Source: Thermoanaerobaculum aquaticum
GTDB taxonomy: Bacteria > Acidobacteriota > Thermoanaerobaculia > Thermoanaerobaculales > Thermoanaerobaculaceae
Direction: 5' to 3'
NCBI RefSeq assembly: GCF_000687145.1
Contig: NZ_JMFG01000020.1
Location: forward strand, 198,940 to 262,939
DNA length: 64,000 nt
Below, piece by piece: positions 1 to 64,000 of the stretch; position 1 is the stretch's first letter, and each line of letters starts with the position of its first letter. Position numbers and translations under genes: made by a program. The notes under the pieces were generated by a model. It saw only the letters and a list, made by a program, of their open reading frames with translations. It did not search any database and was not told the DNA's origin.

Positions 1-679
1 CCCCGCCATGAAGCTGGAGCGGGTCGTGGCAGGAGTTGCAAACGGCGGTGGACAGCCCATCCCACTTGGCGGTTACCGCCTGACCGTCGGGCCGGAAATC
101 GTAAAGCACGTTGGCGTAGTAGTTCTTGCCTAAGATGGCCGTTAAGTTACGGGTGGCGTAAATCCCAAGAGTGTGCGTTTTGTTAGCCGCAAACCCCTCG
201 GGAAGGGCGGTCTTAAAGCGGTACCTGGCCCTGCCTAGCCCCAAATCTTCCCACGTCCCTCCGGAATCCGCCGAAGCCTGCACGGCGCTTTGACCGGTGA
301 TGGGGCTCGTTTGGGTTCGGGTGGTATAAGCCACGTAGTCCCGCGCTTCAGGGTTGTAGTAGGCCAAAACAAAGCTAATGGAAATAGCCCCCGGCGTGAC
401 CTTCCCCAACCGATCCAGGGGTTGGTCCAGATCATCCACAAAGGTCACTTCCACCACCGGGCGCCGATCCGCGGGAATCGTAACGCTTGCGACCGTAATC
501 TTTAGGCCCGGCCGGATGTACTCCACCTGTTGGGGTGTGAGGTACGCCTCCAACTGGTGGGCCGAGTACATCGCTGGCGCGTTTCCCCGCTCCAGCTTCC
601 GCACCGGTGTACCGGTGTGGCTGCCCACCAGCACGCTGCCGGAAGCCAACAAAGCTAACCCGCACTGAATAAAGGCCAT
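1..679 (-). CDS. OmcA/MtrC-type multihaem c-type cytochrome, N-terminal part (runs off left edge)
   Basis: The gene starts at an ATG at 679, preceded by a G-rich ribosome-binding stretch, and stays open to the window edge, so about 226 N-terminal residues are visible. A short hydrophobic N-terminus is followed by a beta-rich domain of the kind found before the haem domains of OmcA/MtrC-type outer-membrane cytochromes. The first CxxCH haem motif (CNSCH, followed by DPLQLHGG) lies at the extreme left edge, near residue 215. Proteins of this family pass electrons from the periplasm to extracellular acceptors such as metals. The family call rests on the haem motif and its context only; the number of haems and the C-terminus cannot be seen. 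Confidence 0.72.
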   Translation of the reverse strand, partial: MAFIQCGLALLASGSVLVGSHTGTPVRKLERGNAPAMYSAHQLEAYLTPQQVEYIRPGLKITVASVTIPADRRPVVEVTFVDDLDQPLDRLGKVTPGAISISFVLAYYNPEARDYVAYTTRTQTSPITGQSAVQASADSGGTWEDLGLGRARYRFKTALPEGFAANKTHTLGIYATRNLTAILGKNYYANVLYDFRPDGQAVTAKWDGLSTAVCNSCHDPLQLHGG

Positions 680-728
680 GGCTTGATCCCCCCTTTCCGT
701 CGGGGCTAGCTGCTCGCCCCGTGTAAGC

Positions 729-767
729 AATGTAACACCATCACATGTAAATTGCAAGAGTGTTACA
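729..767 (-). promoter_or_regulatory. Promoter flanked by an 8-bp inverted repeat, upstream of the cytochrome gene
   Basis: On the minus strand a -35-like TTGCAA (752-757) and a -10-like TACATT (729-734) are 17 nt apart. A perfect inverted repeat, TGTAACAC at 731-738 and GTGTTACA at 760-767 with a 21-nt spacer, places one half-site over the -10 and the other just upstream of the -35. This geometry suits a dimeric regulator of the cytochrome. The regulator's identity is unknown. Confidence 0.5.
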
Positions 768-920
768 CAGGTAAAACTCGCAGGAAGAACTCGAGCGTCG
801 GCCCTCATTGCATTTTTACGTCAAATCACGCAGCTGCAAAACGAAAGCTTCTGCGCAGGGCTGACAGTCACAGCCCGGTCGCACCCTCGTCCTTGCGAAT
901 GCTTGGTTTTACGGCGGCCA

Positions 921-1550
921 TTACGAGGTAGTGCGCCGGAGGGTGGTTTGCGGCAAACCCAAAAGCATGGCGGTTTCCTCCGGCACCGCCCAGAACACCA
1001 ACACGATGGGCAAGGCGTAAGGCACCGCCAGGTTAAAGAAAAACCGCAACACACCCCAGAAGGCCCGGGAAAACTCCGAGTAGTTGGCAACGCTCCAGGC
1101 CCCCAGCTGGCTGGCGTAAAACCACTGCGCTTCGGCCACCAGGGACACCACGTGAGCCCCCGCCAGCCAAGCAAAGGCTTTTAACACCCGAAAGCGCGAC
1201 GAACGGGAGGAAGCCAAAGCAAACCCCAAGGCAAAAAAAGGAATGGTGTTGGCATGAACCTGCAGCAAGGACAGCTGCAGCCAACCCGAGTCGGCGCGAA
1301 AGTCCCGCCGCCCAATCACCACGTGGTTTCCCTGGGCTTCCAATACCGGCGCAGTTGAAAACGACACCATGCGGGTAAGGCCCTGCGCCACCCAGCTCAC
1401 CGCGGCACCGTAAGGTCCTTTCAGAAGCAACCACCCCAGGGCACTGGCACAAAAGGCGTAGGCAAGCCGCCGGAAAAACCGGCGGCGCAGCACACGGAGT
1501 TGAGCCGCAGGTTGCGCAGCTTTCCTTGCCGGTGCTGCGCTTCTACCCAC
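921..1550 (-). CDS. Probable exosortase H-associated integral membrane protein
   Basis: A 209-residue protein with about four hydrophobic helices and an Arg-rich cytoplasmic N-terminus. I chose the GTG at 1550, which overlaps the exosortase stop in the string GTGGGTAG and has GGAG seven bases upstream. An ATG at 1607 in the same frame would force a 65-nt overlap and lacks that signal. Tight overlap with the exosortase implies translational coupling and a shared role. The assignment to the XrtH-associated membrane protein family is from gene order and general character; I see no catalytic motif. It may assist substrate recognition or membrane assembly of XrtH. Confidence 0.6.
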   Translation of the reverse strand: MGRSAAPARKAAQPAAQLRVLRRRFFRRLAYAFCASALGWLLLKGPYGAAVSWVAQGLTRMVSFSTAPVLEAQGNHVVIGRRDFRADSGWLQLSLLQVHANTIPFFALGFALASSRSSRFRVLKAFAWLAGAHVVSLVAEAQWFYASQLGAWSVANYSEFSRAFWGVLRFFFNLAVPYALPIVLVFWAVPEETAMLLGLPQTTLRRTTS

Positions 1551-2085
1551 GTCCCATCTCCGCCGGCGCCGCCAGCGCCCTGCTCTTCCCGTACTGGGCC
1601 CAAACAACCAGCAACGCTACCGCCAAAACCACAATCACCACCTGCCAAATGACGTTGTGAAAGGCCGAAAACCACTCCCGCTTCACCATCCCCAGCACAA
1701 AAAGCGAAAGCACCCGCACCAAATTCACCACGTGAATCACCAAAAGACCCAACACCACGCCAAAAGCCTTCCAGCGCCAGCGGGAGGGGAAAGCTAAAAT
1801 GCCGGAGAGAAGCACGATGCTGGCTTCCAGCCCGTTGCAGCCGTGAAAAATCGCTACGGAAAAACGCGGCGAGCTCAAGGTCATCCCCACCGCTTGCGCT
1901 TCCACCCCAAACCAACGCAACACCACCGCCGCCTCTTGGGCAATAAACGCCGTGTAGGGCTCCACCAGATGGTCGTTCACCGGCTTTAAAGCCAAAAGCA
2001 AAAACAAAACCGTAAGCCACGCGGCAAAAAGCAGCACAAAGCGTGTGGCCGGCTCCCGCCACAATGCCAGGAAACGCTCGTTCAT
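1543..2085 (-). CDS. xrtH: Exosortase H (XrtH-type transpeptidase/protease)
   Basis: A 180-residue polytopic membrane protein. It has the exosortase catalytic triad in the expected order: Cys83 in HGCNGLEA, Arg124 in NLVRV and His143 in HNVIWQ. Exosortases cleave PEP-CTERM-like sorting tails in the inner membrane and attach or release exported proteins. The short length, lacking a C-terminal EpsI domain, and the partner membrane gene directly downstream fit the XrtH subtype, which acts on IPTL-CTERM-type tails. No substrate with such a tail is encoded in this window. The start ATG at 2085 follows a repeat-bearing intergenic region. Confidence 0.8.
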   Translation of the reverse strand: MNERFLALWREPATRFVLLFAAWLTVLFLLLALKPVNDHLVEPYTAFIAQEAAVVLRWFGVEAQAVGMTLSSPRFSVAIFHGCNGLEASIVLLSGILAFPSRWRWKAFGVVLGLLVIHVVNLVRVLSLFVLGMVKREWFSAFHNVIWQVVIVVLAVALLVVWAQYGKSRALAAPAEMGRG

Positions 2086-2123
2086 GAGCGTATTTTACTT
2101 CCTCGGTTAAACGACGGCACTTT

Positions 2124-2344
2124 GCCGGCGCAGGAGCGGCGCTCCCACAGGGAAAAAATGTGGGACCCGCGCTCCGTCGCGGGTCTTCTTTTCTGTTTGC
2201 CGCCGCGGAGCAGCGGCCCCACAGCAGGAGCGCCGGCCCCACAGAAGCAAACAAGAAATGTGGGACCCGCGCTCCGTCGCGGGTCGCTTTTCTCTCAGCC
2301 GGCGCAGGAGCGCCGGCCCCACATGCGGAGCGGCGGCCCCACAG
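2124..2344. repeat. Palindromic REP-like repeat locus A (two full units plus partial units)
   Basis: Two near-identical 63-nt units lie at 2160-2222 and 2260-2322. Each starts GTGGG, holds a first palindrome GACCCGCG...CGCGGGTC and a second GC-rich palindrome, and ends CCCCAC, so the ends can pair and enclose two hairpins. Partial right halves precede (2124-2149) and follow (2325-2344). The same unit recurs near 28.7 kb and 37.8 kb. The locus fills most of the gap between the tricorn-type protease and the exosortase gene; no coding signal is seen there. Confidence 0.88.
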
Positions 2345-2413
2345 ACAGAACGCTGGTTTCGTAGCGCGATGACTGGACTCGCGTTGAAAGTGATAGGGCT
2401 TGAGCACAGCCGT

Positions 2414-2445
2414 TAAAGAAAAAGCCCCGGGGCTAAGCCCGGGGC
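2414..2445 (-). terminator. Rho-independent terminator of the tricorn-type protease gene
   Basis: The 8-bp stem GCCCCGGG (2424-2431) and CCCGGGGC (2438-2445) with a 6-nt loop is followed on the minus strand by a T-rich tract. It lies about 20 nt after the protease stop codon. Confidence 0.85.
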
Positions 2446-2466
2446 GTATGGGAAAGGCCTGTGACG

Positions 2467-5400
2467 CTACTTGGTTTTGACCGGATCCGGTGGGCGCTGG
2501 GGCAGCTTGCGGGGTTCCTTCTCGATTTTCTCCAGGAGGTACGCCACCGCCCTTTCCAGCTGGTTGTCCCGGCCGGCAATGACCGAAGCGGGGTCGTTGT
2601 CCACCTCGATGTCGGGATCCACCCCGTGGCCCTCAATGACCCACGAGCCGTCCACGTCGTTGGTGCCCTGCTCGGGCACAAAAACCTGCCCACCGTCAAT
2701 GAGCGGCCCGTGGGAGGAAATCCCTACCACCCCGCCCCAGGAGCGCTTGCCGATGAGCGGGCCCAGACCTGCCTTGCGGAACATGTGGGGGAAGATGTCG
2801 CCGTCAGAAGCTGAGGTTTGGTTCAAAAGGCAAGCCATGTGCCCGTAAAACACCGTGTAGGGGTAGGTGCGGGCCTGGTCGCCGCGGTTGCCAAAGCGCG
2901 TGCCCAGGAGCTTGTTGTCCAGCCGTTCGATGATCCACTGGGAGACGTTGCCGCCGCCGTTGGAGCGCACATCAATGACCAAGCCTTCCTTTCGGATTTG
3001 CGGGTAGTACCACTTGATGAACTCGTAAATGCCGTCGGCGCCCATATCGGGGATGTGCAGGTAGCCAATGCGACCGCCGGAAAGAGCTGCCACCTTTTCG
3101 CGGTTCTCCTTCACCCATTCGTAGTACAGCAGGTTGGACTCATCAAAGATGGGCTTGTAGGTGACCTTTCGCGCTCCTTCGAAACTCGGCTTGCTGTTGA
3201 GCGTCAAGGTCACGGGGTCCTTCTTGTGCTGGAGCAAACGGTAAATGTTGTCGTGGGCCTTGAGCTCCACACCGTCCACCGCCAGCACGTAATCCCCAAC
3301 CCGCGCATCCACACCCACTTCCGAAAGCGGCGCACGGTACTTATCATCAAAGGGATCGCCGGTGAAGATCTTGGCAATGCGGTAGCGGCCGGCCTTTTCA
3401 TCCAGGGCAAAGCGGGCCCCGGGCAGAGCCACTTGCGGTCTTTCGGGAATTTCGAAGTCCCCGCCTTGAATGTAGGCATGCCCCACGTTGAGCTCGGAAA
3501 CCATTTCCCCTAAGAGGTAGTTCAAATCGCTGCGGTGCTTGACGTAAGGCAAGAGCTTCTCGTATTGCTGGCCAATGGCTTTCCAGTCGTAGCCGTGCAT
3601 GTTGCGCACGTAAAAGAAGTCGCGGTAGCGACGCCACACCTCGCGGAAAATCTCCGCCCACTCCTCCTGGGGAACCCGGTACACCTTGAGATCCGCCGTG
3701 GACACGGTCTTGGGGTCCTTGGCCTGCGGTTTGACGTCGTAAACCTTGTAGGCCTTCCCCTGCTGCACGAGGACCTTTTTCCCATCAGCAGAAACCGCAT
3801 AGGACCCCACTTCGCCAACCAGCAGCGATTCCTCGCGCTTTTTCAAATCGTAAATGTACAGACCGGGCTTGGCGTAGGAATCGCGACCGTAAAACGGCGC
3901 CCCGCGCTTGATGTACAAAAGGTAGCCCTTCACCGCCGCAAGCCCACCGTAGTTTTCGCCCTCCAGAGGCACTGGCACCACCCTTTGCCCCAAGCCCTCG
4001 AAGTCCACCACCACCGTGGGCAACTTCTTCTCGGGTTTGGCCTTGCCTTTTTCTCCTTGCTTGTCGGCTTCCTTTTCGCCGCCTGCTTCCGCTTCGTTCT
4101 TTTGCTTTTCGCTTTCTACCTTCACCTCATCGGATTCCGGCGGGAAGGGGTGCTTGCCGTCTTTCTTAAGCACCAGGGCGTAAAGGCGGGTCATGCGGTT
4201 GCCGGCAAAGTTCCACTCAACTTGTGAAATTTGCGGGGTAAATTCGCGATCGGAAAGGAAATAGAGGTAGTTGCCCTCGGGATCCCACACTGGCTCCCAC
4301 TCGTCGAAAAGCTCATCGGTGACCCGGTGGAGTTTCTTCTCCGCCAAGCTGTAAATGTAAATGGAGCGGTTTTCGTTGGCATCGCTTAACGAAAAGGCCA
4401 AAAACTGGCCATCCGGCGAAAAGCTGTAGTCCTGCACCCGGGAACGCTCATCCTGGGCGATGAGCTCGTAGGTTTTCTTGGCCACATCCAGGAGGTAAAC
4501 CTTGCCGTCCTTGTCAGCGAAGGCCAGGTGTGTGCCGGTGGGGGACCATTCGGGAGCGTAAAGCATGGCGGTCAAGCCCTTGGTGAGCTGTACCGGTTTT
4601 TCCGAGCCGTCCTGGGCCACCAGGTAAATGTTTTCCTCGCCATCGGCATCGGACACAAACGCCACGTACTTCCCGTCGGGAGACCAGCGCGCCCACTTGT
4701 CGTGGGCCCCCGAGCTTTGGGTGAGGTTGCGGGTGGGCCCTTTTTCCACGGGAACCGTAAAGATGTCGCCCCGCGCCACAAAAAGCGCCCGTTCGCCAGC
4801 GGGGCTCAAGGCGAAGTCCTCCACGTTCTTGTCGGCCCGATACCAGGAAGGACGGGCCGCCAGGCCATCATCAGGAACGGTGATGGGGATGGCGCGGTCT
4901 TCCTTGGTTTGCGTGTCGAAAAGCCGCAGCTCGCCACCGAACTCGTAAACGATGAAGCGCCGGTTGTCCGAGGAGGCCCAGCGCACATCCCAGGTTTTAG
5001 AGTGCGTGAGTTGCTCGGTGTTTTGGTTCCTGGGGTCAAAGCTGTAAAGGTTTAAGGTGCCATCCCGATCGGAAACGAAGTAAACCTTGTCCCCAATCCA
5101 CATGGGGTCCCGCTCGGTGCGCTTGGTGGGGGAAACAGGGGTTAAAGCCAGAGAAGCCAGATCCACGATGTACAGATCCTGAGCCCAGCCCCCTTCGTAG
5201 CGCTTCCAGGTGCGGAAGTCGCGGAAGAGCGGCGAGTACACCATCTTCTTGGCGTCGGGAGAAAAATCCCCAGCGCCGGCGGTAGGCATCGGCAGCTTCT
5301 CCGGCAAACCTCCGGTGAGCTTCACCGTGTACAGCGCGGTTTCCGTGCGCCCCCCGTCGGCGTCCATGAAGCTTCTAAACAGCACCGCGCTGCCGTCGGG

Positions 5401-5766
5401 GGTCCAGCCGTAAACCTGGTTGTCGTAGCCGTGCCGGGGCGCTAAAGGTCCTTTGGCCGGGTAATAGGTGAGCTGTTTGGGTTCCCCGCCCTGGGAGGGG
5501 ATCACGTACACCTGCTCGTCCCCGTCGTATTGCCCGGTAAAGGCAATCCACTTTCCATCGGGGGAAAACTTGGGGAAAAGCTCCTGACCGGGATGAGCGG
5601 TGAGGCGCACCGCCAGGCCGCCACCCGCTGGGGCCTTCCACAGGTCACCCGCATAGCAAAAGACCACCTCCCCGCCGTACACATCGGGGAAGCGCAAGAG
5701 CTTGGTTTGGGCCAGCAAAAGGTGCGGCAAAAGCCAAAGCGCAAAAAACAAAGCCCAACGACGCAT
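2467..5766 (-). CDS. Tricorn-type S41 peptidase with beta-propeller, secreted
   Basis: A 1099-residue protein. The start is the ATG at 5766, preceded by GGGAGGTG; it opens with a signal peptide (MRRWALFFALWLLPHLLLA). Residues ~25-540 hold repeated WD40-like/TolB-like blades with recurring SPDGK-type motifs. A Lys/Glu-rich low-complexity stretch follows at ~550-600, then a second propeller portion, a tricorn C1-like region, a PDZ domain (~790-850) and the S41 core. The core shows VRSNGGG and NQTSASDGD, the latter carrying the likely nucleophile Ser, then GKRSWGGVVG. Archaeal tricorn degrades peptides released by the proteasome; the bacterial homologues are exported, so a periplasmic peptide-trimming role is inferred. 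It lies 59 nt after bamA and may be co-transcribed. Confidence 0.88.
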   Translation of the reverse strand: MRRWALFFALWLLPHLLLAQTKLLRFPDVYGGEVVFCYAGDLWKAPAGGGLAVRLTAHPGQELFPKFSPDGKWIAFTGQYDGDEQVYVIPSQGGEPKQLTYYPAKGPLAPRHGYDNQVYGWTPDGSAVLFRSFMDADGGRTETALYTVKLTGGLPEKLPMPTAGAGDFSPDAKKMVYSPLFRDFRTWKRYEGGWAQDLYIVDLASLALTPVSPTKRTERDPMWIGDKVYFVSDRDGTLNLYSFDPRNQNTEQLTHSKTWDVRWASSDNRRFIVYEFGGELRLFDTQTKEDRAIPITVPDDGLAARPSWYRADKNVEDFALSPAGERALFVARGDIFTVPVEKGPTRNLTQSSGAHDKWARWSPDGKYVAFVSDADGEENIYLVAQDGSEKPVQLTKGLTAMLYAPEWSPTGTHLAFADKDGKVYLLDVAKKTYELIAQDERSRVQDYSFSPDGQFLAFSLSDANENRSIYIYSLAEKKLHRVTDELFDEWEPVWDPEGNYLYFLSDREFTPQISQVEWNFAGNRMTRLYALVLKKDGKHPFPPESDEVKVESEKQKNEAEAGGEKEADKQGEKGKAKPEKKLPTVVVDFEGLGQRVVPVPLEGENYGGLAAVKGYLLYIKRGAPFYGRDSYAKPGLYIYDLKKREESLLVGEVGSYAVSADGKKVLVQQGKAYKVYDVKPQAKDPKTVSTADLKVYRVPQEEWAEIFREVWRRYRDFFYVRNMHGYDWKAIGQQYEKLLPYVKHRSDLNYLLGEMVSELNVGHAYIQGGDFEIPERPQVALPGARFALDEKAGRYRIAKIFTGDPFDDKYRAPLSEVGVDARVGDYVLAVDGVELKAHDNIYRLLQHKKDPVTLTLNSKPSFEGARKVTYKPIFDESNLLYYEWVKENREKVAALSGGRIGYLHIPDMGADGIYEFIKWYYPQIRKEGLVIDVRSNGGGNVSQWIIERLDNKLLGTRFGNRGDQARTYPYTVFYGHMACLLNQTSASDGDIFPHMFRKAGLGPLIGKRSWGGVVGISSHGPLIDGGQVFVPEQGTNDVDGSWVIEGHGVDPDIEVDNDPASVIAGRDNQLERAVAYLLEKIEKEPRKLPQRPPDPVKTK

Positions 5767-5825
5767 GGTCACCTCCCGTGGCTTGTACGTTCCCGCCCCC
5801 CGGAGGTTGCGGGTGGCTGCCACTG

Positions 5826-8228
5826 CTAAAAGGTCGTGCCGATGGAAAACTGAAAATCGCTGCGCTTTTCGTCCGGGAACGGCTTGAGGTTGACCCCGTA
5901 AATGAACCGCAGCGGCGCCTGGAAGATGGGCAGGGTAATCCGCAGCTCCGCCCCCGCGGAGTAGCGCAAAAGCCCCAACTGCCAGCCCTGCTGCTCGTGC
6001 CAGGTGTTTCCCACGTCGGCAAACAAGATGAACTTTAACGGACCCCCAAGCTTGATTTGGTACTCCAGGTTGAGCTGCAGGTAGCGGTCGCCGCCCATGC
6101 GGGAGCCGTTGGGGGTAAGGAAGAAGTCACCGTTGTCTTTACGGGGTACTACCGAGTAGTAAGAAAAGCCCCGGAGCGACCGCTCGCCACCGAGAAAGTA
6201 GCGGTCGTAAAGGGGGATTTGCGAACCGTTGAAGGGCCGGATCCAGCCCGCCTCCACGTTGGCCGCCAAAATGTAGCGGCGGGTAAGGGGGTGGAAAATG
6301 GAAAAGCCAACCTCCGGCCGCACGTAGTTGAAGTCCCCACCCAGAACACCACCGGCGGTTCGAATCCTGGCAAAGTAGCTCAGGCCCTGGTTGGGGTCAA
6401 AGGGGTCGTCCCTAGAGTCATAGCCAAAGGCCGGGGTAATGGCCGAGGTCACACCGCTGGCTTCTTCGAAATAAAGGTTAGGAGCCGGCATGCCCGGATA
6501 AGGAGGTGGCAACGGACGCCGGTGGGGGGCACGGGGCTCACCACCAGCGGGAACCGTGCGCACCACCGCAAACTTGGCAAAGACGTCCTCAAAACCGTAG
6601 CTCAAGGAAAAGGTGCCAAAATCCCCCACGCTCACGCCCCAAACCGCCGACAGACCCTTGGCATCGCGGTTTTGCGTGAGCAAATCGTAGCTGGTTTTGT
6701 AAATGGAGCCACCGATGAACATCCGTTTGTCCAAGAAGTAAGGCTCGGAAAAGGAAAGGGAATAGGTATCGGCCCTGGTGCCGCTCTGCACCGCCACCCC
6801 CAGGGTCTCGCCGCGGCCCATGAAGTTTCGGGTGTTAAACATGAACTGCAGGAAAAAGCGGTCCAGTTCGGAATAGCCAGCACCAAACTGAATGTCGGTG
6901 CGCCCCACCTCCTGGCCCTTAATGGTGACGTTAACCAGGCGGTTTTCCTGGTCGAAATCAAAGGACACTGGATCTTCGGTGAGCTTGAAGTACCCCAGCT
7001 GGTTGACCTTGAACAGCGATCGCTTGAAGGCAGTCATGTTCATAAAATCGCCTTCAAAAAGCCGAAACTCCCGCCGCAGGACCTTATCCTGGGTTTTGGT
7101 GTTGCCGGAAAACTCCAGCCTTCCCAGCCGCCAGCGGTCCCCCTCAAACACCTGAATGACCACGTCGAGCTCGTCCTCACTGCCCTCCCGGGTGCGGAGG
7201 ATTTGGCTGGTGTACGCGTAAATGTAGCCTTTGGACTGGTAAAGGGTGCGCACCGCTTCGTTGCCCGCTTCCACCTGGGAGTAGTTGTAAATGGAGCCCA
7301 GCTTCACCTCGTAAAGCTTGCGCAGCTTTTCCTCCTCAAAAACCGTGGCCCCCTCAATTTTCAGAGAAGCCATGCGGTACTGGCGGCCTTCCTGCACCGG
7401 AATGGTCACCACCGTGGTGAACTTCTTCTTGGCTTGCGTGGGAGCGTCGGGGTTTTTGGCCACCAATTCCACCCGTGGCTCGCCAATCACCACGTCCTTG
7501 TAGCCGTGGTTGAGGTAAAGCTTTTTGAGGTTTTCCGAATCCTCACCCCAGTTTTCCTGGTTCCAAATGATCTTCTTACCCCACGGGCGCAGGAAGCTGC
7601 GCTCCTTGATCTTCTTCATGGCCCGGCGCAAGCGGGCATCGGAAAACACCTGATTGCCCTCAAAGCGGATCTCGCTAATGCGGACCTTGGCCCCTTCGTC
7701 AATGACAAACGTCACCTTGACCTGGTTGGGACCCACGTTTTCCTGCACCGGCTCCACGCTGGCCGACAGGTAGCCTTCTTTGGCGTACTCGTCCAGGATC
7801 GTGCGGCGAATGCGGTTAATTTCCGACTGCCGCAGCGGCACGTTGCGACGGAGCGAAATGCCTGCGGTATCCAGCTTTTCCTTAAGCGTGGAGGTGGCAA
7901 TTTTCTTGTTGCCCTTAAATTCGTACTCGGTGACTTTTGCCCTCTCTTTGACCGTTACCACCAGCCGCACATTGCCGTCGGGGAGGTCTTCCACCTCCAC
8001 CTTCAGGTCCTCCAAAAGCCCGGATTCCCAAAAGCGGTGGAAGTTTTTGGCAATGGCCGCTTCGTCCAAGCTGTCGCCGACGCCCACGCCAAGGTAGTAC
8101 TCCACGGTTTCGTCGGTGACGGTGGCGCCGCCTTCCACGCGGATTTCCTTAATCACCGGCCCCCCGGCCAATAGGCCCGAGGGCAACAAGACCAGCAAGA
8201 GAGCAAGCGCCCACCTCATGCTCTGCAC
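5826..8228 (-). CDS. bamA: Outer membrane protein assembly factor BamA
   Basis: An 800-residue Omp85 protein: a signal peptide, about five POTRA repeats (residues ~22-410) and a C-terminal 16-strand beta-barrel (~430-800) ending in Phe, as usual for barrel proteins. It inserts beta-barrel proteins into the outer membrane. The barrel holds the conserved (V/I)RG(F/Y)-type signature as LRGFSYY. Two starts are possible: GTG at 8228, just after AAGGAGG, or ATG at 8219, whose A overlaps the clpC stop (ATGA). Either gives an intact signal peptide. BamA usually sits beside skp-lpxD-fabZ; here it is next to clpC, and that cluster lies about 50 kb away. Confidence 0.93.
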   Translation of the reverse strand: MQSMRWALALLLVLLPSGLLAGGPVIKEIRVEGGATVTDETVEYYLGVGVGDSLDEAAIAKNFHRFWESGLLEDLKVEVEDLPDGNVRLVVTVKERAKVTEYEFKGNKKIATSTLKEKLDTAGISLRRNVPLRQSEINRIRRTILDEYAKEGYLSASVEPVQENVGPNQVKVTFVIDEGAKVRISEIRFEGNQVFSDARLRRAMKKIKERSFLRPWGKKIIWNQENWGEDSENLKKLYLNHGYKDVVIGEPRVELVAKNPDAPTQAKKKFTTVVTIPVQEGRQYRMASLKIEGATVFEEEKLRKLYEVKLGSIYNYSQVEAGNEAVRTLYQSKGYIYAYTSQILRTREGSEDELDVVIQVFEGDRWRLGRLEFSGNTKTQDKVLRREFRLFEGDFMNMTAFKRSLFKVNQLGYFKLTEDPVSFDFDQENRLVNVTIKGQEVGRTDIQFGAGYSELDRFFLQFMFNTRNFMGRGETLGVAVQSGTRADTYSLSFSEPYFLDKRMFIGGSIYKTSYDLLTQNRDAKGLSAVWGVSVGDFGTFSLSYGFEDVFAKFAVVRTVPAGGEPRAPHRRPLPPPYPGMPAPNLYFEEASGVTSAITPAFGYDSRDDPFDPNQGLSYFARIRTAGGVLGGDFNYVRPEVGFSIFHPLTRRYILAANVEAGWIRPFNGSQIPLYDRYFLGGERSLRGFSYYSVVPRKDNGDFFLTPNGSRMGGDRYLQLNLEYQIKLGGPLKFILFADVGNTWHEQQGWQLGLLRYSAGAELRITLPIFQAPLRFIYGVNLKPFPDEKRSDFQFSIGTTF

Positions 8229-10633
8229 AGTTCCTCCTTGGCTGCCTCAACCTTGACTTGCCCGTCCTCCACCCGAACCACCAGGGGGCCTTCGGGGAGC
8301 GGGCGGTGGGTCACCAGGTAATCGGAAACCGCATCCTCCACAAAGCGTTGGACGGCCCGGCGCAGCGGCCGCGCTCCCAAGGAAGGCTGCACCCCCACCT
8401 GCTCCACCAACCACTGGGCCACGTTGGCTTCCACCTGCAAGGAAATGCCCTGGCTTGCCAAGTGCTCCACCAAATCGGCAAGCAAGAGCGCCGCCACTTG
8501 CTCCAAATGCTCCCGGGTGAGCGGGTGGAACACCACCACGTCGTCCAGCCGGTTGAGAAACTCGGGCGGGAAAAAGCGCCGCAGCTCGCGGAGCACGGTT
8601 TCCTTAAGCTGCTCGTAGGAGGCTGCGTGAGCGCCGTTGCCAAAACCTACCGTGCCGGTGCTCACCAGCTCCCGGCTGCCCAAGTTGGAGGTCATGATGA
8701 TGAGGGTGTTCTTGAAGTTCACCTGGTCGCCAAAGGCATCGGTGAGCACCCCGTCGTCTAAAACCTGCAGGAGCAAATGCACCACGTCCGGGTGCGCCTT
8801 TTCGATTTCATCAAAAAGCACCACCGAGTAGGGCTTTTGCCGGACGCGCTCGGTGAGCTGCCCCCCCTCTTCGTAGCCCACATAGCCAGGTGGGGAGCCA
8901 ATGAGGCGGGAAACCGTGTGCTTTTCCATGTACTCGGACATGTCGAAGCGCACCAGGGCCTTTTCCGAATGAAACAAGAAGCGGGCCAGCTGTCTCGCCA
9001 CTTCCGTTTTGCCCACCCCCGAAGGCCCGAGGAAAAAGAAGGAACCGATGGGCCGCTGGCCGCGGGTGACCCCCAAACGGGCCCGGCGGATGGCCCGGGC
9101 AATGGCCGCCAGCGCTTCCCCCTGGCCCACGATGCGCTCGGCCAAAATTTCCTCCATTTTTGCCAAGCGCTCGGCTTCCTCCTGGCGCAGCTCTGTGACC
9201 GGCACACCGCTCCAGGAAGCCACCACCTCCTCCACATCGGCCACGGTTACCGGAAAGGCCGGCACATCCTGGGGCATGGCCTGGGTCAGTCGCTTGATGG
9301 TGGCCCGCACCTCCGCTTCCCGTTCCCGGAGCGTGACCGCCTGCTCGAAGTTCTTGCTGGAAACCGCACGCTTGAGCTCCCGGGAAAGGCGGGCCGCTTC
9401 CGCCTGAAGCGCCCGCACCTGCTCGGAGGTGGCGGCCTGCCGCAGCTTCACCCGGGCTCCAGCTTCGTCCAGCACGTCAATGGCTTTGTCGGGGAAAAAC
9501 CGGTCGGTGATGAACCTGCCGGAAAGCCGCACAGCGGCCTTCACCACCTCCGGCGGGTAAACCACGTGATGGTACCGCTCGTAGCGCTCCTTCACCCCCA
9601 TCAGGATGGTTTCGGTGGTTTCCTCGTCAGGTGGTTGCACCACTACCGGTTGAAAGCGCCGCGACAGCGAACGGTCCTTTTCGATGTACTTGCGGTACTC
9701 CTTGAGGGTGGTGGCGCCAATGCAGGTGATTTCTCCGCGGGAGAGGGCGGGTTTGAGGATGTTGGCGGCATCCAGCGAGCCCTCCGCCGAGCCGGCACCA
9801 ATGAGCACGTGCAGCTCATCAATGAAGATGATGATCTCCGGGTTTTCCTTAAGCTCCTTCAGGATGGCCTTGAGCCTTTCTTCGAACTGGCCCCGGTACT
9901 TGGTGCCCGCCACCACCAGCGTGAGGTCGAGGGCAAAGATGCGGCGATCGGAAAGCTGCACCGGCACGCGGCCCGAGACGATGCGCTGGGCCAGCCCCTC
10001 CACGATGGCGGTTTTCCCGACCCCCGGCTCGCCCAGCAGCACCGGGTTGTTCTTGGTGCGCCGGAGCAAGATTTGCACCACCCGGTCCACCTCTTGTTCG
10101 CGGCCCACCAGCGGATCGAAGCTGCCGGAAGCTGCGTACTCGGTGAGGTCGCGGGCAAACTCGGCCAGGGCTGTGAGCTCTTTCTTTCCGCGCCGGGCTT
10201 CCCGTTCCTGCGAAATTTCCGCCAGCTCCTCCCGGGCCGCAAACAGCGTGATGCCGTGGGCGTGCAGCATGCGCGCCGCAAGGCAGGTCTCCAGGCGCAG
10301 GATCCCCAGGAAGATGTGCTCGTTGCCCACCCCCAGTTGCCCCGCCACTTCCGCTTCGTGCGCGGCTAAAAGCAGAATGCGGCGGCTTTCCTCAGCCAGC
10401 GGCAGGTCCCCCGCCACCACCCCTTCCCGGCGGTCAGCTCCTCCCAGCTCGTGTTGCAGGGTGCGGGCATCCACGCCAAAGCGGTGCAGGAGCTGCTCCA
10501 CCACCTCGTCGGCTTCCCGCAAAAGCCCCAACAGCAAATGCTCCGACTCAATGGCGGCAGCTCCCGCCCTGGCCGCTTCGTAGCGGGCAAAGAACAGCGT
10601 GCGACGGGCGCGGTCGGTAAAGTTCTCCAGCAT
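8216..10633 (-). CDS. clpC: ATP-dependent Clp protease ATP-binding subunit ClpC
   Basis: An 805-residue class I Hsp100 protein. It has a double Clp-N repeat (1-145), a first AAA+ domain with Walker A GEPGVGKT, a UVR-like middle segment (~410-450) with the coiled-coil features of ClpC, and a second AAA+ domain with GPSGVGKTE and a D2-small C-terminal region. The loop STGTVGFG matches the GF-type ClpP-docking loop, so it should unfold substrates for ClpP. It sits 3 nt after lolD and overlaps bamA, within a run of envelope genes. No mcsA/mcsB/ctsR neighbours are seen. Confidence 0.93.
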
Positions 10634-10636
10634 GGG

Positions 10637-11305
10637 TCAGGCTTCCGGAAGGAGGTGCACCACCCGGTGGCACCCCCTCGCCAAAACCTCGTTATGGGTG
10701 ACGATAACACTGGTGAGGCCGTCCCTCAAATGGAGCTCCTGCAAAAGCTCGAAAAACCTGCGGGCCGCCACGGCGTCCAGGTTACCGGTGGGTTCGTCGG
10801 CCAGCAAAAGCTCGGGACCGCAAGCCAGGGCCCGGGCTACCGCCCCCCGCTGCTGCTCCCCCCCGGAAAGCTCATCGGGGAAGTGCTTGCCCCGGGAGGC
10901 CAAACCCACTTCCGCCAAAAGCTCCCTGGCCCGCTTGAGGGCTTCTTCCCTCCCTACCCCTGCCAGAAGCAGGGGCATGGCCACGTTTTCCTCCAACGTG
11001 AAGTCGGAAAGCAGCAGGTGGAACTGAAAGACAAAGCCCAGCTTGCGGTTGCGCAGCTGCGCCCGCTGCTCTTCAGATAAAGCGCTGGCACGCTGGCCGA
11101 AGATCACGATCTCGCCGGCGTCGGGTTTGTCCAAAAGGCCCAGGAGGTACAAAAGCGTGCTCTTGCCCACCCCCGACGGGCCCACCACCGCCACCATTTC
11201 GCCCTTTTCCACGGTGAGCGAAAAGCCGCGCAGCACCTCCACCCGGCGCTCCCCTTCCCCGTAGCCCTTCCACAGCCCCTCGGCCACCAGGATCGGCTCA
11301 CTCAC
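10637..11305 (-). CDS. lolD: Lipoprotein-releasing ABC transporter ATPase LolD
   Basis: A 222-residue ABC ATPase: Walker A GPSGVGKST, signature LSGGEQQR and Walker B LLLADEPTGNLD followed by a switch-region TH, typical of the MacB/LolD/FtsE group. The GTG at 11305 is the chosen start: it overlaps the stop of the permease gene and follows GGAGGGG with 7-nt spacing. A longer in-frame start would lie inside the permease gene. With the permease it would extract lipoproteins from the inner membrane for transfer to the outer membrane. Confidence 0.85.
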   Translation of the reverse strand: MSEPILVAEGLWKGYGEGERRVEVLRGFSLTVEKGEMVAVVGPSGVGKSTLLYLLGLLDKPDAGEIVIFGQRASALSEEQRAQLRNRKLGFVFQFHLLLSDFTLEENVAMPLLLAGVGREEALKRARELLAEVGLASRGKHFPDELSGGEQQRGAVARALACGPELLLADEPTGNLDAVAARRFFELLQELHLRDGLTSVIVTHNEVLARGCHRVVHLLPEA

Positions 11306-12434
11306 GGCGCAACCCCTCCAGCACCGACCGGCGGGCCGCCGCCCGGGCCGGGAACTGCGAAGCAAAAAACGAGGCAAGGAAGGTCACCGCCAACACCACC
11401 CCCAAATGCTCCGGCCGCACGGCAAAAGGCACGTGGCTTACCGCAAAAACCCCCCGGGGAAGGGGGATGGCCTGGGTCCGGTGCAAGACCTCAGCCAAAA
11501 GGGCGCCCCCCAAGCTCCCCACCACCCCCGCACCCACGCCAATGGCCAGCCCCAGCCCCTGGAAGAGCCGGGCTACCCCTTGGGGAGAAAGCCCCATGGC
11601 TTGCAGGATGGCAGCATCAGCCCGCTTTTCCGCCGCCAGCATGGTGAGGTTGCACAGCAAGTTAAGGCTGGCCACCAAAACGATCAGCGAAACCCCCAGG
11701 CCAATGAGCAGCTTTTCCAGGGAAAGCGCCGCCAGAAGCGGACGGTTGAGCTCCCGGAAGGGGCGAAGCACCACCCCCGGAGGAACCGGCGCCAGCTGCT
11801 GGGAGGCCACCAGCGGGTCCTGGCCTGCCGGCACCGTCACCTGTACCTCCTCCCGGCCCCCCTGCGGGAAGAGCTGCCGCCCCAGATCCCGGGGCACCCG
11901 CACGGTGCCCCTTTCCGCCCGGGCCGGGCTGGCCACCACCCGGGCCACCCGCACCCGGAACTGCCGGGGCACAGGGCCCAGCGGGGTGAGCACCGGGGCC
12001 GGCGAAAGCAGGTCCACCTCCGCCCCCGGGCCAATGGCCCCCTTGGCGGCCAGCACCCGGTCCACCTCCACCTGGGAGAGCCCATCCACAACCTCCACCT
12101 GCACGGGAATGGCTTCCCCCAGCGCCAGAAGCCACCCCACGCCCCGCTCCAGCTTGCGAAAGGAAAAACCCGGGTGGCGGGCGGCAAGCTGGGAAAGCCA
12201 GTCCCCGGAGGGGAGCTTGTCACCAAAAACCGGCACCAGAAGCGCGTGGGGCCCGGATTTTCTCAGCTCCTCGCGGACCGTGCCCTGAAAGCCCTCCAAA
12301 AGCCCCAGGGTCAGCACCAGAGCCGCTGCCCCAAGAGCTAAGGAAACAAAAGAAATGGCGCTGACCACGGCCACATGGGTCCGTCGGGAAAGCCCCAGAA
12401 GGTAGCGGAACACCACAAAGGCAAGAGCGCGCAC
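11298..12434 (-). CDS. lolC: Lipoprotein-releasing ABC transporter permease, LolC/LolE family
   Basis: A 378-residue protein with one N-terminal membrane helix (~20-50), a large periplasmic domain (~55-235) and three C-terminal helices forming the FtsX domain (~240-370). This is the MacB-PCD/FtsX layout of LolC and LolE. Only one permease gene accompanies lolD, so the complex may be a homodimer (LolF-like), which is common outside the gammaproteobacteria. The GTG start at 12434 has no ribosome-binding site but a TAGCCT hexamer 7 nt upstream. Confidence 0.8.
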   Translation of the reverse strand: MRALAFVVFRYLLGLSRRTHVAVVSAISFVSLALGAAALVLTLGLLEGFQGTVREELRKSGPHALLVPVFGDKLPSGDWLSQLAARHPGFSFRKLERGVGWLLALGEAIPVQVEVVDGLSQVEVDRVLAAKGAIGPGAEVDLLSPAPVLTPLGPVPRQFRVRVARVVASPARAERGTVRVPRDLGRQLFPQGGREEVQVTVPAGQDPLVASQQLAPVPPGVVLRPFRELNRPLLAALSLEKLLIGLGVSLIVLVASLNLLCNLTMLAAEKRADAAILQAMGLSPQGVARLFQGLGLAIGVGAGVVGSLGGALLAEVLHRTQAIPLPRGVFAVSHVPFAVRPEHLGVVLAVTFLASFFASQFPARAAARRSVLEGLRRE

Positions 12435-12441
12435 CGCCTAA

Positions 12442-12447
12442 AGGCTA
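12442..12447 (-). promoter_or_regulatory. Candidate -10 element for leaderless lolC operon transcript
   Basis: TAGCCT lies 7 nt before the lolC GTG, at the distance at which transcription would begin on the start codon. No Shine-Dalgarno sequence is present. Confidence 0.4.
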
Positions 12448-12506
12448 ACACGCTCCCGGAGCGCTGGGCTTCCTTTCGGCAAGAACCAGAAGCCCCCGCC
12501 ACGCTT

Positions 12507-13979
<1,473 letters not shown>

Positions 13980-14027
13980 CGCACCCTCCTCTTCGCGTAA
14001 GCCGCGAAGCGGGCCATTTTAGCAGGG

Positions 14028-14055
14028 TTAAACCTCTGCCAAGTTGGAGTATGCT
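14028..14055 (+). promoter_or_regulatory. Candidate promoter of the purine nucleoside phosphorylase gene
   Basis: TTAAAC (14028-14033) and TATGCT (14050-14055) are 16 nt apart. The -10 ends 9 nt before the ATG, leaving little or no leader, and there is no ribosome-binding site. Confidence 0.42.
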
Positions 14056-14064
14056 TAGCGTCCT

Positions 14065-14898
14065 ATGGAGTTCACACCTCGTGCTCTGGAAGAACGTGCA
14101 AGGGTCCTCAAAGAGCAGCTGCCTTCGCTGCCGGTGAGCCTCGCGGTGGTGGCCGGCTCAGGGATTGAGCTGGTACTGCCGGAAGCGCGCAAGCTCTTGG
14201 AGCTTGCCTACCATCAGGTTTTCCCCTTCCCGGTGCACGGCTTGATTGGCCACACCCCCACCCTTTCCTTTTGGGAGGTGCAGGGTCGTGGAGTGCTGAT
14301 GTTCCACGGCCGCTTTCACCTGTACCAGGGGTATTCCGCCGCGGAAGTGGCGGCCATCCCCCGCTTGGCCGGCTTGCTGGGCGTTTCCACCTACATCCTC
14401 ACCAACGCCGCCGGGGCTCTGGTCCCGACGTTGGAACCGGGTTCTCTGGTGGTCTTGGCCGACCACCTCAACCTGCAGGGGGCCAACCCCCTGGTGGGGG
14501 AGTGGGGGCGGTGGCGGGAGCCGGTTTTCCCGGACATGACCCACGCTTACGATCCCGATTTGCGGAAGCTGGCGCTGGAGCTGGCCCGGCAAGCAGGCTT
14601 TGCCGTGCAGGAAGGGGTTTACGCCGGGGTTTTGGGTCCGTCCTACGAAACCCCTGCAGAGGTCCGCATGCTGGCGCAATTGGGCGGCACCGTGGTGGGG
14701 ATGTCCACGGTACAGGAGGTGATTGCCGCCCGACACATGGGCCTTCGGGTTTTGGGCCTTTCGCTGGTGACCAACTACGCCGCCGGCATTGCCACCCGGC
14801 CGCTTTCCCATGAAGAGGTGCTGGAGGCGGGGGCGAAAGCTCAAGGGAAGCTGGTGAAGCTCCTCAGCGAGCTCACTACCAAGCTTGTAGCGGCATGA
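14065..14898 (+). CDS. Purine nucleoside phosphorylase, trimeric class
   Basis: A 277-residue enzyme that splits purine nucleosides with phosphate into free base and ribose-1-phosphate for salvage. It shows GSG near residue 31, the phosphate-binding GRFHLYQGY, TNAAGAL, and the substrate loop MSTVQEVIAARHMG with LVTNYAAG near the C-terminus. These are hallmarks of the trimeric (PunA/human-type) family. The stop overlaps the next gene by 4 nt. Confidence 0.9.
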   Translation: MEFTPRALEERARVLKEQLPSLPVSLAVVAGSGIELVLPEARKLLELAYHQVFPFPVHGLIGHTPTLSFWEVQGRGVLMFHGRFHLYQGYSAAEVAAIPRLAGLLGVSTYILTNAAGALVPTLEPGSLVVLADHLNLQGANPLVGEWGRWREPVFPDMTHAYDPDLRKLALELARQAGFAVQEGVYAGVLGPSYETPAEVRMLAQLGGTVVGMSTVQEVIAARHMGLRVLGLSLVTNYAAGIATRPLSHEEVLEAGAKAQGKLVKLLSELTTKLVAA

Positions 14899-15536
14899 AG
14901 GTCACCTCCTTTGCCCTGGGGCCCTTTGCCGCCAACTGCCTGGTGCTGGAAGCCGAGGGCTGCCAGGATGTTTTTCTGGTTGACCCCGGCTTTGACGTGG
15001 AACAGGTGATCCTCTGGCTTAAAAGGCGAAACAAAAAGCCCTGCGCCGTGTTGCTCACCCACGCCCATCTGGATCACGCCTGGGGGTGCGGCGCGGTGAA
15101 GGAAAGCTTTCCCGAAGTTCCGGTGTGGCTGCACGAAAAAGACCTCCCGCTTTTGGAAAACCTTGCCACCCAGGCGCACATGTTTGGCTTTCCCACTCCT
15201 CCTGCGGTGACCGGCGAACCCGTCCTCAAGGACGGCCTGGAGCTTTCCCTTGCCGGGGAAAGGTTTTTGGTGCGCCACTGCCCCGGCCACTCCCCCGGTC
15301 ACGTGGTTTTCTTGGGTGAGGACAACGGCCAACCCTGGGCGGTGGTGGGGGATGTGATCTTTGCCGGCTCGGTAGGGCGCACCGACCTCTGGGGGGGCTC
15401 CTGGGACGAGCTGGAGGCCTCCATTCGCCAGGTGATTTACCGGCTCCCGGGGGACACCGTGCTCTACCCCGGCCACGGCCCCACCACCACCGTGGGCGAG
15501 GAACGCCTTTCCAACCCCTTCGTTTCGGACACTTAA
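14895..15536 (+). CDS. MBL-fold metallo-hydrolase, glyoxalase II-like
   Basis: A 213-residue single-domain metallo-beta-lactamase-fold hydrolase. It has the zinc motif THAHLDHAWGCGAV, then HCPGHSPGHVVF, a GDVIF aspartate and a terminal GHGP histidine, so all metal ligands are present. The size and motif order resemble hydroxyacylglutathione hydrolase-like enzymes without the C-terminal glutathione-binding helices, so the substrate is open. It is coupled to the phosphorylase by an ATGA overlap, and its stop overlaps the convergent kinase gene by 4 nt. Confidence 0.82.
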   Translation: MKVTSFALGPFAANCLVLEAEGCQDVFLVDPGFDVEQVILWLKRRNKKPCAVLLTHAHLDHAWGCGAVKESFPEVPVWLHEKDLPLLENLATQAHMFGFPTPPAVTGEPVLKDGLELSLAGERFLVRHCPGHSPGHVVFLGEDNGQPWAVVGDVIFAGSVGRTDLWGGSWDELEASIRQVIYRLPGDTVLYPGHGPTTTVGEERLSNPFVSDT

Positions 15537-18097
15537 GCCCGGGAGCAGAGCCTTTCCACGGTTTCCAAAAGCACCCGAGCGGTGTAAGGCTTTTGCAAGA
15601 AGACCACGGAATCGCGGCTCACCAGCCCCGGCGGTAGCGCTTCCGGAGTATGGCCCGAGGAAAACACCACCGCCAAATCCGGTTTCTTTTCAAGGAGGTG
15701 CTGGGCCAACTGAATGCCGTTAACCCCGGGGAGGAGCACGTCCACCACCGCCACATGAATTTCGGAGGGCTGAAAGGAACGAAGCGCTTCTTCCGCCGAT
15801 TTGGCGCACACCACCCGGTAGCCTTCCAGCTCCAGCACCTGCCGCAAGCCCTCGAGAATGGCAGGCTCATCGTCCACCAAAAGAACGCCGCAACCTGCCG
15901 GACGCGAAGCTTTCAAGGTGGATGGTGCCGCGCTGGGCTTGGTGGTTTGTGGCGGCGGGATACGGGGCAAGGTCAGGGTCACCTTGGTCCCCACCCCCAG
16001 CCTGGAGTCAATCGCCACCGTACCCCCGTGGGCTTCCACCGTGCGGTACACCGTGGTAAGGCCTAAGCCCGTGCCCTGGCCTCGGGGTTTGGTGGTGAAA
16101 AAGGGATCGAAAACCCGGGGCAAGTGGACGGGGTCAATTCCGGTCCCCTGGTCTTCCACTTCCAGCACCACCTCTCCGTTCCTGGGATAGGCCCGAATGG
16201 CCACCGAACCCCCTTCGGGCATGGCGTCCCGGGCGTTGGTGAGGAGGTTCAGCAGCGCCTGCTGCAGCAAAGCCTCCTCACCCAACACAAACAGCTCCCC
16301 TTCCACCTGAAGGTCAAAGTGGAACTGCGGCCCGAAGGTGTGGTGCGCAAGCTCTACCGTGTCCTGAACAAGCTCCGCCACCGCAATTGGTTCGGGCTTC
16401 GTCACGGAAGGCCGGGCAAAGGACAAGATGCGCCGCACCACCTCGCCGCCCCGCTGGGCGAGGCTCACCAAATGCTCCACCTTCTCGTGCGCTTCTGGCG
16501 GGACCAAGCGTCGAAGGACTTCCGCTTCCGCCACGATGCCCGCCAAGACGTTGTTGAAATCGTGAGCGATGCCGCCGGCCAAAACCCCCAGCGCGGCTAG
16601 CTTTTCGTGGGCCGCCAGTCGGCTTTCCAGTTCCTTTTGCTGGCGAAGCAAATGCAATCGTTCCAATTCGCGTCCCAGACGTACCGCGTAAATCTCCAGG
16701 ATCTGTCGCTCAAGAACTGAAAGCTGCCGGGGTTTGCTATCCAAAACCGCCAAAATCCCCAGGGCCTGCCCGGCGCTGCCCACCAGCGGCATCCCAAAGT
16801 AGCACTCGGGAACCACTTGAATCCACCCGGGCGTTCCGAATTGGGCAGCAAAACCCGACGCTAGCTCCAAAGGCCTCTTCTCACGAATGGCCACCTCACA
16901 GGGTGTTCCTGCCAAGGGGATAAGTTCCTTTTGTACTGCCCCGTGGGCCCCCAGGAGGGAAAGCTGACCGTCGATTTCCTCGGCCACAAAAACCACCGGC
17001 ACATGGAGCAGCGCCGCCACCGATTCAGCGGCGGCTTGAAACACGTTTTCCCCCGGAAGCGCCACCACTGCCCTGTAGGCCGCTTCCACCACCTGTCGAG
17101 CCGCTTCTTGCTCGGAGTTATCCACAATGGTCCCCAGTACCGCGGGGCCCGAGGGCAGCACCACCCTGGCGCCAAACACCTCCACTGGAAAGCGAGTACC
17201 GTTGGCCTTCATGGCCGAAAAAGTATAACGGACAAACTGCACCTCGCCGGTAAAGCGCTTGCGCAGGTTTTCGGCCACCCGCTCGCGATCCTCGGGCGCC
17301 ACCAAATCGGCAACCAGCTTTTGCTGAATTACCTCGTCCTGGGAATAGCCAAACATCTCTGCCATTCGCGGGTTGCAGTACAAAAACCTGTCCCCCTGAA
17401 TGAGGTAAACGCCCACCAAACTATGGTCGACCAAGGTTCGGTACAGTTGCTCCGAGGCGGCCAACTGCCGTTCCGCCTCTTCCCGCTCCTTCTCGGCTTG
17501 CCGCTCACGCTTGAGGGCCACGCCGGTCATCAACCAAACTGCGGCAGACGTTAACAGCAACAAGCTTCCAATCAAAGTTATCAGGCTGAGCTTCCGGGCA
17601 TATAAAATTCGGCTCAGAAATGGCGTTTCCACGCGAAAGGAGAGCCCCCCGACCACCTCCCCCGGCACAAACTGCGGATGGCACTGCCGGCATCCCTCCT
17701 GGGCCTTCACCACTGAAAGACCCGAGAGACCCTGGCCAAAGCCACCCGGCCACCAGAGCCAAAAGCCCTCGTCAACCCCGGGTAAAGGACGCATCTCCTT
17801 CACTGGGGGCGTCGCTTCCTTCACCAATGTGGCGGCATCAAGACTCGGAACCGGCATCAGGTGGGCAGCCTTGGGCTCCTGCGGCACCTCTTGGCCCTGC
17901 TGGTAAATCAACTCCAGCGTGCGTTGCCAGTGGTTTACCGCAACGGCCGCCGAATGCTCTACGCTGCGGCGCAAGTTGAGCTCAAGGTAGTTTGAGCCCT
18001 GGAGGTACCCCACCACCCCCGCCACCAGCAGCAACAGCTGCAGGGTGAGGGCTAGCCGCACCAGGGGCTTTGCCACCTGTCGGCGAGGGTCGGACAT
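15533..18097 (-). CDS. Hybrid sensor histidine kinase with CxxCH-containing periplasmic sensor, PAS, GAF and receiver
   Basis: An 854-residue membrane sensor. It has TM1 (~12-32), a periplasmic domain (~35-165) with CRQCH at residues 136-140, TM2 (~170-192), PAS (~215-335), GAF (~345-480), HisKA with phospho-acceptor His in GGIAHDFNN (~515), HATPase with GTGLGLTTV, and a receiver domain (~735-854) with acidic pair DDE and Asp in VVDVLLPG. The lone CxxCH in the exported domain could bind one c-type haem, as in DUF3365/Tll0287-like sensors, and so sense redox state or gas. There is no cognate regulator next to it. A TACAAT box lies 6 nt before the ATG. Confidence 0.85.
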   Translation of the reverse strand: MSDPRRQVAKPLVRLALTLQLLLLVAGVVGYLQGSNYLELNLRRSVEHSAAVAVNHWQRTLELIYQQGQEVPQEPKAAHLMPVPSLDAATLVKEATPPVKEMRPLPGVDEGFWLWWPGGFGQGLSGLSVVKAQEGCRQCHPQFVPGEVVGGLSFRVETPFLSRILYARKLSLITLIGSLLLLTSAAVWLMTGVALKRERQAEKEREEAERQLAASEQLYRTLVDHSLVGVYLIQGDRFLYCNPRMAEMFGYSQDEVIQQKLVADLVAPEDRERVAENLRKRFTGEVQFVRYTFSAMKANGTRFPVEVFGARVVLPSGPAVLGTIVDNSEQEAARQVVEAAYRAVVALPGENVFQAAAESVAALLHVPVVFVAEEIDGQLSLLGAHGAVQKELIPLAGTPCEVAIREKRPLELASGFAAQFGTPGWIQVVPECYFGMPLVGSAGQALGILAVLDSKPRQLSVLERQILEIYAVRLGRELERLHLLRQQKELESRLAAHEKLAALGVLAGGIAHDFNNVLAGIVAEAEVLRRLVPPEAHEKVEHLVSLAQRGGEVVRRILSFARPSVTKPEPIAVAELVQDTVELAHHTFGPQFHFDLQVEGELFVLGEEALLQQALLNLLTNARDAMPEGGSVAIRAYPRNGEVVLEVEDQGTGIDPVHLPRVFDPFFTTKPRGQGTGLGLTTVYRTVEAHGGTVAIDSRLGVGTKVTLTLPRIPPPQTTKPSAAPSTLKASRPAGCGVLLVDDEPAILEGLRQVLELEGYRVVCAKSAEEALRSFQPSEIHVAVVDVLLPGVNGIQLAQHLLEKKPDLAVVFSSGHTPEALPPGLVSRDSVVFLQKPYTARVLLETVERLCSRA

Positions 18098-18103
18098 GAT
18101 TTT

Positions 18104-18109
18104 ATTGTA
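18104..18109 (-). promoter_or_regulatory. Candidate -10 element for leaderless hybrid-kinase transcript
   Basis: A near-consensus TACAAT lies 6 nt upstream of the kinase ATG (18097). No ribosome-binding site is present, so the message would begin at or within a base or two of the start codon. Confidence 0.5.
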
Positions 18110-18162
18110 CGCCTAGAACCCGAAACAACTTCCTTACGTTTCATAGGTTGGCGGAGGAAGCT

Positions 18163-18828
18163 ATGCGGCGCTTTCTTGTTTCTCTGATAATGATCTCAGC
18201 AGCCCCGCTCCATGCGGCCGAGCGGACCCTGCATTTTTCCCAGCCGGTCGGTGACCTGGAGGCGGTAACCGTTGAAGTAGGCGCCGGCGACGTCACCGTG
18301 ACCGGCTGCGACTGCAACGAAATCACCGCCCAAGTGACCGTCACCGGCAAGCGCTGGCAGCTGGAGGATCTGGACCTCGAGGCCCAAACCACTGGCAAAA
18401 CCTTGAAGCTTTCGCTTTCGCCGCGCAAGTACTCGGGCAAGAAAGCCGGCGAAGATTGGACGCTTAAGCTTCCCCGTCAGCTAAACCTGTCCGTAGAAGC
18501 CGGGGTGGGCGATGTGCGGATCCGCGGCATGAACGGCGAGCTGGAGGTGCAGTTAGGGGTTGGGGATGTAGTGATCACCGAGCTGGTCTCCAACCTAGTG
18601 GCGGAAACCGGCGTGGGGGACGTGGAGGTCCGCGGGTCGTGGACCGCAGTAGGCCGCATGCGGCTTAACACCGGCGTGGGCTCCGTCACGGCGCACACCC
18701 CCCAAGGCAAACTCAGCGGCCACGGTATCGTTTCCGAATCCCTGGAGGACAAAGGCCACGGTAAAGCCAGCATCTCCATCGCCACCGGCGTGGGCGACAT
18801 CACGCTGATCTTGAAGGAAGACCTCTAA
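18163..18828 (+). CDS. Secreted DUF4097-like beta-helical repeat protein
   Basis: A 221-residue protein with a signal peptide (MRRFLVSLIMISAAPLHAA). I chose the ATG at 18163 because GGAGG precedes it; an in-frame TTG 15 nt earlier lacks that. The mature part is built of short beta repeats that return to a GVGDV-type motif at least five times (GAGDVTV, GVGDVRI, GVGDVVI, GVGDVEV, GVGDITL). This pattern is typical of the DUF4097/DUF2807 putative auto-transporter-like adhesin fold. The function is unknown. It stands alone between two minus-strand genes. Confidence 0.7.
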   Translation: MRRFLVSLIMISAAPLHAAERTLHFSQPVGDLEAVTVEVGAGDVTVTGCDCNEITAQVTVTGKRWQLEDLDLEAQTTGKTLKLSLSPRKYSGKKAGEDWTLKLPRQLNLSVEAGVGDVRIRGMNGELEVQLGVGDVVITELVSNLVAETGVGDVEVRGSWTAVGRMRLNTGVGSVTAHTPQGKLSGHGIVSESLEDKGHGKASISIATGVGDITLILKEDL

Positions 18829-18890
18829 GACCGCTTCCAAGAAGATGGCGTATCGAACTATCCAGGCCTCAACTTCTTTGCAAAAGATTT

Positions 18891-20540
18891 CTACGTTTGC
18901 AGCACGCCCCAGCGGTAGGGGGTGAGGGAGCCCTGGTGGGCGCAGGCCTCCAGGCACGCGGCCACCACCTCCCGGGTTTGCCGGGGGTCCAGGATGCCGT
19001 CCACCCATAAGCGGGCGGCCGCGTAACGGGGGTCTAAGGTGGCTTCGTAGCGGGCGCGAATATCCGAAAGCAAGCGCTCCTTTTCCTCCTCGCTTACTTC
19101 GCGCTTGCCCACCTGCAGTTGCAGCAGGGTCTGGGCCGCTTGATCGCCGCCCATCACCGCAATGCGCGCCGAAGGCCAGGCAAAGATAAACCGCGGGCCG
19201 TAGGCCTTGCCGCACATGGCGTAGTTGCCGGCGCCAAAGGAGTTGCCCACTATGATGGTGATTTTCGGCACGGTGCTGTTGGCCACCACGTGCACCATCT
19301 TGGCGCCGTCCTTGATGATGCCTTCCCGCTCCGCTCGCGTTCCCACCATGAAGCCGGTGACGTCCTGCAAAAACAAGAGAGGAATGCCCTTTTGGTTCAT
19401 GAGCTCCACAAAGCGCGCGCCTTTGTCGGCAGCATCGGCGTAAATCACGCCGCCAATCTGCATTTCCTGCTCGGAAGGGTCAAGCCCCCGGCGCCGTGTC
19501 ACCACCTGCCGCTGATTGGCCACGATCCCCACCGCCCAACCACCGATGCGCCCTTCCCCACACACCAGCGTGCGCCCGGAGGTGGCTTTGTACTCCTCAA
19601 ACTCCGAGTCGTCCAGGAGGTGAGCCAAAAGCGCGTAGCTGTCGTAAGGCTTGGCGCGATCGGGTGGGATGATCCCGAGAATCCCCGCCGGGTCCACAGC
19701 CGGCGGCTTGGGCTCCTGGCGGTCAAAGGGGGCCAGGGGGGGCTTGGCCAGCTTGCTGATGCGGTGGCGAATGGCCTGAATGCAGCTGGCATCATCAGGG
19801 AAGCGGTCGTCCACCACCATGGAAATGTCGGTTTGCACTTGGGCACCGCCCAATGACTCAATATCCACGCTTTCGCCAATAGCCGCTTTCACCAGGGCAG
19901 GGCCGGCCAAAAAGATAGAACCGGTGCCTTCCACGATAAGTGCTTCGTCGGACATGATGGGCAGATAAGCACCCCCGGCCACGCAAGGCCCCATGATGGC
20001 GGCAATCTGGTAAATACCCGCGGCGGAAAGACGGGCGTTGTTGTAAAAAACCCGGCCGAAGTGCTCTTTATCCGGGAAAATCTCTTCCTGCAAAGGCAAA
20101 AACACCCCGGCGGAGTCCACCAGGTAAATCACCGGCAGGCGGTTTTCCAGGGCAATTTCCTGCGCCCGGAGGATCTTCTTGCAGGTGATGGGAAACCAAG
20201 CACCAGCTTTGACGGTGGCGTCGTTGGCCACGATCACGCAGAGCCTGCCGGAAACCCGGCCAATGCCGGTCACCACCCCGGCGCCGGGTGCTCCGCCCCA
20301 CTCCTGGTACATCCCCCAGCCAGCCCAGGACCCCAGCTCCAGAAACTCGCAGCCCGGGTCCAGAAGCGCCTCCACCCGCTCCCGGGCCAGCATCTTGCCC
20401 TGCTCCTTTTGGCGGGCCGCCGCCTTGGGCCCGCCCCCTTCCCGCAGCTTGGCCGCTTGCGCCGAAAGCTCCGCAAGTACCTGCTCCCAATGCTTGCGAA
20501 ACTCAGGTTTGCTGGCAGAAGCACTGACCTTGAGCTTCAC
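18891..20540 (-). CDS. Acyl-CoA carboxylase, carboxyltransferase (beta) subunit
   Basis: A 549-residue biotin-dependent carboxyltransferase with N- and C-terminal crotonase-type halves. It shows LPVIYLVDSAGVFLPLQ (as in methylcrotonyl-CoA and related carboxylases), GPCVAGGAYLP, GTGSIFLAGP and the second-half signature NSFGAGNYAMCGKAYGPRF. Such subunits transfer CO2 from carboxybiotin to an acyl-CoA. The DSAGVFLPLQ motif points to methylcrotonyl-/geranyl-CoA type rather than propionyl-CoA type, but the substrate is not certain. No biotin carboxylase or biotin carrier gene lies beside it. The start is a GTG at 20540 with GAGG upstream. Confidence 0.85.
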   Translation of the reverse strand: MKLKVSASASKPEFRKHWEQVLAELSAQAAKLREGGGPKAAARQKEQGKMLARERVEALLDPGCEFLELGSWAGWGMYQEWGGAPGAGVVTGIGRVSGRLCVIVANDATVKAGAWFPITCKKILRAQEIALENRLPVIYLVDSAGVFLPLQEEIFPDKEHFGRVFYNNARLSAAGIYQIAAIMGPCVAGGAYLPIMSDEALIVEGTGSIFLAGPALVKAAIGESVDIESLGGAQVQTDISMVVDDRFPDDASCIQAIRHRISKLAKPPLAPFDRQEPKPPAVDPAGILGIIPPDRAKPYDSYALLAHLLDDSEFEEYKATSGRTLVCGEGRIGGWAVGIVANQRQVVTRRRGLDPSEQEMQIGGVIYADAADKGARFVELMNQKGIPLLFLQDVTGFMVGTRAEREGIIKDGAKMVHVVANSTVPKITIIVGNSFGAGNYAMCGKAYGPRFIFAWPSARIAVMGGDQAAQTLLQLQVGKREVSEEEKERLLSDIRARYEATLDPRYAAARLWVDGILDPRQTREVVAACLEACAHQGSLTPYRWGVLQT

Positions 20541-20811
20541 CCTCGCCTCCCGCGCTCATGGTAACGCGCTTTCTTTGGGCCAGACAGCCTTCCATCGCAG
20601 CTTTGAACATTAGCCCAGGCGGTTGGAGCGCTTCCTGCGAGCGAGGAAAAGACGGGAGACCCAAACGTTGTTTTTCCTGTTCCTCAGATACCGCCCATTC
20701 CCCGAAGGACCGTCACCCACGGTGGCCGCCGGGCCTCATCGGGATTTGTTCTTAGCAACGCTTTCTACCGCGAGCGGCGGCTCGCTACCTGCAGGGCAGG
20801 CCGGGCGTTGG

Positions 20812-20817
20812 TACACT
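20812..20817 (+). promoter_or_regulatory. Candidate -10 element for leaderless antiporter transcript
   Basis: TACACT ends 7 nt before the ATG at 20825, and no Shine-Dalgarno sequence is present. The 270 nt upstream (20541-20811) shows no gene, repeat or terminator that I can support. Confidence 0.45.
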
Positions 20818-20824
20818 GCGCCAG

Positions 20825-22459
20825 ATGCTGGCGGATAGCGTGCTCCTGGAAATGGGCGTTCTTCTGGCGCTGGCAGCGTTTCTGGGCGTGGTGGCGCAGC
20901 GCCTGCGGCAACACCCGGTCCTGGGTTATCTGCTGGCTGGAATGCTCTTAGGGCCCTCCGGCCTGCACACCGTTCGGCAGCCGGAAGTGGTGGCCATTGC
21001 CAGCGAAACCGGCACAGCGCTGCTTTTGTTCGTGCTCGGTTTGGAGTTTTCCTGGTCCAGGCTTCGTTCCTTCGGGGGACGGGTGTTGCGCCTTGGACTG
21101 GGGCAAATCCTCTTAACCTTCGCCGTTGTTTGGCTTGCAGTGTGGGCTGTAACCCAGCGTCCGGGATTGGCCTTGGTGTGGGCGGGAGCCATTGCCCTGT
21201 CCTCCACGGCAACGGTTGGCAAAATCCTGGAACAGGAAAGGCGGCTGGATTCCCCCATTGGCCGTGCCACCATAGGCACCTTACTGCTCCAGGATGTGGC
21301 TGTCATTCCTCTACTGCTGGCGATTTCCGCTTTGGGAAGCTCGCCCACCTCCCAAATCAGCCCGTCAGTGCTGGGCGTTTTGGGGCGCGCCGCGCTTTTT
21401 GCCATCACCACCTGGGCTTTGGGTAAGCACCTGCTGCCCTGGGGCCTCCACTGGCTTTCCGGTCGAGAGCGGCGGGAGCTCCAAGTAATTTTTGGTTTTG
21501 CTTTTTTGGGCCTGGCGTCCTGGGCTGCCCACGCCCTCGGCCTCTCCCCCGCTTTGGCCGCTTTTCTCCTTGGGGCGTTCCTGGGAGAAAGCGAGTACGC
21601 AGTGCAGCTTCGGGCTGATGTGGCGGGGGTCAAGGAGGTGTTCCTCTGCGTGTTTTTCGCCAGCGCCGGGATGTACGTGGACGTTACCTGGCTAGCAACC
21701 CACCTGCCTCTGGTGGCTTCCGTGGCGGTGCTGGCGGTTGGCACCAAGGTCCTGACCACCTGGGCGGCAGCGCGTCTGGCCGGGTGGCACCCGCACCTGG
21801 CGTTCCCCATTGCCATCAGCCTGGCCCAGCTGGGGGAGTTCTCCTTTGTGCTGGTACGGCAAGGCATAGCCTCGGGGGTCATGGATGCCTCCTCCGCCCA
21901 GGTGCTGGTCATTCTCACGGTTTTCACGTTGGCGCTGACACCCCTGGCCCTCCGGCTGGCCTGCAAAAGGGTAGATTTCCGGTCCGGTGAAAAAACCCCG
22001 AAGGTTTCGAAGAAGGGCCACGTGGTGGTGGTGGGCTTCGGGCCCGCAGGGCAAACCGTGGCAGCTCATGCCCAAAACGCTGGCCTGGAGGTCACGGTGG
22101 TAGACCTGAGCCCAAAACTGGCCAGGGAAGCCCGGGCCACCGGCGCTGCAACGTTGGTGGGCGACGCTACTCACTGGGAAATTTTGGAAAAGGCAGGCGT
22201 ACCCGAAGCCGCGGCCGTGGTGGTGACCATCCCCGATGACCGGGATGCCCTGCGGGTGGCTCAGCTCGCCGCCCGCGCCATGAAAAACGCACCCATTCTC
22301 GTGCGTGCCAGACACCAGGCTACCGTTCCCAGCCTGGAAAAACTGGGGGTTGTGCCGGTGGGTGAAGAATCCCTGGTCGGGGAGGTGCTGGCGGCAAAGC
22401 TCCTGGATGCCCTGGGAACCGAGGTCCCCCAGGGCCTGCCCACGCCGCGCCCCACCTAA
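20825..22459 (+). CDS. CPA2-family cation:proton antiporter (Kef/Ybal type) with RCK domain
   Basis: A 544-residue protein. Twelve or so membrane helices (~8-385) form a Na+/H+-exchanger fold with LGYLLAGMLLGPSGL in the first helices and QDVAVIPLLL in the core. A cytoplasmic TrkA-N/RCK Rossmann domain (~395-510) follows, with VVVVGFGPAGQTVAAHA and an acidic VVDLS for nucleotide binding. It probably exchanges K+ or Na+ for protons under nucleotide or redox control. Confidence 0.87.
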   Translation: MLADSVLLEMGVLLALAAFLGVVAQRLRQHPVLGYLLAGMLLGPSGLHTVRQPEVVAIASETGTALLLFVLGLEFSWSRLRSFGGRVLRLGLGQILLTFAVVWLAVWAVTQRPGLALVWAGAIALSSTATVGKILEQERRLDSPIGRATIGTLLLQDVAVIPLLLAISALGSSPTSQISPSVLGVLGRAALFAITTWALGKHLLPWGLHWLSGRERRELQVIFGFAFLGLASWAAHALGLSPALAAFLLGAFLGESEYAVQLRADVAGVKEVFLCVFFASAGMYVDVTWLATHLPLVASVAVLAVGTKVLTTWAAARLAGWHPHLAFPIAISLAQLGEFSFVLVRQGIASGVMDASSAQVLVILTVFTLALTPLALRLACKRVDFRSGEKTPKVSKKGHVVVVGFGPAGQTVAAHAQNAGLEVTVVDLSPKLAREARATGAATLVGDATHWEILEKAGVPEAAAVVVTIPDDRDALRVAQLAARAMKNAPILVRARHQATVPSLEKLGVVPVGEESLVGEVLAAKLLDALGTEVPQGLPTPRPT

Positions 22460-22598
22460 CCTCAAGCCGTTCCCGGCCCAATTTCCCCGGTTTGACCGGC
22501 TTTCGTCGCGCAGAACTGCGGACCAGCCATGGAGTAACGTGCCGCGGTCCGATTAGGGGCTTCGCGATGCTCCCATTCATGACCCCAGGCTGGAGGGG

Positions 22599-22627
22599 TT
22601 GCAAAATTTGGAAATTTCTGTCAAGAT
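22599..22627 (+). promoter_or_regulatory. Candidate promoter of the rrf2-suf operon
   Basis: TTGCAA (22599-22604) and CAAGAT (22622-22627) are 17 nt apart. The spacer holds an AT-rich partial dyad, AAATTTGGAAATTT, in an otherwise GC-rich setting; this is a plausible site for the Rrf2 regulator encoded just downstream. Autoregulation is inferred. Confidence 0.42.
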
Positions 22628-22654
22628 TTCTCCGTTGGTGGAGACGGGGGGTGC

Positions 22655-23149
22655 ATGCGGATTACCACCAGTGAGGAGTACGGGTTGCGGTTGGCCTTGC
22701 AGCTGGCCACCTGCTACCCCCAGGCGCTGACGCTGGGGGAGCTGGCCGAGCGGGAGGGCATTCCGCAGCCGTTGGTGGCCAAGGTGCTGGCCAAGCTGCG
22801 TCGGGCCGGGGTAGTTCGCGCCCAGCGTGGCCGGCGGGGAGGCTACGAGCTCACGTTAGAACCCGCGCACGTGATGCTGGACCGGGTGCTGGGGGCTCTG
22901 GGAGAGCCGCTCTTTCACCCGGAGTTTTGCCAGGATCACGGCGGGGAGCTGACCGCATGCGTCCATACCCAGGAGTGCTCGGTGAGGCCGCTTTTCTTTC
23001 ACCTGGACCGCATGTTCCGGGAGTTTTTCGCCCGCACCAGCCTCGCCGATTTGTTAGCCGAAGAACGGGCCCTCCACCGCAAGTTTGCCGAAAGGGCAAG
23101 GCCAAGCTTGCCGGTGTGGGGTAGAACACAGCAAGGAGAACGAGCATGA
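22655..23149 (+). CDS. Rrf2-family Fe-S-sensing transcriptional regulator of the suf operon
   Basis: A 164-residue regulator with an N-terminal winged helix (~1-65) ending in the Rrf2 wing RGRRGGYEL. Three cysteines spaced C-x9-C-x5-C at about residues 91, 101 and 107 could ligate a [2Fe-2S] or [4Fe-4S] cluster as in IscR or SufR. The gene is first in the suf operon and overlaps sufC by 4 nt, so it very likely senses Fe-S status and represses or activates suf. Confidence 0.85.
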   Translation: MRITTSEEYGLRLALQLATCYPQALTLGELAEREGIPQPLVAKVLAKLRRAGVVRAQRGRRGGYELTLEPAHVMLDRVLGALGEPLFHPEFCQDHGGELTACVHTQECSVRPLFFHLDRMFREFFARTSLADLLAEERALHRKFAERARPSLPVWGRTQQGERA

Positions 23150-23907
23150 CCAAAAAAGTTCCGGTATTTGCCGTTGAGGACCTCCACGTTTGGGTTGGGG
23201 AAAAGGAAGTGGTGAGGGGTGTGTCCCTGGAGGTCTTTCCCGGGGAAGTGCACGCCATCATGGGCCCCAACGGCTCAGGGAAAACCACCCTGGTGCAGGC
23301 GGTGATGGGGCACCCCGCGTACACCGTGGAGGGCAAGATCTTCCTCAACGGCGAAGACGTCAGCGCCCTGGAGCCCGATGAAAAGGCCCGCAAGGGCATG
23401 TTTTTGGCGTTCCAGTACCCGGTGGCGGTTCCCGGCGTGACAGTGGCTTCCTTCCTGCGGGCAGCAGTGGCTGCCCGTCGCGGCCAGGACGTGCCGGTGA
23501 AGGAGTTCCGCAAGGAGCTGCTTTCCCGCATGGAACAGCTGGAAATGGACCCCGCCTTTGCCGGCCGCTACCTCAACGACGGCTTTTCCGGCGGCGAGAA
23601 GAAGCGCCTGGAAATCCTGCAGCTCTTGATGCTGCAACCGGTGTTTGCCATGCTGGACGAAACCGACTCCGGCCTGGACATTGACGCCCTCAAGGTGGTG
23701 GCCTCCGGCATTAACGCCGCCGCTACCCCCGAGCGCGGCTTGCTTTTGGTCACTCACTACCAGCGGCTTCTGAACTACGTGCAGCCCCACGTGGTGCACG
23801 TGTTCATGAACGGCAAGCTCGTGAAAACCGGGGGGCCGGAGCTGGCGCTGCAGCTGGAGGAAAAGGGCTACGACTGGCTGGAAGCCCAGGTGGGAGGTGG
23901 AGCATGA
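23146..23907 (+). CDS. sufC: Fe-S cluster assembly ATPase SufC
   Basis: A 253-residue ABC-type ATPase with Walker [10 protein letters not shown], signature FSGGEKKR and Walker B with [10 protein letters not shown], the SufC-specific form. It powers the SufBC2D scaffold for Fe-S cluster assembly. It overlaps the regulator upstream and sufB downstream by 4 nt each. Confidence 0.97.
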
Positions 23908-25319
23908 GCACCGCGGTTCATTTAGACATCAACAAGGACTACGCCGAGCGGTACGGGTTCTCCGACCCGGTGGAGTACTTTGCCCGGGCGCCCAAGGGCA
24001 TCAACCACGAAGTGGTGGAGATGATCTCGCGCCTCAAGGGCGAACCGGAATGGATGCGGCAGCTCCGCCACAAAGCCCTGGACATCTTTTTCGAAAAACC
24101 CATGCCTTCCTGGGGCAACCAGGAGCTTTTAGGCCGCATTGACTTTGACGAAATCACCTACTACGCCCGGGCCACCGAGCGGCCGGAAAAGTCCTGGGAC
24201 GATGTTCCCGAAAACATCAAGCGCACCTTTGACCGCTTGGGCATCCCCGAAGCGGAACGCAAGTTCCTGGCAGGGGTTTCTGCCCAGTACGAGTCGGAAG
24301 TGGTTTACCACTCGGTGAAGAAGGAGCTGGAGGAGCAGGGGGTTATCTTTCTGGACATGGACTCCGGCCTGCGGGAGCACGAGGACATCGTCCGCCAGTA
24401 CTTTGGCACCGTGATCCCCCCCAACGACAACAAGTTTGCCGCCCTCAACACCGCCGTTTGGTCGGGAGGTTCGTTCATCTACGTGCCCCCGGGTGTGGAG
24501 GTGGCCATCCCGCTGCAAGCCTACTTCCGCATCAACGCCGAGCGCATGGGGCAGTTCGAGCGCACGCTGATCATTGCCGATGAGGGCGCCAAGGTGCACT
24601 ACATCGAAGGGTGCACGGCACCGGTGTACTCCTCCAGCTCCCTGCATTCGGCGGTGGTGGAGCTCATTGCCAAAAAGGGTGCCCACATCCGTTACACCAC
24701 CATCCAAAACTGGTCCCACAACGTGTACAACCTGGTGACCAAGCGGGCCATGGCCTTTGAAGATGCGGTGGTGGAGTGGGTGGACGGCAACCTGGGCTCG
24801 CTTTTGACCATGAAGTACCCCTGCGTGGTGCTGCGGGGGGAGCGGGCGCACGGGGAAATCCTCTCCATTGCCTTTGCCGGACCTGGCCAGCACCAGGACG
24901 CCGGGGCCAAGGTCATCCACCTGGCGCCCAACACCACCTCCAAGATCACCTCCAAGTCCATTTCCAAGGACGGCGGTCGCGCTTCCTACCGGGGCCTGGT
25001 GAAGATCCGCAAGGGAGCGCACGGCTGCAAGACCACCGTGGAGTGCGACGCCTTGCTCATTGGCGAAAAGGCCCGTACCGACACCTACCCCACCATGGAA
25101 ATTGCCGAAGACGACGTGCGGGTGGAGCACGAAGCGCGGGTTTCCAAGCTTGGGGACGAGCAGCTCTTCTACTTGCGTTCCCGAGGCTTGAACGAAGAAC
25201 AGGCCCGGCTCATGATCGTCAACGGCTTCATCGAGCCCTTCGTGAAGGAGCTGCCCATGGAGTACGCGGTGGAGCTCAACCGGCTTATCGCTTTAGAAAT
25301 GGAGGGTTCCGTTGGCTAG
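23904..25319 (+). CDS. sufB: Fe-S cluster assembly scaffold protein SufB
   Basis: A 471-residue SufB with the usual beta-helix core and strongly conserved segments: [35 protein letters not shown] with the functional Cys, and [18 protein letters not shown] near the C-terminus. It forms the nascent cluster with SufC and SufD. The length matches the family. Confidence 0.97.
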
Positions 25320-26589
25320 CACCGCCTTACCTCTGACCACGCCCTTTGCCAGCCTCGCCGATCCGGGGCCCCTGAGCCGGGCGCTGGGCGAGCCTACCTG
25401 GCTTGCGGACTTCCGCCGGCAAGCTGCGGAAGCGGCGAGAAACGCGCCCCTCCCCAACCGTGCCCGGCACCTGTGGCGGTTTTCCAACCCCGAGCGGTTC
25501 CTGCCCAACCAGGACCCCATGATGCTTGGCCCCACTCCCGCACCACCCCCCTGGCGGTTGGACGAGGAGCTTTCGGCAGCGGTGCTGCTTTCCGGTGCCA
25601 CGGCCCAGGTTGTGCACCTTTCCCAGGAGGCCCAGCGCGCCGGCGTGGTGGTGGCGCCCCTGGCGCAAGCGCCGGTGCAGGAGTTCCTGGGCAAGGCCGT
25701 GCCTTTCCAGCATGGTTTTCTGGAAGCCTTAAACGCCGCCGCCTTCCGCCCGGCGGTGGCGGTGCTGGTGCCGCCAGGGGTGAGGCTTGAAAAGGCCATC
25801 CGGCTGCGGTTAGTGGCCGATGGGCTTTCCCTCCCCCGCATTTTGGTGGTCCTGGGTGAAGGGGCCAGCGCCGAAATCGTGGAAGGCCACGTGGGTGGCA
25901 GCGAAGGCTCGCAGGTTCTAGGCGTGAGCGAGGCGTTCGTGGGGCCTGGAGGGGAGCTCCGCTACGACGTGGTGCAGCGCTGGGAGCTGCCGGTCACCGG
26001 CCACCTCACCAGCCGCATCGTTTTGGCAGAAGGAGCCAGAGCGCAGGTGGCCCTGGCGTCGTTTGGTGGTACCCTCACCAAGGTGGACACCGGAGTGATC
26101 CTGCAGGGCAAGGGGGCAGAGGTGGAAACCTACGGGGTGGCGCTGGGTGCCGGCAACCAGCACTTCGACCACCACACCGAGCACATCCACGCCGCTTCCC
26201 AAACCCACTCCAACCTGGACTTTAAGGTGGCGCTGGCCGGGCAAGCCCGCTCGGTGTACACCGGCCTCATCCGCATTGAAGAGCACGCCGCCACCTGCGA
26301 GGCGTACCAGGAAAACCGCAACCTGCTGCTTTCCGAGGAAGCCCGGGCCGAGTCCATCCCCGAGCTGGAAATCCTCAACGAGGACGTGCGCTGTACCCAC
26401 GGGGCCACGGTGGCACCGCTGGACGAAGAGCAGGTGTTTTACCTGAAGAGCCGTGGTCTCCCCCACCATCAGGCTTTGCGCCTCATCGTTTACGGCTTTT
26501 TGGACCAGACCCTTTCGCGGTTGCCGGAAAAAACCCGGGAGCGGATCGAGGCGTTGGTGGCCGGCCGTCTCCACGGGGAGGTGCTATGA
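25312..26589 (+). CDS. sufD: Fe-S cluster assembly protein SufD
   Basis: A 425-residue SufD paralogue of SufB. It has a divergent N-terminus and the conserved C-terminal half with [18 protein letters not shown] and [19 protein letters not shown]. The start is a TTG at 25312 that overlaps the sufB stop by 8 nt and has GGAGGG 5 nt upstream. No ATG or GTG would give a fuller protein. Confidence 0.93.
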
Positions 26590-27836
26590 ACGCCACCGCT
26601 ACTCAGCCCGTCATCCGCCCGGTGCGGCTGGCGGAGCGCTTCCCGATCCTGCAGCGCACGGTGCGGGGCCGGCGGCTCGTGTACCTGGACAACGCCGCCA
26701 CCACGCAAAAACCCCAGGAGGTGCTGGAGGCCCTTACCCGCTTTTACACCCACACCAACGCCAACGTCCATCGTGGCGTTCACACCCTGGCCGAGGAGGC
26801 TACCGCTGCCTACGAGCACTGCCGGGAGCGGGTGGCGCAGTTTCTGCGCGCTCCCGACCCGCGGGGGGTGGTGATCCTCCGCAACGCCACCGAGGCCATT
26901 AACCTGGTGGCCCGCTCCTGGGGGCGCAAGCTGCAGGCCGGTGACGAAATCATCACCTCGGAAATGGAGCACCACTCCAACCTGGTGCCCTGGATCATGC
27001 TGGCTCGCGAGCGCGGCCTCAGCTTAAAGCACATCCCCATCACCGACCAGGGCGAGCTGGACTTAGCCGCCTACCGCAAGCTCCTGTCCCGGCGCACCCG
27101 GGTGGTGGCGGTCACCGGCATGTCCAACGTGCTGGGCACCATCGTGCCGGTGGCGGAAATCGCCGAAGAAGCCCACAAGGTCGGCGCGGTGGTGGTGGTG
27201 GACGGCGCCCAGCTGGTGCCCCATGAGCCGGTGCGCTTTGATGAGCTGGGCTGCGATTTCCTTGCCTTTTCCGCCCACAAGATGTACGGGCCCACCGGTG
27301 TGGGTTTTTTGGTGGCCAAACCTGAGCTCTTAGAAGCCATGGAGCCCATCTTTGGCGGGGGGGAAATGATCCGCGAGGTCCACTTGGACCGCGCCAGCTG
27401 GAACGACATCCCCCACAAGTTTGAAGCCGGCACCCCAAACATTGCCGATGCCGCTGCCTTCCCCGCCGCTTTGAGCCTCGTGGAGGAGCTCACCCCCCAA
27501 GCCATCCGCGCCCACGAGCGCGACCTCACCGCCTACGCTTGGGAGAAGCTGCAGAGCCTGGGGGGCCTCACCCTCCACGGCCCGGCCGATCCCCAACGCC
27601 GGGGAGCACTCATTTCCTTTGTGGATGAGCACATCCACCCTCACGATTTGGCCACGGTGTTGGACACCTACGGGGTGGCCATCCGCGCCGGCCATCACTG
27701 CGCCCAGCCCCTCATGCGCCGGCTGGGCGTCGTAGCAACGGCCCGCGCCTCTTTTGCCGTATACAACTCTCGGGAAGACGTGGATGCCTTGATCTTTGGC
27801 TTGCTGGCTGCACGCAAGTACTTTGGGCTTGCTTAG
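26586..27836 (+). CDS. sufS: Cysteine desulfurase SufS
   Basis: A 416-residue PLP enzyme, class V aminotransferase fold, group II desulfurase. It shows YLDNAATTQKP near residue 37, the PLP lysine in FSAHKMYGPTG (~232) and the persulfide Cys in RAGHHCAQPLM (~371). It draws sulfur from cysteine and passes it to SufU for cluster assembly. Confidence 0.96.
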   Translation: MNATATQPVIRPVRLAERFPILQRTVRGRRLVYLDNAATTQKPQEVLEALTRFYTHTNANVHRGVHTLAEEATAAYEHCRERVAQFLRAPDPRGVVILRNATEAINLVARSWGRKLQAGDEIITSEMEHHSNLVPWIMLARERGLSLKHIPITDQGELDLAAYRKLLSRRTRVVAVTGMSNVLGTIVPVAEIAEEAHKVGAVVVVDGAQLVPHEPVRFDELGCDFLAFSAHKMYGPTGVGFLVAKPELLEAMEPIFGGGEMIREVHLDRASWNDIPHKFEAGTPNIADAAAFPAALSLVEELTPQAIRAHERDLTAYAWEKLQSLGGLTLHGPADPQRRGALISFVDEHIHPHDLATVLDTYGVAIRAGHHCAQPLMRRLGVVATARASFAVYNSREDVDALIFGLLAARKYFGLA

Positions 27837-27850
27837 GAGGTGGCACACCC

Positions 27851-28327
27851 ATGAGTTCTCGCCCGGAAGTGCAACTGGACGAGCTGTACCGGGAAGTGGT
27901 CATGGATCACTACCGCCGTCCTCGGGGGCGACAGCCGCTGGGCCAGGTGGACGTTGCCGCCAAGGGCTTCAACCCGGTGTGCGGTGACGAGGTGGAAGTG
28001 TTTTTGCAGCTTTCCGGGGAAACCATTGCCCAAGCGCAAGTGAAAAGCCGCGGCTGTGCCATTTGCACCGCTTCCGCTTCCATGATGGCGGAAATCCTTC
28101 CCGGAAAGGCCATCACCCAAGCCGAAGCGGACGCCGAGGAGTTCCGCCAGGTCATGCACGGCAAGCCCTTCCCCCAGGATCGGGAGCTGGGGGACCTAGA
28201 AGCCCTGGAAGGGGTCAAGCACTTCCCGGTACGGGTGAAGTGCGCGCTTTTGCCGTGGATGACCCTCAAGGACGCCATTGCCGCCTTCCGTCGCGGCGAA
28301 AGCAAAGCCGAAACCACAACGGAGTAA
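27851..28327 (+). CDS. sufU: SUF sulfur relay/scaffold protein SufU
   Basis: A 158-residue IscU-like protein of the SufU type, with three conserved Cys in NPVCGDE, GCAICTAS and RVKCALLPW and the extra Gram-positive-type insertion between the second and third. SufU accepts the persulfide from SufS through a zinc-linked ligand swap. It lies 14 nt after sufS behind an AGGAGG site. Confidence 0.94.
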   Translation: MSSRPEVQLDELYREVVMDHYRRPRGRQPLGQVDVAAKGFNPVCGDEVEVFLQLSGETIAQAQVKSRGCAICTASASMMAEILPGKAITQAEADAEEFRQVMHGKPFPQDRELGDLEALEGVKHFPVRVKCALLPWMTLKDAIAAFRRGESKAETTTE

Positions 28328-28331
28328 AGCC

Positions 28332-28643
28332 ATGGAACTCACGCCCGAAACAATCAAAAAAGCCCTGCAGCCGGTGGTGGACCCGGAAATTGGCATTTCC
28401 GTGGTGGACCTGGGGCTCATCCGCGATATTCAAATCACCCCCGAAGGGGTGGTCACCGTGCGCATGACCCTCACCTCCCCCTTTTGTCCCGAAGGCCCGG
28501 CCATTGTCCAGGAGGTGGAGCAAACCGTGCGCTTTTTGCCTGGTGTGAAAGAAGCAGCCGTGGAGCTGGTGTGGAACCCCCCCTGGGACCCCCGCACCGA
28601 AGCCTCCGACGAAGTCAAAGCCATGCTCGGGATTTGGGATTAA
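28332..28643 (+). CDS. sufT: SufT/MIP18-family Fe-S assembly protein (DUF59)
   Basis: A 103-residue DUF59 protein. I chose the ATG at 28332, 4 nt after sufU; an in-frame ATG 54 nt earlier lies inside sufU. It has DPEIGISVVDLGLI, the usual start of the domain, and TSPFCPEGPAI with the conserved Cys. SufT-type proteins help mature Fe-S enzymes. It closes the suf operon. Confidence 0.9.
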   Translation: MELTPETIKKALQPVVDPEIGISVVDLGLIRDIQITPEGVVTVRMTLTSPFCPEGPAIVQEVEQTVRFLPGVKEAAVELVWNPPWDPRTEASDEVKAMLGIWD

Positions 28644-28680
28644 AGATCGGTCCTGTCCGGTGTTCGCTGCACAGAAAAAA

Positions 28681-28837
28681 GTGCGACCCGCGCTCCTGCG
28701 CGTTTTTTTCTGTTAGCCGCCGCAGGAGCGGCGGCCCCACAAAGAGAAAAAATGTGGGACCCGCGCTCCTGCGCGGGTCGTTTCTCCCATTAGCCGGCGC
28801 AGGAGCGCCGGCCCCACATTTCTTCCGGCGGGTCCAC
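28681..28837. repeat. Palindromic REP-like repeat locus B (two units)
   Basis: Units at 28681-28740 and 28754-28817 share the GTGnGACCCGCGCTCC...CCCCAC bipartite palindrome of loci A and C. Here the first loop carries TGCG in place of GTCG, and the first unit has lost the closing arm of its first hairpin to a T-tract. They lie between the convergent suf operon and the small membrane protein gene. Confidence 0.87.
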
Positions 28838-28865
28838 AAGGGAGGAAGCTTGCGAAAGCGCGACG

Positions 28866-29162
28866 TTAAAGCTTATCTGGGGGGAGGAGGACCTCGCGGT
28901 CTGGGGGGGAATCGGGGGTGATTACCGGGCCGGAGCGGGCGTCTTCGCGGATGATGAGGTCCAAAAAGAGCTCCCGCACCCCGGCTTTGCCCCGTTTCTT
29001 GTAAACCCGCGCCACGTCTTTGGGGGAAAGGTCAATGCCGGTCATGTGCTTGAGGTAGGAGGTGAAGATGCGCGGTCGCAACAGCATGATGGCCACCAGC
29101 ACCACCGCCAGGGTTGCCGCAATCGCCAAAAGCTCAGTGGAAAAACGGTCAAGCTCCATCAT
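28866..29162 (-). CDS. Small membrane protein of unknown function at end of ftsK operon
   Basis: A 98-residue protein: one N-terminal membrane helix (~10-30) followed by a charged cytoplasmic region with YKKRGKAGVRELF and a Pro/Asp-rich tail. It starts at tandem ATGs at 29162/29159 inside the 3' end of ftsK with GGAGG upstream. The same frame stays open much further upstream, but that part lies antiparallel to nothing and inside ftsK, so it is not coding. I do not recognise the family. Confidence 0.65.
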   Translation of the reverse strand: MMELDRFSTELLAIAATLAVVLVAIMLLRPRIFTSYLKHMTGIDLSPKDVARVYKKRGKAGVRELFLDLIIREDARSGPVITPDSPPDREVLLPPDKL

Positions 29163-31485
29163 CCTCGTCCTCCCGTTCCCCCGTTGAAGCGGGTTCCCCA
29201 AAGTAGTCCGGAGGCACCAGGACCTCCCGTCCACGGGAGCCTTGCGCCGGACCCACCAGCCCATCCTGTTCCATGGCGTCCAAAAGCCGCGCCGCCCGAG
29301 CGTAGCCCAGCCGGAGCTTGCGCTGGATGTAGGAAGCCGAAGCCTTGCGGGAGCGCACCACCAGGCGGGCGGCCTGCTCGTACATCGGGTCAGAAACCCC
29401 ATCCTCCGCAAGCTCATTGACTTCGTCCTCGGCCAGCACCGAGGGGTCAAAGGCTGGCTTACCCAACCGGCTGTAGTGCTTGATGACCCGGAGTATTTCC
29501 TCCTCCCGCACCAAAGGACCGTGGAGGCGCACCGGCCGCGCCGAGCCCGGGGGCAGGTACAGCATGTCACCCTGGCCCAGGAGCCTTTCCGCCCCATCGG
29601 CGTCCAGGATGGTACGGGAATCCACCCGCGCCCGCACTTTGTACGCAATGCGGCAGGGGAAGTTGGCCTTGATGATGCCGGTGACCACATCCACGCTGGG
29701 CCTCTGGGTGGCAACAATGAGATGGATCCCCACCGCCCGGGCCATTTGCGCAAGCTGGGCAATGGAGTCCTCCACCTCCCGGGGGCAGGTCATCATGAGG
29801 TCAGCAAGCTCATCAATGACGATCACCACGTAAGGCAGCGGCGTGAGCTTTTCGCCCCGCTCCTGCTCTAAGGCTTCCCGCTCCTCCTTGCGGGCCAGGA
29901 GGTTGTTGAACTGCTCCAGGTTGCGCACCCGGCAGTGGGCCAAAAGCTGGTAGCGCTGGCGCATGGTGCGCACCGCCCAGGCCAGCACCTTCGCGGCAGT
30001 GCGGGGATCGGAAACGATGGGGGTCAGAAGGTGGGGGAGCTTTTCGTACATGCCCAGCTCCACCATCTTGGGGTCAATCATCACGAAACGCACGGTTTCC
30101 GGCGTGGCCTTGAAGAGGATGGACATGATCATGGCGTTGATGCCCACGCTCTTTCCCGAACCGGTAAAACCACCGATGAGCAAGTGGGGCATGCGCGCCA
30201 GATCGGCCACCACCGGCACCCCGCGGATGTCTTTGCCCAGAGCCAAGGTGAGGGGCGAGGGGGCGTTGATGAAGCGGGAGGATTCCAGGATCTCCCGCAA
30301 AACGATGGTTTGCCGCTCAGGGTTGGGGACCTCCACACCCACCGTGGCTTTGCCGGGAATGCGCTCCAGGCGCACCGCTTCCACCCCCAGCTTCAGCGCC
30401 AGGTCTTCCTCCAGGCGAACCACCTGGGCGTACTTCACCCCCGGCGCCGGCTGAAACTCGAAGGTGGTGATTACCGGACCGGGGGTGACCCCGTCCACCC
30501 GGCCCTCCACCTTGAACTCCAGGAACTTCTCCTCCAGCATCCGGCGCATGGCCTCCAGCTGAGCGGGGTTGGGCGGGTTGTGGGGTGGTGGCGGATCCAG
30601 GAGGTTAAGGTCGGGTAACGCTGCCGGTGGTGTTTCCACGATGAAATCAAACGCCTGCTGCTTCACCGGCTCGGGTTCTTCCACCACCACCTCGGGCAAA
30701 ACCGGAGCCGGCGTCACCACCTCCGGCCCTGCGGGGCGCTTCGGAGCCGGTGGCCGCTCCGCTGGCGGCGGCCAGGAGGCCAGCCGGTGAAAGCGGAAAC
30801 CTCCGGCTTCCAGGGGTTGCCACACAAAGGGGGGTTCCACCACCGGTTGGCGGGCCCTGTGTTGGCGCAGGAGCTTTTTTTCCAGCTTGCGGCGCTGCCG
30901 GGCCTGCCGCAGCCGCTGCCAGCGGGCCCGGGAGTCGGAAAGCTTGCGGTGCCAGGAATCCCGCACCGTGCGCGCCACCGCAAGCGGGGCCCGGCGCAGG
31001 CCGAAGATCACCCCTCCCAAAGCACCAAAAAAGCACACCACGAACGCTCCCACCTGGCCCAAACTGGCTTCAAGACCACGAAACACCAGGACGCCCAGCT
31101 CGCCCCCAAGCTTGAGCTCCCCACCGCGGTAGGGGACAGGACCCCAGAGCCCGGCCAAAAGCCCCCCGCCCAAAACCACCGTGGCCAAAAGACACACGAA
31201 TGCCCCTCTGGCGCCTTCTACGGTTTCGCCGGAAAGCCAGCGCCAACCCACCCGCCCCAGGGCCCACACAAAAACCAGGGAAAAAAGCCCGAAAAGCCCC
31301 ACGAGCACCCCGCCCACCCAGGCCCCAACCCGCCCCACCCAGTTGTGGATTTGGTCGGAGCCCGCAGAAAGCCAGGAGGGGTCCAGGGGGTGAAAGCTCA
31401 CCAGCGCTAAAAACAGCAACAGGGCCAGCACCACCAAGAGGAAACCGGCCACGTACCGGGGCATTTCCGAAGGGGAAAGCCTCAC
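29149..31485 (-). CDS. ftsK: DNA translocase FtsK
   Basis: A 778-residue septum-associated DNA pump. Four N-terminal membrane helices (~10-160), an Arg- and Pro-rich linker (~180-310), the alpha/beta motor with Walker A GGFTGSGKSVG and Walker B VVIVIDELADLM, the FtsK-specific ATQRPSVDVVTG, and a C-terminal gamma winged helix (~700-760). It coordinates chromosome dimer resolution with division. I prefer the GTG at 31485, overlapping the uppP stop as GTGA; an ATG 9 nt earlier is also possible. Confidence 0.92.
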   Translation of the reverse strand: MRLSPSEMPRYVAGFLLVVLALLLFLALVSFHPLDPSWLSAGSDQIHNWVGRVGAWVGGVLVGLFGLFSLVFVWALGRVGWRWLSGETVEGARGAFVCLLATVVLGGGLLAGLWGPVPYRGGELKLGGELGVLVFRGLEASLGQVGAFVVCFFGALGGVIFGLRRAPLAVARTVRDSWHRKLSDSRARWQRLRQARQRRKLEKKLLRQHRARQPVVEPPFVWQPLEAGGFRFHRLASWPPPAERPPAPKRPAGPEVVTPAPVLPEVVVEEPEPVKQQAFDFIVETPPAALPDLNLLDPPPPHNPPNPAQLEAMRRMLEEKFLEFKVEGRVDGVTPGPVITTFEFQPAPGVKYAQVVRLEEDLALKLGVEAVRLERIPGKATVGVEVPNPERQTIVLREILESSRFINAPSPLTLALGKDIRGVPVVADLARMPHLLIGGFTGSGKSVGINAMIMSILFKATPETVRFVMIDPKMVELGMYEKLPHLLTPIVSDPRTAAKVLAWAVRTMRQRYQLLAHCRVRNLEQFNNLLARKEEREALEQERGEKLTPLPYVVIVIDELADLMMTCPREVEDSIAQLAQMARAVGIHLIVATQRPSVDVVTGIIKANFPCRIAYKVRARVDSRTILDADGAERLLGQGDMLYLPPGSARPVRLHGPLVREEEILRVIKHYSRLGKPAFDPSVLAEDEVNELAEDGVSDPMYEQAARLVVRSRKASASYIQRKLRLGYARAARLLDAMEQDGLVGPAQGSRGREVLVPPDYFGEPASTGEREDEDDGA

Positions 31486-32270
31486 GCCCACCATCCCAAA
31501 AAGTAACCAGCAACCACCAGAAGACAAAGCGGCAGCAGGTACCAGGCAAAGACCGCCAAGCGCCCGCTGCGAACCAGCTTGCGCACCGCCGTCAACGCGA
31601 AAAGCCCGGTCACCGCCGCCGCCAAACCGCCGGCCAAAGCCGGAGCCAGCCACTGGGAGCCGGAGGCCATAAGCGCATCCTTCTCCCGCATCACCTCCAC
31701 CAAGGTTGCTCCCGCCACCGCCGGCAACGAAAGCAAAAACGAAAAATCGGCAGCCCAGGGTCGCGTCACCCCCACCGCCAGGCCCACGCTAATGGTGGTT
31801 CCCGAGCGGGACAAACCCGGGAAAACCGCCACCCCCTGCGCCAGCCCCACCGCCACCGCCTGCTCCCAGGTGGGAAGCCTCTCCCCTTGGGTTTTGCTCT
31901 TGGATGACAGCAAAAGCAGGATGGCCGTAAGGGCAAAGCCGCCGGCTACCCACAGCGGCTTTTCAAAAGCGGCTTCCGCCCGCGCCCGCAGGGGAAAAGC
32001 CACGGCGGCGGTGGCAGCGGTGCCCAAAAGCAGCAAGCCGGCAAGCCTCACCGCGTAGCCTTGCCGAAAGGCCTCGCGGATGCGCCCCCACTCCAAAACC
32101 AGGATCGAGACCATGGTGCCCACGTGCAGCACCACGTCGAAGAAAAGCCCCGGCTGGGAAAAGCCGGGGATCAGCATTTGCGCCAGCGCCAAATGACCGG
32201 AAGAGGAAACCGGCAAAAACTCGGTCAGTCCCTGCAAAACTCCCAGAAGGATCGCTGTGATCAGGCTCAT
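31482..32270 (-). CDS. uppP: Undecaprenyl-diphosphatase UppP (BacA)
   Basis: A 262-residue polytopic membrane protein with GLTEFLPVSSSGH near the N-terminus and GLSRSGTTISVGL in the middle, the two halves of the BacA/UppP active site. It recycles undecaprenyl diphosphate for peptidoglycan and LPS synthesis. The ATG at 32270 lies 1 nt after the RNase J stop. Confidence 0.95.
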   Translation of the reverse strand: MSLITAILLGVLQGLTEFLPVSSSGHLALAQMLIPGFSQPGLFFDVVLHVGTMVSILVLEWGRIREAFRQGYAVRLAGLLLLGTAATAAVAFPLRARAEAAFEKPLWVAGGFALTAILLLLSSKSKTQGERLPTWEQAVAVGLAQGVAVFPGLSRSGTTISVGLAVGVTRPWAADFSFLLSLPAVAGATLVEVMREKDALMASGSQWLAPALAGGLAAAVTGLFALTAVRKLVRSGRLAVFAWYLLPLCLLVVAGYFLGWWA

Positions 32271-32271
32271 T

Positions 32272-33885
32272 TCAGATCTCCACGGTGAGGGCCACCACCC
32301 GCGGTTTTTTCCCCAGGCGCTTGCGCAGCTCGGAACGTAGCCATGCCTGCATTTTAGCCCGCACGTTCTCGGGGTCTTTGGCCAAAGGAGAGCTTTCCTG
32401 GCGCAAAAAGCCCCCCAGCTCGGCAGCCAAGTGGGCGCGGTTGATGCCGGGAAGCCGCAAGCCAAAGCACTCGATGTGCGGGTTGGGCAGAGGGACCTTG
32501 GGGTCGCTGGGAATGGCGGCCACCGCCACCACCACCCCGCCTTTGGCCGCCGCCCTGCGCTCCCAAACCACGGCGGAGTCCAGGGTTTCCTGGTCGGCGT
32601 CCACCAAGAGGCGACCCACCGGCCGCAGCTCGCCGGTCTCCTCCAAAACGCCGGCCCCGTAGCGGAAGACCCGGCCGTTTTCCACCACCAGCGAGCGCGC
32701 CCCGTGCGCCCGGGCCAGCCGCTGAAGCTCAGAAAGCTGCCGCAGCCGGCCGTGGATGGGCACCACCCAGCGGGGGCGCAGCAGCTCCAATACGGTGGCA
32801 AGCTCGGGGGCTGGTGCGTGTCCCGAGGCATGGGTGGGGGCCTCGTGGGCGGTCACTACCCTGGCCCCCCGTCGCACGCAGTGGTCAAAGATGTGATCCA
32901 GGCGCTTTTCGTTGCCGGGAATGACCCGCGCGGCGTGGATCACCACGTCCCCCGGCGCCAACTTGAACACCGGCAACTCGTCCATAGCCAGGCGGGGAAA
33001 CACCGAGGTGGGCTCCCCCTGGGAGCCGGTGACCACCAGCACCAGCTTTTCCCGGGGGAGTCTCGCCAGTTCCCGCGGCGAGCGGACCACCCCCGGGGGC
33101 AGCGCAAAAGTACCCTGGCCTAGCTGCACGCTGAGCATTTCCTCGATGCCGCGGCCAAGGGGGATCACCACCTTCCCGGCTGCTTTCGCGGCCTGTACCA
33201 GCTGGAAGAACCTCCCCGCATGGGAGGCAAAGCTCACCGCCACCACCGCTCCCGGCGCTTCCGCCACAAGTGCGGCCAGCGTGGCGGCCACCACTTCTTC
33301 GCTGGGGGGAGGCTCTGCCACCAGGGCGTTGGTGGCATCCAGGAACAACACGTCCACGCCTTCCTTCCCCCACCGCGCCAGCACCTCCCGGTCCGTGGTT
33401 TCCCCCAGGGCCGAGGGGGCAAGGCGAAAATCGGTGGCCACCATCACCGTGCCCCAGGCGGTTTGCAATCGCAAAAGCACGCTGCCGGGAATGGAGTGGG
33501 ACACGGGGAGGGCATCCACCCGCAGGCCGTCCAGGTGGAGGGGTGCGCCCCCCAGCTTCAGGCCTTCCCGCGGTTCCTCCAGGAGCCGGCGGATCCACGG
33601 CCAGGTGCCGGGGGAAGCGGCCAGCGGAGTTTCAGGAAAAACTCCGGCAAAGAAAGGCAAGCCCTTGAGGTGATCGTCGTGGGCGTGGGTGAGCAGCGCG
33701 AGGGCGGGGTTTTGACCGGCAAGGGCCGCAAAATCCGGGACCTCGTAGCTGACCCCGTACTCCTCCAGCGTTCCCAGCGCAACGCCAGTATCTAAAACCA
33801 CCCGAAGCCCGGAAGGCACATCCAGAACCAGGCAGTTGGCGCCGAACTCCCCCAACCCTCCCACCGGCCAAAAGGTCAGGCTCAC
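32272..33885 (-). CDS. rnj: Ribonuclease J
   Basis: A 537-residue MBL/beta-CASP ribonuclease that processes and degrades RNA. It shows GGLGEFGANC at the N-terminus, zinc motif THAHDDHLKGLPF, VSHSIPGS, ATDFR, beta-CASP motif TGSQGEP and THASGHA before a C-terminal domain. The GTG at 33885 overlaps the rsmA stop (GTGA) and has GGAGGG 6 nt upstream, which decides it over an upstream ATG. Confidence 0.92.
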   Translation of the reverse strand: MSLTFWPVGGLGEFGANCLVLDVPSGLRVVLDTGVALGTLEEYGVSYEVPDFAALAGQNPALALLTHAHDDHLKGLPFFAGVFPETPLAASPGTWPWIRRLLEEPREGLKLGGAPLHLDGLRVDALPVSHSIPGSVLLRLQTAWGTVMVATDFRLAPSALGETTDREVLARWGKEGVDVLFLDATNALVAEPPPSEEVVAATLAALVAEAPGAVVAVSFASHAGRFFQLVQAAKAAGKVVIPLGRGIEEMLSVQLGQGTFALPPGVVRSPRELARLPREKLVLVVTGSQGEPTSVFPRLAMDELPVFKLAPGDVVIHAARVIPGNEKRLDHIFDHCVRRGARVVTAHEAPTHASGHAPAPELATVLELLRPRWVVPIHGRLRQLSELQRLARAHGARSLVVENGRVFRYGAGVLEETGELRPVGRLLVDADQETLDSAVVWERRAAAKGGVVVAVAAIPSDPKVPLPNPHIECFGLRLPGINRAHLAAELGGFLRQESSPLAKDPENVRAKMQAWLRSELRKRLGKKPRVVALTVEI

Positions 33886-34661
33886 CCCTGTCCCTCCCAC
33901 GTGTTGGCTAAGGAAAGCCACTGCTCCAGCGTCAAATCCTGCGGACGCAAATCCCCGGAAACCCCCGCCCGCTCAAAGCAGCCGGCAAGGTCCCCAGCCA
34001 CTCCACCCAAAGCGTTGGAGAGCTTCTTGCGCCGGTGGGAAAAGGCCCTGCGGGCAAGCTTGATGGCTTTCTCCACCGCTTCCTGCGGGGCTTTTCTGTG
34101 GCTTTTGAGCTTCACCACCGCCGACGTCACCTTTGGCGGCGGGGAAAAGCAGCGCGGGGACACGGTGAACAAAAGCTCCCCATCGGCCAAAAGCTGAACT
34201 TCCACCGACAAAGCCCCGCGCTCCCGATGCCCGGGAGGGGCCAGCATGCGCAGCGCCACCTCCTTTTGCACCATCACCACCAGCGTGGGAAACGTCTCGC
34301 CGGCCCACAAGAACCGGCGGATGATGGGCGTCGCCACGCTGTACGGCAGGTTGGCAGCCACGTTCCAGGGTCCTTCCTCAGCTAGCGCCGCAAGGTCTAG
34401 CTGCAGCGCGTCCCCCAGGGTCACCTCCAACCCCTCGGGATCCCCCAGGCGCTCCCGCAGGCTGGTGGCAAAGGCCGGATCCAGCTCCACCGTGTGCACC
34501 TTGGGAAAACGCGCCAAAAGCCTGGTGGTGAGCGCTCCCTTGCCGGGCCCTACCTCCAGCACCCGGGGCGGCTCCTCCGGCACGGCCGCAGCAATGGCTT
34601 CGGCAACCCGCCCATCGCGGAGAAAGTGCTGGCCCAGCCTCTGCCGTCGTCCTCTGCCCAT
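33882..34661 (-). CDS. rsmA: 16S rRNA dimethyladenosine transferase RsmA (KsgA)
   Basis: A 259-residue SAM-dependent methyltransferase with the family opening LGQHFLRD, SAM motif EVGPGKGALTT and catalytic NLPYSVATPI. It dimethylates two adenosines in the 3' end of 16S rRNA. It is the first gene of the rsmA-rnj-uppP-ftsK run and is divergent from trxA. Confidence 0.95.
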   Translation of the reverse strand: MGRGRRQRLGQHFLRDGRVAEAIAAAVPEEPPRVLEVGPGKGALTTRLLARFPKVHTVELDPAFATSLRERLGDPEGLEVTLGDALQLDLAALAEEGPWNVAANLPYSVATPIIRRFLWAGETFPTLVVMVQKEVALRMLAPPGHRERGALSVEVQLLADGELLFTVSPRCFSPPPKVTSAVVKLKSHRKAPQEAVEKAIKLARRAFSHRRKKLSNALGGVAGDLAGCFERAGVSGDLRPQDLTLEQWLSLANTWEGQG

Positions 34662-34674
34662 ACCCCTTCCTTGC

Positions 34675-34680
34675 TACAAT
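34675..34680 (+). promoter_or_regulatory. Candidate -10 element of trxA
   Basis: TACAAT lies 36 nt before the trxA ATG; here a leader with AAGGAGG follows, in contrast to the leaderless-looking genes elsewhere in the window. Confidence 0.5.
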
Positions 34681-34716
34681 AGCGCACCCGGGACACGGGG
34701 AGTGCAAGGAGGCTTT

Positions 34717-35046
34717 ATGGCTGGCAACGCTATTCAGGTGACCGACCAAGATTTTGATGAAAAAATCCTCAACGGTGGCAAACCCGCCATGGTGGACTTT
34801 TGGGCCGTTTGGTGCGGCCCCTGCCGGATCATTGCCCCCCACGTGGAGGCCCTCGCCCAGGAGTACGCCGGGAAGGCCATCGTCGCCAAGCTGGATGTGG
34901 ACCAGAACCGGCAAACCGCCATCCGCTTTGGCATCCAGTCCATCCCCACGCTGTTGTTCTTCAAAGATGGCAAGCTGGTGGACCGCGTGGTGGGAGCGGT
35001 GGACAAAAAGGTGCTGCAGAGCAAGCTGGAGGCGCTGCTCGCGTGA
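34717..35046 (+). CDS. trxA: Thioredoxin
   Basis: A 109-residue thioredoxin with active site WCGPC (Cys33 and Cys36), DVDQN and the cis-Pro motif SIPTLL. It reduces protein disulfides in the cytoplasm. The ATG at 34717 follows AAGGAGG. Its stop overlaps the next gene (GTGA). Confidence 0.95.
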   Translation: MAGNAIQVTDQDFDEKILNGGKPAMVDFWAVWCGPCRIIAPHVEALAQEYAGKAIVAKLDVDQNRQTAIRFGIQSIPTLLFFKDGKLVDRVVGAVDKKVLQSKLEALLA

Positions 35047-35864
35047 GCAAAGGCCAGCTTTCCCCCCAGCGTAAAACGCTGCGGGGGCCCAGAGGACAGG
35101 TGGGGTACGAAGTTTGGGGGGCGGGAAAACCGCCCCTTTTGCTGGTGGCCGGCTTGGGCTCCCGCACCACCCTTTGGGGCGAGCTCCCGCGCCTTTTGAG
35201 CGAGCACTTCACGGTGCTGGCCTACGACCACCGGGGCGTGGGCCGTTCCCCGGGGGGAGCCCCGTTTACCCTGGCGGGTTCTGCCGAAGACGGGGCAGCG
35301 GTGGTGGCCGCCGAAGGCATGGATAGCGCCGCGGTGGTTGGCGTTTCCATGGGTGGCTTGGTAGCTTGCCACCTGGCCTTCCGCTACCCCTCCCGGGTGC
35401 ATCGTTTGGTGGTGGCTTCCTCCGCCGCCCGTCTCACCCCTCACGGTGAGCGGGTGCTTGCCTTTTTTGCCAGCATCTTCAAGCTTCCCCCGGAGGAGGC
35501 GGGCCAAGCGCTCATGGCCTTTGCCTTTTCCCCGCAGTTTACTGACCGCTTTCCAGGGTTTGTGGACACCGCCGCCCGCCTTTACAGCTTGCCGCCTGAA
35601 GACCTCCCCGGGGCCCTCGCCCAGCTTGCCCACCTCCGCCAGGGGTGGGACCTGCGCCCCATCCTCGGCCACATTCGCTGCCCTGCCCTGGTCATTGCCG
35701 GCGAGCTGGACCCCCTGGTGTCGGCGGCGTACACCAAGGAAATTGCCGACGCCCTCCCCAACGCCCGCTTCCGCCTGGTCCCGGGGGCGGCCCACTCGGT
35801 GCTGGCGGAAGGGGGCAGCGAGCTTTTGCAGGAAATCATTCGCTTTTGTCTGGGACAAAGCTAG
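35043..35864 (+). CDS. Alpha/beta-fold hydrolase
   Basis: A 273-residue hydrolase of the 3-oxoadipate enol-lactonase/esterase-like group. It has the oxyanion region LLVAGLGSRTTLW, nucleophile elbow GVSMGGLVA, acid in AGELDPLVS and terminal catalytic His in PGAAHSVLAEG. The substrate is unknown. The GTG at 35043 overlaps the trxA stop, so the two are translated together. Confidence 0.85.
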   Translation: MSKGQLSPQRKTLRGPRGQVGYEVWGAGKPPLLLVAGLGSRTTLWGELPRLLSEHFTVLAYDHRGVGRSPGGAPFTLAGSAEDGAAVVAAEGMDSAAVVGVSMGGLVACHLAFRYPSRVHRLVVASSAARLTPHGERVLAFFASIFKLPPEEAGQALMAFAFSPQFTDRFPGFVDTAARLYSLPPEDLPGALAQLAHLRQGWDLRPILGHIRCPALVIAGELDPLVSAAYTKEIADALPNARFRLVPGAAHSVLAEGGSELLQEIIRFCLGQS

Positions 35865-35884
35865 CCCAGAAGCCCACGCGGGTT

Positions 35885-35890
35885 TACACT
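35885..35890 (+). promoter_or_regulatory. Candidate -10 element for leaderless channel transcript
   Basis: TACACT ends 8 nt before the GTG at 35899; there is no Shine-Dalgarno sequence in between. Confidence 0.45.
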
Positions 35891-35898
35891 GCAGCACC

Positions 35899-36912
35899 GT
35901 GCGGCGGCGACTGACCTACGGCGTTTCGTTCCTGCTGGCGGTGCTGGCCACCGGAACCCTGGGGTACCACTTCATCGAAGGCGCCTCCCTCTGGGATGCC
36001 TTTTACATGACGGTCATCACCATCACCACCGTGGGCTACCGTGAGGTTTTCCCGCTTTCCCTGGCAGGCCAGGTCTTTACGGTGTTGCTGCTGGTGGCGG
36101 GGCTGGGGCTCATCTTCGTGGTGGCCACGGAAATTGGCCGCTCGATGCTGGAAGGGGAAATTCGCCGGGTCTTGGGGAGGATGCGCCGGTCGCGAATCCT
36201 TGACCGCGTGCGGGACCACGAAGTGGTTTGCGGGTACGGGCGCATGGGCCGGGCGGTGGTGGAAGCGCTCCGCCAGGCGGGGCGCCCCTTCGTGGTGGTG
36301 GAGAAAAACCTGGAAAAGGTGGCGTCTCTGGATGAAATGGGGGTGGCGGTGGTGCGCGGTGACGCCACCCAGGAAGAGGTGCTGGTGGCGGCCGGGGTAC
36401 CCCGGGCCCGCGGCCTGGTGGCCTGCTTGGCCGACGACGCCCACAACGTTTACACCGTCCTCACCGCCCGCTCCCTGAACCCTGGCCTCTTCATCGTTGC
36501 CCGGGCCTCCGAAGACGGCGCCGAACAGCGGCTTTTGCGGGCCGGCGCCAACCGGGTGGTCAACCCCTACCGGCTGGGAGGCTTGCGGCTCGCCCACGTG
36601 CTCACCAAGCCCGCGGTGGTGGATTTCCTGGAGCTTTCCCTGGGCCCGCGAGGGCAGGGCCTGGAGCTGGAAGAGGCAGCCATCGAGGAAGAAAGCCCGC
36701 TGGTGGGCAAAAGCCTGCAGGAGCTCGACCTGCGCCGAAAGTTCCACATTGGCGTGGTGGCGGTGCAGCGGGGGCAAGAGTTTGTCCCCAACCCCGAAGC
36801 TTCCTTCCGCTTGACCGCCGGAGACGTCCTGGTGGTCATTGGCGCCAAGGAAAGCCTCGAAGCCTTTGAAAAAACGCTGCTGGGGGCAAACCCCAAGGGA
36901 GGAAACTCATGA
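35899..36912 (+). CDS. Potassium channel-type protein with RCK (TrkA-N/TrkA-C) domains
   Basis: A 337-residue two-helix pore protein: TM1 (~6-25), pore loop with TITTVGYREV and TM2 (~55-80), then a TrkA-N Rossmann domain (~105-225, VVCGYGRMGRAVVEAL) and a TrkA-C domain (~250-335). The layout matches MthK-like K+ channels. The selectivity filter is TVGYR in place of TVGYG at the last position. The GTG start follows a TACACT box. It overlaps the next gene by 4 nt. Confidence 0.85.
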   Translation: MRRRLTYGVSFLLAVLATGTLGYHFIEGASLWDAFYMTVITITTVGYREVFPLSLAGQVFTVLLLVAGLGLIFVVATEIGRSMLEGEIRRVLGRMRRSRILDRVRDHEVVCGYGRMGRAVVEALRQAGRPFVVVEKNLEKVASLDEMGVAVVRGDATQEEVLVAAGVPRARGLVACLADDAHNVYTVLTARSLNPGLFIVARASEDGAEQRLLRAGANRVVNPYRLGGLRLAHVLTKPAVVDFLELSLGPRGQGLELEEAAIEEESPLVGKSLQELDLRRKFHIGVVAVQRGQEFVPNPEASFRLTAGDVLVVIGAKESLEAFEKTLLGANPKGGNS

Positions 36913-37682
36913 GGCTGGCTCGCCTGTTGGTGGCCGGACAAGCCCGGTGGGGCATGGTGGAGGACGACCGTATCAAGCTGCTGTCAGCCGCCCCCTGGCA
37001 GGACCCAAAGCCCCTGGGGGGCAGCATCCCGTTGGAGGGCGCACAGCTCCTTCCCCCGGCGGAACCGTCCAAGATCGTGTGCGTGGGCCTGAACTACCGC
37101 GCCCACGCCCAGGAAATGGGCAAGGAACTCCCCTCGGAACCCTTGCTCTTCCTGAAAAGCCCCCAGGCGCTTTTGGCCCCCGGCGGCACCGTGGTTCTTC
37201 CCCCCGACTCCCAACAGGTGGAGCATGAAGGGGAGCTGGCTTTGGTCATCGGCAAACCTGCCAAAAACGTCAAAGCCGAGGAAGCGTTGGGCTACGTGCT
37301 CGGCTACACCTGCCTGGACGACGTCACCGCCCGCGACATCCAGCGGCGGGAAAAGGTTTACGCCCGGGCCAAAGGCTACGACACCTTTTGCCCGGTCGGT
37401 CCTTGGCTGGAAACCGACATTGCCGATCCCCAAAACCTCACCCTCACCTTGAAGGTCAACGGGGAAGGCCGCCAGCAGGGCAGCACCTCCGACATGATCT
37501 TTTCGGTGGCGGAAGTGGTGGCCTTTATTTCCCGAATCATGACCCTCATGCCCGGCGATCTTATTTCCACTGGCACCCCGCCCGGGGTTGGCCCCTTGCG
37601 CCCCGGCGACCGCGTGGAGCTCACCATCCCCGAAATCGGCACCTTGCACCATGGGGTGGCCAGGCCGGAAGATCAGGGCTAA
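36909..37682 (+). CDS. Fumarylacetoacetate hydrolase-family protein
   Basis: A 257-residue FAH-domain enzyme with a small N-terminal domain (~1-50). The catalytic core has VGLNYRAHAQE, metal ligands in VEHEGELALVIGK, the TCLDDVTARDIQ segment and STGTPPGVG. Members include 2-keto-4-pentenoate-type hydratases, oxaloacetate decarboxylases and acylpyruvate hydrolases; the exact reaction is not set by sequence. It overlaps the channel gene by 4 nt. Confidence 0.85.
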   Translation: MRLARLLVAGQARWGMVEDDRIKLLSAAPWQDPKPLGGSIPLEGAQLLPPAEPSKIVCVGLNYRAHAQEMGKELPSEPLLFLKSPQALLAPGGTVVLPPDSQQVEHEGELALVIGKPAKNVKAEEALGYVLGYTCLDDVTARDIQRREKVYARAKGYDTFCPVGPWLETDIADPQNLTLTLKVNGEGRQQGSTSDMIFSVAEVVAFISRIMTLMPGDLISTGTPPGVGPLRPGDRVELTIPEIGTLHHGVARPEDQG

Positions 37683-37788
37683 AAGGCAGACTTTTCTGCC
37701 GCGCCATGTGCGGCGCCTCGCGGGCTAAAAAAGCCATACACACCACAAATGGGGCACCCACGCCCTGTCCCTTCGTCAAAAGAAAACT

Positions 37789-37851
37789 GTGGGACCTGCG
37801 CTCCGTCGCGGGTCGCTTTTCTGTTAGCCGGCGCAGGAGCGCCGGCCCCAC
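37789..37851. repeat. Palindromic REP-like repeat locus C (one unit)
   Basis: A single 63-nt unit with GTGGGACC...GCGGGTC, then GCCGGCGCAGGAGCGCCGGC and closing CCCCAC, matching the units at 2160-2322. The middle of its right hairpin is perfect. It sits downstream of the FAH gene in a 300-nt gap. Confidence 0.87.
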
Positions 37852-37920
37852 ATTTCTCGCGGCGGCCCCGCATTTTTCACGGCGGCCCCACATTTTTCGC
37901 GGCGGCCGTACACTTTGCGC
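37841..37920. repeat. Four tandem 20-nt copies growing from the REP-like unit
   Basis: Exact 20-nt period: copies at 37841-37860, 37861-37880, 37881-37900 and 37901-37920. The consensus is GGCGGCCCCACATTTTTCGC. Copy 1 is the end of the palindromic unit, and later copies drift. No genes are seen in this part of the gap. Confidence 0.9.
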
Positions 37921-37930
37921 GGTTGTGGAG

Positions 37931-37966
37931 AACAAAACAAAAGCGCCGGGGGGACCCGGCGCTTTG
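37931..37966 (-). terminator. Rho-independent terminator of katG
   Basis: AAAGCGCCGGG (about 37940-37950) and CCCGGCGCTTT (about 37955-37965) form an 11-bp stem with a short loop, followed on the minus strand by a TTTTGTTTTG tract. It lies just after the katG stop and could also stop transcription from the left. Confidence 0.85.
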
Positions 37967-37985
37967 AGGCAAACACAGGGAGACG

Positions 37986-40457
<2,472 letters not shown>

Positions 40458-40486
40458 AACAAAAAACCCGCGGTGGGTGCCGCGGG
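40458..40486 (-). terminator. Rho-independent terminator after the lipase-partner gene
   Basis: CCCGCGG (40467-40473) and CCGCGGG (40480-40486) form a stem, followed on the minus strand by TTTTTTGTTTG. It lies about 30 nt after the stop at 40516. Confidence 0.85.
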
Positions 40487-40515
40487 CTTGGGGTTTTAAA
40501 GCGAACGTGGAGCGT

Positions 40516-41640
40516 TTAGGGCTTGCGGTCGCCAAAGCGGCGGGCAGCTTCCGCCTTGGAAGCCGGAAGAGCCGGTGCCGCTTGCGCCTTGGCCCGGAAA
40601 TCCGGGGGCGAAGCCAGCGGGGTCAGAGCCACCTCCAGCTCGGCCTCCACCCCCATGGTGTCCATGTTCAAAAGCCGCACCAGCGCCTTGTCGGCGCCCC
40701 AGGTTTCCTGGGGACGCGGGAGGGTCACCTGGGCGGCATTGCCGGAAAGGTTCACCTCCTCTTGCGCCCAGGCAAAGGTGGTGCCTTCCGCTGCGTAAAG
40801 CACCTCCACCCGGAAGCGGCCGGTGGCCGGCTTTAAGGGAACCACGAGGTTTTCCGGGCTTACGCTCACGCCCTCATCGGCCACACCGGTGGCCGGCTTG
40901 GTGACCATGACCGCCGCCGGCGCCACCCGCATGAACGGCTCGCCCTTGCCCCTGACACCCGCAGCCTTGACCTGAAGCTCCACCGGCGCCATGCCCCTCA
41001 CTTCGGGAGCCACAAAGGCAGCGGTGAAAATGCCATCGCCGGCCCGCTCATCGGGGGCCTGGCCGTCGTCCTTAAGCACCAACCTTGCGCCGCTGGAAAG
41101 CGTGGCCACCACCTGCGCCCCAGCCACCGGCGCCTCATCCACCACCTGCGCCGAAACCACCACCTCTTCCCCACTGCGCACGGCTAAGGGCCGCACCTGC
41201 AGGACCAGCTCCACCGGGCTTTCCGGCTCCGCCACCGCCACCTGCACCGCGGGCTTGGACAACCCCTGCAAACGGAGGCGATGCTCTCCCGGAGTTAAGG
41301 CGTCAAGGCCAAAGCGAACACCCTCGCCGGGTAGGTCCATGGTTTCCAATTCGGGTTCCACGAACTCCTTGCGGGGCAGGGCCTTTTCCTTGGCCCAAGC
41401 ACGGCTGGGGCGATCGCCCAAAACCACGGCTAAAGCTCCCCGCGGGTGGGTCAGCGGCAACACCACCTCGGCTTCACCGTTCACCACCGGAGCGGAAACC
41501 ACAAAGAGTTTGGAGTGATGCGCAGGGCCAGCCACACCCTTACCAGGATAGGCGGCGGGCTCGATCAAGCCCCATTCCGCAGCCCAAAGGCTGCCCGTTA
41601 CCAGCAAGCTAGCCAGCAGAACAAAGGTTAATTTCTTCAT
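40516..41640 (-). CDS. Secreted beta-sandwich protein encoded with a lipase-like protein
   Basis: A 374-residue exported protein with a signal peptide (MKKLTFVLLASLLVTGSLWA). It holds several Ig-like or choice-of-anchor-type beta domains; the segment VLKDDGQAPDERAGDGIFTAAF resembles the DDG...GDGIYT signature of choice-of-anchor X domains. An Ala-rich, basic C-terminus closes it. It lies 10 nt after the lipase-like gene behind AGGAGGGGG, so the two form an operon, and it may bind, fold or anchor the lipase. The function is inferred from pairing only. Confidence 0.6.
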   Translation of the reverse strand: MKKLTFVLLASLLVTGSLWAAEWGLIEPAAYPGKGVAGPAHHSKLFVVSAPVVNGEAEVVLPLTHPRGALAVVLGDRPSRAWAKEKALPRKEFVEPELETMDLPGEGVRFGLDALTPGEHRLRLQGLSKPAVQVAVAEPESPVELVLQVRPLAVRSGEEVVVSAQVVDEAPVAGAQVVATLSSGARLVLKDDGQAPDERAGDGIFTAAFVAPEVRGMAPVELQVKAAGVRGKGEPFMRVAPAAVMVTKPATGVADEGVSVSPENLVVPLKPATGRFRVEVLYAAEGTTFAWAQEEVNLSGNAAQVTLPRPQETWGADKALVRLLNMDTMGVEAELEVALTPLASPPDFRAKAQAAPALPASKAEAARRFGDRKP

Positions 41641-41650
41641 GGCCCCCTCC

Positions 41651-42490
41651 TTAGAAATCCGTGCTCAACGCCGTGCCAATGGCCCGGAAATCGTTGCGGC
41701 GGTTGTGGTGGTGGTTGGCTTCCGTTCGGAACCACTGGACACCCACCGCCTCAGCCGAGTACTCCGCCACCATGCCGTCGTCTTCACCGGGAAGCCCGGC
41801 AATCCCGGAAAGCGTGGCCAACCCAATGTCCTGGTAATGGAACGTCCACCAGTAGTCGTTCCACAAACCCCAGCCGGAAATCCAGTACACGGTCTTAGGT
41901 AACGCCGGCCGCCCTTCGGTTCCCTTCAGGTAGTACTGGTTGTAGTAAGCCATCCAGTCGGTGCGACAGTTGTACGTGGAGTTGGTGTTTTGCCCCACCA
42001 AATCCACGATCCAACCGGTCAGCCACGAACCCGCCAAGGTCCCGGCTAAATCTGCCGCTTCGCTGCCCTTTTGAGGCGCGGCAATGGAGTTGATCCAGCG
42101 GGTCCTTTGAATGATGGTGGGGTAACGCCAGTCGTAAGTGGGGTTGGAAAAGATCCAACGGATGACGATGCCGCCGAAGGAATGGGTGTCAATGACCAGG
42201 TCGGTAATGCCCTGCTGGGTGATGAAGTCGTAAAGCTGCTGGGCCACCTGCCCCGCCGCCACCCACATGTACTGGGTACCGTCGTAGTGGCAAATGACGT
42301 AAGGCACGGTGTAGTTCTTGGTAACCGCCTTAATCATGTCCGTGCCCCAGTAGTCCCACGCCACGCTGGGGTTCGCCAAATCCGCCGACCCCTTGCCGTG
42401 CACCAAGGCCACCCCAGTTTTGGCCCAAGCCGCTCCGCTCAGGCCAAAGACCAGGAGGCAAGCCAACAAAAATCCTCCCCCTCGACGCAT
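41651..42490 (-). CDS. Secreted lipase-like alpha/beta hydrolase
   Basis: A 279-residue protein with a signal peptide (MRRGGGFLLACLLVFGLSGAAWA). The mature part begins VALVHGKG, the oxyanion strand of triacylglycerol lipases. The nucleophile elbow reads THSFGG, with Thr in place of the first Gly of GxSxG. Acidic and His candidates are EDDGMV and the NHHHNRR near the C-terminus. Tyr and Trp are abundant. The ATG at 42490 has GGAGGAG upstream and a sigma-70-type promoter lies about 85 nt further up. Confidence 0.7.
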   Translation of the reverse strand: MRRGGGFLLACLLVFGLSGAAWAKTGVALVHGKGSADLANPSVAWDYWGTDMIKAVTKNYTVPYVICHYDGTQYMWVAAGQVAQQLYDFITQQGITDLVIDTHSFGGIVIRWIFSNPTYDWRYPTIIQRTRWINSIAAPQKGSEAADLAGTLAGSWLTGWIVDLVGQNTNSTYNCRTDWMAYYNQYYLKGTEGRPALPKTVYWISGWGLWNDYWWTFHYQDIGLATLSGIAGLPGEDDGMVAEYSAEAVGVQWFRTEANHHHNRRNDFRAIGTALSTDF

Positions 42491-42573
42491 GCTCTCCTCC
42501 TTTCCGGCGTATCGCTTACGCCTGGAAACTCTCAAAATCCCAAACTTGGCGCCGCAACCCATAAGCTGCTTCC

Positions 42574-42603
42574 TATGTACCCAGCCGCGCGAGGTGGCGT
42601 CAA
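42574..42603 (-). promoter_or_regulatory. Sigma-70-type promoter of the lipase operon
   Basis: TTGACG (42598-42603) and TACATA (42574-42579) with an 18-nt spacer on the minus strand. It leaves a leader of about 77 nt before the ATG. Confidence 0.5.
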
Positions 42604-42721
42604 GGGGCTTGTCTTGATGTCAAAATTTTTTCAGTTGGAAACGGCAAAAGGGCAATTCTTGGCGAAAAATTGAAAGAAGAGTGGCCGTCGTTACGAATTT
42701 CACAAGAGGTGGGAAAATTTT

Positions 42722-42796
42722 TGGAGGCGACGGGCGGATTCGAACCGCCGAATGAGGGCTTTGCAGGCCCCTGCCTTACCACTTGGCTACGTCGCC
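42722..42796 (-). tRNA. tRNA-Cys (GCA)
   Basis: Read on the minus strand: acceptor GGCGACG pairs with CGTCGCC, the anticodon loop CTGCAAA gives anticodon GCA, the T-loop is GGTTCGAATCC, and the 3' end is an encoded CCA (42722-42724). The cloverleaf is complete in 75 nt. Confidence 0.96.
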
Positions 42797-43031
42797 GGCC
42801 AGGCGAAGGATACCCCGCGTCGCCGCAGGGTGTCAACGACCTTTTCTGGGTTGGGTGCAGGCCCTGCCATCGCCAACTTGGCTCCCAGATCCGGGCTGTT
42901 TCAGCCCTGGGTTGCCTCCTTCTCGGCAGGCCTCGCCAGGGGCCAAAACCCATCCCCGCGGGCGCCCACTCCCCGAGGCCGGCAAAAACCGCAGCAAAAA
43001 ACCATTTGCAAGTCCTACCGTGAATGCCTAC

Positions 43032-43235
43032 CTAACCCTGGCCGCCGGCGGCCGATGCCGAGCCTGCCTGCCGGAGCTTGGCCAGCAAACTGCGCAGCAC
43101 ACCCTCATCGGCTTTCAGCTGCTCTTTAAACTCCGCAGTGTCCGCGTGGTAGACCTCAGCCCTGAGGTCCCGAAGGGCGGCCTCCAGAATGCCCTCCAGG
43201 GTACGGCGTTCCTCTTCCGAAAGCTCCAGGAACAT
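43032..43235 (-). CDS. Small acidic helical protein of unknown function
   Basis: A 67-residue protein, mainly helical, with MFLELSEEERRTLEGILEAA and a LKADEGVLRSLLAKL second helix, ending in a Gly/Ala tail. A good GGGGAGGTG site precedes the ATG at 43235. It resembles short conserved proteins with two amphipathic helices that have no known role. Confidence 0.6.
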   Translation of the reverse strand: MFLELSEEERRTLEGILEAALRDLRAEVYHADTAEFKEQLKADEGVLRSLLAKLRQAGSASAAGGQG

Positions 43236-43317
43236 GATCCACCTCCCCTACCTGTCAATGTACGCTCGAAAGGCGGCAAGGCAAGGGTTGGCTTGCGGAA
43301 AAGGCGAGCGCCCGGGC

Positions 43318-43347
43318 AAAAAGGATCGGGGGGCCTTTTGGCCCCCC
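43318..43347 (-). terminator. Terminator of tRNA-Gly
   Basis: GGGGGGCC (43328-43335) and GGCCCCCC (43340-43347) with a TTTT loop form a perfect 8-bp stem; the minus strand then reads through GATCCTTTTT. It lies just downstream of the tRNA gene. Confidence 0.8.
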
Positions 43348-43352
43348 GGCAA

Positions 43353-43427
43353 TGGAGCGGGAAACGGGATTCGAACCCGCGACTTCGACCTTGGCAAGGT
43401 CGCACTCTACCACTGAGTTATTCCCGC
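43353..43427 (-). tRNA. tRNA-Gly (GCC)
   Basis: Read on the minus strand: acceptor GCGGGAA pairs with TTCCCGC, the anticodon arm CCTTGCCAAGG gives anticodon GCC, the T-loop is GGTTCGAATCC, and CCA is encoded (43353-43355). 75 nt in all. Confidence 0.96.
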
Positions 43428-43614
43428 TCGCCGCTCGCGCCCGCGAGCGAAAGAAAATGTAGCAACCTCCCGGCCGGTGGTCAAGGGCTGGGAGCTGGCG
43501 GCAGCAGGTTCTGCTGGGCAGCCTGTAACTTCCTCCGCGCATCAAACATAGAAAGGAGCAAACGCGGCAAAGGGGGTCGTGATAGACTCCACCGCGAACG
43601 AAAGGGAGGAAGTC

Positions 43615-44070
43615 ATGAGAGCTTTGAAAGTACTGGCGTTGGTTGTGGTTGTTGGGCTTGCGGCGGCGGCCCCGCTTTTCGCTGGCGGTGCGTGCTGTGG
43701 CAAGGATCAGGCGGTCAGCAAGCAGGTGGAGAACCTTCCCAACGGTGTGAAGATCACCTTAACCTCGTCCGATCCCAAGGTGGTCGCCCAGCTCCAAAGC
43801 AAGAGCGAGGCTTGCGACAAAGAGGGTTGCAAGAACTGCCCCATGCACGCTGAGGGCGTCACCCGCACCGTGGAGAAGATCGCGAACGGAGTGGTGATTA
43901 CCGCCACTTCTGCCGATGCCCAGCTGGTGGCAGCCCTGCAGAAGCACGCGTCCGGCATGACGGCTGGCTGCAACAAGAGCGCCGCCAAAGCTTCCTGCTG
44001 CTCCAAGGGTGAAGCCAAGGGCTCCGGGTGCAGCAAGGGGGCGACTGGCCACACTCACCCCACCACCTAG
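43615..44070 (+). CDS. Secreted Cys-rich protein with an internal duplication, possible metal-binding
   Basis: A 151-residue exported protein with a signal peptide (MRALKVLALVVVVGLAAAA). Two ~28-residue repeats, one from VENLPNGVKITLTSS and one from VEKIANGVVITATSA, are each followed by a Cys-rich stretch. These stretches hold ACDKEGCKNCPMH, then ASCCSKGEAKGSGCSKG, and the protein ends in a His-containing tail; an ACC lies near the mature N-terminus. The layout suggests metal binding or redox work in the periplasm. GGGAGGAAG precedes the ATG at 43615, and TAGACT at 43583-43588 is a possible -10. I do not recognise a named family. Confidence 0.68.
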   Translation: MRALKVLALVVVVGLAAAAPLFAGGACCGKDQAVSKQVENLPNGVKITLTSSDPKVVAQLQSKSEACDKEGCKNCPMHAEGVTRTVEKIANGVVITATSADAQLVAALQKHASGMTAGCNKSAAKASCCSKGEAKGSGCSKGATGHTHPTT

Positions 44071-44092
44071 GCCCATTTTTTGCCGCTAGGGG

Positions 44093-44121
44093 AAGCCCGG
44101 CGTTGAGCCGGGCTTTTGTTT
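44093..44121 (+). terminator. Rho-independent terminator of the Cys-rich protein gene
   Basis: AAGCCCGGC (44093-44101) and GCCGGGCTT (44107-44115) form a 9-bp stem followed by TTGTTTT. Confidence 0.88.
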
Positions 44122-44127
44122 TCCGTA

Positions 44128-44133
44128 TAGAAT
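44128..44133 (+). promoter_or_regulatory. Candidate -10 element for the DUF502 operon
   Basis: TAGAAT, in the context GTATAGAATAC, ends 8 nt before the ATG at 44142. It follows directly after a terminator, so transcription must restart here. A GAGG lies too close to the ATG to be a normal ribosome-binding site. Confidence 0.48.
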
Positions 44134-44141
44134 ACGAGGCG

Positions 44142-44825
44142 ATGGAACCTAAACCGCGCAGCCCTCAGGATTCCGTGGAGTTTCCGCTGGTTGTCCCTTC
44201 CAAAGAAGGAAAACCTGGCTTTTTTTCCTACATCCGCTCCCGGCTCATTACCGGCGTTTTGGTGGCTTTTCCCCTGGTGGTGACGCTGTTCTTTGGGCGG
44301 TTTTTGTTTAACCTGCTCGACCGCTGGTTTTACCCGTGGAGCATGCGTTTTCTGGGCCGCCCGGTACCCGGTCTTGGGGCCGCTATTGCCCTTCTCCTCA
44401 TGTTTTTCTTGGGGGTGGCCGCCCACAACGTGCTGGGACGACGCCTTTTGCGCCTTGGGGAAGCGGTTTTAACGCGCATTCCCGTGCTCCGCCCCGTTTA
44501 CCTGGGGGCCCGGGAGGTTTCCCGTGCTTTTTCCCGGGATCGCACGCAGGGCTTTCGTCGGGTGGTCCTGATTCCCTTTCCCTGCGAGGGTGCATGGTGT
44601 GTAGCGTTTCAAACCGGGGAATTTGAAGCCAAAGGCCCCAGCGGCCCGGTTCCTATGGTGGCGGTTTTTATGCCCACCACTCCCAACCCCACCACTGGCT
44701 TTTTCCTGGCCTATCCCAAATCGGCGGTGAGAACCACCGATCTTTCCGTGGAAGAAGCCGTGAAAATCGTGATTTCCGGAGGGCTTGCTGCCGGGGATTT
44801 GGCCCGCATTTTCAAGGAGAGCTAA
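44142..44825 (+). CDS. DUF502-family inner membrane protein
   Basis: A 227-residue protein with two membrane helices (~36-62 and ~78-102) and a soluble C-terminal domain with the DUF502 hallmarks RIPVLRPVYLGAREV, VVLIPFPCEGAWCVAFQTG and FMPTTPNPTTGFFLAYP. The family's function is unknown. It lies 3 nt before nth. Confidence 0.9.
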   Translation: MEPKPRSPQDSVEFPLVVPSKEGKPGFFSYIRSRLITGVLVAFPLVVTLFFGRFLFNLLDRWFYPWSMRFLGRPVPGLGAAIALLLMFFLGVAAHNVLGRRLLRLGEAVLTRIPVLRPVYLGAREVSRAFSRDRTQGFRRVVLIPFPCEGAWCVAFQTGEFEAKGPSGPVPMVAVFMPTTPNPTTGFFLAYPKSAVRTTDLSVEEAVKIVISGGLAAGDLARIFKES

Positions 44826-44828
44826 CCC

Positions 44829-45467
44829 ATGGAAACCGCGCTGTCCCAGCGTGCAAAAAAACTGCAGGCCCTTTTAGCCGAAGCCTACCCGGAGGCCCGG
44901 TGTGAGCTTGACCATCGCAACGCCTACGAGCTCCTGGTAGCCACCATCCTTTCCGCCCAATGCACCGACGCCCGGGTCAACCAGGTCACGCCGGCTTTTT
45001 TTGCCCGCTTCCCCGACGCCCATGCCCTCGCCCAAGCCGGCCAAGAAGAGGTGGAAGAGCTCATCAAAAGCACCGGCTTTTATCGCAACAAGGCCAAAGC
45101 GCTGCTGGGGATGGCCAAGGCTCTGGTGGAAAGGCACGGCGGCGAGGTCCCCAGGGACATGGAGGCCATGGTGAAGCTCCCGGGGGTGGGCCGAAAAACC
45201 GCCAACGTGGTGCTGGGCACCGCCTACGGCCTCGCCACCGGCATCGTGGTGGACACCCACGTAGCCCGGGTTTCCCAGCGTCTGGGCTTGACCACCGCCC
45301 AGGATCCCGAAAAAATCGAGCAAGATCTCATGGCGCTTTTCCCCAAAAACCAGTGGGTTGCGTTGAGCCACCGTTTGATCCTCCACGGTCGCTACGTGTG
45401 CAAGGCCCGCAAGCCCGCCTGCTCTTCCTGTAGGCTCGCGGAAATTTGTCCACGGGTGGGGGTGTGA
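44829..45467 (+). CDS. nth: Endonuclease III
   Basis: A 212-residue DNA glycosylase/AP lyase for oxidised pyrimidines. It has the helix-hairpin-helix [10 protein letters not shown] with catalytic Lys, catalytic Asp in [10 protein letters not shown], and the [4Fe-4S] motif C-x6-C-x2-C-x5-C at the C-terminus. The length is typical. Confidence 0.97.
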
Positions 45468-45469
45468 CC

Positions 45470-46084
45470 ATGCACCGGCGTTTCCCCTGGGGTGGCTGGA
45501 TCGAGGTGATTTCCGGCTGCATGTTTTCCGGAAAGTCCGAAGAGCTCATCCGCCGCCTGCGCCGGGCCATCATCGCCCGGCAGCGGGTGCAGGTCTTTAA
45601 ACCGGCGCTGGACGACCGCTACTCCGCCACCCAGGTGGTTTCCCACTCCCGCTGGCGGCTGGAAGCCGAGAGGGTGAGCAGGGCCGAGGAGATCCTGCAG
45701 CGCCTCGACCCCCGCACCGAGGTGGTGGGCATTGACGAAGCGCAGTTTTTCGACGAAGCCCTGGTGCGGGTTTGCAACCATTTGGCCAACCTGGGCAAGC
45801 GGGTGATCGTGGCCGGGCTCGATATGGACTTCCGCGGCAAACCTTTTGGTCCCATGCCGGAGCTTTTGGCCATTGCCGAGGAAGTGGAAAAGATGCACGC
45901 CATTTGCGCCCGCTGCGGGGCTCCCGCTTCCTACACCCAGAGACTCACGGCGGAACAGGAGCAGGTGCTGGTGGGCGCTGCTGACACCTACGAGGCCCGC
46001 TGCCGCCACTGCTTTGAGCCCGGGGGTGTGGTGGAAACTCCGGCGCTCTTTCCCGAAGAGGATGAGACAACAACCGGCCCCTGA
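45470..46084 (+). CDS. tdk: Thymidine kinase, type II
   Basis: A 204-residue kinase with Walker [32 protein letters not shown] and zinc-binding pairs CARC and CRHC. It phosphorylates thymidine in salvage. It lies 2 nt after nth. Confidence 0.96.
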
Positions 46085-46088
46085 GCGC

Positions 46089-46094
46089 TAAACT
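46089..46094 (+). promoter_or_regulatory. Candidate -10 element for leaderless MNT/HEPN transcript
   Basis: TAAACT ends 6 nt before the GTG at 46101, with no ribosome-binding site between. Confidence 0.42.
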
Positions 46095-46100
46095 AACGTT

Positions 46101-46592
46101 GTGACGGCCGTGGTTTTTGAAGAGCTGGCGCGGGCCCTGGCGACTGCGTGCCACGAGGTTTACGGTCCCCGCTTGGTGTCGCTGGCCATCTTTGGCTCGG
46201 TGGCCCGGGGCACCGCCCGGCCTGATTCTGATCTGGACTTTCTCATCGTGGCCGAAGAGCTTCCCCCGGGTCGGGGGGCAAGGGTGCGGGAGTTTGGAGA
46301 GGTGGAACGACGTCTGGCCCCGGCCTTGGGTGAAGCCAAAAGAAAAGGCGTGGACACATTCTTGGCCCCCGTTTTCAAAACCCCCGAAGAGGCCCGCAGG
46401 GGCTCGGTGCTTTTTTGGGACATGACGGAAGAGGGCAAGATCCTTTTCGACCGCGACGGGTTTCTGGCGACCCTCTTGGCCGAGGTCAAAGGCCGCCTAG
46501 AAAAGCTGGGGGCCCGCAGGATCGTGCGCGACAACACCAGCTTCTGGGATTTGAAACCCGATTTTCGGCCGGGGGAGGTTTTTGAGCTGTGA
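46101..46592 (+). CDS. MNT-type nucleotidyltransferase (putative antitoxin)
   Basis: A 163-residue protein with the minimal nucleotidyltransferase signature GSVARGTARPDSDLDFLI (GSxxxGxxxxxSDxDL), so the catalytic Asp pair is present. It overlaps the HEPN gene by 4 nt; in MNT/HEPN pairs the MNT protein neutralises the HEPN protein, sometimes by AMPylation. Both are longer than MntA/HepT. Confidence 0.8.
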   Translation: MTAVVFEELARALATACHEVYGPRLVSLAIFGSVARGTARPDSDLDFLIVAEELPPGRGARVREFGEVERRLAPALGEAKRKGVDTFLAPVFKTPEEARRGSVLFWDMTEEGKILFDRDGFLATLLAEVKGRLEKLGARRIVRDNTSFWDLKPDFRPGEVFEL

Positions 46593-47011
46593 CCAACCTC
46601 ACCCTGGCCCAAAGCTACCTGGTGAAGGCGCAAAAGCGGCTCAAGGCGCTGGCGGTACTGCTTTCGGAAGAAGCCTACTCCGATGTGGTGCGGGAAGCCC
46701 AGGAAATCGTCGAACTGGCCTTAAAGGGCATGCTGCGAGCCATCGCTGTGGACCCACCGCGGTGGCACGATGTGGGCGGGATTCTCAAGGAAGTGACCCA
46801 TCGCTTTGCCCCTGAAGTGCAAGAGGCTGTGCCTGAGCTAGCCGCCATCTCCCAGCGCCTGCGGCGGGAGCGGGAGTTTGCCTTTTACGGGGATGACGAC
46901 TTTATCCCTACCAGCGAGTACAGCCGGGAAGACGCCCAAAAGGCGCTGGAAGACGCACAACTCGTGGTGGCGTGGGCGGCCCGGGTGATCCCTCCACCGG
47001 AAGCTCGTTAA
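46589..47011 (+). CDS. HEPN-domain protein (putative toxin of MNT/HEPN pair)
   Basis: A 140-residue helical protein with the HEPN pattern: A-x3-K-x-L..., VREAQEIVELALKGML, then PPRWHDVG and a C-terminal helix with EYSREDAQKALEDAQLVV. I do not see an unambiguous Rx4-6H RNase motif: the closest His is in RWHDVG and has no Arg at the right distance. It may be a non-nuclease HEPN. The GTG start overlaps the MNT stop. Confidence 0.78.
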   Translation: MTNLTLAQSYLVKAQKRLKALAVLLSEEAYSDVVREAQEIVELALKGMLRAIAVDPPRWHDVGGILKEVTHRFAPEVQEAVPELAAISQRLRREREFAFYGDDDFIPTSEYSREDAQKALEDAQLVVAWAARVIPPPEAR

Positions 47012-47015
47012 CAAC

Positions 47016-47044
47016 AAAGCCGGCAGGTGCCGGCTTTGGGTTTT
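47016..47044. terminator. Bidirectional terminator between HEPN and ferredoxin genes
   Basis: AAAGCCGGC (47016-47024) and GCCGGCTTT (47029-47037) form a 9-bp stem followed by GGGTTTT on the plus strand. Convergent genes meet here. Confidence 0.85.
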
Positions 47045-47060
47045 AACTTTTGGTGAAGCT

Positions 47061-47297
47061 TTACTCGTCGCCGTCGTCGCCAATGGCTTCCACCGGACAG
47101 GAAGCTTTGGCTTCTTGGCACTGGGCCTCTTCCTCCGGCGTTTCCGGCTGCTTGTACACGTAGGAATAGCCCTCGTCCTCGTTGGCTTTGAAGTTATTGG
47201 GCGCCGTGGTGCGACACACGTCGCAGTCAATGCAGGAGGTATCCACGTACCACTTGCCCGGGACGTTCAAAGGCACCTTGTTGGTTTTGTCGGCCAT
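47061..47297 (-). CDS. Ferredoxin, single [4Fe-4S] type
   Basis: A 78-residue acidic ferredoxin with C-x2-C-x2-C (CIDCDVC, residues ~22-28) and a distant CPVEAI near residue 67. An additional Cys in QCQEAKASC lies before the last ligand, and most of a second cluster is missing, so one [4Fe-4S] cluster is expected. AAGGGGTGA precedes the ATG. A soluble electron carrier. Confidence 0.9.
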   Translation of the reverse strand: MADKTNKVPLNVPGKWYVDTSCIDCDVCRTTAPNNFKANEDEGYSYVYKQPETPEEEAQCQEAKASCPVEAIGDDGDE

Positions 47298-47378
47298 TGC
47301 TCACCCCTTTCTTGAGGCCGCCTCAGGCAGCCCACCGCCCGTGAATATTAGCACGAGGCACAAGCCGATTATTCCCGC

Positions 47379-48413
47379 TCAGGGATGCGGGGGCGCCAAG
47401 GGACGTACCCGCGCAGGCACCAGCCCCAAAGCCGTAGCCGCAGAAGCGGAGCAGTTGCCGTTAAACACGCAATCCCACGGGAACTCCTTGGTGTACGTTT
47501 GCTCCAGATACACAGCGTCGTTGGTGGCGTTATCCACCCGGGACACGTAAGCCAAAAGCGCCGGCGTGGGCTCTGCCGCGGTGGAACGCCACGCCTTGAC
47601 AGTAATTTCCAGGGTGCCGAAGGTAAGGTCGTTTTCCAAGCGGAACAGCCCGCTTTTTACGGCCTGATCGAACTGTTCGTGGGCCAGGGGGCTAAGCACC
47701 ACCCCCAGGTCCTTGAGCTTGGTGCCATCCGCACCGTAAAGGGTGAGCTCCACTTCCAACGAGGTAAGCCGGTCGGAAATGTTGACTAGGCCAATGTTGG
47801 TACGAAAAGAAGCATCTTCGCGAATCCCGGAAAACACCACCTTGTTAAGGCCCTGTTGCTGCTTGTGGGGGTCAATGTAGTAGTACCAGGGGATGCCGGG
47901 AATGGATTGCCCAAAGGTGGAAACCGTCCCGTCCTCCGCGGTTTTCTTGTTGTAGGTGCGGCTCCACACCAGGATCTTCCGCGGCTCCCCTCCCGGGGGT
48001 GTGGTTTGCTTGAAGCTGCCAGCCTTAAAGGCCCAAATTAAAAGCGCCCCCATGCTGTTGGCGCCCCAGTTGCCCTCGATGATGTTTTCCAAAACCACGC
48101 TGCGCCCCGGCTGAATGTCCTTGAGCTTGGGATCCACCTTGGTGAAGCCGTCTTCGCTGCGGCCCCCCAGGTGGTAGGCGAAGTTGTCGAACCAGTACGT
48201 GTTGTTGATGTTGCCGGTGGGCAAGAAAACGATCATCACGTCCACCGGGACCTCATCCACGTTCATGATCTCCACATCGGTACGCCACGTGGCGTTTTGC
48301 AAGCCAGGGGCAGCGGCTGCCGCCGGCACAATCACGAAATCCGCCGCCCGGAAACTGGCCCACGCCCACGGGGATACCAGCCACAACGCGATGCCAAAAA
48401 GGAGCTTCCTCAT
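47379..48413 (-). CDS. Exported protein of unknown function
   Basis: A 344-residue protein with a signal peptide (MRKLLFGIALWLVSPWAWA). The mature part is beta-rich, with segments such as WRTDVEIMNVDEVPVDVMI and FRTNIGLVNISDRLTSLEV. These resemble repeated domains seen in secreted proteins of unknown role in Acidobacteriota. The ATG at 48413 follows GGAGG and overlaps the kinase stop (ATGA), so the two are translated together. A role as a sensor-linked extracellular protein is speculative. Confidence 0.6.
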   Translation of the reverse strand: MRKLLFGIALWLVSPWAWASFRAADFVIVPAAAAAPGLQNATWRTDVEIMNVDEVPVDVMIVFLPTGNINNTYWFDNFAYHLGGRSEDGFTKVDPKLKDIQPGRSVVLENIIEGNWGANSMGALLIWAFKAGSFKQTTPPGGEPRKILVWSRTYNKKTAEDGTVSTFGQSIPGIPWYYYIDPHKQQQGLNKVVFSGIREDASFRTNIGLVNISDRLTSLEVELTLYGADGTKLKDLGVVLSPLAHEQFDQAVKSGLFRLENDLTFGTLEITVKAWRSTAAEPTPALLAYVSRVDNATNDAVYLEQTYTKEFPWDCVFNGNCSASAATALGLVPARVRPLAPPHP

Positions 48414-49738
48414 GCTTTGCCTCCAGGGAGAGTGTACACGCCTTCTGCTGCCGCCGGGAGCCGCACCTGCGCCGAAAGCCCGCCTTGCGGCCGGTTTTGC
48501 AGGATGAGCTGCCCACCATGGGCCACCACAATGCGGTCGGCAATGGCCAAACCCAGGCCGGTTCCGCCCTTGCGGTTGGAGTAAAAGGCCTCCTTCACCC
48601 GCGGGAGCTCTTCCGGTGGGATCCCCTTCCCGCTGTCCTCCACCGCCAGGACCCAATGCGATCCATCTCGGAAGGCCCGCAGCGTTATTTGCTTGACAGC
48701 AGCCTCATGTAAGGCCTGCAAAGCGTTAAGCCCTAAATTCAACAAAACCTGGGTCATTTGCCCGCGGTCCACCAGCAACGTACCGGCGGAAGCTTCCACC
48801 GTCAGACTGGCTCCAGCCCGCTCGCACTCGGGACCCAAAAGCGCAGCCACATCCCGCAGGAACGCCTCCACTTCCACCGGCTCTTTTTGCGGTGGTGAAG
48901 GACGAGCGTACTGCAGAAAATCAGTCACCAGCTTGCGGAGGCGAGAAACCTCCTTTTTGGCCAGGGCCACGGCTTCCGCCGCCGAGGGGTCGGCGCCGGT
49001 TTCCTCGGCCACCAGATCCAAGTGGATGGAAAGGGCGTTTAAGGGGTTGCGGATCTCGTGAGCCAAGTTGGCCGCCAGCACCCCAAGGGCGGCCAGCTCC
49101 CGATCCCGCAGGCGGCGGGCCTCCAGTTCGGCGTTGCGCTTGATGAGATGGCCAATGAAGACGAAGGCCAGCACCATCATGGTGAGCGTGGCGCCGCCGG
49201 CCAGCGCCGTACGCACCACCAGTTGTCGCCGCAACAGGGCAATGCGTTGCTCCAGGGCCGATTTGGGAATGGAAACCACCACCGTGGCCAGCTCCTCCAC
49301 CGGCACACGGATCTGGTAGGACGTTTGGCTTTCCATGACGTGCTCGCCCTGGGGTAACGGCACGAACTCGCTCCCGGGCTCAGGGAAACCGCCGGGAACC
49401 CCTTCGCTGCGGGTGGTGGTGCGCCACACCAGCCTTCCCCGCTCGTCGTAAACCTCCACCGACTCGATGACCTCCTTCCGCGCCAGGGAAAGCGAAAGCC
49501 GCTGCAGCGCTTCCTTTTTCTTCTCCACCACCTGGTACAGCGGACCCTCACCCCGAAACTGCTTGGCCAGCTCCTCGGCTTGGGCGCGCCCGGTGAGCAG
49601 CACGTCCTCCAGGTACGAGCGGGAAAGCTGGGAGATGGTGAGCTGGGCAAAAAGCCCAAACGCCACCACAAAAAGCAGGGCGAAAACCGCCGCCACAAAC
49701 AGGTACTGCCGGCTCCAACCTAAGTCCTGTCGTCCCAC
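48410..49738 (-). CDS. NtrB-like sensor histidine kinase
   Basis: A 442-residue kinase: TM1 (~12-35), an extracytoplasmic domain (~36-165), TM2 (~175-200), HisKA with phospho-acceptor His in NLAHEIRNPLNAL, and HATPase with NLGLNALQA, DSGKGIP and GGTGLGLAIA. I place the start at a GTG at 49738, because TACAAT lies 6 nt upstream of it and would fall inside the coding region if the in-frame ATG at 49759 were used. It probably pairs with the sigma-54 regulator at the end of the divergent transporter operon. Confidence 0.82.
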   Translation of the reverse strand: MGRQDLGWSRQYLFVAAVFALLFVVAFGLFAQLTISQLSRSYLEDVLLTGRAQAEELAKQFRGEGPLYQVVEKKKEALQRLSLSLARKEVIESVEVYDERGRLVWRTTTRSEGVPGGFPEPGSEFVPLPQGEHVMESQTSYQIRVPVEELATVVVSIPKSALEQRIALLRRQLVVRTALAGGATLTMMVLAFVFIGHLIKRNAELEARRLRDRELAALGVLAANLAHEIRNPLNALSIHLDLVAEETGADPSAAEAVALAKKEVSRLRKLVTDFLQYARPSPPQKEPVEVEAFLRDVAALLGPECERAGASLTVEASAGTLLVDRGQMTQVLLNLGLNALQALHEAAVKQITLRAFRDGSHWVLAVEDSGKGIPPEELPRVKEAFYSNRKGGTGLGLAIADRIVVAHGGQLILQNRPQGGLSAQVRLPAAAEGVYTLPGGKA

Positions 49739-49744
49739 ACCGCG

Positions 49745-49750
49745 ATTGTA
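49745..49750 (-). promoter_or_regulatory. Candidate -10 element for leaderless kinase transcript
   Basis: TACAAT lies 6 nt before the GTG at 49738. Its position decides the start of the kinase. A divergent TACCAT at 49771-49776 is a possible -10 for the transporter operon. Confidence 0.45.
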
Positions 49751-49795
49751 CGCGCCCATGCCGAGGTTGCTACCATAGCCAGGGGAAGGTGCTCG

Positions 49796-51421
49796 ATGGT
49801 CCGTGGTAAGCGTTTATGGATAAGCCTTCTTTTCCTTTTGCTGGGCTTAGGGCCCGGCTGCAGCAAAAAAGCACCATCGCCCTCACCTCCCAGCACCGAG
49901 CCGGTCCACGGAGGGCAGGTCACCATAGCTGTGGCTCAGGATATTTCCAGCTTTAATGAGTACACCGGCTTTGCCGAAAGCACCGAGCTTGCCATCTTGG
50001 ACCTGCTTTTCCCCTCCTTGCTCATTGAACAGCCCGACTACGAGCAGCACCCCCCTTCCTTTGCCCCCAACCTGGCGGTTTCCTGGGCCTTTTCCGAGGA
50101 CAACCGCACGCTCACCTTCCACCTCCGCCCCAACGCCCGGTGGTCAGATGGCACACCGGTGACCGCCGAAGACGTGGCGTTTACCTTCCGGGTGCAAAAG
50201 GACTCACGGCTTCCCTGGTCCGGCCAGGAAATCAAAGACTTCATCGAAGCGGTGGAGGTGGTTTCCCCCACCGAGGTTCGCTTCCGCTTTTCCCGTACCT
50301 ACCCCTACCAGCTCATGGACGCCAACGACGGGCACATCCTCCCCGCCCACGCCTGGGGGAAGATCCCCATCGAAGAGTGGACGCACACCGACTTTTCCCG
50401 GCACCTGGTCACCTCGGGCCCCTTCCGGGTGGCCTCCCACGTTCCCCAGCAGAGCCTCACCCTGGCCCGGGATCCCGCCTACTGGGACCCTCCAAAGCCG
50501 TACTTGGACCGCGTGGTGTTCAAGATCATCCCCGACACCGGGCAGCAGCTTTCGCAGCTCCTGGCTGGCCTCGTGGATGTGGTGTTGATGGTCCCCCCCC
50601 GGGAGGCGGCAGAGCTTAAACGCCACCCCAAGGTGGAGGTGGTGGAGGTGCCCTCCCGGGTTTGGGGGTACATCGGCTGGAACAACCGACGGCCGCCGCT
50701 TTCCGACCGAAGGGTGCGGCGGGCTTTGACCCTGGCCATCAACCGCCAGGCCATCGTGGACACCGTGTACTGGGGCTTTGCCCGCCTGGCCAAGGGCCCC
50801 ATTCCCTCCACCATGTGGGCGGCCAACCGCAACCTGGAGCCGCTTCCCTACGATCCGGCCCAGGCGGCAGCGCTGCTGGACGCGGCCGGGGTGCGGGATA
50901 CCAACGGCGATGGCTTCCGGGATTGGCAGGGCAAAGCTTTCACCGTGGAGCTCCTTTACCCCTCGGTGAACCCTCTGCGGGCGCAAGCGGCGGTGATGAT
51001 CCAAGCGGACCTCGCCAAAGTGGGGGTCAAGGTGCAACCCACACCCATGGAGTTCACCGCCATGATGGCCCGACAGGAGGCGGGCAACTTCGACGCGGTG
51101 CTGAGCGCCTGGGAAGAAGCCACCAAGGTGGATATGGCCTCCCTCTGGGTGACCCCATCCGCCACCGCCGGCAGCAACAACTTCGTTGGCTACTCCAACC
51201 CCGAGGTGGACCTTTTGGTGGCCCAAGCCCGGGAGGAAAACGACCTGGATAAGGCCAAAGTCTTCTGGGACCGAGCCCAGGAGCTCATCGTCGAGGACCA
51301 GCCGGTAACCTTCCTTTACGAGGGGGTTCAGCTGGTGGGGATTTTCCGCCGCATTAAAGGTGCCAACATCAACCCCGCCTCGGTGTTTTTCAACTTGCCG
51401 GAGTGGTACTGCGAGCCATGA
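49796..51421 (+). CDS. Peptide/solute-binding lipoprotein of an ABC transporter (SBP_bac_5)
   Basis: A 541-residue family 5 solute-binding protein. The signal ends in a lipobox (LGPGC, Cys ~22), so it is a lipoprotein. It has LAVSWAFSEDNRTLTFHLRPNARWSDGTPVTAEDVAFTF-type N-lobe features (start of WSDGTPVTAEDV near residue 115), RVRRALTLAINRQAIVD in the middle, and a usual C-lobe. It binds peptides, or nickel or sugars in some members; the ligand is not certain. It overlaps the first permease by 4 nt. Confidence 0.88.
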   Translation: MVRGKRLWISLLFLLLGLGPGCSKKAPSPSPPSTEPVHGGQVTIAVAQDISSFNEYTGFAESTELAILDLLFPSLLIEQPDYEQHPPSFAPNLAVSWAFSEDNRTLTFHLRPNARWSDGTPVTAEDVAFTFRVQKDSRLPWSGQEIKDFIEAVEVVSPTEVRFRFSRTYPYQLMDANDGHILPAHAWGKIPIEEWTHTDFSRHLVTSGPFRVASHVPQQSLTLARDPAYWDPPKPYLDRVVFKIIPDTGQQLSQLLAGLVDVVLMVPPREAAELKRHPKVEVVEVPSRVWGYIGWNNRRPPLSDRRVRRALTLAINRQAIVDTVYWGFARLAKGPIPSTMWAANRNLEPLPYDPAQAAALLDAAGVRDTNGDGFRDWQGKAFTVELLYPSVNPLRAQAAVMIQADLAKVGVKVQPTPMEFTAMMARQEAGNFDAVLSAWEEATKVDMASLWVTPSATAGSNNFVGYSNPEVDLLVAQAREENDLDKAKVFWDRAQELIVEDQPVTFLYEGVQLVGIFRRIKGANINPASVFFNLPEWYCEP

Positions 51422-52380
51422 CCGCCCGCCTCATCCGCCGGCTGGCCGCAAGCATCTTCGTGGTTTGGCTGGTGGCCAGCGGGACCTTTTTCCTGGTGGC
51501 GTTCACCCCCGGCGATCTGGCCTCCAAGATGGCCGATCCCCGGATTTCCCCGGCAGCGCGCCAGCGTTTGCGCGAGCACTTTGGCCTCGACCGCCCCATC
51601 TGGCAGCGGTACTCAAGCTGGCTGGCCCACGCCGTTTCCGGGGATTTGGGGGACTCTTTCTTGTTCCGCCGTCCGGTGCGGGAGGTACTGGCGCAAGCTC
51701 TACCCAACACCGCGCTTTTGGCCTCCTGGGGGCTTTTTCTGGAGCTGGCCTTAGGACTTGCCCTGGGCCTGGTGCAGGCTTACAAACCCCACAGCTTTTG
51801 GGACCGCCTGCTCTCTGGCCTCTCCTTAGCCGCGTACGCCATGCCTGCCTTCCTGGTGGCTGCGGTGCTTTTGTGGCTTTTGGCCTACACCTTTCCGGTT
51901 TTTCCACCCTCGCACATGGCCGAGCCGCAAGCGCCAGGGCTTTCCTTTTGGGGACACCTTGCCGAAACCGCCCGCCACCTGGCTTTGCCCGCTCTTACCG
52001 TGGGTTTGACCGGTTGCGGCGCGGTTGCCCGCTACCTCCGGGGCTCCCTTTTGGACGAAAAGCGCCAAGCCTACATGCTGGCCGCCCTGGCCCGGGGTTG
52101 CAGCAAGCGCCGGGCGCTGCTGCTCCACGCCTTGCCCAACGCCCTTTTGCCGATGATCACGGTTCTTGGGCTTTCCCTGCCCTTTTTGGTGTCGGGCTCA
52201 CTGGTTGTGGAGGTGATTTTTTCCTGGCCCGGCATGGGCCAGGTCTTTTACGCGGCGGTCACCGCCCGGGATGTGCCGCTCATTCAAGCAGGGACAGTCC
52301 TGGTCACCGCTGCGGTGGTGGCCGGAAATTGGCTGGCAGACGTGGCCTACTCTTGGGCTGACCAGAGGATGAGGGGATGA
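51418..52380 (+). CDS. ABC transporter permease, DppB/OppB type
   Basis: A 320-residue permease with six membrane helices, N-terminal FTPGD, and the EAA-like loop AALARGCSKRRALLLHALPNALLPMIT ahead of a FSWPGMG motif. The ATG at 51418 overlaps the upstream stop; an earlier in-frame start is inside the binding-protein gene. Confidence 0.9.
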   Translation: MTARLIRRLAASIFVVWLVASGTFFLVAFTPGDLASKMADPRISPAARQRLREHFGLDRPIWQRYSSWLAHAVSGDLGDSFLFRRPVREVLAQALPNTALLASWGLFLELALGLALGLVQAYKPHSFWDRLLSGLSLAAYAMPAFLVAAVLLWLLAYTFPVFPPSHMAEPQAPGLSFWGHLAETARHLALPALTVGLTGCGAVARYLRGSLLDEKRQAYMLAALARGCSKRRALLLHALPNALLPMITVLGLSLPFLVSGSLVVEVIFSWPGMGQVFYAAVTARDVPLIQAGTVLVTAAVVAGNWLADVAYSWADQRMRG

Positions 52381-53345
52381 GCAAAGCCCCCCGCCGGCTG
52401 CGGTTTGGGTTGACCGTCGTGGCCTTGGAGCTCGCGGTGGTGGTGCTGGGCCCGCTTTGGCTTCCCGATCCCAACGCCATCGTGGACCCCCGGGGGGCCG
52501 GGCTTCTGCCGCCCTTGTCCAGGGTGCTGGTGGTGAGCTTGCAGGATGGCACAAGCCTTGCCGGCAGTGAGATTGCCCGGACGCCAGACGGCCTCCTTTT
52601 ACGCCGCGGCAGCAGCTGGGAAAAGGTGCCCGAAAATCTCGTGGTTTCGGTGAAACCCCGGTGGTACCTGTTGGGCAGCGACGCCCTGGGCCGGGATGTG
52701 GCGGCCAGGCTGGTGAAGGCGGGACAAATTTCCCTTTCCGTAGGCGTCCTGTCCCTGGCGTTGGCGGTGACCCTGGGAACCCTGGTGGGGATGGCTGCGG
52801 GTCTTGGGCCTCGCTTTTTGGACCGTGTGCTCATGGCCTTCGTGGATGCAGCCTTGGCTCTCCCTCTTTTGTTTGTGCTGTTGGCGGCCAGCGCTTTTCT
52901 CCGCCCCTCCCTGGGGACCGTGGTGCTCATGCTGGGCTTTTTCTCGTGGATGGGGGTGGCCCGCTTGGTGCGGGGGCAAGCCTTGCTCTGCCGGGAGCAG
53001 CCCTGGTTTTTGGCCGCCAAAGGGCTTGGGCTTAAGCCCCTGCGGTTGGCTTTTGTCCATGTGTTCCCCCACGTTTTAACCCCTCTCACCACCGACGCCA
53101 CCTTGCGTCTGGGCGACTTGATCCTGCTGGAGGCGGCCCTGAGCTTCTTGGGGTTTGGCGTACCCCCGCCGATCCCATCCTGGGGTAGCATGGCCGCTGA
53201 GGGGTTTGAGGTTTGGCGTTTGGCTTTTTGGTTGCCGGTTTTCCCGGGGTTTGCGGTGGCGCTTTCGGTGCTCGCTTTTGCCACCATTGCCGACGGCCTC
53301 GGGGAGTTGGCCCGCGGGGAAAGGCTTGAGGGGAGCCCAGCATGA
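52377..53345 (+). CDS. ABC transporter permease, DppC/OppC type
   Basis: A 322-residue permease with the OppC motif LLGSDALGRDV, and the EAA loop near residues 200-225 (FLAAKGLGLKPLRLAFVHV), then LSFLGFGVPPPIPSWG. A ~70-residue insertion (LVVSLQDGTSLAGSEIARTP) follows the first helix. No ATPase subunit gene is seen; the operon continues into a response regulator, so the ATPases must be elsewhere. Confidence 0.9.
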   Translation: MSKAPRRLRFGLTVVALELAVVVLGPLWLPDPNAIVDPRGAGLLPPLSRVLVVSLQDGTSLAGSEIARTPDGLLLRRGSSWEKVPENLVVSVKPRWYLLGSDALGRDVAARLVKAGQISLSVGVLSLALAVTLGTLVGMAAGLGPRFLDRVLMAFVDAALALPLLFVLLAASAFLRPSLGTVVLMLGFFSWMGVARLVRGQALLCREQPWFLAAKGLGLKPLRLAFVHVFPHVLTPLTTDATLRLGDLILLEAALSFLGFGVPPPIPSWGSMAAEGFEVWRLAFWLPVFPGFAVALSVLAFATIADGLGELARGERLEGSPA

Positions 53346-54694
53346 ACCAAACCCTGCCGTTGCCGGTTTTGGTGGTGGAAGACGACGTTGAGCTTCGCCG
53401 GTCGCTGGAAGAGCTTTTGCAAGCCGAAAGCATCCCCACCCTGGGGGCGGGGACAGCCGCCGAAGCGGCGGCGCTTTTGGCCCAAAAGGAAGCGGGGCTC
53501 ATCCTTTTGGACTTGGGCCTCCCCGACATGGACGGGCTGGAGCTTTTGGCCCGGCTCAAGGCCAGCGAGGAGGCACCGGTGGTGGTTCTCACCGGCCGCA
53601 GCGACATCGCCACGGTGGTGGAAGCCATGAAGCGCGGCGCCGAGAACTTCCTGGTCAAGCCTATGGAAGCGGCGCAGGTGATTGCCGTGGTCAAGAAAGA
53701 GCTGGCCCGTCACGTCTGGCACCGGCAAATGGAAAGCCAAATGGCCAGGGAAAAGGCGCGAGGTGTGCGGTTCCCGGTGGGGGAATCCAAAGCCATGCGC
53801 GAGGTGCGGCAGCTGGTCCAGAAGGTGGCAGAAACCGACGCTTCCGTGGTGCTTTTGGGGGAATCGGGCACCGGCAAAGGCATGATTGCCCGCCTCATCC
53901 ACAGCCTTTCCCGCCGGCGGGAAGCCCCCTTTTTGGATGTGAACTGCGCGGCTTTGGCGCCGCAGCTTTTGGAGTCGGAGCTCTTCGGTCACGAACGCGG
54001 GGCCTTTACCGACGCCCGGGAACGCAAGCTCGGGCTATTGGAGGCGGCCCACGGCGGCACGGTGTTTCTGGACGAAATTGCCGACATGGACCCCCACGTC
54101 CAGTCCAAGCTCCTCAAGGCCATTGAGGACCGCCGCTTCCGGCGCCTGGGAGGGGTGCGGGAAATTCAAGTGGACGTGTGCATCATTGCCGCCACCCACC
54201 GCGACCTGCGGGAGGAAGCGGAAAGCGGCCGCTTCCGCAAGGACCTCTACTACCGTTTGAACGTGTTCCAAATCGTGCTGCCGCCGCTGCGGGAGCGGAA
54301 GGAGGATATCCTCCCCATTGCCACCGCCTTCATCACCGAGCTCAACCCCATTCTCGGAAAGCACATCCAGGGCATCCACCCGGATGCCGTGCGCATCCTG
54401 GAGGCCTACCCCTGGCCCGGCAACATCCGCGAGCTGCGAAACGTGGTGGAGCGCGCCATGATCCTCGCCCATGGCGACGAGATCCGGCCCGAACACCTGC
54501 CCCGGGAAATTCGCCTGCACAAGGGGCTGGATGCCGGTCTTTTGTCCCTGGAGGAGCTGGAAGCCGCGCACATTCGCCGGGTCATTCAAGCGGTGGGCGG
54601 CAACCTCAAGAAAGCCGCGGAAGTACTGGGCATTTCCCGCTCCACCCTGTACGACAAGATCGAGCGCTACGGAATCTCCGTGCCCCGCGACTGA
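53342..54694 (+). CDS. NtrC-family sigma-54-dependent response regulator
   Basis: A 450-residue regulator: receiver (~8-120, acidic EDD, phospho-Asp in LLDLGLPDMDG, Lys in LVKP), AAA+ sigma-54 activation domain (~145-370, Walker A GESGTGKG, Walker B GTVFLDEIAD) and a Fis-type HTH (~405-445). The sigma-54 contact loop is GAFTDA, not the usual GAFTGA. It overlaps the transporter permease by 4 nt, so it probably controls the transporter or its own operon. The likely kinase is the divergent gene at 48410. Confidence 0.92.
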   Translation: MNQTLPLPVLVVEDDVELRRSLEELLQAESIPTLGAGTAAEAAALLAQKEAGLILLDLGLPDMDGLELLARLKASEEAPVVVLTGRSDIATVVEAMKRGAENFLVKPMEAAQVIAVVKKELARHVWHRQMESQMAREKARGVRFPVGESKAMREVRQLVQKVAETDASVVLLGESGTGKGMIARLIHSLSRRREAPFLDVNCAALAPQLLESELFGHERGAFTDARERKLGLLEAAHGGTVFLDEIADMDPHVQSKLLKAIEDRRFRRLGGVREIQVDVCIIAATHRDLREEAESGRFRKDLYYRLNVFQIVLPPLRERKEDILPIATAFITELNPILGKHIQGIHPDAVRILEAYPWPGNIRELRNVVERAMILAHGDEIRPEHLPREIRLHKGLDAGLLSLEELEAAHIRRVIQAVGGNLKKAAEVLGISRSTLYDKIERYGISVPRD

Positions 54695-54708
54695 CGCGCC
54701 TGACCGTG

Positions 54709-54714
54709 CTATCC
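54709..54714 (+). promoter_or_regulatory. Candidate -10 element for leaderless small-protein transcript
   Basis: TATCCT ends 7 nt before the GTG at 54722; no ribosome-binding site is present. Confidence 0.4.
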
Positions 54715-54721
54715 TCAAAAC

Positions 54722-54898
54722 GTGCGGCGTCGTGCGGCCCGGCGTTCCTTTGTGGATTACTTCCTGGCAGCGGTGGGGCTGGCGTTGCTGGTGTTTGTGT
54801 TGGGGATCCTGCTCACCCCCGGCTCGTGCAAGGTGGAGGTGAACCCCGACGCCGATAAGGGGTGGGTGCAGCCGACACCGGTCCCCGGGCGCTCGTAA
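54722..54898 (+). CDS. Small single-helix membrane protein, unknown function
   Basis: A 58-residue reading frame: an Arg-rich N-terminus (VRRRAARR), one membrane helix (~12-31, LAAVGLALLVFVLGILLTP) and a short periplasmic tail with a Cys and Pro-rich end. Codon choice fits the neighbours, with G or C in most third positions. The start is a GTG just after TATCCT. It lies 27 nt after the regulator and 41 nt before htpX. I cannot name a family. Confidence 0.5.
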   Translation: MRRRAARRSFVDYFLAAVGLALLVFVLGILLTPGSCKVEVNPDADKGWVQPTPVPGRS

Positions 54899-54939
54899 CC
54901 CAACCCGCACGTTCGGCAAACAAGAAGCGGAGGAGTTTT

Positions 54940-55788
54940 ATGGGTAACGCTGTGAAGACCGTACTGCTGTTGGGAGTCCTTACGGGGCTTTTGCTCGCCA
55001 TTGGGGATGCCCTGGGCGGGCGCCAGGGCTTGATTTTGGCTTTGGGTATTGCCGGCCTCATGAACTTCGTGGGCTACTTCTTTTCCGACAAGATCGCTTT
55101 GGCCATGCACCATGCCCAGCCGGTGGATGAAAGGGAAGCCCCCGAGCTTTACGCGGTGGTGGCGGAGCTCGCCCAGCGGGCCGGCATCCCCATGCCGCGA
55201 CTTTACGTCATCCCCGAGCTGCAACCCAACGCCTTTGCCACCGGCCGCTCTCCCAAACACGCGGCGGTAGCGGTCACCGAGGGCCTCCTGCGCACCATGA
55301 ACCGGGCGGAACTGGCGGGGGTCCTGGCCCACGAGCTGGCCCACGTGAAAAACCGCGACATCCTCACGGCTTCCATTGCCGCCACCCTGGCCGGGGCCAT
55401 TACGGTTCTGGCGCGGATGGTGGGCTACGCCCTCATGTTTGGCGGGCGTGACCGCGAGGACAACGGCGGAGCGCTCGGCGGCATCTTCCTCCTCATCGTG
55501 GCTCCCATTGCTGCGCTTTTGATTCAGCTGGCCATCTCCCGCTCCCGGGAGTACGCCGCCGATGAAAAGGCTGCCCGCCTCACTGGCAACCCAATGGGGC
55601 TCGCTTCCGCACTGCGCAAGCTGGCGGCTTTAACCGAGCGGGTTCCCATGGAAACCGCCCAGCCGGCCACGGCCAGCTTGATGATTGCCAACCCCCTTTC
55701 CGGTGGCGGGCTCATGCGCCTGTTCTCCACCCACCCACCCATTGAGGAGCGCATTGCCCGTCTGGAAGCCATGGTGGGAAGGCTCTAA
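54940..55788 (+). CDS. htpX: HtpX-type M48 membrane metalloprotease
   Basis: A 282-residue protease with two N-terminal helices, the zinc motif HELAHVKNRD (~130), two more helices (~145-165 and ~180-200) and SREYAADEKAARLTG holding the third zinc ligand Glu. It degrades misfolded inner-membrane proteins. GGAGG precedes the ATG at 54940. Confidence 0.93.
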   Translation: MGNAVKTVLLLGVLTGLLLAIGDALGGRQGLILALGIAGLMNFVGYFFSDKIALAMHHAQPVDEREAPELYAVVAELAQRAGIPMPRLYVIPELQPNAFATGRSPKHAAVAVTEGLLRTMNRAELAGVLAHELAHVKNRDILTASIAATLAGAITVLARMVGYALMFGGRDREDNGGALGGIFLLIVAPIAALLIQLAISRSREYAADEKAARLTGNPMGLASALRKLAALTERVPMETAQPATASLMIANPLSGGGLMRLFSTHPPIEERIARLEAMVGRL

Positions 55789-55816
55789 AAAGCACAAGAC
55801 AAAAGGCCCCGAGGCG

Positions 55817-57367
55817 TCAGCCAGCCAGGCGGTCGGCCTCCACGTCCCACCGTTGGCCGAGGATTTCGGTGAGCGCCCGCACCACCTGCGGGTCAAACTG
55901 GCTCCCCGAGCAACGCCAGAGCTCGGCCACCGCTTCTTCCCGGGTGCGGGCCGGTCGCCACGGCTTGGGGTGGGTCATGGCATCGTAGGCCCGCACCGCA
56001 GCAATGATGCGGGCTGCCAGCGGAATGGCTTCCCCCGAAAGCCCCAACCGCCCGGGGTAGTCACCGGTGGTCTTGCCATCCCACCGTTCGTTCACCGCCT
56101 CCACCACCGCCATAACGTCACCTAGGAGCTCCACCCGCCGGAGGGAAGCCACCCCTTGGGCCAACTGCTTTCGCAAGAAGTCCCTCCCTTCCGGTTCCAG
56201 CTCCACCGGCTGGTTGAGCACCGCTTCCCCCACCGCCACCTTCCCCACATCGTGGAGGAGAGCGGCCCGGCGCAGCACCTTGAGCTCATCGTACGAAAGA
56301 CCCAGCGATTCCCCCACCTTCACCGAAAGCTCAGCCACCCGCTGGGCGTGGCCCCGGCTCCCCCGCTCCTTGGCTTCCAAAGCCTGGGCCAAAAGCAAAA
56401 CGATTTGCTCCAGAGCCTCTTCCAGGGCCAGCGACTGCTGGCGAACCTGTCGCAGTAAGGAGCGGTTGGCTGCGGCTTGCGAACCCAAAAGCCAGGCCAT
56501 GGCCGTAAAAACCAGCACGTAGCCGTAGGCGGTGCCCAACTCCACCGTCACCCGCTGCACCTGGGAACGGTCGAACCCCACCACCAACAACAGGTGCAAA
56601 GCGGCAATGAGCCCGTTGGTCACCAGGGCAGCCCCGGTACCCCCACGAAACGCCGCCACCGCCAGGGCCGGCAGGAAGAGCAGGGCAAACCAGTGGGGCT
56701 TGGCGTGGGCCATGCTGGTAAGCAAGCCCACCACCAGAGCCGCACCCATCGCCCCAAAGAGCACCGGTGCCCAAACCCGCGGGCGCTGCCAGGTGCGAAA
56801 GTGCGCCTGCTCCTCCAGGGCCAAGACCGCTTGCGGGCGAACCAGCACGATGCCGGCCAGACCTAAGGTGCAGGCTGCCGTGAGGTCCGAAAACCACCAC
56901 GAAACGAACGCCAAGGGCAAGCGGATGGGCAAGCCTTCCAGACTGGGAGGCGGGAGGAGCGCAAGGAGGAGGGTTCCCACAGAAGCGCTGGCCAGCGTCC
57001 CCAAAACCACGCCCTGGCCCACCACCCTCACCAGTTTGTGCTGGCTTTGCCCCTCCGCTTGCTTGAGGGCCGCCACCATCACCAGGTAGAAGAGCACTTC
57101 CGGCAAACCAAAAAGACCCGTGCGCACCGGGCCCACAGCGGCGCCCCAGGGGAAGAGGAAGTTCCCCATCCAAACCGCCAGCGCCCCCCATGGTCCCACC
57201 CACGCGGCCCCCACGGCGGTCACTGCAGCCGCCGGGAAGAAGAAGCTTACCCCCGGCATGAACTCGAAAAGCCCCGCCAGGCGGTTGAGCAGAGCCCAGG
57301 TCAAGCCCACGGCCACAAAGGGCAAACCCCGCTTGACCCAGCCACCCAAGGTCTCACCCCAATTCAC
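55817..57367 (-). CDS. Membrane protein with degenerate HD-GYP-like output domain
   Basis: A 516-residue protein with eight or more membrane helices (~15-305, MASE1-like) and a C-terminal HD domain (~325-505). It keeps the N-terminal HD motif LLHDVGKVAVGE. In the GYP region it reads AVNERWDGKTTGDYPGRL, so the two His of HHExxDGxGYP are gone and GYP is interrupted. The later RAYDAMT and SQFDPQVV are normal. It may not hydrolyse cyclic di-GMP. It lies 5 nt after yggU at the end of the lpx operon. Confidence 0.78.
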   Translation of the reverse strand: MNWGETLGGWVKRGLPFVAVGLTWALLNRLAGLFEFMPGVSFFFPAAAVTAVGAAWVGPWGALAVWMGNFLFPWGAAVGPVRTGLFGLPEVLFYLVMVAALKQAEGQSQHKLVRVVGQGVVLGTLASASVGTLLLALLPPPSLEGLPIRLPLAFVSWWFSDLTAACTLGLAGIVLVRPQAVLALEEQAHFRTWQRPRVWAPVLFGAMGAALVVGLLTSMAHAKPHWFALLFLPALAVAAFRGGTGAALVTNGLIAALHLLLVVGFDRSQVQRVTVELGTAYGYVLVFTAMAWLLGSQAAANRSLLRQVRQQSLALEEALEQIVLLLAQALEAKERGSRGHAQRVAELSVKVGESLGLSYDELKVLRRAALLHDVGKVAVGEAVLNQPVELEPEGRDFLRKQLAQGVASLRRVELLGDVMAVVEAVNERWDGKTTGDYPGRLGLSGEAIPLAARIIAAVRAYDAMTHPKPWRPARTREEAVAELWRCSGSQFDPQVVRALTEILGQRWDVEADRLAG

Positions 57368-57372
57368 TGCTA

Positions 57373-57720
57373 TCAGCCTAGCACGGCTTGTAAACTCTGG
57401 AGGACCCGCTCCGGGTCCACACCGGCAAGAAAGACCAGCTTGTTTCTCGAGGTCAACCCGGCCTTCAAAACCACGCTGGAAGAAGGGATCCCCAACAGCT
57501 CGGCCAAAAACTCCTGCAGCTGACGGTTGGCTTCCCCGCGTTCGGCAGCAGCGGTGAGGGAAACCTTCAAGCTATCCCCAAGCACCCCCACCACCGACAG
57601 CTTCTTCCCCTTGGGGATCACCTTCACCCGCAAAAGACAACCGGTACCTTGCGGCTGCAGCAAGCCGGGGGGCAGGTTGACCGGGGTTGATGCTTGTGGG
57701 TGCCCAGGCGCTTTACCCAC
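57373..57720 (-). CDS. DUF167/YggU-family protein
   Basis: A 115-residue protein. The DUF167 domain (~29-112) has [11 protein letters not shown], then [17 protein letters not shown] and [19 protein letters not shown], which match the family. An extra ~25-residue N-terminus precedes it. The GTG at 57720 overlaps the lpxA stop in GTGGGTAA, like the exosortase pair. The function is unknown. Confidence 0.8.
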
Positions 57721-58510
57721 GGGCCAAGATCACCCCGCGCTGAGAGGAACGGATGAACTCCAGGAGCAAGGCGACATCCGGCTGGTCGCCCAGCTCCGCG
57801 GCAATTTTCGCCACCGCTTCGCTGGTGGTGAGCTTGGGGTTGTGGAGGATGCGCCAGGCTTTTTTGAGCGCTTCCCGCCGCTCCGGCGCAAAGCCCTTCC
57901 GTTCCAGGCCAATGGTGTTGGGGCCAAAGCAGCGGGCGGGGCGCGACCCCACCGTGCGCATGAACGGCAAGCAGTCCTTGGTGGCCACGGTGAAGCCGCC
58001 TAAAAACGCATAGGGACCCACGCGGCAAAACTGGTGCACCGCGGAGAACGCCCCGATGGTGGCGTAATCCCCCACCTCCACGTGCCCGGCCAGGGTGCCA
58101 CCGTTGGCAAAAATCACGTGGTTGCCCACCTGACAGTCGTGGGCCACATGAGCTCCGGCCATAAACAAGCCGTATCCACCAATGCGGGTAACGCCGCCGC
58201 CCTTGGTGGTGCCGCGATGCACCGTCACAAACTCCCGAAACCAGTTTCCCGGACCAATTTCCAGGCGGGTGGGTTCGCCCCTGTAGGACAGGTCCTGAGG
58301 TGGGGCGCCAATGGAGCAATGGGAGGTAAAGCGGTTGCCTTCGGCAATCACCGTGGGCCCTTCCAGCCGGCAAAAGGGCCCCACCACGCAGCCGGATCCC
58401 AACCGCACCTCGCCGTCAATCACCACGTAAGGGCCGATTTCCACGTCATCGGCCAGCTCCGCCCGGGGATCCACCATGGCCGTGGGATGGATGCGCGCCA
58501 TCGCCCTCAC
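57713..58510 (-). CDS. lpxA: UDP-N-acetylglucosamine acyltransferase LpxA
   Basis: A 265-residue left-handed beta-helix enzyme that starts lipid A synthesis. Hexapeptide repeats fill the N-terminal two-thirds. Catalytic His is in [13 protein letters not shown], and substrate-binding residues follow in TVHRGT and [12 protein letters not shown]. The C-terminal helices match LpxA. The start is a GTG at 58510 overlapping the fabZ stop, or an ATG 9 nt on. lpxB is not present. Confidence 0.95.
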
Positions 58511-58938
58511 CCCCGATCCACCATGGCCGAGGAAAGCTGCGCCTCCGCCACCACCTCGCCATCCACTTTCGCCACGCCTTCCAACACCGCAAAGCGGCTG
58601 CGCTTTTTCAACACCCGCACCTCAAAAATCACCTGATCCCCGGGCACCACCGGCCGCCGGAAGCGGCAACGATCAATGCCCGTGAAGTAAATGAGCTTTT
58701 GCTGGCGGTCGGGGATGTCCCGGAGCATGAGGACACCGCCCGCCTGGGCCATGGCTTCCACCAGCAAAACCCCAGGAAACACCGGCGCCCCGGGGAAGTG
58801 CCCCTGGAAGAACGGCTCGTTGTAGGTCACGTTTTTCAAGGCAACGATGGAGTCCTCGTTAATTGCCAGCACGCGATCCACCAACAGGAAGGGGTAGCGG
58901 TGCGGCAGAATGTCCATGATGGCCCTAATGTCCAGCAT
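58507..58938 (-). CDS. fabZ: 3-hydroxyacyl-ACP dehydratase FabZ
   Basis: A 143-residue hot-dog-fold dehydratase with [11 protein letters not shown], catalytic His in [16 protein letters not shown] and Glu in EAMAQAGG. It supplies enoyl-ACPs in fatty acid synthesis. The ATG at 58938 overlaps the lpxD 3' end by 14 nt and has GGAGG before it. Confidence 0.96.
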
Positions 58939-59953
58939 CCTTCGCCTCCAACCGCGCAAGCCTTGCCTCCAGCTCAGAAAGGCGCTCCAGCAGCTTTTCC
59001 AGCCGGTAAAGCCTGGCTTGCGCCGCCAGCCACTCTCGATGGGGACGCGCCGGCATCCCGGAAACCATCGCCCCGGCGGGGATGTCCTCCATGGCCCCAG
59101 CCTTGGCGGTGATGATGGCGCCATCGCCCACGGTGACGTGCCCGGTGACGCCGGCTTGCCCAGCCAGGATCACCCCTCGCCCCAGCTTGCTGGAGCCGGC
59201 AATACCGGTTTGCGCCACCAACAGGCAGCCCTCACCGATCACCACGTTGTGGCCAATTTGCACCAGGTTGTCCACCTTGGTACCGCGACCAATGCGGGTT
59301 TCCCCCAGGGTGGCGCGATCCACGCACACGTTGGCACCCAGCTCTACATCGTCCTCAATGACCACCCGCCCCACCTGCGGGACCTTGCGGTGAACCCCAC
59401 CCACGGTGGCAAAGCCAAAGCCGTCGGAGCCGATCACCACGCCAGCGTGGAGGATGCAGCGGGCGCCGATCTCGCAGTGGTGCTCCACCACCACCCCCGG
59501 GTGCAGCACGGTTTCCGCCCCAATGCGGGAGTAATCGCCAATCACGCAGTTGGCTCCAATCACCGCCCGGTCGCCCACGGTGACGTGCTCGCCAATCACC
59601 GCCCCAGGGCCCACCGCCACCTCCGCGCCCAGCTGGGCACTGGCCGCCACCACCGCGGTGGGGTGCACTCCGGCGTGCGGCCGCAGCGGCGGGTAGAAAA
59701 GCTCCAGGATTTCCGCCAGAGCCGCGTAAGGCTCAGGGTGCACCAGCAAGGTACGGCCGGGAAAGGGCGAAGGGTCGCGCACCAAAAGCGCTCCCGCCTG
59801 GGAGCGCTGGGCTGCCGCCAGGTACTTGCGGTTGTGATAAAAGGAAAGGTGCTCCGGGCCTGCTTCCTCCAGGGTTTTCACCCCGGCAATGTCCACGTCA
59901 GGGTCGCCGCGGACCTCCCCGCCTACCTTTGCCGCCAGATCGCCGAGCCTCAC
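58925..59953 (-). CDS. lpxD: UDP-3-O-acylglucosamine N-acyltransferase LpxD
   Basis: A 342-residue enzyme with an N-terminal uridine-binding domain (~1-95), a left-handed beta helix, catalytic His in VVEHHCEIG or GHNVVIGEG region, and DGFGFA. A C-terminal coiled-coil tail ([21 protein letters not shown]) ends it. It adds the second acyl chain in lipid A synthesis. The start is a GTG at 59953. Confidence 0.94.
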
Positions 59954-59976
59954 GAACCGGAAGTCCCCCGGGCCCG

Positions 59977-60495
59977 CTACTTAGCCAGCTTGGTGTTGAA
60001 ACGCCGCAGCACCTCGTCGGTGATGTCCACGGTATCGTCGGCGTACACCAACCCCGCTTGGAACTTGTTGAAGATCAAAAGGAACTTCTTTTCCTTGCCG
60101 ATTTCGTTAATGATCGGCATGATTTGCCTTTCCAGGTTTTGCAGCTCTTTGGCCTTGGCCTCTTCCAGCTCCTGCTGGGCGTCATCCTGAAAGCGCTGGA
60201 GCTCCACCTGCTTGTCTTCGATTTGCTTGCGCAGCTCGGCAATCTTGGCCTCGGACAAGGTCACCGCTTGGGTTTCCAGCTGCCGCCGCAACCCGGCCAG
60301 TTCTTCGTTGAGCTTGCGCCCCTGGGCGACTTTGTCCTCCTGCAGCTTGCGCAACCGGCCCATGGCCTCGCGGCCGGCCGCCGACTCCTCCACCACCCGT
60401 TGCACGTCAATCACCGCCACCGGTGGCGTCGCTTGCTGCGCCCAAGCCGTGCTTGCCACCAGAAACGCCACAGGGAACAACGCTTTGACGTTCAT
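59977..60495 (-). CDS. skp: OmpH/Skp-family periplasmic chaperone
   Basis: A 172-residue protein with a signal peptide ([19 protein letters not shown]), the family opening [10 protein letters not shown] and a long coiled coil (~45-130), then [15 protein letters not shown] and [13 protein letters not shown]. It carries unfolded outer-membrane proteins to BamA. AGGAGG precedes the ATG. First gene of the skp-lpxD-fabZ-lpxA operon. Confidence 0.92.
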
Positions 60496-60559
60496 GCCGC
60501 CACCTCCTAAGTTTCTTCCCGCCTGGGCGGGAGCGGCATTGTACCATTCTGCTTCCGGC

Positions 60560-60588
60560 TTGCCGGGGCCGGCGGCTCCGGCCACAAT
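60560..60588 (+). promoter_or_regulatory. Candidate promoter of the transketolase-PGI gene
   Basis: TTGCCG (60560-60565) and CACAAT (60583-60588) are 17 nt apart on the plus strand, 15 nt before the ATG. A GGAGGG site follows. Confidence 0.4.
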
Positions 60589-60603
60589 GGCCGCGGAGGG
60601 AGC

Positions 60604-63600
60604 ATGGAGGGTTTTTCCGAAAACGACCGTCTTGCCGTCACAGCACTGCGGGTGCTGGCCATTGACCAGGTGGAAAAAGCCAAATCCGGACACCCCGGGC
60701 TGCCGCTGGGGGCCGCGCCCATGGCTTACGTTTTGTTTTCCCGCTTCCTGCGCTTTGACCCGAAAGCCCCAGGATGGCCCAACCGTGACCGCTTCGTGCT
60801 TTCCGCCGGTCACGGCTCGGCTTTGCTGTACGCGCTCCTGCACCTTTTTGGCTACCCCCTGCCCCTGGAGGAGCTCCAGCGCTTCCGGCAGTGGGGCTCC
60901 AAAACCCCCGGCCACCCCGAGCACGGCCTCACCCCCGGAGTGGAGTGCACCACCGGTCCGCTGGGCCAGGGCCTGGCCATGGCGGTGGGGATGGCGTTAG
61001 CGGAAAGGCACCTGAGCGCCCGTTTCAACCGCGACGGCTTTCCTGTGGTGGACCACCGCACCTTTGTGTTGGCTTCCGACGGCGACCTCATGGAGGGTAT
61101 TTCCCACGAGGCTGCAGCGCTCGCCGGCCATTTGCGCCTGGGTAAGCTGGTGGTGCTGTACGACGACAACCGCATCACCATCGAAGGGCCCACCTCGCTG
61201 GCCTGGTCCGAAAACGTGGAAGCCCGCTTTTCCGCCTACGGCTGGCTCACCCTGGCGGTGGAAGACGGCAACGACCTGGAAGCCCTTGCCGCTGCCCTGG
61301 AGCAGGCCACCTCCCAGGAAGAGCGACCCGTGCTCATCCGAGTGCGCACCCACATTGGCTTTGGCGCCCCCACCAAGCAGGACACCGCCGAGGTGCACGG
61401 GGCTCCCTTAGGCCCCGAAGAGCACCGCGCCACCAGGGAAAACCTGGGCTGGCCCCACCAGGAGCTCTTCTTTGTGCCGGAGGAAATCCGCCAGCACTTT
61501 GCGGAGCTCGCGCGGAAACGTGCGGCTTGCCACCAAAAATGGCAGAGCCTCTGGCAGGAGTACGAGCAGCGCTTCCCGGAGCTGGCCTCTGAGCTTTCCC
61601 GCCGGCTTTCCGGCAAGCTTCCGCCGGGGTGGGATGAGCTTTCGCTTTCGTTCCCACCGGAAAAGCCCCTGGCCGCCAGGGAAGCCTCGGGAAAAACCCT
61701 CAACGCCCTGGCCGCCAAAATCCCCGAGCTTTTGGGCGGCTCTGCCGATCTTGCCCCTTCCAACAACACGCTTTTGGCCGGTGAAAGCGACGTAGCCCCC
61801 GGCGCCTACAGCGGCCGCAACCTGCGCTTTGGCGTGCGGGAGCACGCCATGGCCGCCATGGCCAACGGCCTGGCGCTCCACGGGGGCTTGCGGCCCTACG
61901 TGGCCACGTTTTTGGTGTTTTCTGACTACCTGCGCCCCGCCTTGCGCCTTTCCGCCCTGCAGGAGCTGCCGGTGGTTTACGTCTTCACCCACGATTCCAT
62001 TGGCCTGGGGGAAGACGGCCCCACCCACCAGCCGGTGGAGCACCTCCCCAGCTTGCGGGCCATCCCCAACCTGGAGGTTTGGCGACCGGCCGACGCCCAC
62101 GAAACCGTGGCTTGCTGGCGCCAAGCGCTCCGCCGCACCCACGGCCCCACCGCCCTCATCCTCACCCGGCAAAAGCTGCCGGTGCTGCCGCCGCCTCCTC
62201 CGGGAGCGGTGGAACGGGGGGCGTTTATCCGCGAGGAAGCGGAAGGGGGCGTGCCGCAGGTGGTGCTTTGGGCTTCCGGCTCGGAGGTGCACGTTGCCTT
62301 AGGTGCCCGCAAGCTCTTGCAGGCCCAGGGGGTCCCCACCCGGGCGGTTTCCGCCCCCTGCCTGGAGGTTTTTTCCAGCCAGGACCCGGCCTATCGCAAA
62401 GCGGTGCAAGGTCCCGAAAACGCCCTGCAGGTGGCGGTGGAAGCGGCCCGGGGGGTGAGCTGGCACGCCCTTTTGGGCCCCAACGCTTTGGTGGTTTCTC
62501 AAGAGCGCTTTGGTGCTTCGGCTCCGGGGGACGAGCTCTTCCGCCAATTCGGGTTTACGCCCGAGGCCGTGACCCAGCGGGTCCTGGCGGCCCTGGCCTC
62601 CCGCAGACCCACGCCGCTGGCGCCGGTGGGTGGTTTTGCCGCCGATGCGGCAGCCGAGGCCGCGCGGGAACAACTGCAACGAGAAGCCCTCCCCCGGCTT
62701 TTTGCCCGGGATTGCCGCCTTTGGGGCGAAGCCCACGCGGCCACCGTGGCCCAGCGCCTGGGTTGGCTGGACCTCCCGGCCCGCAGCCGGCACGAGCTGC
62801 CCCAGCTTGCAGTTCTGGTGAACCGCTGGGCCGCAGGGGGCCTGGATACCCTGGTGCTTCTGGGCATGGGGGGTTCCAGCCTGGCCCCGCAGGTGCTTCG
62901 GGAAATGGGCGGCAGCCCCTCCGGGCGCGAGCTTCTGCTGCTGGACACCACCGACCCGGTGCGGGTGAACGGTGCGCTGGAGTCCCTGGACCCGGCAAAA
63001 ACCGCGGTGCTGTCGGTTTCAAAATCCGGCACCACCGTGGAAACCGCCAGTTTGCTGGAAATCTTCTGGGATCGCTGGACGAAAAGCGGCTTGCCCCAGC
63101 CGGGGGCTCACTTTGCCGCCCTCACCGAGCCGCAAACGCCTTTGGCGCAGCTTGGCCGGGAGCGGCAGTTTGCAGCGGTGCTCCCCCACCCGGTGGACGT
63201 AGGCGGGCGGTTTTCCGCCCTTTCGGCGGTGGGGCTCTTGCCGGCCCTGTGGTTGGGCTTGCCCACCGAAGAGCTGCTCCAGCAGGCAGCCAACACCCTT
63301 GCCCCCCACACCCACCACCCCGCCCTGGAGCTGGCCGCCGCCCTCGCCGCCGCCTCCCGCGACGGCTGGGGTCGCCTGGTGCTTTGGCCGGAGGCCCGTT
63401 TCCGGCCTTTTGCCCTGTGGCTGGAGCAGCTGGTGGCGGAGTCCACAGGTAAAGACGGCAAGGGTTTGCTGCCGGTGGCCCCGCCCAGCCCGGTAGGACT
63501 TGACCAGCTTCCCGCCACCCTGCACCTGGGGTTGGGCACGGCCCAGCCGCCTTTTCCGGGGCTTGCCTGGCCGGTGGATGCCCACCGCCTGGGCGAGGCC

Positions 63601-64000
63601 TTTGCCTTTTGGGAGCTCACCACCGCGCTTGTGGGCTGCCTCCTGGGTGTGAACCCCTTCGACGAACCCAACGTGGGGGAAGCCAAGAGGCAAGCGCGGG
63701 CCGCGTTGTCCCAGGGTGTGCCGGAGCTTCCACCCACCCCCCAAGCCGGCCAACGTTTGGCGGGGTTCCTTGAAGCCTGTTCCCGGGAAGAGGCGGTGGT
63801 GTTTTGCGCGTACCTTCCGGAAACCCCGGAAGTGGCTCAGGCCCTGGATGAGCTCACCGCAAGCTGGCAGGAGAAGCTGCAAACCACCGTCAGCTGGACC
63901 TTCGGTCCCCGTTACCTGCACTCCACCGGGCAGCTGCACAAGGGAGGTCCGAAAAAGCTCTTCTGCGTCGTGCTCACCGCCCCCAACCCCGGCGATCTCC
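60604..64000 (+). CDS. Transketolase fused to phosphoglucose isomerase (right end cut off)
   Basis: One open frame of at least 1132 residues runs off the edge. Residues ~1-660 are a full transketolase: [26 protein letters not shown], thiamine diphosphate motif around [12 protein letters not shown] (~158-168), [26 protein letters not shown] and [18 protein letters not shown], ending QRVLAALAS. Residues ~690-1132 are a phosphoglucose isomerase domain: [13 protein letters not shown] (~750), [14 protein letters not shown] (~805), [17 protein letters not shown] (~866), [20 protein letters not shown] and [11 protein letters not shown]. That half resembles the PGI half of bifunctional transaldolase/PGI, but no transaldolase domain is present. 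It would link the two ends of the pentose phosphate pathway. GGAGGG precedes the ATG. Confidence 0.9.

Follow-up and report, generated by a model that had tools for sequence, protein, structure and literature searches.

A single gene of Thermoanaerobaculum aquaticum joins a transketolase to a phosphoglucose isomerase (PGI) in one open frame. We consider it very probable that the product is a genuine two-headed enzyme, that the fusion had a single origin through the loss of a transaldolase gene (tal), and that the two heads have fructose 6-phosphate in common. The bifunctionality, a prediction from sequence, is well supported.

In the window, by which we mean the whole stretch of 64,000 nucleotides that was analysed, the frame is open and stop-free from 60604 to 64000 (open-frame reading). 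The original prediction had given these positions; the start stands, but 64000 is the window edge, and the gene runs 149 bases more. The C-terminus was retrieved from the whole assembly, as had been recommended, and the frame closes there at a TAG, giving a complete protein of 1181 residues. The main features are the following.

L002:4544-8089 (= G000:C20:259543-263088), + strand: complete fused tkt-pgi gene (whole assembly)
60595..60600, + strand: strong Shine-Dalgarno sequence GGAGGG, 3 bases 5' of the ATG (read from the sequence)
60604..62583, + strand: transketolase part, residues 1-660, with ThDP-binding, pyrimidine-binding and C-terminal domains (Pfam, NCBIfam)
62584..62679, + strand: linker region, residues 661-692, of which 668-678 are disordered in the AF2 model of the SKYB76 orthologue
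62680..64000, + strand, up to the window edge: phosphoglucose isomerase part, residues 693-1181 (PF00342; AF2 model of the SKYB76 domain; Foldseek)
G000:C20:262940-263088, + strand, outside the window: final 49 residues of the PGI and the TAG (whole assembly)

The layout that had been proposed, with transketolase landmarks over residues ~1-660, a short linker and then a PGI, was borne out by Pfam and TIGR00232; the Pfam domains follow one another as Transketolase_N (6e-140), Transket_pyr (9e-57), Transketolase_C_1 (2e-28) and PGI (8e-15). The linker, about 10-30 residues long in the T. aquaticum fusion, is stop-free and in frame in the family members read, and its sequence is poorly conserved. 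Two ways in which the halves might prove to be separate had been named beforehand, a stop or frameshift in the linker and a second protein made from a ribosome-binding site there. Neither was found: the junction is in frame in independent genomes, and the in-frame starts at residues 640-720 have no Shine-Dalgarno sequence (the best reaches 3/6 matches), which rules out two separate proteins via an internal start.

The genome is a draft of 68 contigs and 2,660,928 bases at ~96% completeness, obtained from short reads, and the type strain, a hot-spring organism, is strictly anaerobic and ferments proteinaceous compounds (PMC4056298). A short-read draft could in principle owe such a gene to an assembly or sequencing error that joined two genes. 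The chance of this is negligible, since the in-frame junction is repeated in independent genomes, from an isolate as well as from MAGs; chance or assembly error is excluded because nine other family genomes carry fused frames. The unbroken frame through both domains was thereby confirmed, and the search for the same architecture in related genomes, suggested at the outset, was answered by the same nine genomes. It should be mentioned separately that just past the window (L002:13586-15646) lie two genes resembling, by inspection, those of nitric oxide reductase NorB and NorC, in a strictly anaerobic host for which there is no evidence that it reduces nitrate.

Within the family, fused frames closed at both ends were found in 10 of 17 genomes (G000, G113, G115, G117, G118, G121, G122, G123, G127 and G128). 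The frame crosses the junction before the contig ends in G120 and G124, and only the PGI part is present, at a contig end, in G114 and G119. No recognisable copy was found in G116, G125 and G126 (completeness 82%, 91% and 74%, respectively), and separate tkt and pgi genes were seen in none of the 17. The fused frame of G118 (L040:7524-10931) begins at transketolase residue 65, without the first 64, its start being missing or frameshifted in the MAG.

Other transketolase-PGI fusions were found neither in the class, which was searched whole (149 genomes), nor in the match list for 396 genomes drawn from the phylum, nor in the 80 best named genome hits as ranked by the PGI half; the viral contigs searched held no relatives. 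Long open frames in G042, G018 and G004 were rejected as further fusions, being Tal-Pgi or overlapping separate frames, as were G301 and G341, where a stop lies between the genes.

The fused transketolase domains form one clade (support 100/100) and so do the fused PGI domains (SH-aLRT 100), which points to one fusion event. Across the family, the upstream neighbours are a divergent lpxA-fabZ-lpxD-ompH-like cluster (orthology computed, names given by reading the sequences). Identity within the family is 65-87% for the transketolase and falls to 48% for the PGI. Between ordinary species pairs, pN/pS is about 0.15-0.32 for the transketolase and about 0.25-0.41 for the PGI, which indicates that purifying selection acts on each half.

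The N-terminal part is, as far as sequence can show it, a genuine and full-length transketolase with all cofactor and active-site columns present. TIGR00232 scores 852 bits against an equivalog cut-off of 682 and is covered from profile position 3 to 649 of 654. The closest solved structure is Thermus thermophilus transketolase 2e6k (E 6e-240). The columns of H30, H70, H104, D159, E164, N189, H265, E413, H475 and R522, which we take to be the residues binding ThDP and substrate, are invariant in an alignment of 16 sequences, whose numbering is used here.

The sequence likewise identifies the C-terminal part as a Tal-Pgi-type phosphoglucose isomerase, in which the five catalytic residues (K, R, E, K, H) are present. 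Elsewhere, PGIs of this type occur free-standing or form the C-terminal half of Tal-Pgi. PF00342 scores 54.8 bits against the Pfam gathering cut-off of 22. The assignment to the PGI type known from Tal-Pgi held up: NF007080, the Tal-Pgi model, matches the PGI part alone (residues 679-959) and scores 278 bits there, below its cut-off of 712. The catalytic residues are listed below with their presumed counterparts in rabbit PGI numbering (K210, R272, E357, H388 and K518); those of H388 and K518 were assigned from the matches of the swapped segments treated further on.

63019..63036, + strand: motif SKSGTT, residues 806-811; K807 corresponds to rabbit K210 and is K in 60/60 relatives and 10/11 fusions
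63202..63210, + strand: motif GGR, residues 867-869; R869 corresponds to rabbit R272 and is R in 60/60 relatives
63439..63441, + strand: catalytic base E946 in ESTGK; corresponds to rabbit E357 and is E in 60/60 relatives
63685..63687, + strand: K1028, ahead of the H388 segment; corresponds to rabbit K518 and is K in 58/60 relatives
63919..63948, + strand: motif at residues 1106-1115; H1106 corresponds to rabbit H388 and is H in 60/60 relatives

Models were obtained for the orthologue of Thermoanaerobaculum sp. SKYB76. Its PGI domain alone reached a pLDDT of 90.4 and a pTM of 0.92, and the whole protein a pLDDT of 90.5 and a pTM of 0.65, with a pLDDT below 50 for linker residues 668-678. The AF2 model of this protein is one of two confident domains on a disordered linker, whose mutual placement is not predicted. 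In Foldseek, the best matches of the PGI model were all PGIs, with a poor sequential superposition (TM 0.46-0.60 on the query).

The PGI half might instead be a degenerate or regulatory domain of the transketolase and no isomerase at all. This would agree with the state of one genome, G113, whose fused PGI has lost the equivalents of K210, R272, E357, K518 and H388, and with the E that stands in all fusions at the position of rabbit Q511, which could alter activity. Yet 20 of 60 relatives have an E there as well, the five catalytic residues are intact in all ten ordinary fusions (G113 apart), and no other PGI of known type was found in the T. aquaticum draft, so that we regard this alternative as very improbable. 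An isomerase remains our reading of the C-terminal half.

The G113 copy deserves a closer description. In its fused PGI (L049:7435-9024, contig C46), K is replaced by F, R by H, E by H, K by H and H by L in the order just given, while the frame is still open. The domain, whose identity is low (37-39%), sits on a long branch (1.13), and the transketolase of the same chain on an ordinary one (0.29). We rejected an independent fusion in G113 as the source of this low identity, since both halves fall in the same clades as the others and the neighbours are the same; the low identity is attributed to decay. Judged by these substitutions, the fused PGI of G113 looks dead, a putative pseudo-enzyme domain still in frame on a transketolase. 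G113 is also the one family genome where a Tal-Pgi was found, with intact motifs and on another contig (L048). This is the pattern expected if a working fused PGI had become dispensable there, and G113 may serve as a natural control.

The original prediction had read PGI landmarks in this half; they are present, with the amendment that the C-terminal half departs from the canonical PGI order. When a profile of 60 such domains was compared with Thermus PGI 1zzg, three blocks matched out of order: profile 36-279 fell on chain positions 39-274, profile 451-543 on 278-381, and profile 347-377 on 384-414. Thermotoga 2q8n gave the same order of blocks. The E values of the profile comparison were 8e-4 for the piece with H388 and 7e-9 for that with K518. 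Searched alone against all PDB sequences, the C-terminal piece had 1zzg as its sole match (chain 277-380, E 5.8e-5). In 18 canonical PGIs of the phylum, the K518 piece lies close to the C-terminus (iE 1e-3 to 1e-10), and the H388 piece, with individually weak matches (iE at least 0.3), mostly lies upstream of it. Across the Tal-Pgi-type clade examined, by contrast with the canonical order of H388 before K518, the helix bearing K518 comes first (alignment A3, 60 relatives; window 63439-63948). The second SIS domain is thus apparently permuted, as a common trait of the Tal-Pgi-type PGIs compared. If confirmed, the swap would account for the failure of general PGI models to match more than the first half, and would represent a permutation that left the active site of a core glycolytic enzyme intact. 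No description of a permuted PGI was found in the open-access literature that was searched.

What the fusion could do depends on what else the genome encodes. PGI interconverts fructose 6-phosphate and glucose 6-phosphate, and transketolase turns fructose 6-phosphate and glyceraldehyde 3-phosphate into xylulose 5-phosphate and erythrose 4-phosphate. We searched the draft genome of T. aquaticum (68 contigs, ~96% complete) for separate tal, pgi and gnd genes, as had been proposed. The fusion is the only PF00342 match, and neither a PF10432 PGI nor a cupin PGI was found in this draft. There are four Transket_pyr matches, among which the fusion is the only true transketolase; the other three proteins are, by inspection, of the 2-oxoacid dehydrogenase type. 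The sole PF00923 match is a small separate transaldolase gene on another contig, C2, and neither gnd nor zwf (G6PD) was found in the same ~96% complete draft. The small transaldolase (L003, G000 contig C2, 1453-2160, minus strand) adjoins PdxS/PdxT-like and gyrA-like genes, named by reading the translations; PdxS/PdxT is a PLP synthase that consumes ribose 5-phosphate.

Given that zwf and gnd were not found, the fusion is placed at the fructose-6-phosphate branch. Both heads would draw on one fructose 6-phosphate pool: the fusion would supply glucose 6-phosphate and, together with the small transaldolase, pentose phosphates by the non-oxidative route. Since the residues are intact and no other PGI or transketolase was recognised, this one chain is probably the source of both activities. 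Fructose 6-phosphate would then be put to two uses on a single chain, in an organism whose draft genome yielded no oxidative pentose phosphate pathway.

The situation differs in the sister genus g6: G119, G120, G121, G124 and G125 carry a canonical PGI as well (E about 1e-215 to 1e-225), and a fused PGI is thus not the only PGI in every member of the family. In G120 and G121, this canonical PGI is on one contig with an additional, larger transaldolase.

As regards the origin of the fusion, relatives possess tkt-tal-pgi operons, whose genes often overlap, or a tkt followed by a Tal-Pgi fusion. In another Acidobacteriota family (G301 and G341; L146 and L147), tkt adjoins pgi with no tal between them. 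In G301 (L146:9214-9223), tkt and pgi are even in the same frame, and TGA-GCC separates the last tkt codon from the GTG of pgi. Given that this layout exists, the fused state is one small step further. We propose that a tkt-tal-pgi operon lost its tal, that tkt then read through into pgi, and that this happened once, in the family ancestor. From this operon series, such a single origin by tal loss and read-through is the most likely course. The living relatives would then form a fusion series, from the operon to genes adjacent in frame with one stop, to the fused gene, and to the fused gene with one half decayed.

It had been proposed that transketolase takes the place of transaldolase. As a description of the architecture this stands; as history, a deletion of tal from the operon is likelier than a swap. 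A replacement of transaldolase by transketolase within a Tal-Pgi gene has in its favour that Tal-Pgi is common in the class and present within the family in G113. However, the Tal-Pgi of G113 is elsewhere in the PGI tree, both layouts seen in relatives have tkt directly upstream of tal, so that a deletion of tal from either gives the fusion, and a tkt-pgi pair without tal occurs in family f34. We therefore hold replacement to be unlikely and retain tal loss from an operon. In the tree, the fused PGI groups with actinobacterial operon genes (moderate support, 84), apart from the pgi of the sister family, and the neighbours of the fusion clade in the transketolase tree are left without resolution. 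Since the nearest PGI relatives are not the sister-family genes, the ancestral operon may have been acquired by lateral transfer.

The immediate benefit of the fusion is probably a fixed one-to-one expression of the two enzymes and their co-location at the branch point. The fusion may also be a neutral read-through of operon neighbours, in which both domains work with no kinetic or structural consequence, channelling or special assembly. The linker is indeed short, flexible and poorly conserved, and tkt and pgi are already neighbours in relatives; nevertheless the frame has been kept family-wide over a long divergence without being split again, even in G113 with its seemingly dead PGI half, which shows retention and not benefit. 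We give the neutral course somewhat less than an even chance. Transketolase and PGI are each dimeric, their active sites lying where the subunits meet, and for this reason a single chain could force a higher-order assembly, a closed double dimer or a chain, which would pass fructose 6-phosphate from PGI to transketolase. We find it doubtful that such an assembly exists in combination with a PGI of a widespread lineage whose second domain was permuted with its function kept. If true, this hand-over would be the only route from hexose to pentose phosphates recognised in the T. aquaticum genome. Fixed expression and co-location remain the benefit that we favour.

No description of a transketolase-PGI fusion was found in the open-access literature that was searched. 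The fusion represents an architecture of central metabolism conserved through a bacterial family, and it is testable because this family includes a cultured type strain. Over residues 1-660, it resembles bacterial transketolases (TIGR00232; Thermus thermophilus 2e6k) in full length, whereas it adds a 500-residue PGI extension that solved transketolases lack (chains of at most 711 residues among the matches listed). With canonical PGIs (PF00342; Thermus 1zzg, Bdellovibrio 7nss) it has in common the first SIS domain, SKSGTT, GGR, ESxGK and the H388 and K518 equivalents; in the C-terminal half, however, canonical enzymes have the H388 segment and then the K518 segment, and the fusion PGI has the reverse. 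The tkt-tal-pgi operons of Acidobacteriota, Actinomycetota, Nitrospirota and others have their genes in the same order as the domains of the fusion, but encode separate proteins and hold between them a transaldolase gene that the fusion is without.

The Tal-Pgi of Gluconobacter oxydans has been described as a bifunctional enzyme (Sugiyama et al. 2003, pmid 14730129, as relayed by PMC4378227 and PMC7092467). Like the fusion, Tal-Pgi (NF007080) has the same PGI type at its C-terminus, joined to an enzyme of the non-oxidative pentose phosphate pathway that uses fructose 6-phosphate; its partner is transaldolase, whereas that of the fusion is transketolase. Membership in Tal-Pgi itself was ruled out, since the Pfam and NCBIfam search found no PF00923 transaldolase domain in the protein and its NF007080 score lies below the cut-off. 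By these sequence criteria, Tal-Pgi is the closest known kind, and the fusion is likewise a pentose-phosphate enzyme joined to a PGI, with a different partner.
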